A stretch of DNA of 44,332 nucleotides from Candidatus Acidiferrales bacterium. Lineage in GTDB: Bacteria; Acidobacteriota; Terriglobia; Acidiferrales; UBA7541. Positions 1-44,332 of this stretch are shown one piece after another. Position 1 is the first letter of the stretch; each line of letters starts with the position of its first letter. Position numbers and translations under genes: made by a program. A model generated the notes under the pieces. The model saw only the letters and a list, made by a program, of their open reading frames with translations, was not told where the DNA came from and did no database searches. Location of the stretch: positions 1 through 44,332 of the forward strand of contig JASHPG010000097.1 in the NCBI GenBank assembly GCA_030038275.1, given 5' to 3'.

Positions 1-541
1 AGAAAAGTGCAAGCCGTTGATGCGGATAGATTTGAGCCGCCGTCTACCCGGCGCGTTTTCGCTATTGGGTTCTGTAAGAGGTCGCGCGGCCCGGGTACTT
101 GCGAAAGTTATGAAATTTACGCGATGGTAAATGGAGCGTCGAGTGGCCAGCCGGGAATCCGGAGAGCACGCGGAGATGAAACCGCGGAGACGATGGCGCC
201 GCTCCTTGCTTCCGTCGAATTTTACTTCCACGCACATGGCCACAGATCGACCATAGCAAGTCTAGGACGGAATGCAACTGGTTCGAGGGACAGATTTGGT
301 ACAGGGTACTAAAACTGGACCACCATGCTAACTTGCGGACAGTGATTGACGTCGAGGAAGATTAGCGCTGTTTGTGCGAACGGAATTTTTTTGAAGGCAG
401 CTTTCAGCGACTGCTGAAGAATGCGAGCGGTGGAAATCCGGCGGCAAACGGATCCGGTGAACTCATCAGGTACGTGCTTGTGAGAATTGCTGTAAACTTA
501 GCCGAATGCGCTGGGTTGTCTCGCCTGAGTAACAAAAGCCG
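1..541. other. Stretch without a supported gene
   Basis: I find no convincing gene here. Short open frames exist on both strands (for example 7-312 plus and 62-277 minus), but their products show no recognisable domain and no good ribosome binding site. A small inverted repeat, TTCAGC-N4-GCTGAA, lies near 403-418. It has no T-run on the correct side, so I do not call it a terminator. The last 60 bases before the tRNA should hold its promoter. A TAAACT hexamer near 491-496 could be the -10, but I see no matching -35. Confidence 0.5.
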
Positions 542-617
<76 letters not shown>

Positions 618-753
618 ATCAAACATCAACTATTCGCACGAGCCCTTCCGACCGATTCTGGCAAGGAAGACGGGAGGGCCTCGAACCTCAAGTGCGTGAC
701 GTCCTGAGGCGCGCAAACCCTCTCCGATAGGAATACTCGTGAGCAGCGCGGCC

Positions 754-1701
754 TTACCGGTGATTCCCACCCCCACCGTGACTCGTTGTGGGCCTCACGT
801 TGCGATCGGCTGCAATCCCCCGGCTGGTGGCCGGCGTAGCAGGCCTTCCGTGATTCTGGGTGGCAAGCTGCCCGCGAACCTTGGAGTAGCTCTGCGCGTG
901 CTGCACCTGCGTGCGCATGCGCGGAGCAGTTGGCTCGTGCCACGCACGCACCTCAGATGGCCGTGGGCGGGCCTGAACTCCGTGCGGTCCGCCGTTGAAG
1001 CTGGGGCGAGAAACAACCCTGGCTCGATTGCTGGCGCGATAACTATAAACGTTGCGTACGACTACGTGGGTGCCCAAGTTGTTGTAAACGCGGTTGTAGA
1101 AGAAGTGGCCGGAATTCCAATAGCCGCCCTCGTAGCCTAAGCCGATGTAGCCAAAGCCGTAGTTGATGCCACCGTAGAAACCGATGTGCAGACCCCAGTG
1201 ACCGGGATAGAAGAGATAGCGGCCGCCGTAAAACCCCCAATAGCCGGGCGTCCAGAGCGCGTTCGCGTAGGGCGGCTCGACCCAGGCGCCTGGCACCCAG
1301 TAGTAGCCAGACGGACCCCAAGCCCAATAGCCGGGCGTCCAGATGTAACCGTCGGCGGGCGGCGGCGGCTGAGTGTAATCGGGCAGCGGCGGAGGAGGCG
1401 TGGTTGCCGTTGCCGTGGGCTGCTCGGCGTAAGAATCATCGGGAGGCTGGCCCGCAGCGGCCGACTGATCGGCCGGTGGCGAAGCTTGCGTTGTATAAGA
1501 CGGCCCACTGGGAGCCAAGTTGGCTGCCGCGGGGTCCTGGCCCTGGTCCGGTGGCGGCGCTTGCGCCTGGCTCTGCGCGGCCGCGACCGCGGCGCTGACT
1601 GTGGGAATGTTGGGGACCAAACGCTGGTAGCAGACTGCGACGCAAAGAGCAGTTGCAATGGCAAACAAAATCCACGGCGTACTCCGAGGAAGACGCTTCA
1701 T
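754..1701 (-). CDS. Exported YXWGXW-repeat protein
   Basis: A 315-residue protein of unknown function. The chosen ATG at 1701 has a GGAG about eight bases upstream. It gives a basic N-terminus (MKRLPRST) followed by a hydrophobic segment (about residues 9-27), fitting a signal peptide or membrane anchor. Residues about 40-110 are rich in Pro, Gln and Ala. The core (about 110-220) holds repeated aromatic-glycine units such as GYIWTPGYWAWGPSGYYWVPG and ALWTPGYWGFYGG, the hallmark of the YXWGXW family. The tail is basic and low in complexity. Upstream extension to 1887 is open but adds no sensible sequence before the signal peptide. The family is found in cell-envelope proteins and no biochemical activity is known. 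It is transcribed divergently from the transglutaminase-like gene at 1912. Confidence 0.8.
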   Translation of the reverse strand: MKRLPRSTPWILFAIATALCVAVCYQRLVPNIPTVSAAVAAAQSQAQAPPPDQGQDPAAANLAPSGPSYTTQASPPADQSAAAGQPPDDSYAEQPTATATTPPPPLPDYTQPPPPADGYIWTPGYWAWGPSGYYWVPGAWVEPPYANALWTPGYWGFYGGRYLFYPGHWGLHIGFYGGINYGFGYIGLGYEGGYWNSGHFFYNRVYNNLGTHVVVRNVYSYRASNRARVVSRPSFNGGPHGVQARPRPSEVRAWHEPTAPRMRTQVQHAQSYSKVRGQLATQNHGRPATPATSRGIAADRNVRPTTSHGGGGNHR

Positions 1702-1888
1702 AGGACGCTCCAGTCTCCGGACGTTGCCCCGGTGCCCCGAGTTTAGCGCGGACACGCGGAAACCGCCATCGCCCAGGGCGCGCATGGGGGAATATAGCTC
1801 GTCGTCTACAGCTAAACGGGTACCTAGTGAAAATGTCCGGTTGATTCGCGCGGTACAACCAGCAGCGCCGGCGATTGCGGAATCCACA

Positions 1889-1906
1889 GCGATGGATTAC
1901 CATCGC
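1889..1906. repeat. 7-4-7 inverted repeat just before the start at 1912
   Basis: GCGATGG (1889-1895) and CCATCGC (1900-1906) are perfect reverse complements separated by ATTA. The repeat ends five bases before the ATG at 1912, where a ribosome binding site would be expected, and no clear Shine-Dalgarno is visible. It could be a repressor operator in the divergent 1702-1911 promoter region, or an RNA hairpin that hides the start. Function is inferred only. Confidence 0.4.
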
Positions 1907-1911
1907 GTACC

Positions 1912-2487
1912 ATGCCTAGACTCTACATGCGGGGTTTCTGGCTTATTTTCTGCACCGCTGCATTTTTTTCGGCGGCGGTGAAGACTGAAGCCGCGCCCCA
2001 GATCCAAAAGCCTCCATCTATTTCAAAAAACGCAGCCGCCGCAGCCACTGATTACTCGCAGGAACCCTTGGTCTATGAAAGCGTGCGCGGGAAGCTGCGG
2101 TATGAAAACGACGGGACGGGCGTTCGGGAAGTTGTCGCGCGCATTCACGTGCAGGATGCGCTGGGAGTCCAACGGGCCGGCCAGCTGATTTTCGAGTACA
2201 ACTCGTCGAATCAGAACGTGGAGATTCGAAGCGTTCGCGTGATCAAACCGGACGGGACCGAGATCACGACGGGCGGGCCCGATTCGGTGCAGGACCTGAG
2301 CGCTCCTGTGGCGCGCGAGGCACCCATGTACACGGATGCGCGGCAAAAGCACGTGACGGTGGCGGGGCTAGGCGTCGGCGACTATTTGGAGTACGACGTG
2401 GTGACGACCACGACGAAGCCGATGATCCCCAATCAATTTTGGCAGACTTGGACCTTCGTTCGTTTCCGACGCGATTTGCCTGGATGA
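1912..2487 (+). CDS. DUF3857 domain, 5' part of a frameshifted transglutaminase-TPR gene
   Basis: This 191-residue frame carries a signal peptide (hydrophobic residues about 6-28; the start may be the second ATG at 1927) and the DUF3857 beta domain that precedes the transglutaminase core in a widespread secreted family. It ends prematurely: after QTWTFV the frame reads RFRRDLPG and stops. In the +1 frame the sequence continues VSDAICLDEQVDLNVP, which is what family members show at this point, and runs straight into the next entry. The switch coincides with a tandem TTCG duplication at 2455-2462. Removing one copy restores a single frame of about 1,000 residues. So this is most likely the broken N-terminal half of one gene, or a sequencing error, rather than a separate gene. 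Confidence 0.75.
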   Translation: MPRLYMRGFWLIFCTAAFFSAAVKTEAAPQIQKPPSISKNAAAAATDYSQEPLVYESVRGKLRYENDGTGVREVVARIHVQDALGVQRAGQLIFEYNSSNQNVEIRSVRVIKPDGTEITTGGPDSVQDLSAPVAREAPMYTDARQKHVTVAGLGVGDYLEYDVVTTTTKPMIPNQFWQTWTFVRFRRDLPG

Positions 2488-2491
2488 GCAA

Positions 2492-4930
2492 GTGGATCTA
2501 AACGTGCCGCGCGGCCGGAAATTGAAAATAAAGGCTCCGCCGGACGTGACGCAGACGGTCCGAGACGAGGGTGACCGCCGCATCTATCATTGGAGTACGT
2601 CTACACTGAAATACAGCACGCAAGCAGATCTGCTAAAACAATTTAGGTTCAACGTCACGACGTTGCTGGAGGGCGTGCGGCCAGAACCTCCGAGGCAGAT
2701 TGTATTTTCCACATTTGAATCGTGGGGCGAGATTGGAAAATGGTACTCGCAACTCGAAGAAGATCGCCGGGCCGTCACGCCAGAAATTCGCGCCCAAGCG
2801 GACACGATCACCAAAGGCGAATCGTCGGACGCAGGCAAGGCCGAGGCATTGTACCGATGGGTCGCGGAAAATATTCGTTACGTGAGTCTCTCATTCGGCT
2901 TAGGGCGGTATCAGCCGCACGCCGCGAGCGAAGTGCTGACCAATCGGTATGGGGACTGCAAGGACAAATCGACCCTTCTGGAAGCGATGCTGCAAGCGGA
3001 GGGCATGCACGCGGACCCGGTGTTGGTGAATTCGACGCGGGATATCGATCCTGACGTTCCTACGCCGCAGCAGTTCGATCATGTGATTACGCTGCTCTCC
3101 CTGGATGGCAAGAAGGTTTGGCTTGATTCCACCACGGGCGTGGGGCCGTTCGGATATCTTTTGCCGCAATTGCGTGGGAAAAATGCGCTGGTCGCTTCCG
3201 CTTCCGCATCGGAACTTGAGATGACGCCAAGCGATTTGGCGATACCCACCATTTACAAACTGGAGGTAAAAGAAAATCCGGAGAGCGGCGATACACGCAG
3301 CGTACATTTCGCTCTCGATACGCGGGGCGATCTGGAAGTACTGCTTCGCCTGGGATTTATGCAACTTCCCGTCGCGCAAATGACGGAAATGCTGAATCGC
3401 GGGGCGCAGCAGGCGAACAACGCCACCGGGAGTAATGTTTCCTTCAGAGACGTGAAGACCAGCGATCCACTGGATACACGCCAGCCTTTTCGTCTGGAGG
3501 CGACGCTTTCTGAAACAGGGCGCGGCTCGGCGAACACGGACGAATTGACCAAGGACTTACCTGCCATTCGATCTCTGGTGAATTCGATCCTTCCGGAACC
3601 GCGTCAGGCGGGTGGAAATGCCGGGGGCGCTCAGCCGAACATTCAGCTCAAAGCGCCCGAAGAGTTTTCGCTGACGCTGGTGATCCCATTGCCGTCAGCG
3701 CCGGGCAACGCGGCGTCCAAGCCAGAAAGCAGCCACATGGCTACGAATTTCGCGGTCTTCGACGATAGCGCACAATGGGATGGGACGGCCCTGCGCGCAA
3801 CGTGGCATCTCAAGATTGTTTCATCTGAAGTTCCGTCAAGCCGCTCTGGGGAATACGAGGAATTTCGCCGCTCCGTGCTGAGCGCGCTGAACACGGCTTC
3901 GCCGGTGGTTGCGTATCTGTTCGAGGCCAGAATCATGACGAATCCGCACGACGGAAACGCGTATTTGACTCTGGGCGATTCATACCTGGCGGGCCACGAA
4001 TACGAGGCCGCCGTTACGAACCTTGAGAAAGCGGCCGGACTTTTGCCGTTCAGTGAACCCGCCGAACTTTCCCTGGCGCGCGCGTACCTTGGCGCGGGCC
4101 AGGACGATAAAGCCGTAGCAACCTTCAAGCAGATGATCGCGATGGATCGCAGCGCCAACACGTTGAATAACGCCGCTTATTTTCTCGGCGATAAAAGTAC
4201 CCACATGCACTTAGCCGAGAAATGGGCGAAGAGCGCGGTCACGCAGGTGGAGAATGAACTGAATCGCTCCGATCTGGGGAGCATTCAAACGCGTTCAGCA
4301 CAGTTGACCGGAAGCCTTGCCGCTGACTGGGACACGCTCGGATGGATTAAATTCCGCGAAGGGGATCTCAGCGGCGCGGAAAAATACATTCATGCCGCGT
4401 GGGTAATCGCAAACTACACCGACGTCGGGTATCACTTGGGAACCGTTTATGAAGCTCTCAACCGCAAAGATGAGGCCATAGAAGCGTACACGCAAACACT
4501 TGCGCTGGTGCCCGATTCACGCTCGCTCTCCGACGATGAACGCGCCGCAAAGCGGAATCTCGCATCTCTGCTCGGCGGCGACTCGCTTGCGGACGAAAGA
4601 GTGCAGCAGGCGCGGGCCGATTTTCACTCCAGGCGTTCGATTCAAGTGGATAATCCGAATCATTTAACCGGGTCGGGCCGCTTCATTTTGATTATTGGTT
4701 CCGGCTCAAAAGTGGAGGCCATCCGCGCCGTGGATCGAAACAGCCCTGTAAATCAGCTTGGGCCGGAGGTTCAATCCGCGAGCATGCCGCAGCCATTCCC
4801 CGACGGCACGCTGCAGAAGATGCCTCGAGCCGGAAGGATCTCTTGTCCGGGAGCTGACCGGGCTTGTACGTTCACGCTGCTGCCACCGGTTCCCGCTGCG
4901 CGAGTGTTCGAGTCGGCGCGAAGCGACTAA
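2492..4930 (+). CDS. Transglutaminase-like core plus TPR repeats, 3' part of the frameshifted gene
   Basis: An 812-residue frame whose apparent GTG start is only the first usable codon after the frameshift. The true reading continues from the DUF3857 half upstream. It holds the rest of DUF3857 (about 1-100) and a transglutaminase-like core with the expected triad: Cys156 in NRYGDCKDKS, His197 in QFDHVI and Asp212 in VWLDSTT. A linker follows, then tetratricopeptide repeats (about 480-690) and the conserved C-terminal domain ending in CTFTLLPPV. The family acts outside the cytoplasm and its substrates are unknown. The intact triad argues that the protein was functional recently. If the frameshift is real, this half would be made without a signal peptide. 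Confidence 0.8.
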   Translation: MDLNVPRGRKLKIKAPPDVTQTVRDEGDRRIYHWSTSTLKYSTQADLLKQFRFNVTTLLEGVRPEPPRQIVFSTFESWGEIGKWYSQLEEDRRAVTPEIRAQADTITKGESSDAGKAEALYRWVAENIRYVSLSFGLGRYQPHAASEVLTNRYGDCKDKSTLLEAMLQAEGMHADPVLVNSTRDIDPDVPTPQQFDHVITLLSLDGKKVWLDSTTGVGPFGYLLPQLRGKNALVASASASELEMTPSDLAIPTIYKLEVKENPESGDTRSVHFALDTRGDLEVLLRLGFMQLPVAQMTEMLNRGAQQANNATGSNVSFRDVKTSDPLDTRQPFRLEATLSETGRGSANTDELTKDLPAIRSLVNSILPEPRQAGGNAGGAQPNIQLKAPEEFSLTLVIPLPSAPGNAASKPESSHMATNFAVFDDSAQWDGTALRATWHLKIVSSEVPSSRSGEYEEFRRSVLSALNTASPVVAYLFEARIMTNPHDGNAYLTLGDSYLAGHEYEAAVTNLEKAAGLLPFSEPAELSLARAYLGAGQDDKAVATFKQMIAMDRSANTLNNAAYFLGDKSTHMHLAEKWAKSAVTQVENELNRSDLGSIQTRSAQLTGSLAADWDTLGWIKFREGDLSGAEKYIHAAWVIANYTDVGYHLGTVYEALNRKDEAIEAYTQTLALVPDSRSLSDDERAAKRNLASLLGGDSLADERVQQARADFHSRRSIQVDNPNHLTGSGRFILIIGSGSKVEAIRAVDRNSPVNQLGPEVQSASMPQPFPDGTLQKMPRAGRISCPGADRACTFTLLPPVPAARVFESARSD

Positions 4931-5031
4931 GCGACAGTAAGACCGGAACACGCCTCTTGATGTAACCAGAAAGCTATTTCCAGAGTCTCATCGGCAATCG
5001 AGGTTTCCGCACAACCGGAGGTGTATAGAGC

Positions 5032-5880
5032 ATGAAATTCCAACAAGTAACACGAGCCGCCACAGTGATGGCAGGTGTTGCGGCCTTTCTGTTCGCCGCG
5101 ACGCTCGTTCGAGCGCAGGCAGGCGTATCGGTACCTTCGACCGGCCTGAACAACTCGTCAACGCAGACGCAGGCCACCCGGCAGATCGAACAGGTGCAAG
5201 AGCAACAACTCGGGGATCCGAGAGCGGCGAAGGCCTATAGCTCGTTCATGAAGGAAAAAAATCCGGGCAAGAAAATCAAGGAAGGGAAAGATTTCATCAA
5301 CCGCTATCCCTCCGACTATCGCGCCCAGGGCGTGTACGAACAGCTCGCGCAGCTCTACAACGCGCAGAACGATTTGGCGGATTTCTATTCCTGTACTGAC
5401 CGCGGAATTACGCTCTATCCGAATGACGCGACGCTGCTCTCCCTATCCGGCTTCGTGATCGCGCACCAGTACAAACCGACGGACGCGGACGGGGCCAAGA
5501 ATCTGGAAAAGGCGGAGAGCTACGAGAAACGCGCTCTTGGCACACTAACGACAATGAAGACGCCGACAAGTATGTCCGACGATCAGTTCGCGGCGTATAA
5601 GAAACAGGTGTCGGCTCTGGCGCACGGTGCGCTCGGGCTGATCTATTTCCGTCAATCGAAATTTCAGGATTCCGTGACAGAACTGACCAGCGCCACGGAA
5701 ACATCCGCGGCACCGGATGCGACCGACTACCTGGTTCTCGGCGCGGACTACCAGAACTTAAGCCAATGGCATCAGGCTGCGGACGCGTTCAATCATTGCG
5801 CCAAGATTACCGGCCCGCTGCAATCCGGCTGCAAACAGTATGCGGACAGTTCGGCAAAACAAGCGGCATCGGCCAAATAG
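5032..5880 (+). CDS. Exported TPR-like protein
   Basis: A 282-residue protein with a clear Sec signal peptide (hydrophobic about 9-28, probable cleavage after VRAQA). The start is supported by GGAGGTG at 5020-5026, spaced correctly before the ATG. The mature part is mostly helical, with TPR-like units: about 75-125 (NRYPSDYRAQGVYEQLAQLY), 185-215 (ALAHGALGLIYFRQSKFQDS) and 230-262 (DYLVLGADYQNLSQWHQAADAF). TPR proteins are protein-binding scaffolds. No partner can be read from the sequence, but it follows the transglutaminase-TPR gene by about 100 bases on the same strand and may share its transcript. I do not recognise a named family. Confidence 0.8.
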   Translation: MKFQQVTRAATVMAGVAAFLFAATLVRAQAGVSVPSTGLNNSSTQTQATRQIEQVQEQQLGDPRAAKAYSSFMKEKNPGKKIKEGKDFINRYPSDYRAQGVYEQLAQLYNAQNDLADFYSCTDRGITLYPNDATLLSLSGFVIAHQYKPTDADGAKNLEKAESYEKRALGTLTTMKTPTSMSDDQFAAYKKQVSALAHGALGLIYFRQSKFQDSVTELTSATETSAAPDATDYLVLGADYQNLSQWHQAADAFNHCAKITGPLQSGCKQYADSSAKQAASAK

Positions 5881-6036
5881 ATTCTCGTCAATCGAGCTTC
5901 ACAATCCATACCGCGCGGTGGGATCACGTGCATCTTTCGCTCCGTCGCCGCGGGACGCTCGCCATTGCGCGAGTTGAGCGGATAAACTCGTCTTGAGCGC
6001 ATTTTCAATGATTCGCTTCCAAGGCGGGCTGGCCCG

Positions 6037-7467
6037 TTGATCGATCTTCTAAAAAGGCTTTTCCAGGAGCACTTTGGCAGGCCAGTGGAGGGCGTGCAGC
6101 CTGTGCAGGGGCAACTCGGCGGGTCCGGCCGCAAAGTTATCCGTACGAGCGCCGGTGGCCTGAGCGCAATCGGCGTGCTCTACGATGTGCGCGAAGAAAA
6201 CGCCGCCTTTCTGGAATTTTCGCGCCACTTCCGCAGGCACGGATTGCCGGTCCCTGAAATTTATGGCGATGACTTGGACCATGGCGCATATCTGGAAGAG
6301 GATCTCGGCGACACGACGCTCTTCGAATTCCTCTCACAAAATCGCGCCGGCGAGCAACTCCCTCCCGAAGTCATCGACGTGTATCGCAAAGTCGTCGATG
6401 TGCTGCCGCGGTTTCAAATCGAAGCGGGCCGCGATCTGAACTACGAAGTTTGTTATCCGCGGGCGGTGTTCGATGCGCAGTCCATCACCTGGGACCTGAA
6501 CTACTTCAAATATTATTTCCTGAAGCTAGCGGGCGTTCCTTTCAACGAACAATCGCTCGAAGACGATTTCGCGCGGCTGACAAAGTTCCTGCTCAGCGCG
6601 AAGCTCGATTATTTTTTGTATCGCGATTTCCAGTCGCGAAACATCCTGCTGCGCGGCCGCGAACCGTGGTTCGTCGATTACCAGGGCGGCCGTAAAGGCG
6701 CGCTGCAATACGACATCGCTTCCCTGCTTTACGACGCCAAAGCCGATCTTCCTCCGGCGCTTCGGCAGCAACTCCTCGACCGTTATATCGACCGGCTGGC
6801 AGACTTCGGCGATATCGGACGCGATGAATTCATGCGGCACTATTACGGTTATGTGTACGTCCGCATCATGCAGGCGCTGGGAGCCTACGGTTTCCGAGGC
6901 TTTTACGAGCGCAAATCGCATTTCCTGCAAAGCGTTCCGTACGCGATCCAGAACATTCGCTGGCTGCTTCAGAATGTCGAGCTGCCCATTGCGCTGCCCG
7001 CATTAATGGACGCGTTCGGCAGCATGGTTAGCTCCGAGAGATTGCAAGGCTTAAATGCGAAGGAAGATCGCCTGATGGTGCGAATTTTCAGCTTTTCGTA
7101 CCGCGGCGGCATACCTCGCGATGAGACGGGCCATGGCGGCGGGTTCGTTTTCGACGCGCGAAGTGTTCCCAATCCCGGCCGTCATGAAAGATTCAAGCCG
7201 CTCACGGGAAAGGACGCACCAGTGATTGAATTTCTCGAGCGACAACCGAGCGCACATGAGTTCCTCTCTCACGCGGCTTCTCTGGTAAAAGCCAGCATCG
7301 AGGCCTACCAGCGCCGCGGCTTCACCAGCCTAAGTGTCTCGTTTGGCTGCACAGGCGGGCAGCATCGGTCCGTCTATTTCGCGGAACAACTGGCGAAGCA
7401 ATTGCGCGAGCGCAAAGGCATCGAGGTGGTGGTGCGACACTTGGAATTGGAGAACATGAATAAATGA
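6037..7467 (+). CDS. AmgK-like sugar kinase fused to a RapZ C-terminal domain
   Basis: A 476-residue two-domain protein. Residues about 1-330 form an aminoglycoside-phosphotransferase-fold kinase. The catalytic loop is YRDFQSRNIL and the metal-binding segment is WFVDYQGG, as in AmgK, the anomeric MurNAc/GlcNAc kinase of peptidoglycan recycling. Residues about 345-476 match the C-terminal domain of RapZ (FSYRGG, FDARSVPNP, KPLTGKDAPV, SFGCTGGQHRSV). In enterobacteria that domain senses glucosamine-6-phosphate. RapZ's own N-terminal P-loop domain is absent. The start is TTG at 6037 behind AAGGCGGG. An in-frame stop at 5983 limits any extension and no in-frame ATG exists upstream. The gene overlaps the MurU-like gene by ATGA, so the two are translationally coupled. 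The sugar substrate is inferred, not shown. Confidence 0.85.
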   Translation: MIDLLKRLFQEHFGRPVEGVQPVQGQLGGSGRKVIRTSAGGLSAIGVLYDVREENAAFLEFSRHFRRHGLPVPEIYGDDLDHGAYLEEDLGDTTLFEFLSQNRAGEQLPPEVIDVYRKVVDVLPRFQIEAGRDLNYEVCYPRAVFDAQSITWDLNYFKYYFLKLAGVPFNEQSLEDDFARLTKFLLSAKLDYFLYRDFQSRNILLRGREPWFVDYQGGRKGALQYDIASLLYDAKADLPPALRQQLLDRYIDRLADFGDIGRDEFMRHYYGYVYVRIMQALGAYGFRGFYERKSHFLQSVPYAIQNIRWLLQNVELPIALPALMDAFGSMVSSERLQGLNAKEDRLMVRIFSFSYRGGIPRDETGHGGGFVFDARSVPNPGRHERFKPLTGKDAPVIEFLERQPSAHEFLSHAASLVKASIEAYQRRGFTSLSVSFGCTGGQHRSVYFAEQLAKQLRERKGIEVVVRHLELENMNK

Positions 7468-8219
7468 AGGCCATGGTTCTCGCCGCCGGGCTAGGCACGC
7501 GCCTGCGCCCGCTGACCGACGAGCGGCCAAAAGCGCTGGTCGAAGTCGCCGGACGAACGATGCTGGAAATCACGCTGGAGCGCTTGCGGGCGTTCAGCAT
7601 CCGCGACGCAATCGTCAACGCGCATCACCTTGCCGGCCAGATTGGCGCTTATTTGGAGGCGAAGCAAAACTTTGGAATGCGAATTGAAATTTCCCGCGAG
7701 GACGTCCTGCTCGATACCGGCGGCGGATTGAAGAAAGCCGCGCATTTCTTCCTGGACGGCCGAAGCGATTCGTCCGGCGAGGACGAACCGTTCATCCTGC
7801 ACAACGTGGACGTGATCAGCGCGATCGACCTGCAACGCATGGTTGAGGCGCATCGCGAAACCGGGGCGCTCGCCACGTTAGCCGTGCAGAAGCGCGAAAC
7901 GTCTCGTTATCTGCTGTTCGACGAATGCATGCGACTGTGCGGGCGGCGCTCCGGGCGCGATGGAAAAGATGAATGGACTCGCGCCACGGTGCCAGCCGAG
8001 CCGTTGGCGTTTTGCGGAATCCACGTGATCTCTCCGCGCATTTTTTCCCTGATATCCGAAGAAGGCATTTTTTCAATCATCGACGTTTATCTCCGTCTGA
8101 CCCGAGCCGGCGAACAGATTGCTGGATTCCGCGCCGATCAATATTACTGGCGCGATCTGGGGACAGTCGAAAGCGTTCGGCAAGGTGCCGATGACATTCG
8201 GCGAGGCGCCGTTGGTTAG
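7464..8219 (+). CDS. MurU-like sugar-1-phosphate nucleotidyltransferase
   Basis: A 251-residue single-domain nucleotidyltransferase. The N-terminus MKAMVLAAGLGTRLRPLTDE followed by PKALVEV is the nucleotide-binding signature (GxGTRxRPLT...PK). Later the motifs NVDVIS and FCGIHVISP, and a near-C-terminal YYWRDLGT, fit the MurU/RmlA-like group. MurU converts MurNAc-1-phosphate and UTP to UDP-MurNAc, bypassing de novo synthesis and fosfomycin inhibition. Its start codon lies within the stop of the upstream kinase (ATGA), so the pair likely works in sequence: the kinase makes the sugar-1-phosphate and this enzyme adds the nucleotide. The exact sugar and nucleotide are inferred from the AmgK neighbour. 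It faces a convergent response-regulator gene across 83 bases. Confidence 0.85.
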   Translation: MKAMVLAAGLGTRLRPLTDERPKALVEVAGRTMLEITLERLRAFSIRDAIVNAHHLAGQIGAYLEAKQNFGMRIEISREDVLLDTGGGLKKAAHFFLDGRSDSSGEDEPFILHNVDVISAIDLQRMVEAHRETGALATLAVQKRETSRYLLFDECMRLCGRRSGRDGKDEWTRATVPAEPLAFCGIHVISPRIFSLISEEGIFSIIDVYLRLTRAGEQIAGFRADQYYWRDLGTVESVRQGADDIRRGAVG

Positions 8220-8302
8220 TGGCCGTACGGCACGAGCGGGCTGACATACCTCCTGGCAGCGCCGAATTCGCTGGGAATGCTCGTCACAAATCCGGGCTCA
8301 CG

Positions 8303-8746
8303 CTACGCGGCCGCGGGTGCGTTCTGGTTCAGAATTAACCAGTAGAGCCCCAACTGCTTGACGGCTTCGATGAATTCTCCAAATTCGACCGGCTTGCGGA
8401 TGTAGCTGTTGGCGCCCAGGCCGTATCCATTAATGCGGTCCCGCTCCTCGTTGGACGAAGTGAGGATCACCACGGGAAGAAGCCGCGTGTGCTCGTTGCC
8501 GCGCATCGCGCGCAGCACCTCAAAACCGTCCAGCTTGGGCAATTTCAAGTCGAGAAGGATGACCTGCGGCTTCACGCGCACGTCGCGGCTTTCGTACATT
8601 CCCTCGCCGAACAGATAATCCAAGGCCTCGCGCCCATCGCGCGCCACCACGACTTCATTCCTGATGTTATTTTTCTTCAGCGCCCGCAAAGTTAGAGCTT
8701 CATCGTCAGGATTGTCTTCGACCAACAAAATCACGGGCTCCGGCAT
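8303..8746 (-). CDS. Single-domain response regulator (Rcp1-like)
   Basis: A 147-residue stand-alone receiver domain. Acidic residues are in VEDNPDDE (about 9-16), the phospho-acceptor is Asp66 in ILLDLKLP, the switch Ser/Thr lie in ILTSSNEE, and the conserved Lys is in YIRKPVEF. The motif spacing and the extra loop around FGEGMYESRDVRVKP are typical of the Rcp1 group that pairs with phytochrome-like or bacteriophytochrome-type kinases. There is no output domain, so it would pass the signal by protein contact or phosphotransfer. It lies 21 bases downstream of the histidine kinase on the same strand, and a GGAGG-type site precedes the ATG. It is probably the kinase's partner. Confidence 0.92.
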   Translation of the reverse strand: MPEPVILLVEDNPDDEALTLRALKKNNIRNEVVVARDGREALDYLFGEGMYESRDVRVKPQVILLDLKLPKLDGFEVLRAMRGNEHTRLLPVVILTSSNEERDRINGYGLGANSYIRKPVEFGEFIEAVKQLGLYWLILNQNAPAAA

Positions 8747-8767
8747 GGCGCCTCCTGGAATGGAACT

Positions 8768-10216
8768 TTATAGCGTGAAATAAAAGACCGCACCTTGACC
8801 CACTGCGCTTTCCGCCCATACCGAACCTCCGTGACGGCTGACAATACGCTGCACGGTGGCTAGGCCGATGCCTGTGCCCGCGAAATCCGTCATGGCATGC
8901 AGCCGCTGAAACGCTCCAAACAGACGATCGGCGTACTTCGGGTCAAAGCCGGCTCCGTTGTCGCGCACGAAGTAACAAGCGGGACCGCCGTTCTCCCGCC
9001 GAAATCCGAATTCGATCGAGCCGTGGTCGCGTTTCGACGTGAATTTCCAGGCGTTGTTGAGCAAATTATCGAGCACGATTCGCAACAGTCCGGGATCGGC
9101 CCACGCTTCCATTCCTTTTTCGATGCGGAAATCGACGTCGCGGCCCGGCTGCGCCCTGCGCAGGTCGACGACAATGGATTCCGCGAGCGCGGTAGCGTCC
9201 ACTTTTTCCTTTTGAATGGTGGCACGGGAGACGCGAGCGAGATTTAGCAGATCATCGATTAGCATTCCCATCCGCTGCGCCGAAGCGCGAATGCGCCGGA
9301 GGTAGTCTTTGCCGCTCGCGTCGATTTGAGCGTCGTAATCCTCCAGCAGCGCCTGGCTGAATCCATCGATGCTGCGAAGCGGAGCGCGAAGATCGTGGGA
9401 GACGGAGTAAGAAAAAGATTCGAGTTCTTTATTGGCGTGAGTGAGCTGAGCGGTTCTCTCGTCGACGCGCCGCTCGAGTTCGTGGTGGGCTTCTCGCAGA
9501 GCGCGGTCGCGCTGCTCGATCTGTTCAAGCATTTCGTTGAATGCGCCGATCAGCAGCGCGACTTCGTCGTTCCTGCCGGTCGGCACTGCCCGCACGGAGT
9601 AGTCCTTGTTTTGCGTGACGTCGCGAGCCAGCGCGGCGAGTCCTACAATCGGATCCGCCACGGATTTTGCGAATAGCCACGAGACCAGCAATGCCGCCAC
9701 CATGGACGCGAGCAAAACCGCCAGCGCGATCCCCGCGTATTCCTTGCGGCGCTGGGCGAGCACGCTCAAATCGGACTCCACGTACACGATACCCAGAAGC
9801 CTTCCGCGAAAGGCGATGGCGCGCGCCAGCACGATGTCTCCACTGCTAAAAACGTGCGATTCCATGTGGCCCGGCGGAATAGCGGGCAGTTCCGGAATCC
9901 TATCCGTACGCATGCGCTCGTAAAGCGCGAAGCTCTTTCCCTGAACCGTGCAGATTCCCGCCCAGATGACATCGGGGGAGGCTCTAAGAGCTGAAAGGGT
10001 GCTTCGCGCAGACGCCGCATCGTTGAACAGCAAAGCCGAAACGCTGTTGGATGCGATGATTTGCGCGCGCACGGAAAGCTCGTTGACCATGCCTCGGCGA
10101 AAGCTGATCTGGTCGTAACCAACAAACGCCGCGCACGCCAGCGACAGGGCCGCGGCGCTGACCAAGAGATTGATCAACGTGACATTCCGGGCGAGCTTTT
10201 GGTTAGGCAGCCGCAT
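8768..10216 (-). CDS. Membrane histidine kinase with CHASE8-like sensor
   Basis: A 482-residue kinase starting at ATG 10216, two bases after the stop of the YfiR-like gene. Upstream extension to 10342 would overlap that gene and adds no homologous sequence. Domains are: membrane segment about 11-33; an extracytoplasmic sensor of about 125 residues whose start (AQIIASNSVSALLFNDAASA) resembles the CHASE8 domain of YfiN; a second membrane segment about 160-182; HAMP about 183-235; a coiled linker; HisKA with His274 in SYSVSHDLRAPL; and an ATPase domain with NNAWKF, DNGAGFDP and GTGIGLATV. All catalytic boxes are present. The tandem with YfiR suggests that the periplasmic YfiR-like protein tunes the sensor, with the receiver at 8303 as target. 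Confidence 0.9.
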   Translation of the reverse strand: MRLPNQKLARNVTLINLLVSAAALSLACAAFVGYDQISFRRGMVNELSVRAQIIASNSVSALLFNDAASARSTLSALRASPDVIWAGICTVQGKSFALYERMRTDRIPELPAIPPGHMESHVFSSGDIVLARAIAFRGRLLGIVYVESDLSVLAQRRKEYAGIALAVLLASMVAALLVSWLFAKSVADPIVGLAALARDVTQNKDYSVRAVPTGRNDEVALLIGAFNEMLEQIEQRDRALREAHHELERRVDERTAQLTHANKELESFSYSVSHDLRAPLRSIDGFSQALLEDYDAQIDASGKDYLRRIRASAQRMGMLIDDLLNLARVSRATIQKEKVDATALAESIVVDLRRAQPGRDVDFRIEKGMEAWADPGLLRIVLDNLLNNAWKFTSKRDHGSIEFGFRRENGGPACYFVRDNGAGFDPKYADRLFGAFQRLHAMTDFAGTGIGLATVQRIVSRHGGSVWAESAVGQGAVFYFTL

Positions 10217-10218
10217 TC

Positions 10219-10842
10219 TCAAAACCCCGATGGAGTTCCCTGGACAGACATCGCCACTTTCAGTAGATCCGAACTCAAAACCAGCCCCGCCGACTTGGCC
10301 GCGTGTAGATTGACTTCGAAACGCACGGTGTCGCCTTCCCAAACGAACTGGATCATGCCTCCGCGCTGGGAGAAATCAGGAATGTCGCTGACGGTAAGTA
10401 CTTCCTCATCGTCCAGCGACGAAAGGATGTCGTTGAGCTTTTTATCCTCGGAACGGCTGATGAAAAGGATGCGGCAAGGGCGAGCGTCGCGCGCATCCGT
10501 AATTCTCTGGATGCGAATCGGCTGCCGGTCGACAGTTTCTCCGGAAAAAGTGGAATCTAACACGGCGCCGAACGGATCTTTTCCAAGCACGCACACACCG
10601 AACGGAGCGCCTGAGGACTTGCTAAAATTCGGCCACGACACGAAAAGCGTGAAGTTATAGAGGTAGGCGGCCTTCACCTGATATTCGGTTGGCTTGGCTT
10701 GTTGTGCTTCCAGGCTCGGCGCAAAGGCCAGTGCAAGGGACAGTACGAATAGCGTCCATGACGCAAGATAGCGTCCAGGCGCGCAAACCGCGGCAATCGC
10801 TCCGGCCCGGCAGTACGAACGAGTTTCGGTTGGCCAGCGCAT
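10219..10842 (-). CDS. YfiR-like periplasmic protein (DUF4154)
   Basis: A protein of about 207 residues with a signal peptide or anchor (WTLFVLSLALAFAPSLEAQ) followed by the DUF4154/YfiR domain, recognised by YQVKAAYLYNFTLFVSWP, then VCVLGKDPFG, ILFISRSE, VLTVSDI and the C-terminal RFEVNLHAAKSAGLVLSSDLL region. In Pseudomonas, YfiR is a periplasmic inhibitor that binds the sensor part of the diguanylate cyclase YfiN. Here the next gene is a histidine kinase with a YfiN-like sensor region rather than a cyclase. The start is uncertain: ATG 10842 is used and an in-frame ATG at 10869 is also possible. Both lie far ahead of the hydrophobic stretch, giving a long basic n-region. Confidence 0.8.
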   Translation of the reverse strand: MRWPTETRSYCRAGAIAAVCAPGRYLASWTLFVLSLALAFAPSLEAQQAKPTEYQVKAAYLYNFTLFVSWPNFSKSSGAPFGVCVLGKDPFGAVLDSTFSGETVDRQPIRIQRITDARDARPCRILFISRSEDKKLNDILSSLDDEEVLTVSDIPDFSQRGGMIQFVWEGDTVRFEVNLHAAKSAGLVLSSDLLKVAMSVQGTPSGF

Positions 10843-11251
10843 TCTCGTCAGTGACCCCAAGCAACGCATGCGTAGAGGAATCTTTGGATTCGGACGCGAG
10901 ACTCGCCTATGCTTTCACTCGTTCCTCGCGAACCGAACGAGAGGCCAGCGGCGCTCTGAAATTGTCCCCTGCTCACACATCCTCCGTTCTGGTCCCGCTG
11001 GCCCAGGCCTGGGACTGCGTGCCGGGGCACAAAGCTGCGCCCAAGTCGGATCAGACAACGGCAGCCACACGACAGATTTTTTGAAGGGGTAGTGACATTC
11101 TATGACGCGTCGAGAAGCTGTCAAAGTTCTTCTGACTAATTTGTTTCCAGACGCGAAAATACAATGTGCCAATATGAAACGATGATTAGAGACCGCAAGA
11201 ACGGCACTCGGTAGTCGCGAGCCAAAGCGATTTACGCGCGAGCGAATACGT
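10843..11251. other. Gene-free stretch upstream of the YfiR-like gene
   Basis: About 400 bases separate the YfiR-like gene from the end of the multicopper oxidase gene; both are on the minus strand. It holds the strong promoter listed separately, a transcribed leader of about 250 bases, and a perfect 12-base palindrome, CCCAGGCCTGGG, near 11003-11014. Short open frames in the leader (for example 10848-11030 minus) look random. I looked for the conserved core of a cyclic-di-GMP riboswitch and did not find it. Confidence 0.5.
11097..11124 (-). promoter_or_regulatory. Sigma-70-type promoter for the YfiR/kinase/regulator operon
   Basis: On the minus strand a perfect -35 box TTGACA (11124-11119), a 16-base spacer and a -10 box TAGAAT (11102-11097). 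Transcription would start near 11090, leaving a leader of about 250 bases before the start at 10842. The match is close to consensus; activity is inferred. Confidence 0.6.
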
Positions 11252-12715
11252 TCAGGCGTAGCGGAAGAGAGCTTTGAAGCCGTAGTCCATGTGCTGCTGA
11301 ATATGGCAGTGGAAAAGGGTAAGCCCCGGCTGATTGGCGACCAAATCCACGGTCGCGCGCCCGTAGAACGGTACGATCACTGTGTCCTTCATGATCCCCG
11401 ATGTTTTCTTGCCGTTGATGTCCACGAGTTCGAAAGTATGGCGGTGCAAGTGCAGCGGGTGCGCGTCGTCGGTGCGGTTGTGAAAAACCAGGCGATAGCG
11501 GGCGCCCTGCTGCAACACAAATTCGCGGTCGTGCGGGTACTGCTTGCCATTCACGAGCCATGCGTTGAATTGCCCATCGCCACTTGGAATTTTTCCGAAC
11601 ACCATGTCGATGGTGTGATCGGGCGCGGGCTGCGCTCCGCCGGGTTTGCCGAACACCGTGTAGTCCCAAAGCACGTTCGCCGGCGGCAGCCACTGCGGCT
11701 GGCGATGCGCGTTCGCGTACTCCACAACAACACCGAGGCCGGAATTGCGGATCATGTCCTGCGTGCCGCCCAAAATCCACACTCCCGGCTGATTCATTTC
11801 GATGATGGCGTCCACGCGCTCGCCCGGCCCGAGCATCAGCGTTTCGACAGCTTGCGGCACGGGCACAGGATTGCCGTCCATCGCTACAACGTAAAACTTG
11901 TGTCCAGGCAGCGCGATGCTGCGATTCTCGATTGCGCTCGCGTTCAGGATGTGAGCCAGAACGCGTTGCCCGAGCCGCACGCGAATCGGATCGCCCGCGC
12001 CCAGCACTTTGTCGTTGATCGAAAAAACCAGCGAATCCACTTCCAGGCCGTTTGGTCTCGTGTCCAGGAGGGCTGGCCGTTCAGGCTGTGGGCCGAGTTG
12101 GCCTTGTTCGTCTGTGTCCATCGGCTGGTTGGTGAAATAGGGCTCCCAATCGCGCAGCGCGAGAAAAATCTCCTGATCGTAATTTCCGGCGTCGCGCCCG
12201 GAATCGACCATCAGAAAACCAAACTGGCCCGTGTATGTGCTGCGGTGCAGATCGGCCATAGCCATGGTGTGAGTGTGATACCAGCGCGTGCCCGCTGGAC
12301 GCGGCGTGAACTGATAACGCCGGCTGCCGTGCGGAGGCACGGACGGCGTTTGCTCTTCCTCAGCGCCATCGACTTCAGCAGGAATATGCAGCCCATGCCA
12401 GTGCACGTATTCTGGAACGTCCGTGTCGTTGAACACGTCCACAGTAACGGGCACGCCTTCGCGCATTCGCAGGATGGGGCCAGGCGATGTGCCGTTGTAG
12501 CCGATGGTGCTGATAATGTGGTTTGGCGTGAGCGGCACGGTGACGGGAGAGATTCGCAGAGTGATGTCTGCCTTTGAAGCCGGCGCCTCTTCGCCGTTCA
12601 TCTGCATGGGCGCGGCGTCCGGACGGCCGTTTTGCGCGCGCGCCGGCAGCACACTGGTCGCTGCTGATCCAAGGGCGGCGGCGCCGGCCAGCTTAATCAG
12701 TTCTCGGCGTTTCAC
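11252..12715 (-). CDS. Tat-exported multicopper oxidase
   Basis: A 487-residue three-cupredoxin-domain oxidase. The N-terminus (KRRELIKLAGAAALGSAATS) is a twin-arginine-type signal, so the protein is exported folded with its copper. All four copper motifs are present: HWHG (about 104-107), WYHTH (about 146-150), HPLHLHRHTFEL (about 419-430) and HCHIQQHMDYGF near the C-terminus. The residue at the usual axial position of the type 1 copper appears to be Phe rather than Met, as in high-potential laccases. Family members oxidise phenols or metals such as Cu(I), Fe(II) or Mn(II), reducing oxygen to water. No Met-rich copper-binding insert is seen, so the substrate is not predictable. It is divergent from the MoxR operon across 128 bases. 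Confidence 0.93.
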   Translation of the reverse strand: MKRRELIKLAGAAALGSAATSVLPARAQNGRPDAAPMQMNGEEAPASKADITLRISPVTVPLTPNHIISTIGYNGTSPGPILRMREGVPVTVDVFNDTDVPEYVHWHGLHIPAEVDGAEEEQTPSVPPHGSRRYQFTPRPAGTRWYHTHTMAMADLHRSTYTGQFGFLMVDSGRDAGNYDQEIFLALRDWEPYFTNQPMDTDEQGQLGPQPERPALLDTRPNGLEVDSLVFSINDKVLGAGDPIRVRLGQRVLAHILNASAIENRSIALPGHKFYVVAMDGNPVPVPQAVETLMLGPGERVDAIIEMNQPGVWILGGTQDMIRNSGLGVVVEYANAHRQPQWLPPANVLWDYTVFGKPGGAQPAPDHTIDMVFGKIPSGDGQFNAWLVNGKQYPHDREFVLQQGARYRLVFHNRTDDAHPLHLHRHTFELVDINGKKTSGIMKDTVIVPFYGRATVDLVANQPGLTLFHCHIQQHMDYGFKALFRYA

Positions 12716-12814
12716 AATTTCCTCATCCGATTGGCGCCGGAGCGAGCGGCAACGCGGAGTGCGAGCGGCGACATTGCAGAGAAGTTCCCGATTGGAGATG
12801 AACGCAGCAATTTG

Positions 12815-12832
12815 ATACGCTCTCCAGCGTAT
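12815..12832. repeat. 7-4-7 inverted repeat before the MoxR operon
   Basis: ATACGCT (12815-12821) and AGCGTAT (12826-12832) are perfect reverse complements around CTCC, ending 11 bases before the ATG at 12844. The site is in the divergent region between the multicopper oxidase and the MoxR operon, overlapping where a promoter such as TTGATA-N17-GAGTAT would lie. A transcription-factor operator for the 14-kb operon is a reasonable guess; nothing proves it. Confidence 0.4.
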
Positions 12833-12843
12833 TAGAGTATCTC

Positions 12844-13671
12844 ATGAAGCCCGTGCCCCGCATTGCGGTGCTGATCGCGCTGGTGACCGTCGGCATCGGT
12901 CTGTTGGCGCTGCGATCCCGCGGGTTCCAGTGGTACGGACAAGGTCCCTTCACTCCAGTCACTCCCGAACAAGCCAACGTCAAAGCTGAATTTCATTGGT
13001 CTCGCCTGCAATATAACGCGGCGCAAGGCAGTTTTGGCGGCTTTGGCTACCGTTATGGATACGGGTTCGGGGGCGGTAGTTGGGCCCAGGACTATCCCAA
13101 AGCCGACCGCCAGTTGCTAATGGCAATTCGCCGCCTGACGCGGATCGATGCGGCTCCCACGGAACAGGTAGTCGAGCTGGACGACGATAAAATCTACAAC
13201 TATCCGTTCATTTATGCCGTCCAAGTGGAGAACTGGACTTTTACGCCGGCGCAGGCCGCCCGGCTGCGGCAATACCTCCTGCGAGGAGGTTTTTTGATGG
13301 TTGATGATTTCCACGGCACGGAAGACTGGGAGAACTTCTTGCGCGGAATGCGTATGGTTTTGCCGAACCGGCCCATCGAAGACCTCAGCGACAACGATGA
13401 AATTTTCCACGTGCTTTACGACCTCGGCCATCGCTTTCAGGTGCCCGGCGAGCAATACGTCGTCACTGGCCGAACCTACGAGAAGGACGGCTACGTGCCG
13501 AAGTGGCGCGCCATTCGCGACGACAACGGGCGCATCGTGGTAGCCATCTGCCACAACATGCACCTCGGAGATGCCTGGGAATGGGCGGACAGTCCTGAAT
13601 ATCCCGAGCGCTTCTCGTCATTGGCGTTCCGACTGGGCATCAATTACGTGATTTACGACATGACGCATTAG
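12844..13671 (+). CDS. DUF4159 protein, first gene of the MoxR operon
   Basis: A 275-residue protein with an N-terminal membrane anchor (about 7-24) and an exported DUF4159 domain. Typical features are FHWSRLQYNA near the N-terminus, YNYPFIYAV, the RQYLLRGGFLMVDDFHG stretch, and a C-terminal region ending in FRLGINYVIYDMTH. DUF4159 has a fold related to class I glutamine amidotransferases, but its activity is unknown. A Gly/Tyr-rich patch (about 66-79) sits between anchor and domain. The gene is the first of the plus-strand cluster with only 41 bases before the next gene, so it is almost certainly part of the MoxR unit, where DUF4159 genes often occur. Confidence 0.85.
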   Translation: MKPVPRIAVLIALVTVGIGLLALRSRGFQWYGQGPFTPVTPEQANVKAEFHWSRLQYNAAQGSFGGFGYRYGYGFGGGSWAQDYPKADRQLLMAIRRLTRIDAAPTEQVVELDDDKIYNYPFIYAVQVENWTFTPAQAARLRQYLLRGGFLMVDDFHGTEDWENFLRGMRMVLPNRPIEDLSDNDEIFHVLYDLGHRFQVPGEQYVVTGRTYEKDGYVPKWRAIRDDNGRIVVAICHNMHLGDAWEWADSPEYPERFSSLAFRLGINYVIYDMTH

Positions 13672-13712
13672 AGGAATGGCGAAAGCGGACTAGGCGCGAG
13701 GTTCTGCCAACG

Positions 13713-15971
13713 ATGTTCGAGTGGTTGTTCAAGTATCCGGCAGCGGTGTTTGCGAAGGGCCAGTTCGTCCTTCTGGGAAGCTGGCCGCGCTGGATTCTTG
13801 CGCTGCTTATCGTGCTGGCCGGAGTCGGCTTAGGTCTGCTCATCTGGTCGCGGCTCTCGCAAGCGACGCTGCGGATGCGGAGTTGGCGCGCGGGGATCGT
13901 CTGGCTGCTTCAATTCTGTCTGGCGGCATTGCTGCTGCTCCTGCTCTGGCAACCGGCGATCACCGTGGCCGAATTGAAGCCGCAGCAAAACGTGATCGCT
14001 ATCCTATTGGACGACTCGCATAGCATGTCCATCGCTGATAGTGGATCTACGCGCGAGGCCGACGCCGTCAAGGCGCTGGAAAACGGCGTCCTCGCCAGCC
14101 TGCAGAAGAATTTTCAGACGCGCATCTACAGCTTCGATACGCGCATCTCGCGGGTTTCAAATCTTGCGCAGATTCAGCCGACGGCGCCGGCCACTCGCAT
14201 CGGCGATAGCCTCCAGCAGCTTGTCAGCGAAACTTCCGATCTGCCGGTTGGCGCGGTTCTGCTGATGAGCGACGGTTCGGATAATACAGGCGGCATCGAC
14301 CGCGCCGCCATTGCCGCGCTTCGCAGCCGCCGCATTCCCGTTCACACCGTGGGATTCGGCGCGGAGCATATGTCGCACGACGTCGAAATTGATGACGCAA
14401 CGGTCGCGCCGCGCGCGCTGGCCAATTCCCGCATGGCCGCGACCGTCACGTTTCAACAGGATGGGTTCGCTGGGCAAAAAGCCACCATTTCGGTGCGCGA
14501 TGGCAATAAGTTGCTGGCGTCGCGCGACGTGGCCCTTGCCGGCAATGGCAAATCGCAATCCGAAACTCTGTTGCTGAATGCCGGTGACGCAGGCGCCAAA
14601 TCGCTTACCTTTTCCATCGCTCCGCTTCCCGGCGAGACGAATACGGCGAACAACGCGATCACTCGCATGGTGAACGTGACGTCTGACAAACGCCGGATTC
14701 TGTACGTCGAAGGCGAGCCTCGATGGGAATACAAATTCATCCGCCGCGCCGAAACGGACGATCCCATTGTCGAAATCGCGTCCATGCTGCGCACCACGGA
14801 GAACAAGATATATCGCCAAGGAATCGAAAACCCCCAGGAACTCGCCGACGGCTTCCCCACCGATGCCAAGGACCTTTTTCAATATCAGGGACTGATTATC
14901 GGATCGGTTGAGGCAGGCTATTTCACTCCCGCGCAACAGGATCTGATTCGCCAATTCGTGGACCGGCGCGGCGGCGGATTGCTGATGCTTGCTGGACGAT
15001 TCGCTCTCGCCGATGGAGGCTGGTCCGGCTCACCCGTCGCACAGGCGCTGCCCGTCGTGCTGCCGGACCACAACAAGACGTTTCATCGCCTTCCCGCCAC
15101 CGTCGAACTGACCGCCGCTGGCAAGGACAGCCTGATCTGCCGCCTGACGGACGATCCCAGCGAAAACGCCGAGCGCTGGAAGAAGCTCCCGTATCTAATG
15201 GACTACCAGGAAGCAGGCACTCCCAAACCTGGCGCCGTCGTGCTCGCCGATTTGAAAGCGGATGGCCGCGAACTGCCGCTGCTGATCACGCAAAACTACG
15301 GCCTTGGCCGCGTCGCTGTGATGGCAACCTCCGGCACGTGGCGCTGGCAGATGAGCCTTCCAGCAGGGGATCCGACGCACAAAATGTTTTGGCAGCAGTT
15401 TCTTCGCTGGCTCGTCGCGGATACGCCGGGACACGTTGTCGCCAGCGTGCCAAGCCAGATGCTCTTCGACGATGGGCGCACAAAACTCACCGCGCAGGTC
15501 CGCGACGTCGATTATCTGCCTGCTACGGACGCGAGTGTACAGGCCCACATCATCGGACCGGGCGGAATGGCTGCGACGGTCGATATGACGCCCGTCCCCG
15601 ATTCGCCCGGCGCGTTTCAAGCCGATTGGAATGCCGAAAAACCGGGATCGTACATGGCCGAGGTTGTCGCCCAGCGCGGCGGTCAGGATATCGGACGCGA
15701 TGACGTCACTTTCGAGCGCATGGATGGCGTGGCCGAAAACTTTCACACGCAGCAAAATCGGCCGCTGCTCGAACAACTCGCCGCGGAAACGGGCGGAAGC
15801 TACTGGAGCCCGCAAAATCTCTCGAAGCTGGCGAGCCAGATTCCCTACTCTGAAGCCGGAATTACGGTTCGCAACACAAAACCCCTCTGGAACATGCCGG
15901 CCGTATTCTTCGTCATACTACTGTTGCTTTTCTGCGAGTGGATTTTGCGGCGGAAGTGGGGCGTAGTATGA
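13713..15971 (+). CDS. Membrane VWA protein with a glutamine-amidotransferase-like domain
   Basis: A 752-residue membrane protein. Two N-terminal transmembrane helices (about 26-45 and 62-80) are followed by a von Willebrand A domain whose metal site is present in LLDDSHSMS (about 99-106) with LLMSDGSD later. Next comes a beta-rich region, then an amidotransferase-like segment (about 380-465: FQYQGLIIGSVEAGYF, GGGLLMLAG) without an obvious catalytic Cys. A C-terminal helix (about 728-745) is followed by basic residues. The large middle part would face the periplasm. In MoxR loci such VWA proteins are the likely clients or partners of the ATPase. The stop overlaps the next start by four bases (ATGA). 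Confidence 0.85.
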   Translation: MFEWLFKYPAAVFAKGQFVLLGSWPRWILALLIVLAGVGLGLLIWSRLSQATLRMRSWRAGIVWLLQFCLAALLLLLLWQPAITVAELKPQQNVIAILLDDSHSMSIADSGSTREADAVKALENGVLASLQKNFQTRIYSFDTRISRVSNLAQIQPTAPATRIGDSLQQLVSETSDLPVGAVLLMSDGSDNTGGIDRAAIAALRSRRIPVHTVGFGAEHMSHDVEIDDATVAPRALANSRMAATVTFQQDGFAGQKATISVRDGNKLLASRDVALAGNGKSQSETLLLNAGDAGAKSLTFSIAPLPGETNTANNAITRMVNVTSDKRRILYVEGEPRWEYKFIRRAETDDPIVEIASMLRTTENKIYRQGIENPQELADGFPTDAKDLFQYQGLIIGSVEAGYFTPAQQDLIRQFVDRRGGGLLMLAGRFALADGGWSGSPVAQALPVVLPDHNKTFHRLPATVELTAAGKDSLICRLTDDPSENAERWKKLPYLMDYQEAGTPKPGAVVLADLKADGRELPLLITQNYGLGRVAVMATSGTWRWQMSLPAGDPTHKMFWQQFLRWLVADTPGHVVASVPSQMLFDDGRTKLTAQVRDVDYLPATDASVQAHIIGPGGMAATVDMTPVPDSPGAFQADWNAEKPGSYMAEVVAQRGGQDIGRDDVTFERMDGVAENFHTQQNRPLLEQLAAETGGSYWSPQNLSKLASQIPYSEAGITVRNTKPLWNMPAVFFVILLLLFCEWILRRKWGVV

Positions 15972-16909
15972 AGTTGGTCCAAGCACGGTTTGCCGCAATC
16001 CTGGTAGCCGCGTTGCTGATTGCGGTCCCCGCGCGCGCGGGGATTTACTACGTCACGGTCTCCGGACTCGCCGGCGAATCCGATTATGCACAGGAATTCA
16101 CCCAGCTAGCCAACGACCTCGATAAGCTGCTGAAATCCACCGGGCCCGACGCGCACGTTTACACCCTCATCAACGCGACGCGCGCGCAGCTCACGCAAAC
16201 CCTGACGCGAGTGGACAGCCAGGCAAAGCCGGACGACGACTTCGTCCTGATCCTCATCGGTCACGGAACTTTCGATGGTTACCAGTACAAATTCAATCTT
16301 GTGGGTCCGGACATCACCGCTCAAGATCTCGCCAAGCTGTGCGACCAAATCCCGTCGAAGCGCCAGCTCATCGTCAACACAACGGAAGCGAGCGGCGGGT
16401 CGGTGATGGCGCTGGAGCGCCGCGGGCGCGCCGTGATCGCTGCTACGAAAGACGGCAACGAGAAAAACGCGACCGTGTTCGCACGCTATTTCGTCCAAGC
16501 GCTGCACGATCCGCAGGCGGATCTCGACAAAAATAACGCGATCTCCGCGATGGAAGCTTTCGAGTACGCGCAGCGCCACACCGCGGATTTTTACGATTCG
16601 CAAAAACGCCTCGCCACCGAGCACGCCGTCTTTGAAGACACTGGCGAGCACGATCCCACGCGCACTCCCGAGACGGACACGGGCGAAGGCCTGTTCCTCT
16701 CGAATTTCACGCTGATTCACATCGGCGCAACGCAACAGGCTTACAACGATCCCGCGAAACGCGCTCTGCTGGCGCAAAAAGAAGATTTAGAGCGCAAGAT
16801 CGACACGCTGAAGTACCACAAAGCGGCCATGTCGCAGGACGAATACAAAGAGCAGCTCACGCAAGCGCTCCTCGAACTCGCCAAAGTGCAGGAGCAGCTC
16901 AACAAATGA
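15968..16909 (+). CDS. Exported caspase/C13-fold protein, probably catalytically dead
   Basis: A 313-residue protein with a Sec signal peptide (cleavage probably after PARA, about residue 24). Start ATG 15968 overlaps the previous stop as ATGA; an earlier in-frame ATG at 15938 lies deep in the upstream gene and is rejected. The body resembles the caspase-like fold of the C13 family. A strand ends in VLILIGHGTFDG, with His99 where the catalytic histidine lies, followed by FNLVGPDITAQDL. A next strand, QLIVNTTEASGG (about 133-144), is where the nucleophile Cys is expected. No Cys is there; the only one, Cys125, is in a helix. So a pseudo-protease or binding protein is likely. The C-terminal 45 residues form a coiled coil. 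The family assignment is by motif only. Confidence 0.7.
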   Translation: MKLVQARFAAILVAALLIAVPARAGIYYVTVSGLAGESDYAQEFTQLANDLDKLLKSTGPDAHVYTLINATRAQLTQTLTRVDSQAKPDDDFVLILIGHGTFDGYQYKFNLVGPDITAQDLAKLCDQIPSKRQLIVNTTEASGGSVMALERRGRAVIAATKDGNEKNATVFARYFVQALHDPQADLDKNNAISAMEAFEYAQRHTADFYDSQKRLATEHAVFEDTGEHDPTRTPETDTGEGLFLSNFTLIHIGATQQAYNDPAKRALLAQKEDLERKIDTLKYHKAAMSQDEYKEQLTQALLELAKVQEQLNK

Positions 16910-19107
16910 AGCGCGCGCTCGCATTAGCGGCTCTCTGTGCGGCGATCGTGCTACCCGCCGCCCAAGCGGCCCGCTCCACCACGCCGGACGAGTGCGAAAA
17001 GCTGCGGCTGCACGGCCAATCGGCGCAAGCGCAAAGCTGCTACGAATCGGTCGCGCGCAGCTCCAGCGCGTATCTTCGCGCGGAGGGCGACTGGGGGCTG
17101 CACCTGTACGAGCAAGCGAACAATGAATTCCGCGCCGCCGTCGCGCAAAACGATTCGAGCGCTCTCTACCGCGTCCGTTGGGGAATGCTGCTGCACGAGC
17201 GCTTCAACAACACGGACGCCGAGCAGCTCTTCAAGGAAGCTCTGCAGCGCGACCCGAAAGACGCGCAAGCGTATCTCGGCCTCGCGCTCGTCAGCGCCGA
17301 TGGTTTTGACAGCAAAGCGCTCCAGTGGACCGCGAAAGCCCTCGAACTCGACCCCAAGCTCGTCGCCGCGCACGAACTGGCCGCCAACCTCGCGCTCGAA
17401 GACTCCGATCCCGCCGATGCGATCCAGCAAGCCGATCAAGCGCTCGCGCTTGCTTCAGACGCGCTCGACGCCATGGCCATTCACGCGGCCGTCGAACTCC
17501 TGGCCGATCGCTCGCCCGATGCGTGGTTCGCGAAAATCAGCGCCGTCAATCCGCATTATGGAGAGGCCTACGCCATCGTCGCGCATCATCTGGTTCTGAA
17601 TTACCGCTACGACGACGCTATTGCCTACTACCGCAAAGCCGTCGAGGCCGATCCACAGCTTTGGTCCGCCCGCTCACAACTTGGCGTCAATCTGATGCGT
17701 CTAGGCGAAGACGATGAAGCCAGCAAGCAGTTGATGATGTGCTATGACAACGGCTATCGCGACGCCGCCACAGTGAACAGCCTGCGCCTGCTCGATAGCG
17801 AAAAAAATTACGACGTCTTCCACGACGGCGACGCCATCCTCAAGCTGAACAAAAGCGAAGCCGATCTGCTGCGCCCCTATTTCGACGACATCATTCAGCG
17901 CGCCATGGCCACCTACAACAAGAAATATCAAATGACGCTGCCCGGCCCAGTGCAGGTGGAAGCCTATTCGGATCACGAAGATTTTGCCGTTCGCACCCTC
18001 GGCATGCCCGGTCTCGGCGCGCTCGGAGTCACCTTCGGCCTAGTCGTCGTGATGGATAGCCCCTCCGCTCGGAAACCCGGCGATTTCAATTGGGCTAGCA
18101 CGCTGTGGCACGAAATGAGCCACGTCTATATCCTCACGGCCACGAATCATCGCGTTCCGCGCTGGTTCACCGAAGGGCTCGCCGTTCACGAAGAGACGCA
18201 GGCTGACCCCGAATGGGGCGATCCGATCACTCCGGATATCGTCGTGGCGCTGCGCGATAAAAAGCTGTTGCCGGTCACGCAACTTGATCGCGGTTTCGTG
18301 CGTCCCGATTACGACGCGCAGGTGGTCGTCTCCTACTATCAGGCCGGCAAAATCTGCGATTACATTCAGAGCCGCTGGGGAAATCAAAAGTTGCTCGACA
18401 TGGTCCATTCGTTCGCGCACCGCACAACCACAGCCGACGTCATTCAGCAGGACCTTGGCATGAGCCCTGAAGAATTCGACAAGGAATTTCAGGCCTGGCT
18501 GTATCAAAGCCTCGGCGCCGTGCCGCAGAATTTCGACAAGTGGCACGACGCGCTGAAGCAACTAGCGGCCGACTCGGAAGCTCGTAATTATGACGCAGTG
18601 CTGAAAGAAGGCCCTGAGGTCGTGCAGCTTTATCCTCAATATATTTACGACGCGAACGCCTACGAGTTCATTGCCGAAGCCGATGTAGCCAAAGGCAACA
18701 AAACCGCCGCAGCCGCGGAGCTAACCGACTACGAGCACCAGGCTGGCCGCGATCCGGACACGCTAAAAGAGCTCGCCAGCCTCGAACAGGATTTGAACGA
18801 GCCGCAAAAGGCCGCAGCCACTCTGAATCGCATCAATTGGATTTACCCGATGGACGCGGAAGTCCATCGCCAGCTCGGCGCGCTTTGGCTCTCGCAGCAC
18901 AATTACGCTGGCGCCGTCCGCGAATTCAATGCGGTGGTCGATATGCATCCGCTTGACAAAGCCTCCGCGGAATACGATCTGGCGGAGGCGTATTACGATT
19001 CCGGCCAGCGCGACAAAGCGGAAAACTGCGTCCTCGCGTCGCTCGAAGCCGCGCCGGATTTTCAGCCGGCGCAAAAATTGCTCTTGCAGCTTCACGGTTC
19101 CCAATAG
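16906..19107 (+). CDS. TPR protein with a zinc metallopeptidase (MA-type) domain
   Basis: A 733-residue exported protein (signal peptide to about residue 21). The N-terminal third is a row of TPR units (for example 80-180, KDAQAYLGLALVSADGF). The centre (about 330-560) is a gluzincin-type peptidase: zinc motif HEMSH at 402-406, with the downstream RWFTEGLAVHEE supplying the third ligand Glu about 20 residues later. More TPR units follow (about 620-730). Peptidases of this sort act on proteins outside the cytoplasm; the substrate is not known. The start overlaps the previous stop as ATGA, and MoxR follows eight bases after the stop, so co-expression is very likely. Unlike the caspase-like neighbour, its catalytic motif is intact. 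Confidence 0.85.
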   Translation: MKRALALAALCAAIVLPAAQAARSTTPDECEKLRLHGQSAQAQSCYESVARSSSAYLRAEGDWGLHLYEQANNEFRAAVAQNDSSALYRVRWGMLLHERFNNTDAEQLFKEALQRDPKDAQAYLGLALVSADGFDSKALQWTAKALELDPKLVAAHELAANLALEDSDPADAIQQADQALALASDALDAMAIHAAVELLADRSPDAWFAKISAVNPHYGEAYAIVAHHLVLNYRYDDAIAYYRKAVEADPQLWSARSQLGVNLMRLGEDDEASKQLMMCYDNGYRDAATVNSLRLLDSEKNYDVFHDGDAILKLNKSEADLLRPYFDDIIQRAMATYNKKYQMTLPGPVQVEAYSDHEDFAVRTLGMPGLGALGVTFGLVVVMDSPSARKPGDFNWASTLWHEMSHVYILTATNHRVPRWFTEGLAVHEETQADPEWGDPITPDIVVALRDKKLLPVTQLDRGFVRPDYDAQVVVSYYQAGKICDYIQSRWGNQKLLDMVHSFAHRTTTADVIQQDLGMSPEEFDKEFQAWLYQSLGAVPQNFDKWHDALKQLAADSEARNYDAVLKEGPEVVQLYPQYIYDANAYEFIAEADVAKGNKTAAAAELTDYEHQAGRDPDTLKELASLEQDLNEPQKAAATLNRINWIYPMDAEVHRQLGALWLSQHNYAGAVREFNAVVDMHPLDKASAEYDLAEAYYDSGQRDKAENCVLASLEAAPDFQPAQKLLLQLHGSQ

Positions 19108-19115
19108 GAGAGACG

Positions 19116-20144
19116 ATGGCCACCACCGCCGAAACGAATCTGAACTCCGCAGACCTTCAAAAGCGTGTCGAGCGATTTCACGCCGCCCGCGAAAACATCC
19201 TCGGGCAAGTTCGCAATGTGATTGTCGGCCAGGATGAAGTGCTCGACCAGGTTCTCACCGCGCTGTTTGTCGGTGGACACTGCCTGATCACCGGCCTGCC
19301 CGGCACGGCGAAGACGCTCATGGTCCGCACCATCGCGCAGACGCTGGGCCTGATCTTCAAGCGCATCCAATTCACACCGGACCTGATGCCGTCGGACATC
19401 ACCGGCACCGATATCATCGAGGAAGATCCGACCACCGGCCATCGCCGTTGGACGTTCGTCCACGGTCCGATCTTCGCCAATATTCTGCTCGCCGACGAAG
19501 TGAACCGCACGCCTCCCAAAACGCAATCGGCGCTGCTCGAAGCCATGCAAGAGCTTTCCTGCACCGTGCGCGGCAACAACTACGTGCTGCCGTCGCCATT
19601 TTTCGTTCTGGCCACGCAGAACCCGATCGAACTCGAAGGCACGTATCCTCTGCCCGAAGCGCAACTCGACCGCTTTCTCTTTAATATCGTGCTCGACTAC
19701 CTCAGCGCGGCGGACGAAGTGAAGGTCGTCGATCTCACCACCACCACGCGCGTTGCCCAGGTTTCCGCCGTTACGTCCGCCGCGGAAATTCTCGATTTTC
19801 AGCAGCTCGTGCGTATGGTTCCGATCGCCGAGTCGCTCGCCACCTACGTTGTGAATCTCGTTCGCGCCACGCGCCACAATAGCGGCATCGCTCCCGACTT
19901 CATCAAAAAGTACGTCAATTACGGGGCGAGCGTACGCGCCGCGCAATACATCGTGCTCGCCGCAAAGGCGCGCGCGCTGGCGCACCGGCGTTACCACGTG
20001 GCCTACGAAGACATCACCGCGCTCGCGATCCCGGTTCTCCGCCATCGCGTGCTGCTCAATTTCCATGCTGAATCCGATCGCATCGATTCGGACGAAATCC
20101 TGCGGCGCCTGCTTTCCGCCATGCCGCCGCCGGCCGGAGCCTAA
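19116..20144 (+). CDS. moxR: MoxR-family AAA+ ATPase
   Basis: A 342-residue cytoplasmic AAA+ ATPase. Walker A is GLPGTAKT (about 65-72) and Walker B is ILLADEVNR (about 122-130). Sensor 1 is LATQNP (about 164-169), followed by the MoxR-typical EGTYPLPEAQLDRFLF. The C-terminal lid helices hold the sensor 2 arginine (SVRAAQ). MoxR ATPases act as chaperones that mature or insert metal into partner complexes, often together with VWA proteins coded beside them. Here the partners are the DUF58 protein two bases downstream and the three VWA or VWA-like genes around it. A GGAGAGACG site precedes the ATG. Confidence 0.95.
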   Translation: MATTAETNLNSADLQKRVERFHAARENILGQVRNVIVGQDEVLDQVLTALFVGGHCLITGLPGTAKTLMVRTIAQTLGLIFKRIQFTPDLMPSDITGTDIIEEDPTTGHRRWTFVHGPIFANILLADEVNRTPPKTQSALLEAMQELSCTVRGNNYVLPSPFFVLATQNPIELEGTYPLPEAQLDRFLFNIVLDYLSAADEVKVVDLTTTTRVAQVSAVTSAAEILDFQQLVRMVPIAESLATYVVNLVRATRHNSGIAPDFIKKYVNYGASVRAAQYIVLAAKARALAHRRYHVAYEDITALAIPVLRHRVLLNFHAESDRIDSDEILRRLLSAMPPPAGA

Positions 20145-20146
20145 CC

Positions 20147-21034
20147 GTGCAGCGTTTTCTCGATCCCGCGGTTCTCGCGCGCATTTCCAACCTCGACCTG
20201 ATCGCCAAGACAGTCGTCGATGGATTCGTCGCGGGCCTGCATCGCTCGCCCGATTTCGGCTTCAGCCAGGAATTTGCCGAATATCGCGCCTATTCGCCGG
20301 GAGACGATCTCCGCCACGTCGATTGGAACGTCTTCGCCCGCACCGAGCGCGCCTATTTGAAGCGCTATCGCGGCGAGACCAATTCCCTTCTCACCATTCT
20401 GCTCGACGCCAGCAGTTCGATGAACTATTCCTCCCATTCCGTAAGCAAAATCGATTACGCGCGATTCGTGGCTGCATCGCTTTTCTACATGGCCATTCAG
20501 AATCAGCGCGACGCCGCCGGCCTGATCGTATTCGACGACGAAGTGCGCAACTACATTCGCCCTTCCACTCGCTTCGGCCAGCTTCACCGCCTGCTTGCGG
20601 GCCTCGAACATGCCGAACCCCGCGCGCGCACCGATTTCGCCAAGCCGCTTCATCATTTCCAGCAATTTCTCCGCCGCCGCGGCCTGGTGCTGGTCCTTTC
20701 TGATTTTTTTGAGCCTCCAGAGAACGTCATCCGCACCGTCGAGCCGCTGCGCTTCCACGGAAACGAAGTGGTTCTCTTCCACGTGCTCGATCCGCGCGAA
20801 CTGCAACCGCAGCTTGGCGAGCCTGTTGTCCTGGTCGATTCCGAAACCAGCCAGCGCATGGAAGTGACGCCCGAATACGCGCACAACGATTACCGCCAGA
20901 AGATCGACGCGCACGTCGAAGAACTTAGCTCGCGCGCGCGCGGCGCCGGCATTGACTATTTCCTGCTGCGCACAGACCGGCCGCTCGATAGCGCCCTCGC
21001 CGAATACCTCACCATTCGCCAGGAGCGCAACTGA
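20147..21034 (+). CDS. DUF58 protein, MoxR partner
   Basis: A 295-residue soluble protein starting with GTG, two bases after the MoxR stop. The DUF58 signature is clear: FAEYRAYSPGDDLRHVDWNVFART (about 44-67; quoted in parts, EYRAYSPGDD and RHVDWNVFART). It is followed by a VWA-like fold with LLDASSSMNY (about 85-94), LIVFDDEV and LVLSDFFEP. DUF58 proteins normally accompany MoxR and are thought to link the ATPase to its membrane-bound VWA clients. No membrane segment is visible, so it should be cytoplasmic. The stop shares one base with the next start (TGATG), which indicates coupled translation with the BatA-like gene. Confidence 0.92.
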   Translation: MQRFLDPAVLARISNLDLIAKTVVDGFVAGLHRSPDFGFSQEFAEYRAYSPGDDLRHVDWNVFARTERAYLKRYRGETNSLLTILLDASSSMNYSSHSVSKIDYARFVAASLFYMAIQNQRDAAGLIVFDDEVRNYIRPSTRFGQLHRLLAGLEHAEPRARTDFAKPLHHFQQFLRRRGLVLVLSDFFEPPENVIRTVEPLRFHGNEVVLFHVLDPRELQPQLGEPVVLVDSETSQRMEVTPEYAHNDYRQKIDAHVEELSSRARGAGIDYFLLRTDRPLDSALAEYLTIRQERN

Positions 21035-23058
21035 TGGGCTTCCTCGCGCCATGGTTCTTTGCCGGTGCCGCGGCGCTCGCTATCCCGCTGTATTTGCATC
21101 TGCTGCGCCGCCACACATCGAATCCGCAGCCGTTCAGTTCGCTGATGTTCTTCGAGGCCCGGACGCAAAGCTCGATCCGCCATCGCCGTCTTCGCTATCT
21201 CGTATTGCTTGCGTTGCGTCTCGCGCTGATGGCGCTGCTGGTGCTCGCTTTCGCGGACCCATTCATAAATCGCCCCGCCGCCAGCGTAACCACCAACAAA
21301 CTCCTCGTCCTGGTGGTCGACAACTCTTTCAGTATGCGCGCAGGCTCGCGCCTTGCCGACGCCAAGCGCGAAGCGCTGTCCGTCCTCGCCTCGCGTCCGC
21401 CGGCCGAACGCGCGCAAATCTTCGCGCTTGGCTCCGGTCTCGAAGCCATGTCCCAGCCCACGGACGACTCTCAATCGCTGCAAAATGCGATCTCGGCGGT
21501 CCAGCCTACGGACGCGCGCGGCAACTTCGGCGATCTCGCGCGCGGCCTGCGCTCGTTTAGCGACAGCGTCCAAGGACCCATCGACCTTCATTTCTTCAGC
21601 GACATGCAAAAATCCGAAATGCCCGCCAATTTTTCCGATCTCGCGCTGCCCGCGAAAGTTTCGCTCACCCTCCATCCCGTAGCCACTTCCAACATTGCCA
21701 ACTGGGCCGTCGAGAGCGTGAATGCGCCCGGGCAAATCTGGGATGTGAAAAAAGCTCGCGTTCAGGCCGTGATCGCCGGTTACGAGACTCCCGCCGCCAC
21801 GCGCACGGCGTCGCTCGTCGTCAACGGCAAAACAGTTGCCACTCAGAAAGTCCAGGTCCCCGCGAACGGCCGCGCTAACGTCGAATTCACATCGCTGAAC
21901 GTTCCCTACGGCTTCAGCCGCTGCGCCGTGCGCATCGATTCTGCCGACGCGCTTCCCGCCGATGATGCGAGCTATTTCGCCGTCGAGCGCTCCGATCCGC
22001 GGCAGGTCCTATTTCTCCATGAAGCCTCCGACCGCCGCTCGCCCATCTATTTCGGCGATGCGCTCGCTGCATCCGCCGAGTCCGCCTTCGCGATGGAAAG
22101 CGTCCCCGCCGATCAGGCTTCCAGCATTCAGCCTTCTCGATACGCGTTTATCGTTCTCTCCGATGTCGCATCATTGCCATCGGCTTTCGAAAACAACCTC
22201 GACCGCTACATTCGCGGCGGCGGCGGCGTGTTGATCGCGGCAGGCACGAATCTCGGGCGAGTCTCTCGCATTCCGCTCTTTGGCGCGAACATCCTCAACG
22301 CCCGCTATTACTCGAATGATCCCACTGGCTTTCTCACCGTCGGCGATGCCGATCCTTCGCATCCTTCCATCGCCAAGGCTGATCGATGGATCGGCGCGAA
22401 ATTCTATTTCGCCGTAAACGTGGACGCCTCCGGCTCGCAAGTCGCCGCGCGCCTCACCGACGGCACGCCTCTTCTGCTCGATAAAAAAATTGGCGAAGGA
22501 CGCGTACTGTTGCTGACTTCCGGCCTCGATAACCTCACCAACGATTTTCCGCTGCATCCCGATTTCGTCCCATTCGTAGAGCAGACCGCGTTTTATCTTT
22601 CCGGCTCCGAGCGGCCCGCCGGCTCTCAGCTCGTCGGCTCCTATCTGCAATTGCGCACCGCCAAGGAACGCGCCGTCAGCGTCGAAGTGGTCGATCCGGA
22701 GGGCCGCCGCCCGCTTTCGTTGCAAGAAGCTACCACCGCGCAAACGTACCAATTGAACGAAGCTGGATTCTACGAGCTTCGTCTAGCGAACGGCCGCCAG
22801 GACGTCGTCGGCGTCAACGCCGATCGCCGCGAATCCGATCTGGCCGTCATGTCGCGGGACGCCCTTTCGCTCTGGGCTGGTAAACCCAATGGCAGCAACG
22901 CTCCCACCGCCGCGAATGCCGTGCCTGCGAGCCTCCAGGCAACCGAAAAATTCGCGCCCCATTCTCTCTGGTGGTACGTTATGCTGGTCATGTTGTTGAC
23001 GGTGATCGCGGAATCCTGGGTTGCAAACCGGCACCTGGGCGTTCGGCGGGAGGAATGA
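21034..23058 (+). CDS. BatA/VWA membrane protein
   Basis: A 674-residue membrane protein. Its N-terminus (MGFLAPWFFAGAAALAIPLY, then LHLLRRHTSNPQPFSSLMFF) is the aerotolerance-regulator N-terminal domain seen in BatA-type proteins. A second helix (about 55-72) and a VWA domain follow; the metal site DNSFSMRAGS is near residue 96 and LHFFSDMQ further on. The middle region is beta-rich and extracytoplasmic, with an amidotransferase-like segment (about 370-420, IRGGGGVLIAAGTNLG). A C-terminal helix (WWYVMLVMLLTVIAESWV) re-enters the membrane. It overlaps both neighbours by one base. By analogy with Bat systems it would form a membrane complex with the other VWA proteins and MoxR. The phenotype is unknown. 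Confidence 0.88.
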   Translation: MGFLAPWFFAGAAALAIPLYLHLLRRHTSNPQPFSSLMFFEARTQSSIRHRRLRYLVLLALRLALMALLVLAFADPFINRPAASVTTNKLLVLVVDNSFSMRAGSRLADAKREALSVLASRPPAERAQIFALGSGLEAMSQPTDDSQSLQNAISAVQPTDARGNFGDLARGLRSFSDSVQGPIDLHFFSDMQKSEMPANFSDLALPAKVSLTLHPVATSNIANWAVESVNAPGQIWDVKKARVQAVIAGYETPAATRTASLVVNGKTVATQKVQVPANGRANVEFTSLNVPYGFSRCAVRIDSADALPADDASYFAVERSDPRQVLFLHEASDRRSPIYFGDALAASAESAFAMESVPADQASSIQPSRYAFIVLSDVASLPSAFENNLDRYIRGGGGVLIAAGTNLGRVSRIPLFGANILNARYYSNDPTGFLTVGDADPSHPSIAKADRWIGAKFYFAVNVDASGSQVAARLTDGTPLLLDKKIGEGRVLLLTSGLDNLTNDFPLHPDFVPFVEQTAFYLSGSERPAGSQLVGSYLQLRTAKERAVSVEVVDPEGRRPLSLQEATTAQTYQLNEAGFYELRLANGRQDVVGVNADRRESDLAVMSRDALSLWAGKPNGSNAPTAANAVPASLQATEKFAPHSLWWYVMLVMLLTVIAESWVANRHLGVRREE

Positions 23059-26000
23059 TGAGCGCGCGAGATCAGCTCAACTCCTACATCGTTCAGATCG
23101 AACGCCGTCTCCGCTTGGGCGCCGCCGTTCGGGGCGCCGCCATTCTCGCCTCTGCGGCACTCGCTGCCACGGTAATACTCGTTCTCCTCGCCAACCTCTT
23201 CGCGTTCGCTTCCTGGAGCATCATCAGCGCCCGGTTCCTTTTGGTTTGCGCGCTTGTTTACGCCGCCGCGTTTGCAGTGGCTCTGCCTCTTTTGCGGCTA
23301 AATCGCCGTCGCGCCGCCGCATCGGCTGAATCCGCGTTTCCAGACTTTAAGCAGCGCCTCGTCACCTTCGCCGAACGCGACGCGCAGCGCGAACCTTTCA
23401 TCGAGCTTCTCGCCGCCGATACGCTCGGTCTAACTCGTGCGTCTGAGCCTAAACGGCTTTTCACCAATCGCGCGCTGCTCGTCTCGTGCGGCCTCGGCGG
23501 CGCTGCCTTAGCTGTTCTTGTTTGGCTGATCGTCGCCGCGCCGGGATTCGTCGGCTACGGCGCCGCGATGATCTGGCGCGGCTCGACCGCGAACCTCGCG
23601 CCCTTCTACGCCATCAAAGTCGCTCCCGGCGACGCTTCCGTGCGCCGCAATTCGGACGAGCTCGTCACCGCGCGGACCGTTGGCTTTCAACCTGCCCAGG
23701 TTCATCTCTTCGCGCGCTACAACAGCGCCTCGAAGTGGAATGAACTGCGCATGCTTCCCCAGCCTGGCGGCTCCGGCTTTCAATTCACATTCGCGGGATT
23801 GCCTGAGGGAGTCGAATACTACGTCGAGGCCGGCTCCGTTGAGTCACGCCACTATCATCTGCGTGTCGTCGATCTTCCCGCTGTCAAGCAAATCCGCGTC
23901 ACGTACAACTATCCTTCGTGGACCGGCATGAAACCGGTCGTTGACGCGCACGGCGGTGACCTCCGCGCCATCGAAGGCACTACGGCAAATCTCGAAATTC
24001 GTACGGATCGTCCTCTCCGCGATGGCGTGCTGCTCCTCGACAATAGCCGGCAAATCCAGCTATCCGGCGGCCAAAACAATCTCTATAACGGCTCGATCGC
24101 GATTCAAAAGGACGGCTCGTATCACATCGCGGCAATCAGCCAAGGCGTTCCGGTCCGCCTCTCGGAAGACTTCTTCATCGAGGCGAATAAAGCCAATCCG
24201 CCCGATGTCGCTATCGTCCGGCCCACGCACGATTACCGTGCCAGCCCGATCGAGGAAGTCACCATCGGTGTGCACGCCGCCGATCAGTTCGGCCTCGGCG
24301 ACATGGCTCTGCATTACTCGGTTAATGGCGGCGCGGAGCAGACCGTCGATCTTCTCCAGCAGAAAGGCGCGAAACAGGCCGACGGTTCCTCCACCATCGC
24401 GCTGGAAAATCTGAAGCTCGTTCCCGGCGACATCATCAGCTACTACGCCACGGCGAAAGATGCGCGCACGGACGCCCACACCGATATCTATTTCGTCCAG
24501 GTGGATCCCTTCGAGCGCGAGTTCTCGCAGTCCCAACAGGCTGGAGGCGGCGGGGGCGGCGGAATGGGCGGCCAGAACGATATTTCCGAGCGCGAAAAGG
24601 AGATCATCGCCGAAACCTGGAAGCAGCAAGGTGAAAAGAACGCCTCGCCGCAAGCCGCCGCCGAAAGGGCAAGATTCCTCTCCGAAGTCCAATCCAAGCT
24701 GCGCGATCAGGCCATCGCGCTCGCCGGCCGCCTCGGCTTGCGCGATCTGAACCAGCAGAATCAGACCTTCAGCAGCTTCCAAAGCGATATGTCCTCTGCC
24801 GCGCAGGCCATGAACCCAGCCGCGAAAAGCCTTGGCAAACTTCAATGGCAGAAAGCTCTGCCGAACGAGCAGAAGGCTCTCGAACATCTCCTCCAGGCCG
24901 AAGCCACTTTCCGCCAGATTCAAGTCGCCTTTGGCAACCAGGCAGGAGGCGCCGGTGGGGGCGGCGCGGGACGCGATCTCGCCAGCCTTTTCGATCTCGA
25001 GCTTGACACCCAGAAGAATCAGTACGAGACGGCGCAAACCGCCGAATCCTCCGCCAGCCAGCGCCAGCAAGCCATCGACGACGCGCTCCGCAAGCTCGAT
25101 GCGCTCGCTCAACGGCAGCAGGACCTCGCGAATCAGCAGCGCACCAACGGCCAGAGCTTCGAGCAGCGATGGCAGGAGGAAATGCTGCGGCGAAATGCTC
25201 AACAGCTTCAACAGCAATTGCAGCAATTGCAGCAATCGCAGCAGCAGGGGCAAAACGGCTCATCGAGTCAATCTACCGGCCAGTCTAGCCAGTCGGCCAA
25301 CGGGCAGTCGCAGAGCCAGTCTCAAGGGCAATCGCAGGGTTCGGGCGATCCTCGCATCCAGCGCGCCATCGATTCGCTGCGCGAAGCCACGGACGCGCTC
25401 AACCGCGCAGCCTCTCAGCAGCAAAGCGCCGCCGATGCCCGCCGCGCCGCCGACCGCCTTCGCGACGCCTCCCAAGCGCTCGGCGCGCTACAAAGCCAGC
25501 AGGATTCCGGCCGCATCGGCCAGATGGCCAGCCAGGCCGATCAACTCGCCAATGAACAGCAGCAGCAGTCGGACCACCTTCGTCAACTCCTCCAGCAGAG
25601 CGGCGCCGGCCAGGGCAATTCCGAGCAAGCCGAACAGGGTCTCTGGCAGCAGGCGCAGCAGCTCGCCACGGACCGCCAGAAGCTAGCCGACGGCGTAGCC
25701 CAGCTCGAACAGCAAATGCGCAGCGCAGCGCGCCAAATGGCTTCCACCCAACACGATGCCGCCTCCAAGCTCCGCGACGCGCTCGGCAATCTCGATCAAT
25801 CGGACCTGGAAACCCGCCTGCAGCGCAGCGCCGATTGGCTGCGCCGTGGCTACGCTCCCGACCCGAATTCCGAGCCGGAAATCGCCACGGATCTTCGCCG
25901 CCTCGCGGACGGTATTCGCTCCGCGCAGCAAGCGCTCGGCCCGGAGCAAGCGCCCAACCAGGGCTCGCAATCCGCGCTCGATAATCTCGACCGGCTGCGC

Positions 26001-26657
26001 GACCAGATGCAGTCGCTCACGCGCGCGCTTGGCTCACGCTCAGGAAACCAGAACGGCACGAACAACGGCAATAGCGGCGAAAGCTCGCAGTCTGCCCAGG
26101 ACGGCCGCTCCAATCAATTCGGTCCGGGCCAAGCCGACCGCTACGGCAATCGCATCGGTGGGCGCAATGGCATCGTTGATGACGGTTACCGCCAAGGCTA
26201 CGCTCCCGGCGCGTGGCGCGGCGGAAACAACGACAACTGGTATATCGACACAGGCAACAACTCCAATGCGCCCGGCCCCGCCGTCCATCCCGACACCACG
26301 ATCAACACCACCGATCCCGAGCGCACTTTCCAGCAGACCGTCAGCACGCTCGATCGGTTGGACCAAAACGTCCAGAGCGATCCAGAAATCGACCGCCAGG
26401 TGAAGCAGCTCGAAGCCGAAATGCAGCGCCTCGATCCTCGCCGCTTTCCCGGCAACCCCGCGCTCCTCGAACAGTTGCACGGCCAGGTTCTTTCGGAGGT
26501 CGATAACCTGGAGCTTCAGTTGCGCCGCAAATCCGATGATCGGCAGTCGCAAATCCGCGCAAGCGCGCCCATGAACGTCCCGCCCGGCTATCAGGACGCC
26601 GTCGCCGACTACTTCCGCCGCCTCAGCACCACCGGCAACTCTTCGCCTGCCAAGTAG
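23058..26657 (+). CDS. Large DUF4175-family membrane protein with Gln-rich coiled coil
   Basis: A 1,199-residue protein. Two adjacent ATGs (23055 and 23058) could start it; the second is better spaced from the GGGAGGA at 23048-23054 and overlaps the previous stop by one base. Three membrane helices lie at about 28-50, 58-80 and 138-162. An Ig-like beta region with several repeats follows (about 170-490). A long segment rich in Gln, Ala and Ser (about 500-1,000, including runs such as QLQQQLQQLQQSQQQGQ) is predicted to be coiled coil or disordered. The organisation matches the DUF4175 family that closes many MoxR loci. The Gln-rich DNA is locally repetitive, so length may vary between strains. 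A scaffold role in the periplasm is an inference. Confidence 0.85.
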   Translation: MSARDQLNSYIVQIERRLRLGAAVRGAAILASAALAATVILVLLANLFAFASWSIISARFLLVCALVYAAAFAVALPLLRLNRRRAAASAESAFPDFKQRLVTFAERDAQREPFIELLAADTLGLTRASEPKRLFTNRALLVSCGLGGAALAVLVWLIVAAPGFVGYGAAMIWRGSTANLAPFYAIKVAPGDASVRRNSDELVTARTVGFQPAQVHLFARYNSASKWNELRMLPQPGGSGFQFTFAGLPEGVEYYVEAGSVESRHYHLRVVDLPAVKQIRVTYNYPSWTGMKPVVDAHGGDLRAIEGTTANLEIRTDRPLRDGVLLLDNSRQIQLSGGQNNLYNGSIAIQKDGSYHIAAISQGVPVRLSEDFFIEANKANPPDVAIVRPTHDYRASPIEEVTIGVHAADQFGLGDMALHYSVNGGAEQTVDLLQQKGAKQADGSSTIALENLKLVPGDIISYYATAKDARTDAHTDIYFVQVDPFEREFSQSQQAGGGGGGGMGGQNDISEREKEIIAETWKQQGEKNASPQAAAERARFLSEVQSKLRDQAIALAGRLGLRDLNQQNQTFSSFQSDMSSAAQAMNPAAKSLGKLQWQKALPNEQKALEHLLQAEATFRQIQVAFGNQAGGAGGGGAGRDLASLFDLELDTQKNQYETAQTAESSASQRQQAIDDALRKLDALAQRQQDLANQQRTNGQSFEQRWQEEMLRRNAQQLQQQLQQLQQSQQQGQNGSSSQSTGQSSQSANGQSQSQSQGQSQGSGDPRIQRAIDSLREATDALNRAASQQQSAADARRAADRLRDASQALGALQSQQDSGRIGQMASQADQLANEQQQQSDHLRQLLQQSGAGQGNSEQAEQGLWQQAQQLATDRQKLADGVAQLEQQMRSAARQMASTQHDAASKLRDALGNLDQSDLETRLQRSADWLRRGYAPDPNSEPEIATDLRRLADGIRSAQQALGPEQAPNQGSQSALDNLDRLRDQMQSLTRALGSRSGNQNGTNNGNSGESSQSAQDGRSNQFGPGQADRYGNRIGGRNGIVDDGYRQGYAPGAWRGGNNDNWYIDTGNNSNAPGPAVHPDTTINTTDPERTFQQTVSTLDRLDQNVQSDPEIDRQVKQLEAEMQRLDPRRFPGNPALLEQLHGQVLSEVDNLELQLRRKSDDRQSQIRASAPMNVPPGYQDAVADYFRRLSTTGNSSPAK

Positions 26658-26666
26658 GGGACAAGC

Positions 26667-26933
26667 ATGAGCATTCTTGGATGGCTTGTCGCGCGAGTGG
26701 GACGATGGTTGATGCCGGCCGACCGCCATGAATTCGAAGTGGTTCAGCCGTTCGCCGTCAGGTCGGCCATTTCGGATACCGAGCGGATATTCAATCCCGG
26801 CGAAAAAGTCATGTGCGAGGAGCCCGGCGCTTCGCCGGTCATGCTCAAGGTTGGCGGCGCGTTCTTCTTGGTGGACCGCTCCGTTTTTACCGAGCATTGC
26901 AAGCCCGCAAAATCAGCCCGCAAGGCCGCCTGA
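26667..26933 (+). CDS. Small protein of unknown function, paralogue of the next gene
   Basis: An 88-residue protein nine bases after the DUF4175 gene, preceded by GGGGACAAGC. The first 18 residues are amphipathic (ILGWLVARVGRWLM). The rest is a small beta-rich domain: FEVVQPFAV, RIFNPGEKVMCEE, MLKVGGAFFLVDRSVFTEHCK. The same pattern recurs in the protein at 27014 (YEVFAPFVA, RKFQPGETVLYDD, FLLDSSTFEQCCK), so the two are tandem paralogues. I do not recognise a named family. Its position suggests it is the last gene of the MoxR transcript. Confidence 0.65.
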   Translation: MSILGWLVARVGRWLMPADRHEFEVVQPFAVRSAISDTERIFNPGEKVMCEEPGASPVMLKVGGAFFLVDRSVFTEHCKPAKSARKAA

Positions 26934-27013
26934 GCGAGTGCCACGTCCACGCGCCGCGCCAATGGCCCTGCACCTTGTCAGCCCAGGAAAGCATCTAGCC
27001 AGTGAGGGCATCT

Positions 27014-27223
27014 ATGACACTGGCCTACGAAGTCTTCGCGCCGTTTGTCGCGACCGAAGCTGCTTCGGGCAAGGAACGCAAGTTTCAGCCCGGCGAAACC
27101 GTTCTCTACGACGATTCGCAGCGCGAGCCGACCGTCACCATCGAATTCCAGGATTCCCAATTTCTCCTCGATTCCTCCACCTTCGAGCAGTGCTGCAAAT
27201 TCAGGGACCAAACCATCGCCTGA
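27014..27223 (+). CDS. Small protein of unknown function, paralogue of the previous gene
   Basis: A 69-residue protein. ATG 27014 is chosen because GAGGG lies six bases upstream; a GTG at 27002 would add four residues. The domain aligns almost end to end with residues 23-80 of the 26667 product: F/YEV-x-x-PF, the turn F-x-PGE-x-V, and the C-terminal F-L-x-D-x-S-x-F-x-x-CK. It lacks the first protein's amphipathic N-terminus, so this one should be fully soluble. Two adjacent Cys sit near the end. Tandem duplication followed by divergence explains the pair; function is unknown. Confidence 0.65.
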   Translation: MTLAYEVFAPFVATEAASGKERKFQPGETVLYDDSQREPTVTIEFQDSQFLLDSSTFEQCCKFRDQTIA

Positions 27224-27227
27224 GGTT

Positions 27228-27264
27228 CCCCGGGAATGCCGATCTCCTGATAGCCGGCCTGCGG
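27228..27264. repeat. Dispersed 37-bp repeat, decayed copy
   Basis: These 37 bases match 28881-28917 at 30 positions without gaps, including an unbroken GCCGATCTCC. The inverted-repeat arms that are perfect in the other copy are partly lost here. It lies in the 124-base gap between the small protein and the metallo-hydrolase. Probably a short, genome-dispersed intergenic element. Confidence 0.5.
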
Positions 27265-27347
27265 CTTTTCCCAGGCAGCCGCTTGCGCGAAGCGGACTGG
27301 CGTGATACACGGAATGGGAACTTAGCCTCCGTAAACTGGAGCACGCC

Positions 27348-28313
27348 ATGAGTTCTCCCAGAGAAGCAACGGCCGCGGCCCACCACGCAAGTTCGGCTGC
27401 GGCGTCCATCGAATCGACGGCCGAATCAACTCACGATTACCGCAAGGGCGAATCGCGCATCCGGCGCTGGCAGGTGGGAGACGTCAAAGTCACCAGCATC
27501 ATGGAGTCGGCCGAGGCGATTCCCTGGTCGCCGCAGTACCCGCCGGAAACCGCCGGTCACTGGAAGAAATACGACTGGCTCGTGCCGCGCTACGTCACGC
27601 CCGCCGGCCAGATCATCATGGCGGTGCAGGCGTTCGTGCTCGAAGCGGGCGGCCAGCGGATCGTCGTGGACACCTGCGTGGGTAACAGCAAGGAGCGCGA
27701 AATCCCGCACTGCTCCGGCCTGCAGACCGCTTTCCTGGAAGACATGTCCTCAGCCGGCTTCCCGCCCCAGACGATCGACGTCGTCCTGTGCACGCACCTG
27801 CATTTCGATCACGTGGGCTGGAACACGCGCCTGGTGGATGGCCGCTGGACGCCTACTTTTCCTCGCGCGAGTTATCTTTTCGGACGCCGCGAATGGGAAT
27901 ACTGCGAAACGCTCCTCAGGGACAAAACTCTCGACGTGCGGCACATTCTCGATTCCGTCCAGCCCGTACTCGATGCCGGCCTCGCGGACCTGGTGGACGA
28001 GCACCATCGCCTTTCCGGCGAGTTGTGGCTGGAGCCGTCGCACGGCCACACGCCGGGGCATGTAAGCCTCCATATTTCGTCGCGCGGGCAGGAGGCCATC
28101 GTCACCGGCGACGTGTTCCATAACCCGATCCAGATCGCCGAGCCGGAAATATGTTCGATGATGTGCGTCGATAAAGAAATGTCGCGCAACACACGGCGAG
28201 AGATGCTTGCCCGCTACGGAGATAAACCAACCCGCCTGATTGCCGTCCATTTCAACGATCCAGTCGGCCACATCGTCCGCGACACCAACAACTGGCGCTT
28301 TTCCTCCGAGTAA
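27348..28313 (+). CDS. MBL-fold metallo-hydrolase
   Basis: A 321-residue cytoplasmic enzyme (no signal peptide; the first 30 residues are low in complexity and Ala/Ser-rich, so a later start is possible). The metal motif THLHFDHVGW (about 144-153) is the HxHxDH signature. It is followed by the downstream His in EPSHGHTPGH and the bridging Asp in IVTGDVFHNP, with a last His in IAVHFNDPVGH. All ligands for two metal ions are present. The overall pattern resembles the quorum-quenching lactonase and MBL-hydrolase group, but the substrate cannot be read from sequence. The neighbours give no pathway clue; short repeats flank it. Confidence 0.88.
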   Translation: MSSPREATAAAHHASSAAASIESTAESTHDYRKGESRIRRWQVGDVKVTSIMESAEAIPWSPQYPPETAGHWKKYDWLVPRYVTPAGQIIMAVQAFVLEAGGQRIVVDTCVGNSKEREIPHCSGLQTAFLEDMSSAGFPPQTIDVVLCTHLHFDHVGWNTRLVDGRWTPTFPRASYLFGRREWEYCETLLRDKTLDVRHILDSVQPVLDAGLADLVDEHHRLSGELWLEPSHGHTPGHVSLHISSRGQEAIVTGDVFHNPIQIAEPEICSMMCVDKEMSRNTRREMLARYGDKPTRLIAVHFNDPVGHIVRDTNNWRFSSE

Positions 28314-28449
28314 TCCTGCTCAGCGAAATTGCACCTTGCCCGCTTGGCGCCTCGGTCTGGCTCGCCGCTAACGCTTATTCCCATGGGGAGTCAAACAGGA
28401 GCAGTTCCCATTTTGGAGGGGCGAACACCGCCCGGCGTAGGAGGTTGAG

Positions 28450-28815
28450 ATGAGAAAGCTCCTGATCGTAACCGCGCTGATCCTGTTACCCACCGCTCCG
28501 GTTTGGGCGCCGTCCGCGAACGCTCAGACCGGCAACATGACAGACGTCTGCGCCGTGCCGGCGCATTTTCAGGTTAGAAACCTCAACATGACGGGCGGCC
28601 GAGGCCGCGCCCACACGTTCTCATACCGGCCAGGATCTTTCTTCGGGGACATCTCCGCGCAAGAAGCTCCGTCCGGGAATGGCTCTATGAACCTCGCTCT
28701 AACCGGCAACGGCTACGTGATGGTTCAGTGCGGCCACCTGTTCGTCACTCACCTTCGCTGCCGGGAAGCCGTTGGGGGCATCTCGTGCTACCAACCCGCC
28801 GGCTCCGGTAACTGA
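28450..28815 (+). CDS. Small secreted protein of unknown function
   Basis: A 121-residue protein with a textbook signal peptide (MRKLLIVTALILLPTAPVWA, cleavage probably near NAQT, residue 26). GGAGG at 28440-28444 sits five bases before the ATG, a strong start. The mature part is about 95 residues, Gly-rich, with four Cys (DVCAV, VQCGH, LRCRE, ISCYQ), possibly two disulfides in the periplasm. I do not recognise the family and see no lipobox. Confidence 0.7.
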   Translation: MRKLLIVTALILLPTAPVWAPSANAQTGNMTDVCAVPAHFQVRNLNMTGGRGRAHTFSYRPGSFFGDISAQEAPSGNGSMNLALTGNGYVMVQCGHLFVTHLRCREAVGGISCYQPAGSGN

Positions 28816-28880
28816 CAAGACCGTGCCGCGCGTAATAGAAGTCAGCATGTGCGCCCGCTTTTAGTATTGCCACTTGGCCT

Positions 28881-28917
28881 TCCCGGGACCGCCGATCTCC
28901 CGATCGGCGGCCTGTGG
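28881..28917. repeat. Dispersed 37-bp repeat with a perfect 9-4-9 inverted repeat
   Basis: CCGCCGATC (28889-28897) and GATCGGCGG (28902-28910) are perfect reverse complements around TCCC. The 37-base unit aligns with 27228-27264 at 30 positions. There is no T-run after it, so a terminator role is unlikely. Confidence 0.55.
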
Positions 28918-28964
28918 GCCGAAGACGGCCGCCAATGCGCGGCGGCGCGTTAAACGTCAGATCC

Positions 28965-28980
28965 GCACAGCATGCTGTGC
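28965..28980. repeat. 16-base perfect palindrome, copy 1
   Basis: GCACAGCATGCTGTGC is self-complementary. The identical 16-mer occurs at 37022-37037, and both copies are followed by a similar CCTACGC within four bases. It lies between genes in both places, which suggests a dispersed palindromic element rather than a site tied to one gene. Confidence 0.6.
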
Positions 28981-29210
28981 CCCCTACGCCTGCCTTGCGT
29001 GTGAGCCGAAGCGCACAGCCCCTGCGGAACAAAAGCCGCGAACTGGATTCGCTCGGCGAGGCTTTGCCGCTAGCTGCGCCGAGACAATGCGCTGCCGTAT
29101 TGGCTGGAGCGGATGCGTCAGGCGCGCTAGTACGAGAAGAGCGGCGAAGCCGAGGAATCAGAGTGATGCGCAGACTTGCCGGGAGGCTCCTTTTCACATA
29201 GAGTGGGGCA

Positions 29211-29435
29211 ATGAGCTATTCCGATCTCATCACTATTGAGCCCGGTAAACGAGGCGGCAAGCCGTGCATTCGTGGCTTGCGCATCACGGTTTACGACGTT
29301 CTCGAATACCTGGCCAGCGGGATGGCCCAAGAGGAAATTCTGCGGCAGTTCCCGTATCTCACAAGAGAAGACATCCAGGCATGCTTGGCGTTCGCGGCTG
29401 ACCGCGAGCGCAAATTGGAAATTTCGCGCGCGTGA
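29211..29435 (+). CDS. DUF433 antitoxin-like protein
   Basis: A 74-residue DUF433 protein. The family pattern is clear: ITIEPGKRGGKPCIRGLRITVYDVLEYL (seen as PGKRGGKPCIRGLRI and VYDVLEYLASGMAQEEIL), then FPYLTREDIQACLAFAADRE. DUF433 proteins are small helix-turn-helix proteins usually coded just before a PIN-like toxin, as here; they are thought to neutralise it and repress the pair. A GTGGGG stretch precedes the ATG. The stop lies inside the GTGA that starts the next gene, giving tight coupling. Confidence 0.9.
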   Translation: MSYSDLITIEPGKRGGKPCIRGLRITVYDVLEYLASGMAQEEILRQFPYLTREDIQACLAFAADRERKLEISRA

Positions 29436-29782
29436 AGCTTCTTTTTGACGAGAATCTCTCGCCACGCTTACCCGGATTGCTGGCCGATGTCTATCCGGAT
29501 TCGGCGCATGTCCATGATTGCGGACTGGGAAGCGCGGACGATGAGGCTGTCTGGAGGTACGCCAGAAACGGGAACTTCTCGATCGTGTCCAAAGACTCCG
29601 ACTTCCAGGAACGAAGCGTGCTGCGTGGCTATCCGCCCAAGGTCGTATGGCTTCGTGCCGCCAATTGCACAACAGCTGAAATCGAGAGCCTTCTAAGGAC
29701 AGCGCAGCCGATCATCACACGGTTTATCAATGAGGACGAAGAGTCCTGCCTGCTGCTCGCGCCTCACCCGAAATCCATGTAA
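29432..29782 (+). CDS. DUF5615 PIN-like protein, probable toxin
   Basis: A 116-residue protein starting with GTG at 29432, overlapping the antitoxin stop by four bases. It has the DUF5615 PIN-like layout: LLFDENLSPRL at the N-terminus (Asp6 and Glu7 as metal ligands), HVHDCGLGSADDEAVW in the middle, and FSIVSKDSDFQER with a second acidic cluster. VVWLRAANCTT follows. PIN-like proteins are Mg-dependent ribonucleases. Together with DUF433 it forms a type II toxin-antitoxin-like module. Activity has rarely been tested for this family, so toxin is the expected role, not a shown one. Confidence 0.88.
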   Translation: MKLLFDENLSPRLPGLLADVYPDSAHVHDCGLGSADDEAVWRYARNGNFSIVSKDSDFQERSVLRGYPPKVVWLRAANCTTAEIESLLRTAQPIITRFINEDEESCLLLAPHPKSM

Positions 29783-29856
29783 GCCACGAGACCACGGCGC
29801 TGCGCCAGTGGGTTTGCGTTGGCAAGAACGCACGCGATAAGCCTAAGCCGGTCGGC

Positions 29857-30129
29857 GTGACCATCTTATATCTCAGAAATGACCCGGAGACTTGGAATTT
29901 GGCTGACGAGATATTCCGGGCGCTCCACGATGCGCAATGGCCTGTGGCTTTTCCCGAGCCGATTCCACCGAGTCAGTCGGAACTTTTTTCGCATTTTCCT
30001 TTGGTGGAAAGCGTGAGGGGGAACTCGTACGGCGGCGTCTCAGTTGTGACGGGTGACGAAATGAAGATCCCTTTTGGGGAGGATAGTCCCCTGGCGGAGC
30101 ACTGGTTGTGGCCTTCATATCATCGCTAA
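29857..30129 (+). CDS. Hypothetical protein, possibly a gene remnant
   Basis: A 90-residue frame from a GTG at 29857. No ribosome binding site is visible. The frame is open upstream to before 29790 without a better start, and the sequence there (RQWVCVGKNA, then RDKPKPVGV) reads like protein rather than noise. The pattern ILYLRNDPETWNLADEIFRALHDAQWPV...SYGGVSVVTG resembles the C-terminal sensory-like domain of acidobacterial membrane proteins of unknown function, which usually have N-terminal transmembrane helices. Those helices are missing here. It may be a decayed fragment. I hold this loosely. Confidence 0.35.
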   Translation: MTILYLRNDPETWNLADEIFRALHDAQWPVAFPEPIPPSQSELFSHFPLVESVRGNSYGGVSVVTGDEMKIPFGEDSPLAEHWLWPSYHR

Positions 30130-30228
30130 AGCACTGCCTGTTGGAGAACACTGTCACCGCCTGTACCGCGCGTACGAATTGCTGATGCCGATCTCCCGCG
30201 CGATATCCAAAATTCTCCGCTTCTGGCG

Positions 30229-30257
30229 TTGCATAACCTAAAGACCCCTGCTACACT
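30229..30257 (+). promoter_or_regulatory. Promoter of the SUF operon
   Basis: TTGCAT (30229-30234), a 17-base spacer, and TACACT (30252-30257) make a plausible sigma-70 promoter. Transcription would start near 30264, inside the palindromic operator that follows, which suits repression by the Rrf2 protein coded next. Confidence 0.55.
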
Positions 30258-30262
30258 AAATC

Positions 30263-30279
30263 AGGACCGAAATGGTCCT
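30263..30279. promoter_or_regulatory. Palindromic operator, probable Rrf2/SufR site
   Basis: AGGACC (30263-30268), GAAAT, GGTCCT (30274-30279) is a perfect 6-5-6 palindrome that begins five bases after the -10 box. Rrf2-family regulators of iron-sulfur genes bind short palindromes of this kind. The site lies 34 bases before the rrf2 start, so autoregulation of the whole operon is the likely logic. Confidence 0.6.
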
Positions 30280-30312
30280 ATATGTGTTAGCGTGAATTGG
30301 GGCCTTTGAGGC

Positions 30313-30897
30313 ATGGTAAGGCTAGGCAAATTAACGGACTACGGGCTGGTGCTGATGACCTGCATGGCACGGAGCCATGGGTCATCGCTAAGCGGCTCGT
30401 TTACCTCGTCCGTGCGCGGCTCGCTTGGCTCGTCGGGTGCGTCGTCGTTGCACAACTCGCCTGCCTCGCCGTTGCCGCACGACTCGCCAGCCTCATCCTT
30501 GCGCACAGCGCGCGACTTGGCGGCCGAAACCAAGCTGCCCGTTTCGACGGTCAGCAAGCTCCTGAAGCATCTTTTGCAGAGCGGCCTTTTGACTTCTCAT
30601 CGCGGCACGAAGGGCGGCTACCTGCTGGCGCGCAATCCGCACGAAATTTCGGTGCTGGAGGTTATCGCCGCCGTCGAGGGACCGATGGCGCTCACGGAGT
30701 GCAGCACGGACGTTTCCGGCCTGTGCCAGATCGAGCCTTGCTGCCCGATCAAAACCAATCAGCGCATCATCAACCAGGCGTTACGGGGAGTGCTCGAAAA
30801 GGTGATGCTCTCCGATCTCGCGAACCCCATGCAGCTCACCAGCATCAAGGACGCGCACGGCCGGATCGTGCCGATGATCGCGTCCAGCATTCAATGA
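30313..30897 (+). CDS. Rrf2-family iron-sulfur regulator with a Ser-rich insertion
   Basis: A 194-residue winged-helix regulator. The N-terminal helix MVRLGKLTDYGLVLMTCMAR and the recognition part (ARDLAAETKLPVSTVSKLLK, then SHRGTKGGYLLARNP) are typical of Rrf2. Cysteines in the CSTDVSGLCQIEPCCPI segment could hold an iron-sulfur cluster, as in SufR/IscR. Unusually, about 44 residues (21-64), roughly 17 of them Ser, are inserted between the first helix and the second. Family members have about 10 residues there. The coding DNA is a degenerate CTCG/GTCG repeat. The regulator heads the SUF operon, and 27 bases separate it from sufB. It would be expected to sense cluster status and repress at the upstream palindrome. 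Confidence 0.88.
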   Translation: MVRLGKLTDYGLVLMTCMARSHGSSLSGSFTSSVRGSLGSSGASSLHNSPASPLPHDSPASSLRTARDLAAETKLPVSTVSKLLKHLLQSGLLTSHRGTKGGYLLARNPHEISVLEVIAAVEGPMALTECSTDVSGLCQIEPCCPIKTNQRIINQALRGVLEKVMLSDLANPMQLTSIKDAHGRIVPMIASSIQ

Positions 30898-30924
30898 GGG
30901 GCATTCGATGAAGGGAAGCATTCA

Positions 30925-32382
30925 ATGAGTTCGAATACCGACACGATTCGCGAACTGGCCCAGCAGGAGTACAAATGGGGCTTCGTTACGAATATCGAAC
31001 AGGAAAGCGCGCCGCGCGGCCTGAATGAAGACATTATCCGCTTCATCTCCGCCAAAAAAGATGAGCCGGAGTTCATGCTCGAATGGCGGCTGCGCGCCTA
31101 TCGCCACTGGGCTTCTCTTGAAAAGGCGCAGGCCGAGCCCAAGTGGGCCAACGTCCATTACGATCCCATCGACTATCAGGACATCATCTATTACTCGGCG
31201 CCGAAGCAGAAGCCGAACCTGAAGAGCCTCGACGAGATCGATCCGGAAATCCGCCGCACCTATGAAAAGCTGGGCATCCCGCTGGCCGAACAGAAGATGC
31301 TCGCGGGCGTGGCCGTCGATGCCGTGTTCGATAGCGTCTCCGTCGCGACCACCTTCAAGGCCAAGCTCGCCGAAGCGGGTGTGATCTTCTGCTCGTTTTC
31401 CGAAGCGGTGCGCGAGCATCCGGAACTGGTGAAAAAATATCTCGGGTCTGTGGTCCCGTACACGGACAACTTCTTTGCCGCGCTCAACGCCGCGGTCTTC
31501 AGCGACGGCTCTTTCTGTTACGTCCCCAAGAGCGTGAAGTGTCCCATGGAGCTTTCCACTTATTTCCGCATCAACGCCGCGGAAACGGGCCAGTTCGAAC
31601 GCACGTTGATCGTCGCCGACGAAGGCGCTTCGGTCAGCTACCTCGAAGGCTGCACGGCTCCCATTCGCGATACCAATCAATTGCACGCCGCCGTGGTTGA
31701 GCTGGTCGCGCTCGATAACGCGCAGATCAAGTACTCCACGGTCCAAAATTGGTATCCCGGTGATAAGAACGGAAAGGGCGGCATCTACAATTTCGTCACC
31801 AAGCGCGGCAAATGTGCCGGACGCAATTCCAAGATTTCCTGGACGCAGGTCGAAACTGGCTCGGCGATCACATGGAAATATCCCAGCTGCATTTTGCAGG
31901 GAGATAACTCCGTCGGTGAATTTTATTCCGTCGCGCTAACCAACAATTTCCAGCAGGCCGATACCGGCACGAAGATGATCCACATCGGCAAAAACACGCG
32001 CAGCACCATCGTGTCCAAGGGCATCTCCGCCGGCCACGGGCAGAACACCTATCGCGGCATGGTGCGCATCCTGAAAAACGCCGAGGGCGCCCGAAATTAC
32101 ACCCAGTGCGATTCCCTGCTGATCGGCGACAAGTGCGGCGCGCATACGTTCCCGTACATCGAAGTGAAGAATTCCACGGCGCGCATGGAGCACGAGGCGT
32201 CCACGTCGAAAATCGGCGAGGATCAGCTTTTCTACATTCGCCAACGCGGGCTGAAGACCGAGGACGCCGTCTCCATGGTCGTCAACGGCTTCTGCAAGCG
32301 CGTGTTCCGCGAGCTGCCCATGGAGTTCGCCGTCGAGGCCCAAAAGCTCCTAAGCGTCAGCCTCGAAGGGAGCGTCGGATGA
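30925..32382 (+). CDS. sufB: SufB, Fe-S cluster scaffold subunit
   Basis: A 485-residue protein matching SufB along its length: [12 protein letters not shown] near the N-terminus, [37 protein letters not shown], the beta-helix core ([31 protein letters not shown]) and the C-terminal [20 protein letters not shown]. SufB forms the SufBC2D complex in the cytoplasm, on which clusters are built. The conserved Cys in YLEGCTAP and in [17 protein letters not shown] are present. The stop overlaps the start of a small open frame (ATGA at 32379). Confidence 0.96.
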
Positions 32383-32540
32383 ACCCCTCAGCCAATAAGT
32401 GCGGGTTTTTGTTTCGCTTTTCTTTCGCAAATTTCGCGCGCCAAGGGCGGAACAGCCAATCGACCTTTGATGCCTCTAAGTTGTTGAAAATAGACGCCCG
32501 GCCACTACCAAGGGCGGAACGTCCCGGTGCATCTCAATGA
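32379..32540 (+). CDS. Small open frame bridging sufB and sufC
   Basis: A 53-residue frame whose ATG lies in the sufB stop (ATGA) and whose stop lies in the sufC start (ATGA), so it connects the two genes by coupled translation. The product is basic and has no recognisable domain (begins [10 protein letters not shown], ends ERPGASQ). The DNA holds a direct repeat, CCAAGGGCGGAAC, at 32441-32453 and 32508-32520. It may be a real small protein, or just an insertion that keeps an open frame so that ribosomes reach sufC. Conservation would decide. Confidence 0.35.
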
Positions 32541-33298
32541 GCGTCCTGGAAATCAAAAATCTGCACGTTCGCGTTGACGGAAACGAGATCCTCAAGGGCG
32601 TGAACCTACGCCTCGACGCCGGCCAGGTCCACTCCATTATGGGCCCGAATGGCTCCGGCAAGAGCACCCTCGCCCAAGTCCTGGCCCGCCGCGAAAGCTA
32701 CGACGTGACCCAAGGCGAAGTCCTCTTCGACGGCAAGGATCTGCTGGCGATGAAGCCGGAAGACGCCGCCTGCGAAGGCCTCTTTCTCGCCTTCCAGTAT
32801 CCCGTCGAAATCCCCGGCGTCAGCAACGCCTATTTCTTGAGGTCCGCCGTCAACGCCGTCCGCAAGTATCGCGGCCAGGACGAAATGGACGCCATGGATT
32901 TTCTTCCCAAGCTGCGCGAAAAGATGAAGCTGCTGGAAATGGACGAAAAGTTCCTCAATCGCTCCGTAAACGAAGCGTTTTCCGGCGGCGAAAAGAAGCG
33001 CAATGAAATTCTGCAGATGGCGGTGCTCGAACCCAAGCTCGCTATTCTCGATGAAACCGATTCGGGCCTGGATATCGACGCGCTCAAGGTCGTCGCCAAC
33101 GGCGTGAACGCTATGCGCAGCCCGGACCGCGCGTTTCTCGTCGTCACGCACTACCAGCGCCTTCTGAACTACATCGTTCCCGACCGCGTGCACGTGCTCG
33201 TCAATGGCCGCATCGTCCGCTCCGGCGGGCCGGAACTCGCCCTCCAACTCGAAGAATCGGGATATGCCAGCGTCGGCAGTGCTGCGGGCGCCGCGTAA
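32537..33298 (+). CDS. sufC: SufC, ATPase of the Fe-S assembly complex
   Basis: A 253-residue ABC-type ATPase. Walker A is GPNGSGKST (about 36-44), the signature is FSGGEKKRNEI (about 148-158) and Walker B is LAILDETDSGLD (about 168-179), with His in VVTHYQRLL. The FSGGEKKR signature is specific to SufC rather than transporter ATPases. It drives conformational changes in SufB-SufD. It starts inside the stop of the small frame upstream; sufD starts five bases after its stop. Confidence 0.96.
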   Translation: MSVLEIKNLHVRVDGNEILKGVNLRLDAGQVHSIMGPNGSGKSTLAQVLARRESYDVTQGEVLFDGKDLLAMKPEDAACEGLFLAFQYPVEIPGVSNAYFLRSAVNAVRKYRGQDEMDAMDFLPKLREKMKLLEMDEKFLNRSVNEAFSGGEKKRNEILQMAVLEPKLAILDETDSGLDIDALKVVANGVNAMRSPDRAFLVVTHYQRLLNYIVPDRVHVLVNGRIVRSGGPELALQLEESGYASVGSAAGAA

Positions 33299-33303
33299 GG
33301 GAA

Positions 33304-34689
33304 ATGGGAGCCAGCAACGTGGCCAGCGCAATTCAATCCTTGGAAAGCTACGCGGAGGGCTTCGCCGGCTTCGAAAAAGAAGCGGCTGGCCGGGAACTGC
33401 CCTGGCTTCGCAGCCTGCGCCAGAGCGGCTTCGCGCGGTTCAGTGAAGTCGGCTTCCCTACCCTGCACGACGAAGACTGGCGATTCACGAATCTCGCGCC
33501 CATCGCGCAAACGCAGTTTCGACTCGCGCGCAACGGACATGCGCTTCCGCCGGCAACAAGAATCGCGCCATTATTCCTGCCCGGCGCGGCTTGTATGCTG
33601 GTTTTCGTTGACGGCCGCTTTGCCCGCGGCCTTTCGTCGCTTGGCGCCCTGCCGCGTGGCGTGACGGTCGCAAGCCTCGCATCGGAATTAACGAAAAATC
33701 CCGCTGCCGTTGAGCCGCATCTTGGCCGCTATTTGAATATCCAGCGCGACCCGTTCTGCGCCTTGAATACGGCGTTCATGGAGGACGGCGCTTTCATCCA
33801 CATTGCTAAGGACGTCGCGGTCGAAGGCCCGATTCAGCTGCTCTTTATTTCGGCGGCGCATGATTTTCCGGCCGTCAGCTATCCGCGCAATCTGATCGTG
33901 GTTGAAGAAAGTGCCCAGGCGACGATTGTCGAAGAATACGTCTCGTCGTCCGGTGGGAAAGCATTTTGCAACACGGCGACCGAGTTGGTTGCCGGCGACA
34001 ACAGCGTCGTTTCGCATTACATGATCGAACGCGAAGACGCCGAGGCCCTTAACGTCTCCACGCTGCGCATTCAGCAGGGTCGCTCGGCGGATATTGCTTC
34101 GCACTCCGTGCTGATCGGCGGCGCGCTCGTCCGCAACAACGTTCATCCGGCGCTCACTGGCGAAGGCGGAGAGTGCCTGATTAATGGTCTGTTCGTCGGC
34201 GGCGATCGCCAGCACCTCGACAACTACATGCTGGTCGAACACGCCAGCCCGCATTGCGGCAGCCGCCAGTTTTACAACGGGATTCTCGCCGGCCACGCTC
34301 ACGGCGTCTTTCACGGCCGGATCATCGTGCACAAAGATGCGCAGAAAACAGACGCCAAGCAGACCAATCGCAACTTACTACTTTCCGACACGGCGCAAAT
34401 CGACACCAAGCCGCAGCTCGAAATCTACGCCGACGACGTGAAATGCACGCACGGCGCCACCATCGGCCAGATCGAGGAAAACGCGCTGTTCTATCTCCGT
34501 TCCCGCGGAATCGACGAAGTTTCCGCGCGGCAGCTATTGCTCATGGCTTTCGCCAACGAGTGTCTCGACCGCATGAAAGAAGGCCCGGCCCGCGCGCACG
34601 TGGAATCGCTGATTCACGAATACGTCGCGGGGGTGACCGGTTCGCCTTCGAGCCATGCGCCGGAAGCAGCCGTGGGAGAAGTCAAATGA
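33304..34689 (+). CDS. sufD: SufD, Fe-S assembly complex subunit
   Basis: A 461-residue protein with the SufD layout: N-terminal helical part with LPWLRSLRQSGFARFSEVGFPTLHDEDWRFTN (recognised by the FPTLHDEDWRFTN piece), a beta-helix core (VVEESAQATIVEEYVS) and the C-terminal DVKCTHGATIGQIEENALFYLRSRGI. SufD pairs with SufB; His in KCTHGAT helps place the cluster with SufB. ATG 33304 has only AAGGGAA before it; a GTG at 33319 is an alternative. Stop and next start overlap (ATGA). Confidence 0.95.
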   Translation: MGASNVASAIQSLESYAEGFAGFEKEAAGRELPWLRSLRQSGFARFSEVGFPTLHDEDWRFTNLAPIAQTQFRLARNGHALPPATRIAPLFLPGAACMLVFVDGRFARGLSSLGALPRGVTVASLASELTKNPAAVEPHLGRYLNIQRDPFCALNTAFMEDGAFIHIAKDVAVEGPIQLLFISAAHDFPAVSYPRNLIVVEESAQATIVEEYVSSSGGKAFCNTATELVAGDNSVVSHYMIEREDAEALNVSTLRIQQGRSADIASHSVLIGGALVRNNVHPALTGEGGECLINGLFVGGDRQHLDNYMLVEHASPHCGSRQFYNGILAGHAHGVFHGRIIVHKDAQKTDAKQTNRNLLLSDTAQIDTKPQLEIYADDVKCTHGATIGQIEENALFYLRSRGIDEVSARQLLLMAFANECLDRMKEGPARAHVESLIHEYVAGVTGSPSSHAPEAAVGEVK

Positions 34690-35969
34690 CCACCGCCGCC
34701 AGAAATTTCGAGGCCGGCCTGCAACGACCGGAAGACGCGCAGCTCTTCAGCCGCGCGGAACTTGAAAAAATCCGCGCCGATTTCCCGATCCTCCAGCAAA
34801 AAGTCCACGGCAAGCCACTCGTCTATTTCGATAACGCCGCCACTTCGCAAAAACCCCGCGCGGTGATCGACGCCATCGTCCGCTATTACGAAACGACCAA
34901 CGCCAATATTCACCGCGGCGTGCACTTCCTTTCCGAGCGCGCCACCGAACAGCACGACGCGGCGCGGCGCACCGTGCAGAAGTTCCTGAACGCGCGCTCC
35001 GCGAATGAAATTATCTTTGTTCGCGGTACCACGGAAGCCATCAATCTGGTCGCGCAGAGCTACGGCCGCGCGAACGTCGGTCCCGGCGACGAAGTGCTGA
35101 TCACTGGCATGGAGCACCACTCCGATATCGTCCCTTGGCAGCTTCTCTGCGACGATAAAGGCGCGAAGCTGTGCGTTGGCCCCATCGACGACAATGGCGA
35201 GCTTTTAATCGGTGAATTCGCGGACCTGCTCAGCCCTCGCACCAAGCTGGTCGCCGTGACGCATGTTTCCAACGCTCTCGGCACTGTGAATCCGGTGCGC
35301 AAAATCATCGAGTTGGCGCACGAACGCAACGTTCCAGTGCTGGTGGACGGCGCGCAAGCCGCGCCGCATATGAAAGTGGACGTGCAGGAGCTCGACTGCG
35401 ACTTCTACGCCTTTTCGGGCCACAAGGTGTACGGCCCTACCGGCATCGGCGTCCTCTACGGCAAAGCGGCGCTGCTGAATGCCATGCCTCCATACCAGGG
35501 CGGCGGAGACATGATCGCCTCCGTTACGTTCCAGAAATCGACCTACAACAAAGTTCCATATAAATTCGAGGCCGGCACTCCGGACATCGCCGGCGCCATC
35601 GGATTGGACGCGGCGCTGCGCTACGTCAGCGACATTGGAATCGACCGGATCGGCGCGCACGAGCACGATCTGCTGGAATACGCCACCACCGCGATTTCGC
35701 AAATTCCTAGCCTTCAAATCGTCGGCTCGGCAAGCGAAAAAGCGGGCGTGCTCTCGTTCGTGCTCGAAAATGTTCATCCGCACGATATCGGCACGATTCT
35801 CGATCAGGAAGGCGTCGCCATCCGAACCGGACATCATTGTTCGCAGCCGGTGATGCGGCGCTTCAACATTCCCGCCACGGCGCGCGCTTCCTTTGCGATC
35901 TACAACACCCGCGAGGAAATCGACGCGCTGGCCCGCGGCATCGAAAAGGTGCGGGAGGTTTTCGCCTAA
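34686..35969 (+). CDS. sufS: SufS, group II cysteine desulfurase
   Basis: A 427-residue PLP enzyme that takes sulfur from cysteine for cluster assembly. PLP-binding Lys247 is in FSGHKVYGPTG, His in MEHHSDIVPW and Asp in LVDGAQAAPH contact the cofactor, and the persulfide Cys is Cys385 in RTGHHCSQP. The first 20 residues are extra compared with many homologues. ATG 34686 overlaps the sufD stop; the open frame extends upstream to 34254 but only as a shadow inside sufD. The partner for sulfur transfer is SufU, coded next (one-base-coupled TAATG). Confidence 0.96.
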   Translation: MTTAARNFEAGLQRPEDAQLFSRAELEKIRADFPILQQKVHGKPLVYFDNAATSQKPRAVIDAIVRYYETTNANIHRGVHFLSERATEQHDAARRTVQKFLNARSANEIIFVRGTTEAINLVAQSYGRANVGPGDEVLITGMEHHSDIVPWQLLCDDKGAKLCVGPIDDNGELLIGEFADLLSPRTKLVAVTHVSNALGTVNPVRKIIELAHERNVPVLVDGAQAAPHMKVDVQELDCDFYAFSGHKVYGPTGIGVLYGKAALLNAMPPYQGGGDMIASVTFQKSTYNKVPYKFEAGTPDIAGAIGLDAALRYVSDIGIDRIGAHEHDLLEYATTAISQIPSLQIVGSASEKAGVLSFVLENVHPHDIGTILDQEGVAIRTGHHCSQPVMRRFNIPATARASFAIYNTREEIDALARGIEKVREVFA

Positions 35970-36424
35970 TGTCCGACCTGCGCGATCTCTATCAGGAAGT
36001 GATCCTGGAGCACAGCAAGGCACCCCGCAATTTTCACGACCTTGCGGACGCCAGCCACAAAGCCGAAGGATTCAATCCGTTGTGCGGCGACCAATTCACC
36101 GTGTACCTGCGCGTGGATGGCGACGCGATTCGCGACATCAGCTTTCAGGGCGCGGGCTGCGCGATTTCCAAGGCTTCCGCGTCGATGATGACGCAGATCG
36201 TGAAGGGCAAATCGCGAGAGGAAGCGAAAAAGCTCTTCGAGCGTTTTCATAAGCTCGTCACCGGCGAGGAGCCGCCGAAAAACGGCGAGGATCTCGGCAA
36301 ACTCGCCGTCTTCGCGGGCGTCTCCGAATATCCCGCGCGAGTGAAATGCGCCACCCTGGCATGGCACACGCTGCAAGCGGCCCTTGAGGGCCAAGCCGAG
36401 GCAGTGCTGCCCGACGAGGAGTAA
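35969..36424 (+). CDS. sufU: SufU, zinc-dependent sulfur transfer protein
   Basis: A 151-residue protein. The three conserved cysteines, Cys39 (NPLCGD), Cys64 (GAGCAIS) and Cys127 (VKCATLAW), and Asp41 make the zinc site. The insertion of about 20 residues around FERFHKLVTGEEPP separates SufU from the scaffold IscU. SufU accepts persulfide sulfur from SufS. Start and sufS stop share a base (TAATG). Pairing SufU with SufS rather than SufE is typical of Gram-positive and several other lineages. Confidence 0.95.
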   Translation: MSDLRDLYQEVILEHSKAPRNFHDLADASHKAEGFNPLCGDQFTVYLRVDGDAIRDISFQGAGCAISKASASMMTQIVKGKSREEAKKLFERFHKLVTGEEPPKNGEDLGKLAVFAGVSEYPARVKCATLAWHTLQAALEGQAEAVLPDEE

Positions 36425-36442
36425 TTTCTAGCAAAGGTTCTT

Positions 36443-36988
36443 ATGAGCGCCAACGACCCGATAAAACTTAGCCGCGAATGCGAAGCGATCGAAATTCCCA
36501 GCGGAGTCCACGCCAAGCTTCCGACCGGCTCGGAAGTGCGCGTGATGCAGTTTCTGGGAAGCAGCTACACGATTGTCAGCGATTACGGCATGTTCCGCAT
36601 CGACGTAAAGGACGCGGATGCGATCGGCCTTTCGCCCACCGCCTCCGCGAGCGGCGGTGAAGCCGGGCAAGAATTCAGCGAGAAGCTCGTCTGGGACCAG
36701 TTGAAAACCATCTACGATCCAGAAATTCCCGTCAATATCGCCGATCTCGGATTGATTTACGCTTGCGACGTAACGCCGCTCGACAGCGGCGACCGCCGCA
36801 TCGACATCAAAATGTCGATGACCGCGCCCGGCTGCGGCATGGGCAACGTGCTGAAAGCCGATGTCGAAAGCAAACTTTCCAGCCTTCCGACGGTGAAAGA
36901 AGTAACCGTCGAGATCGTCTTCGATCCTCCGTGGGGCCCTGCGCGCATGTCTGACGCGGCCCGCCTGCAACTCGGCTTCGACGTGTAA
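36443..36988 (+). CDS. sufT: SufT, MIP18/DUF59 Fe-S assembly factor
   Basis: A 181-residue protein. The N-terminal part (about 1-70) is the SufT-specific extension with LPTGSEVRVMQFLGSSYTIV. The C-terminal part is the DUF59 (MIP18) domain with LKTIYDPEIPVNIADLGLIY, MSMTAPGCGMG (the conserved Cys) and EIVFDPPWGPARMS. SufT helps deliver clusters to target proteins. It is the last gene of the operon, 18 bases after sufU; an AAGG-type site precedes it. Confidence 0.93.
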   Translation: MSANDPIKLSRECEAIEIPSGVHAKLPTGSEVRVMQFLGSSYTIVSDYGMFRIDVKDADAIGLSPTASASGGEAGQEFSEKLVWDQLKTIYDPEIPVNIADLGLIYACDVTPLDSGDRRIDIKMSMTAPGCGMGNVLKADVESKLSSLPTVKEVTVEIVFDPPWGPARMSDAARLQLGFDV

Positions 36989-37021
36989 ACAGCACCCGAT
37001 CGCGGAAGACGAGCCAGGCGG

Positions 37022-37037
37022 GCACAGCATGCTGTGC
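37022..37037. repeat. 16-base perfect palindrome, copy 2
   Basis: GCACAGCATGCTGTGC, identical to 28965-28980, 33 bases after the sufT stop. Similar flanking CCTACGC on the right. A hairpin here could slow RNA decay at the end of the SUF transcript, but there is no T-run. Confidence 0.6.
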
Positions 37038-37229
37038 GCCTACGCTGTGAAGAAGAACATCGACGAACAGGCTCTTTGCCTAGACGCCAATTTGTAATTA
37101 TCTCTAGATTACTTATCGCAATCGGTTTTCTGAAGATGGCTACCCAACATACCGGTATGGTGGTACGATTCGTGCATCTAATTTCGTTTTCAATAGATGG
37201 CTTCGCGTCTCGCCCGAACTGGAGGTAAT

Positions 37230-37547
37230 GTGGCCTTGAAAAGGTACTTCCGGACTTCTGCGATTCTTTCGACTCTTGCCGTTCTATTGGCGATTTGTTT
37301 CTTAATCGCGGCGTGGGTGGTCTTCGAAAGGCCGTACGGCACAATGGGGGCGATAGCGGCAGTCATCTCCCCGTTCATTGCGGTGTTTGCCGCTCTTGGA
37401 ATCATTTTCGTCGGGGCTTTCTCAAGACGCAAGCCCCTCCGCCCGTCGAATTATCCGCGCATTGAGAATCTTCGAATTGCGGGAAAGTACCAGGCTGAGG
37501 GCCGCTTTGGGGAGGCGGGAGTCTCTCCGCTCCACCTGAAAAGATAA
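37230..37547 (+). CDS. Small two-helix membrane protein
   Basis: A protein of about 105 residues with two membrane helices (LSTLAVLLAICFLIAAWVVF and GAIAAVISPFIAVFAALGII) joined by a short loop, and a basic C-terminal tail. GTG 37230 is chosen because GGAGG at 37221-37225 lies just before it. ATG 37197 would add 11 residues but lacks such a site. No family recognised. The upstream 240 bases are AT-richer than the surroundings and contain a 12-base palindrome, CATACCGGTATG (37148-37159), a possible operator. Confidence 0.55.
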   Translation: MALKRYFRTSAILSTLAVLLAICFLIAAWVVFERPYGTMGAIAAVISPFIAVFAALGIIFVGAFSRRKPLRPSNYPRIENLRIAGKYQAEGRFGEAGVSPLHLKR

Positions 37548-37693
37548 CTTTCCATTTAGCTGTGCGGTCTTAACGGCCCAAACTACCGATTAACGACGGT
37601 ACCGGGGGATTTGCCCGGGATTAACCGCCGCACCCAAAATGACAAAAACGTCCACGCAACATACGCTGCAACCAAATTTTCGTATGATTCCAG

Positions 37694-38542
37694 TTACCGC
37701 TTAGGCTTTCCCGGAGAAGGCGGAGGATCAGCGACCGGAGTCGCGGCACGGGGCACATGACGAATGCTCGCGGCAGAGGCGGTGCTGTGCTCGCCGAGCA
37801 TCCGGCGCGAGCCGGTCCAGACCAGTTGTAAACCGGCGAAGATGGCAACGAGCGCGATCGCGTATTTAAGCTTTTTCGCCGGCACCCAGCGCGCCAGCAC
37901 GCATCCGAGAATCACGCCGGGAATTCCGCCCTCGAGCAAACGAACGAGCACCGCGCCGCCGATCGAGCCAAATCCCCAGTGAAAAGCGCTGCCGATTACC
38001 GCGAGCACGAGTCCGAACAGCAGGTCCGTTCCGACGACTTGCGGCGGCGTCATTTCCGAATAGTTCAGCAGCAGCACGGTACCAAGCGCGCCCGCTCCAG
38101 CCGATGAAAACCCCGCTTCCACGCCGATCGGCAGCGCGAGCCACGGCAGCCATTTCGAATTGCGCTTGGCGAAGCCAGGATATTGCACTTTCGGGGCGAA
38201 CGATATGCTCGACGAAGCGGCGAGTAGCAGGCCAAGAAGAATGACGACAATCGGGCTATCGGCATTGCCGCTGAGCAGCCGCAGCAAAAACGTGCCCAGC
38301 AACAGGCCCGGAACCGCTCCTTGGAGCATCAGCCAAAGATAACGAAGGTGAAAATGCTTGCCCGCCAGATAAAACGGCGCGGCGATTAATCGGATCACGC
38401 CAGCGTAAACGAAAGCGGTTCCCACGGCTGTCGTGGCGGGCAGGCCGACCAGCAGCACCAGAGCGGGAACGGTAAAGCTGCCGCCGCCAATTCCCGTCAG
38501 CCCCACGGCCAACGCAATAAAGAATCCGATTAGTATCTGCAT
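37694..38542 (-). CDS. TauE/SafE-family transporter, last gene of the cys operon
   Basis: A 282-residue membrane protein with about eight hydrophobic helices in two related halves. The family marker GLTGIGGGSFTVPALVLL is at the N-terminus and its echo GVEAGFSSAGAGALGTVLLL in the middle. The tail is hydrophilic and Pro-rich. TauE/SafE proteins move sulfur anions. The start shares a base with the cysH stop (TGATG), so it belongs to the cys operon. Many members export sulfite, but in Corynebacterium a TauE-type protein in the cys cluster (CysZ) is a sulfate permease. As no other sulfate transporter gene is present in the operon, uptake of sulfate is my preferred reading. Confidence 0.88.
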   Translation of the reverse strand: MQILIGFFIALAVGLTGIGGGSFTVPALVLLVGLPATTAVGTAFVYAGVIRLIAAPFYLAGKHFHLRYLWLMLQGAVPGLLLGTFLLRLLSGNADSPIVVILLGLLLAASSSISFAPKVQYPGFAKRNSKWLPWLALPIGVEAGFSSAGAGALGTVLLLNYSEMTPPQVVGTDLLFGLVLAVIGSAFHWGFGSIGGAVLVRLLEGGIPGVILGCVLARWVPAKKLKYAIALVAIFAGLQLVWTGSRRMLGEHSTASAASIRHVPRAATPVADPPPSPGKPKR

Positions 38543-39276
38543 CAGTCAGATCGCTTGGATTCGGTGTGAATGCCGCATTCGAGTTTGTTGCCGCCCCAGC
38601 GTCCGGAGCGGGGATCGGCTCCCAAGGCGGGAATCGAAGTGCATGGCTCGCAGCCGATGCTGCGATAGCCGGAGTCGTAGAGCGGAAGATAATCGATGTT
38701 GTGCCTCGCGGTATGCTCCCACACGTTTCCCCACGTCCACGCGGCCAGAGGGCTGACCTTCAGCAGCGTTTTGCCGCTTGGCAACACATGATGCTCGACG
38801 ACTTTCAGATTTTTTCGCGTTGGAGATTGCTCGCGCCGCAAGCCGGTGAACCACAGATCGAAGTTTTCTAGAGCTTCGAAGAGCGGTTCCACCTTTCGGA
38901 GATGGCAGCAGCGGCCGGGATCGGTGCGGTTCAGGATTCCGAACTGTGCTTGCTGCCCGGCGACGGATTGCTTGGCAGCCAGGTTGCGCACATTCAGATT
39001 CCATTTGGCGGCCATGCGATCACGGTACGCATACGTTTCCGCGAAATGGTAGCCGGTATCGAGAAAGAGCACCGGCACGGACGGCATCTTTTGCCGCAGC
39101 ATATCCAGGACGATCATGTCCTCAGCCTGAAAGCTGCAGGTGATGCAGACGGAGCCTCGCTCCACGGCAGCGGCATTTTCGGCAAGCAGACGGCCAATCG
39201 TCGCGTCGGCGGAAAGGACTTCGTATTCTTCGCCAATCGTCTTTTCAGCGCGTTCGCCGAGCGGGGCCTGGCTCAT
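38542..39276 (-). CDS. cysH: CysH, adenylyl-sulfate (APS) reductase
   Basis: A 244-residue enzyme reducing activated sulfate to sulfite with thioredoxin. It has two pairs of extra cysteines that bind a 4Fe-4S cluster: CCHLRKVEPL (about 121-130) and GCEPC (about 207-211). The C-terminal catalytic Cys is in ECGIH. Clustered Cys pairs mark APS-using reductases as opposed to PAPS-using ones. The nucleotide loop SFQAEDM is near residue 47. The start at 39276 overlaps the cysN stop (ATGA); an upstream ATG at 39315 lies inside cysN. Its cluster need links it to the SUF operon nearby. Confidence 0.93.
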   Translation of the reverse strand: MSQAPLGERAEKTIGEEYEVLSADATIGRLLAENAAAVERGSVCITCSFQAEDMIVLDMLRQKMPSVPVLFLDTGYHFAETYAYRDRMAAKWNLNVRNLAAKQSVAGQQAQFGILNRTDPGRCCHLRKVEPLFEALENFDLWFTGLRREQSPTRKNLKVVEHHVLPSGKTLLKVSPLAAWTWGNVWEHTARHNIDYLPLYDSGYRSIGCEPCTSIPALGADPRSGRWGGNKLECGIHTESKRSD

Positions 39277-40988
39277 GAATTTTCCTTTTGCGAATCGGAC
39301 TGCTTGTCGCGCCATTTGCGCAGCACCTTCATGATGCGCTCGGTGGCTTCCTCATCCGTGTCATCGTCGATTTTCACGGCGAAAAACGCGTCGGGGCCGT
39401 AAATGGCGCGGACTACACGCTTTTGATCGGTGCCATCGTCCAACGGGGAAAAAATCGTGATGTGGCCGGAAAGCTGGTACGCCTTAGCCACGGTGACGAG
39501 TTCGTGCGCCAGGAAATCATTGGGCCCGGCGAGTTGCACGTGCCAGCCTTCGTCGAATAGCCGCCGCTCCAGTAACTCCGCAACATGCGGACGGCCTTTC
39601 AGCCACACGGCTCCAGAGGGATGGCCGAAGCGCAGGACGCGTTCTTCCCTAGTGCTGTGCCGCCGCTGCGAGGCCTGCTGTTGCTCCTCAATCGCGCCCT
39701 CGATGATGCCCGCGCCGACGGTGACGTTCGTCAGCGGATCGATCACGATGAAGCTGCCGGTGGTGCGGTTCAGCCGGTAGGGATCGAAGAACAACGGCAG
39801 CGTGGTCTTCACGTCCACCTTGGCGATGTCGTTCATGTCGAGCTTCTTCGATGGAAGCTGTTCGAGAGTGTTGATGTCCACGCGATAGCGGATCTGATGG
39901 ATGCGCGCGCGAACGGTTCGCGCCGTGTGCTTCAGCAGATAAATTTTGTGCGGATCGAGAGGCTCGTGATGCATCCAGACGATCATCGCCTGGAGCGCCG
40001 TGCCGACGGAAGGAAGCTGCTCCTCGCCGGCCAGGATATCGCCGCGGCTGATATCGATTTCGTCTTCCAGTGTGACCGTGACTGAATCGCCGGGCGCGGC
40101 GGATAGCGGCTCGTTCTCAAAAGCCACGATCGAGCGGATGCGCGTCTTCACTTTGGATGGGAGCGCGACGACGGACTGGCCCGCATGCAGCGTTCCCGAG
40201 GCCACCTGTCCGGCAAAACCGCGGAAGCTGGCATCCGGGCGGATCACGTATTGCACCGGGAAACGCAGAGGAGCATCGGGCGAAGCGCCGCTAGCCGGCA
40301 GTTGTTCGAGATATTCAAGAAGCGCGGGGCCAGAGAACCACGGCATGCGCTTGCTGCCGCGAACGACGTTGTCGCCCTCCAGCGCGCTTACCGGCACGGC
40401 ATAGACGTTGCGAATACCGAGCTGACTGGCGAACTGCTGGAATTCAGCGACGATGCGCTCGAACACATCCTGCGAAAAACCGACTAAATCCATTTTGTTG
40501 ACGGCGGCGATGATGTGCTGAACTCCGAGCAGATGCGCGATGTAGGCGTGCCGGCGCGACTGGCGCAGCACGCCTTTGGTGGCGTCCACGAGCACGACGG
40601 ACGCATCCGCCGTGGATGAGCCGGTCGCCATGTTGCGCGTGTACTGTTCGTGACCCGGCGTATCGGCGATGATGAATTTCCGCCGAGGAGTGGAAAAATA
40701 GCGGTAGGCAACATCGATGGTGATGCCCTGCTCGCGTTCGGCGCGAAGACCGTCCGTGAGCAGCGAAAAATCAATCGGACCGGCGGCGCGGTTGATTTTG
40801 CTCTTCTTAACGGATGCGAGCTGATCCTCGAGCACGGCCTGACTGTCGTACAGCAAGCGCCCGATCAGCGTGGATTTGCCGTCATCCACGCTTCCGGCAG
40901 TGCTGAAACGCAGCAGCGTTCCCGCTGATACCGGCTTCGGAATTCCACTTTTTGTCTCCGGAGTGGGCTCCACAGGAGTGGTGGCCAT
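39273..40988 (-). CDS. cysN: CysN, sulfate adenylyltransferase GTPase subunit, with a degenerate APS-kinase tail
   Basis: A 571-residue protein. Residues about 22-235 are the GTPase: GSVDDGKST, then GITIDVAYRYF, DTPGHEQY and NKMD. Two beta-barrel domains follow to about 440. With CysD it makes APS from sulfate and ATP, driven by GTP. The last 120 residues align with the APS-kinase domain of CysNC fusions (GHPSGAVWLKG, ELLERRLFDEGWHVQL) but the P-loop GLSGAGKST is gone, replaced by a shorter GRPHV. The rest of the kinase is shortened. The tail is thus probably inactive as a kinase. Start: ATG 40988 sharing a base with the cysD stop; a TTG one codon earlier is less likely. Confidence 0.95.
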   Translation of the reverse strand: MATTPVEPTPETKSGIPKPVSAGTLLRFSTAGSVDDGKSTLIGRLLYDSQAVLEDQLASVKKSKINRAAGPIDFSLLTDGLRAEREQGITIDVAYRYFSTPRRKFIIADTPGHEQYTRNMATGSSTADASVVLVDATKGVLRQSRRHAYIAHLLGVQHIIAAVNKMDLVGFSQDVFERIVAEFQQFASQLGIRNVYAVPVSALEGDNVVRGSKRMPWFSGPALLEYLEQLPASGASPDAPLRFPVQYVIRPDASFRGFAGQVASGTLHAGQSVVALPSKVKTRIRSIVAFENEPLSAAPGDSVTVTLEDEIDISRGDILAGEEQLPSVGTALQAMIVWMHHEPLDPHKIYLLKHTARTVRARIHQIRYRVDINTLEQLPSKKLDMNDIAKVDVKTTLPLFFDPYRLNRTTGSFIVIDPLTNVTVGAGIIEGAIEEQQQASQRRHSTREERVLRFGHPSGAVWLKGRPHVAELLERRLFDEGWHVQLAGPNDFLAHELVTVAKAYQLSGHITIFSPLDDGTDQKRVVRAIYGPDAFFAVKIDDDTDEEATERIMKVLRKWRDKQSDSQKENS

Positions 40989-41929
40989 CAAAAGTAGCCC
41001 TCGCGTTTCTTGAGTTCCATCGAGCCTTCTTCGTCGTGATCGATTACGCGGTTCTCACGCTCGGACCGGCGGAAGGAAATCATCTCCTCAATAATTTTAG
41101 GAACGGTATCGGCGTCCGACCGGATCGCGCCGGTGCACGGCACACAGCCCAGGGAACGCATCCGGCACTTGACCATCTGCGGCTTTTCGCCGGGCAGCAG
41201 GTGCACGCCGGTTTGCAAAACCAAAATCGAATTTCCGCGGACCACCACTTCGCGCTCTTTCGCGAAATAGAGCGGCACGATGGGAATTTTCTCCGCGTGG
41301 ATGTAGAGCCAGACATCGAACTCCGTCCAATTCGACAGGGGAAAAACGCGAATGCTCTCGCCCTTGTGATGCCGGCCGTTGTAAAGATTCCAAAGCTCGG
41401 GACGCTGGTTCTTGGGATCCCATTGACCGAGGGAATCGCGGAAGGAATAGACGCGTTCCTTGGCGCGCGATTTTTCCTCGTCGCGCCGCGCGCCGCCGAA
41501 GGCCGCGTCGAAACCGCCCTCGGCAAGTCCATCGAGCAGCGAGCGCGTTTTCAGCAATCCGCAGCACTTCTGCGTGCCCAGATCGTACGGGTTGGCGCCT
41601 TCGTCGAGCGCCTTCTGGTTTTTGTGGACGATCAGCTCCGCGCCCACGTGCCGCGCGTACCAGTCGCGAAACTCGATCATTTCCGGGAATTTGTAGTTCG
41701 TGTCGATGTGCAGAAGCGGAAATGGGATCTTCCCGGGATAAAACGCCTTCTGCGCCAAGCGCAGCATTACGGATGAATCCTTGCCGATGGAATAGAGCAT
41801 TACCGGATGCGCGAATTCGGCGGCAGCCTCGCGCAAGATGAAAATGCTCTCGGCTTCGAGCATTTTCAGGTGCTCCAGACGGCTCGCCTCCAGCAGCGGC
41901 ATTGGCTCTGTGGCTCCAACTGTGGTCAT
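40988..41929 (-). CDS. cysD: CysD, sulfate adenylyltransferase catalytic subunit
   Basis: A 313-residue ATP-pyrophosphatase-fold enzyme that adenylates sulfate, working with CysN. Clear motifs are [13 protein letters not shown] (PP-loop), [37 protein letters not shown] (seen in pieces [15 protein letters not shown]), [11 protein letters not shown] and the C-terminal [15 protein letters not shown] 41929 follows GGACGGGA; an in-frame ATG at 41953 would add eight residues and starts only 17 bases after the terminator T-run. It is the first structural gene after the attenuator-like leader and overlaps cysN by one base. Confidence 0.95.
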
Positions 41930-41970
41930 TTCTGTTTTTTCCCGTCCGATCACTCGATCATCGGGCCTAA

Positions 41971-42010
41971 CAACAAAAAGCCCGCCTCCTGGACTTGCTC
42001 CAAGGGCGGG
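41971..42010 (-). terminator. Intrinsic terminator in the cysD leader (attenuator)
   Basis: On the minus strand, CCCGCC (42010-42005) pairs with GGCGGG (41986-41981), and inside it CTTGGA pairs with TCCAGG around a GCAAG loop, with one bulged A. That gives about 12 pairs. The stem is followed at once by CTTTTTGTTG. It lies 41 bases before the cysD ATG and 28 bases after the leader-peptide stop, so it would end transcription before the operon unless prevented. Confidence 0.8.
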
Positions 42011-42038
42011 TTGCGTTCAGGCCTAGTTTGGCTGCGAG

Positions 42039-42122
42039 CTAGATCATGAAGTCCGGCGCCCCGGCGCACACGTTTGTGCCGTTACAACAGGTGCTACAAG
42101 CGCGCTGGGGCTTAACTTCCAT
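42039..42122 (-). CDS. Cys-rich leader peptide of the cys operon
   Basis: A 27-residue frame starting MEVKPQRACSTCCNG and ending PDFMI. Four of its 27 codons are cysteine: positions 9, 12, 13 and 19. It starts about 18 bases after the -10 box, so the transcript has a 5' end only some 10 bases ahead of the ATG; GGA lies seven bases before the ATG. It is followed by a terminator and then cysD. This is the plan of amino-acid attenuators: ribosomes slow at Cys codons when Cys-tRNA is scarce. The stalling effect is inferred; the frame, codons and terminator are seen directly. Confidence 0.7.
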   Translation of the reverse strand: MEVKPQRACSTCCNGTNVCAGAPDFMI

Positions 42123-42139
42123 GTTAAATTCCGACTACC

Positions 42140-42168
42140 AGAATAAGCGATAAAACCATGTCAGTCAA
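42140..42168 (-). promoter_or_regulatory. Promoter of the cys operon
   Basis: On the minus strand TTGACT (42168-42163), a 17-base spacer, and TATTCT (42145-42140). Transcription would begin near 42133. The leader-peptide ATG is at 42122, so the untranslated 5' end is very short. Confidence 0.65.
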
Positions 42169-42249
42169 TAAGGTTAAGCATCTACGCCGCTGCCAGAAGG
42201 GACTTAAGTTACTTCAGGGCAATACGATGCGCGGATAAGCGCCCAGGAT

Positions 42250-42957
42250 TCAGAGCGGCGCCAGGAGCGACTGCAGGAGCGGCGTGGCGGGTGCGCTACA
42301 GAGATCTGCCCACGAACCCCTCTGGATTACCTGCCCCTGCTCCAGCACCACCGCCATTTGAGGGCAGAGGCGCGTGAGCACATCCGCTCGATGGTCCACG
42401 GCAATCATGCTGAACCCGATATTCCTGCTCCAAAAGACCAGATCGTCGATCAATTCGCGCACGAGCTGACGATCCAGGCCGACAAACGGCTCGTCGAGAA
42501 GGACCAGCGGCGGCCTTCGCGCCAGCATCCTGGCCAAGCCGACGCGCCGTGCCTGTCCACCAGAAATACGTGATGCAGGCGCGTTCCAAAGAGGCGCTAA
42601 TTTCAGCCGATTCTTGAGGGTGGCGATCCATTCTGCGCGCTCCGGGTCAGCCTGTTCGATCTTGGATAATCCGAATGTGATGTTGTCGCGCACGGAGAGA
42701 TGCGGGAAAAGGCTCGGCTCTTGCGTTAGATAGCCAATGGATCTGCGATGCAGCGGGAGTGGCGGCGGAAAGAAATGGACGTCGCCGAGATCGATGTAGC
42801 CGTCATCGGGATCCTCAATGCCCGCGATGCACGCAAGCACGGTGCTCTTGCCGACGCCCGACGCTCCGAACAATCCCAGCGACTCTCCGGGGCCAAGCTT
42901 CAGCGAAAAGCTGACGGTAAAATCACGGCGGCGTTTGGTGAAGTGCGCGTCAAGCAT
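42250..42957 (-). CDS. ABC transporter ATPase (ModC-like)
   Basis: A 235-residue ATPase. Walker A is GASGVGKST (about 31-39), Q-loop YLTQEPSLFPHLSV, signature ISGGQARRVGLARML and Walker B LVLLDEPFVGLD, with the H-loop in AVDHRAD. LFPHLSVRDNI is typical of ModC and related oxyanion importers. The molybdate-binding C-terminal domain of longer ModC proteins is absent. It overlaps the permease stop by eight bases and sits at the end of the mod-like operon, upstream of the cys promoter. Confidence 0.9.
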   Translation of the reverse strand: MLDAHFTKRRRDFTVSFSLKLGPGESLGLFGASGVGKSTVLACIAGIEDPDDGYIDLGDVHFFPPPLPLHRRSIGYLTQEPSLFPHLSVRDNITFGLSKIEQADPERAEWIATLKNRLKLAPLWNAPASRISGGQARRVGLARMLARRPPLVLLDEPFVGLDRQLVRELIDDLVFWSRNIGFSMIAVDHRADVLTRLCPQMAVVLEQGQVIQRGSWADLCSAPATPLLQSLLAPL

Positions 42958-43702
42958 GGCTTCTGCGCTGCGCCAGGACGTGCGCCAGCCACGGCAGCGG
43001 CAAGGCGACCGCCAGGAAGATGACGAGCAACGGCATCACTGCCGGCAATCCATAGCTTTGCAAATCGACCCAGAGTTGCACGGGCATGCCGGAGGGATAA
43101 TATGCGGTAACGACAACCGCGCCGAATTCTCCCACGGCGCGAACCCACGCGATACTCAGGGCCACGGCCAATCCCAGGCGCGCCAGGGGCAGCGTGACGC
43201 GGAAAAACACTCTCGTTGGCGTCAGGCCGAGCAAGGCCGCTTGCTTTTGCAGCATGGAAGGAACGGCGTCCAGCGCCGCCACCGCCCCCAACACGTAATA
43301 TCCCATCGCAACATACACTTGAGTGGCCACGAACGCAGGCGCATTGTTGGTCATTGCGACGCCGTAGTGCTGCAACAACCGGCCAATGCCGCCGAAAGGC
43401 CCGAAGGCAAGCGTAAACAGAATTCCAAGGGCAAGCGGAGGCAGCAGAATCGGAACAAGCAGCGCCGCCTGCCATACGAGCCGCTCTTTCGCGCCGCACC
43501 GCGCGATGTAAGCCGCCATGGGCGTGCCGAGCACGACGACAATAACCATCGCGATGGCCGTAAGCACCAGCGACACGCGCACCGAGGCCAAAGCAGGTTC
43601 CCGCACTTGCGCGCTCCATTGCCACGCGCCAATGCGAGCAAACAGCGCCGACAGCGGGTAAAGCAACGCCAGCGCGAGCAAGGCCGCGCCAGCGCGAGCC
43701 AT
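42950..43702 (-). CDS. ABC transporter permease (ModB-like)
   Basis: A 250-residue inner-membrane permease with about six helices. The EAA-type cytoplasmic loop is ALLGLTPTRVFFRVTLPLARLGLAV (seen in ALLGLTPTRVFFRVTLPLA), which contacts the ATPase. GEFGAVVVTAYYPSGMPVQLW is typical of ModB/WtpB. ATG 43702 gives a protein of normal family length. The frame is open to 43804, but that start lies inside the binding-protein gene and would overlap it by 85 bases. Substrate: molybdate, tungstate or sulfate cannot be told apart here. Confidence 0.88.
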   Translation of the reverse strand: MARAGAALLALALLYPLSALFARIGAWQWSAQVREPALASVRVSLVLTAIAMVIVVVLGTPMAAYIARCGAKERLVWQAALLVPILLPPLALGILFTLAFGPFGGIGRLLQHYGVAMTNNAPAFVATQVYVAMGYYVLGAVAALDAVPSMLQKQAALLGLTPTRVFFRVTLPLARLGLAVALSIAWVRAVGEFGAVVVTAYYPSGMPVQLWVDLQSYGLPAVMPLLVIFLAVALPLPWLAHVLAQRRSHA

Positions 43703-43719
43703 CCAGCGCTGGTTGCCGC

Positions 43720-44332
43720 TTACGCGCGGAGCGTTGACGCCCGGTCCGGCGGATCGTATTGAAAACGCCGGAAGATCGATTGTGCTTCGCTGCTCTTCAG
43801 CCATTGAACGAACTCAGCCGCGCCATTCGGATTCGGGGCGCCGGTGAGCGCCGCCGCGTAATAAATCAGAGGCTCCGGATAATACGTCCTGCCGCCGACG
43901 GTGAGCTCCAGCCCAGGATTTTCTTCGCGGCCGTTTTCGGAACTCAGATTGATCTCTTTCGGCAGCGAAATATACGGAAGATCGAAAGGGCCCGGCTGTA
44001 TTTTATACGCCGAGCAAGCGTCCAATTGGCCGCTCTGCAACCGGGCCAAAAGGGTCGGCTCGCTGAAAATTTGCTGCCGATTCATGACTGGCCCGAGCGT
44101 TTTTTCGACCAGATTCGGCTCACGATAAAACTTCGCCGCCAAAGTCATAGTGAAAATGATATTTCGCCCCTGCGGATCGGCGACGGGGTCGGTGCGTCCA
44201 AAACGCAGACCAGGTTCTTGCAGAATCTGCCACCAGTTCGCCTTCCCGGCTGCTGCCGCTTTGAACCGCGACGCGAACTGGCTCTTCGGGCTGTAGGCGA
44301 TCACCATTTCGGTATGCGCGATCGGTTCGGCG
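43720..44332 (-). CDS. Oxyanion-binding protein of the ABC transporter, cut by the window end
   Basis: The C-terminal 200 or so residues of an extracellular solute-binding protein of the ModA/WtpA kind. The frame is open to the window edge (AEPIAHTEMVIAYSPKS precedes), so the start and signal peptide lie outside. Recognisable segments are GRTDPVADPQGRNIIF, LDACSAYKIQPG and AAEFVQWLKSSEAQSIFRRFQY. It would deliver the anion to the ModB-like permease 17 bases downstream. The ligand residues are mostly in the missing part. Confidence 0.88.
   Translation of the reverse strand, partial: AEPIAHTEMVIAYSPKSQFASRFKAAAAGKANWWQILQEPGLRFGRTDPVADPQGRNIIFTMTLAAKFYREPNLVEKTLGPVMNRQQIFSEPTLLARLQSGQLDACSAYKIQPGPFDLPYISLPKEINLSSENGREENPGLELTVGGRTYYPEPLIYYAAALTGAPNPNGAAEFVQWLKSSEAQSIFRRFQYDPPDRASTLRA

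Follow-up and report, generated by a model that had tools for sequence, protein, structure and literature searches.

A candidate cysteine-sensing transcription attenuator ahead of the cysDNH operon, and related cassettes before other operons, in Acidobacteriota

The short leader that precedes the cysDNH-tauE operon of a Candidatus Acidiferrales bacterium is, with a probability that we put at roughly 93%, a ribosome-mediated transcription attenuator of the trp/his type, which would sense charged tRNA-Cys and control the genes behind it. The operon and its leader lie on the minus strand of a 44,332-nt contig (JASHPG010000097.1), the whole of which is referred to below as the window. A preliminary description of this DNA had already suggested a Cys-sensing attenuator at the same site, and this reading is supported by the anatomy of the leader, by conservation, complementarity and covariation and by regulatory codons that fit the pathway, while the start of transcription, leader translation, stalling, termination and the cysteine response are predicted from the sequence. 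Our refinement of it is that the cysD element is one of a regulon, which the data are best read as extending over multiple operons in Acidobacteriota.

NCBIfam and Pfam matches identify the genes behind the leader as cysD, cysN and cysH, in agreement with the earlier assignment of the operon, followed by a gene for a TauE-type exporter (Table 1). Ahead of them, a scan finds a single sigma-70-type promoter, where 0.2 sites would be expected, with exactly the hexamers and the spacer that had been described before. The leader ATG stands 17 nt 3' of the -10 box, so that the predicted 5' UTR of the leader is ~10 nt long. The frame itself was also correctly described as 27 codons with Cys at codons 9, 12, 13 and 19; it reads MEVKPQRACSTCCNGTNVCAGAPDFMI, is preceded by no recognizable Shine-Dalgarno sequence and yields no leader-peptide family in NCBIfam. 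As previously noted, a 12-pair terminator hairpin (42010-41981; -22 kcal/mol) begins 28 nt past the leader stop codon and is followed by the tail CTTTTTGTTG and then by cysD. Farther upstream on the minus strand (42250-44307), there are ABC transporter genes for an ATPase, a permease and a binding protein of a putative molybdate/tungstate/sulfate type, with scores below the NCBIfam cut-offs. The same genome also encodes a second CysD homologue (G000:C233:1010-1900, locus L002) of 60% identity, before which a Cys-cluster leader was not seen. The 191-nt leader as a whole is structured (folding z = -2.5), which would also suit a riboswitch or another small-molecule RNA sensor that acts through the same terminator and has no need of leader translation. 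However, apart from a tRNA, the Rfam covariance models, including those for the T-box and SAM families, had no match in the window or in any of nine related loci, and a permissive threshold did not change this. Furthermore, the conserved elements consist of codons and pairing, and the same cassette is common to Cys, Thr and branched-chain pathways with codons to match (see below). Thus, we consider a direct small-molecule sensor to be very unlikely.

Table 1. Coordinates of the cysD leader, its operon and the related cassettes with other regulatory codons
Feature	Position or locus	Strand	Basis or remark
Promoter -35 hexamer, TTGACT	42163..42168	-	Promoter scan
Promoter -10 hexamer, TATTCT	42140..42145	-	Promoter scan; 17-nt spacer from -35
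Leader peptide frame, 27 codons (ATG 42122, stop 42039)	42039..42122	-	Position and Cys content kept in relatives
Regulatory Cys codons, all TGT: 9 (42098-42096), 12 (42089-42087), 13 (42086-42084)	42084..42098	-	
Cys codon 19 (TGC)	42066..42068	-	Within the antiterminator strand
Region 1, 5' arm of leader hairpin	42100..42119	-	Fold; predicted to hide region 2 if the leader is untranslated
Region 2, antiterminator strand	42057..42068	-	Partner 42008-41996; stalled-ribosome fold, family-wide complementarity and covariation
Region 3, terminator first arm	41999..42010	-	Fold, alignment
Region 4, terminator second arm	41981..41993	-	Fold, alignment
Terminator tail	41971..41980	-	
cysD, sulfate adenylyltransferase subunit 2	40988..41929	-	ATG 41929; in-frame GTG 41953 also
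cysN, sulfate adenylyltransferase subunit 1	39273..40991	-	
cysH, (phospho)adenylylsulfate reductase	38542..39315	-	
TauE/SafE-type sulfite/sulfur-compound exporter	37694..38542	-	
ilvB cassettes	L257, L264, L340-L349		Same terminator scaffold
Aspartokinase cassettes	L258, L259, L326, L358, L363, L365		Same terminator scaffold

In the proposed mechanism, transcription would start ~10 nt ahead of the frame that bears Cys codons 9, 12 and 13. With ample Cys-tRNA, the ribosome would run to the stop codon and cover region 2, in which case regions 3 and 4 would form the terminator and transcription would end before cysD. With Cys-tRNA in short supply, the ribosome would stall at codons 9-13 and cover region 1, leaving region 2 free to pair with the terminator first arm while the second arm has yet to be transcribed, and RNA polymerase would continue into the operon. 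If the leader were left untranslated, region 1 would lock region 2 and termination would be the default. Folds computed with and without a ribosome on the leader are consistent with this scheme, yielding the antiterminator when the ribosome is stalled and the region 1:2 hairpin when the leader is untranslated. The latter (-33.7 kcal/mol) pairs GCCCC (42111-42107) with GGGGC (42062-42058) and GCGCGC (42105-42100) with 42069-42064, and because it is predicted in many relatives but not in all, this element varies across the family. The pairing of GGGGCG (42062-42057) with 42008-42003 that had been proposed as the antiterminator is present in the stalled-ribosome fold, but its extent had been underestimated, as it forms the core of a longer helix between 42068-42057 and 42008-41996; the stalled-ribosome structure in the window amounts to -22.6 kcal/mol, inner helices counted. 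It should be noted that with the full downstream RNA the terminator wins over the antiterminator at equilibrium even when the ribosome is stalled (-39.8 kcal/mol), and therefore the predicted switch must be kinetic and decided during transcription, as in other attenuators.

For the comparison of leaders, regions upstream of cysD were drawn from 61 relatives, 299 class members and 80 public loci, and a Cys leader was counted wherever a frame having 3 or more Cys within 6 codons occurred no farther than 350 nt from cysD. Such a leader precedes cysD in 27/32 loci of the family to which the window belongs (f1; shuffles mean 1.7, maximum 5) and in 28/29 loci of a second family, f11, the putative Acidobacteriaceae (shuffle mean 2.7), as well as in 1/33 loci of f7, the putative Bryobacterales (shuffle mean 0.7), with none on the opposite strand in any of the three. 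Among the f1 loci with no combined hit, one (L111) sits close behind a transporter gene and two (L113 and L146) have weaker Cys leaders with a terminator. In other phyla, 47 cysD loci gave 4 weak hits and no convincing Cys leader. A leader and a terminator in the correct order are present in forty loci, most of them from f1. Both elements precede cysD, for instance, in the cultivated relatives Acidobacterium sp. S8 (L055) and Granulicella sp. dw_53 (L058). The preliminary description had made its reading depend upon the conservation of the Cys codons and the hairpin in close relatives, and both are conserved in the genus and the family; the cysD leaders of relatives likewise keep the promoter spacing and the complementarity between terminator and antiterminator, with compensatory changes present. 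In the same-genus loci with a complete leader, a TTGACA/T hexamer with a 17-18 nt spacer occurs at an equal position in 10/10. The leader start codons stand mostly 7-14 nt past the -10 box in the relatives and 17 nt past it in the window (mostly 7-17 nt overall), a distance so short that these leaders may, like those of mycobacteria, be translated leaderless or nearly so.

The Cys codons themselves occur at different positions and with different spacings among the loci (e.g. CSTCC, CCTCC, CCCCC and CCSCC), and therefore it is the amino acid that is kept and not a motif. The leader Cys codons of the window (42098-42084) and of 40 related leaders are TGT in 133 cases and TGC in 15, compared with 14 and 42 in the other frames of the window. 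Since selection at the codon level is inseparable from nucleotide conservation within TGT repeats, our argument rests upon the varying Cys positions together with the codon switch described below. Given that the transporter genes upstream are on the same strand and that short frames are common, one might still suppose a chance frame followed by the ordinary terminator of the transporter operon, with no regulation at all. Such a coincidence is highly improbable, as there is a promoter between the transporter operon and the leader, the leader, Cys cluster and terminator are all kept across loci and even before unrelated genes, and leader and terminator covary.

The output of the switch could conceivably differ from that outlined above, with Cys-codon stalling as the signal and a mainly Rho-dependent or translational response, as has been proposed for mycobacterial Cys leaders. 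Most f11 loci would fit such a scheme, as they have poly-Cys leaders without an intrinsic terminator, whereas the family of the window keeps a strong intrinsic terminator with a T tail and with a first arm that pairs with the leader; accordingly, for the window we judge this reading to be unlikely. The f11 loci with poly-Cys leaders before cysD and without an intrinsic terminator include L123, L128, L129, L134, L136, L159 and L171, among others, and a C- and T-rich stretch follows the poly-Cys leader in some f11 loci. A Rho-dependent or translational output is possible for these leaders, and the Acidobacteriaceae, which mostly have no intrinsic terminator at this site, may use an output other than the intrinsic termination predicted for the window.

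In the attenuator reading, two separate parts of the leader have to match each other. Among the forty loci with both elements, the RNA that directly follows the Cys codons shows complementarity to the terminator first arm, and cognate pairs of leader and arm surpass swapped pairs (permutation 0/20000). The same result is obtained in the 30 more diverse loci (0/20000), but in the ten same-genus loci, whose sequences hardly differ, cognate pairs have no advantage over swapped ones (4614/20000). The ungapped complementarity in the genome of the window alone is modest (6 pairs, z 0.2). To represent the stalled state, the RNA beneath a ribosome on the Cys codons was removed from the fold and the second arm of the terminator was treated as not yet made; the leader then pairs with at least 5 bases of the terminator first arm in 40/40 loci, compared with a mean of 25.7 and a maximum of 31 for shuffled leader segments. 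Pairs were also counted in an alignment of 31 rows that combines the cassettes of several genes, in which the 7-pair antiterminator core is 79.9% paired vs ≤49.5% when slid, and exhibits 18 two-sided changes vs 7.9 in shuffles. The terminator helix is 95.1% paired with compensatory changes present (alignment A4). Because the shuffle control can be inflated by relatedness among the sequences, we give greater weight to the slid control and to the pairing that is lost on swapping.

Genome-wide scans with covariance models and patterns indicate that the cysD leader has counterparts elsewhere. The training set of a first model (R1) consisted solely of ten same-genus cysD leaders, and this model detected further cassettes in the same genomes before genes for sulfurtransferases, sulfite reductase, TauE and other sulfur functions. 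A second model (R2) found 1-6 cassettes in 19/20 genomes of the genus and matches in 23/39 of the family; its training set took in some sulfur-gene cassettes that R1 had detected first, and thus its E-values for these are not independent. Sequence clustering and Pfam identified the genes behind the R1 and R2 matches as 23 rhodanese-type sulfurtransferases, 16 sulfite/nitrite reductases and 7 siroheme-pathway genes, in addition to TauE exporters, an ATP sulfurylase, substrate-binding proteins, porins and others; cysS was absent from the genes identified. The leaders before the sulfur genes are Cys-rich in nearly all cases, and the genome of the window carries a second Cys cassette (G000:C65:10925-11081, L240) before a rhodanese-type sulfurtransferase gene. 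In one genome, a Cys leader with a terminator lies directly before a tRNA-Cys (GCA) gene (L253, G002:C128:49287-49444), but since this is the only one of 18 tRNA-Cys genes to have such a leader (17 were without), tRNA control is not general. A search for the CCxCC codon pattern in four genomes returned mostly background.

Further cassettes have the same terminator scaffold with other codons. Ten are found before ilvB, nearly all with runs of Val, Ile and Leu (e.g. LEIVVVRLV), and six before aspartokinase genes with runs of Thr (MSTTSTTTTSTI); neither group was part of the R2 training set. An ilvB cassette is also present in the genome of the window (G000:C234:20005-20159, VRLRLGIVAVALVRASRPGGLD). 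For the leaders of asd, which encodes aspartate-semialdehyde dehydrogenase, no clear regulatory codon was established. Codons that match the pathway on a common scaffold are predicted by ribosome-mediated attenuation and not by protein-binding, riboswitch or microprotein readings, and we regard these unsought cassettes as the strongest test of the attenuator reading. The last of these would make the frame a functional Cys-rich microprotein, for instance a metal- or thiol-binding one, with an incidental terminator, and some leaders, with runs of as many as six Cys codons, might seem to favor it. Nevertheless, the Cys spacing is not kept, the remainder of the peptide is variable except for the tail encoding the RNA strand that pairs with the terminator, the same scaffold carries Thr or Val/Ile residues before aspartokinase and ilvB, and there is no family match, which leaves a microprotein with very little probability. 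Returning to attenuation, we propose, with about even odds, that a single cassette has spread across the genome in Terriglobia with nothing altered except its regulatory codons. This cassette would consist of a near-leaderless frame, a tail that provides the antiterminator and a terminator of the CCCACCGCCAGA...TGGCAGGTGGG type, and its versions would together form a network of attenuators for Cys, Thr and branched-chain pathways. The Cys versions would stand before cysD, sulfurtransferase, sulfite reductase, siroheme, ATP sulfurylase, exporter and porin genes, and before tRNA-Cys in one genome.

The anatomy of the cysD leader resembles that of the classical attenuators of Proteobacteria (trp, his, leu, ilv, thr and phe), which also combine a promoter, a frame with regulatory codons, mutually exclusive 1:2, 2:3 and 3:4 pairings and a terminator with a U tail, except that it has Cys as its amino acid, a predicted 5' UTR that is very short and has no Shine-Dalgarno sequence, and a host in the phylum Acidobacteriota. 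The T-box and S-box systems of Cys and Met genes in Firmicutes similarly control sulfur amino-acid genes by premature termination, although they bind tRNA or SAM directly, and the leader does not match such families in Rfam. Cys-sensing leaders are themselves known from elsewhere. In Actinobacteria, Cys leader frames without conserved terminator hairpins were predicted before cys operons in 2005 (PMC1262725), and the mycobacterial ones were later studied by Canestrari et al. 2020, as cited in PMC9094748 and PMC13236596, with the mycobacterial case described in the latter as translation attenuation. These polycysteine leaders share with ours the position before sulfur-assimilation genes and may also resemble it in leaderless or near-leaderless translation, which is here predicted from the -10 spacing, while the intrinsic terminator and covarying antiterminator set ours apart. 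In Rhodobacterales, the uORFC-8-2 motif comprises a uORF that contains tandem Cys codons and, 3' of it, a structure ending in a U run like an intrinsic terminator, and ribosome-mediated attenuation has been predicted for this motif (PMC8632094). That motif is confined to Alphaproteobacteria and to one gene, the aminoacyl-tRNA synthetase gene cysS, with UGC dominant, whereas the cassettes described here belong to Acidobacteriota and precede cysD for sulfate assimilation and many other sulfur operons, with UGU dominant. The novelty claimed in the preliminary description thus holds for the phylum, as no report of a Cys attenuator in Acidobacteriota was found in the literature searched, mostly outside subscription papers, but it does not hold for Cys leaders in general. 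What is new here is a candidate Cys attenuator in Acidobacteriota with a large predicted target set.

Acidobacteriota are among the most abundant soil bacteria. The predicted switch would let the cell read its cysteine level and keep these genes on only when cysteine is short, and if the proposed cassette network is true, it would fill the role that known protein regulators of sulfur assimilation have in other phyla. According to a survey from 2010, the attenuators predicted in acidobacteria have, with hardly an exception, no function linked to them (PMC2965389); one such class now gains a predicted function, sensed amino acid, mechanism and list of targets. Control of cysteine and sulfur metabolism in Acidobacteriota also becomes testable with a simple reporter. 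Lastly, the switch between Cys, Thr and Val/Ile codons on one scaffold constitutes a natural experiment that links the leader codon to the pathway and illustrates how attenuators may be relocated and retuned.
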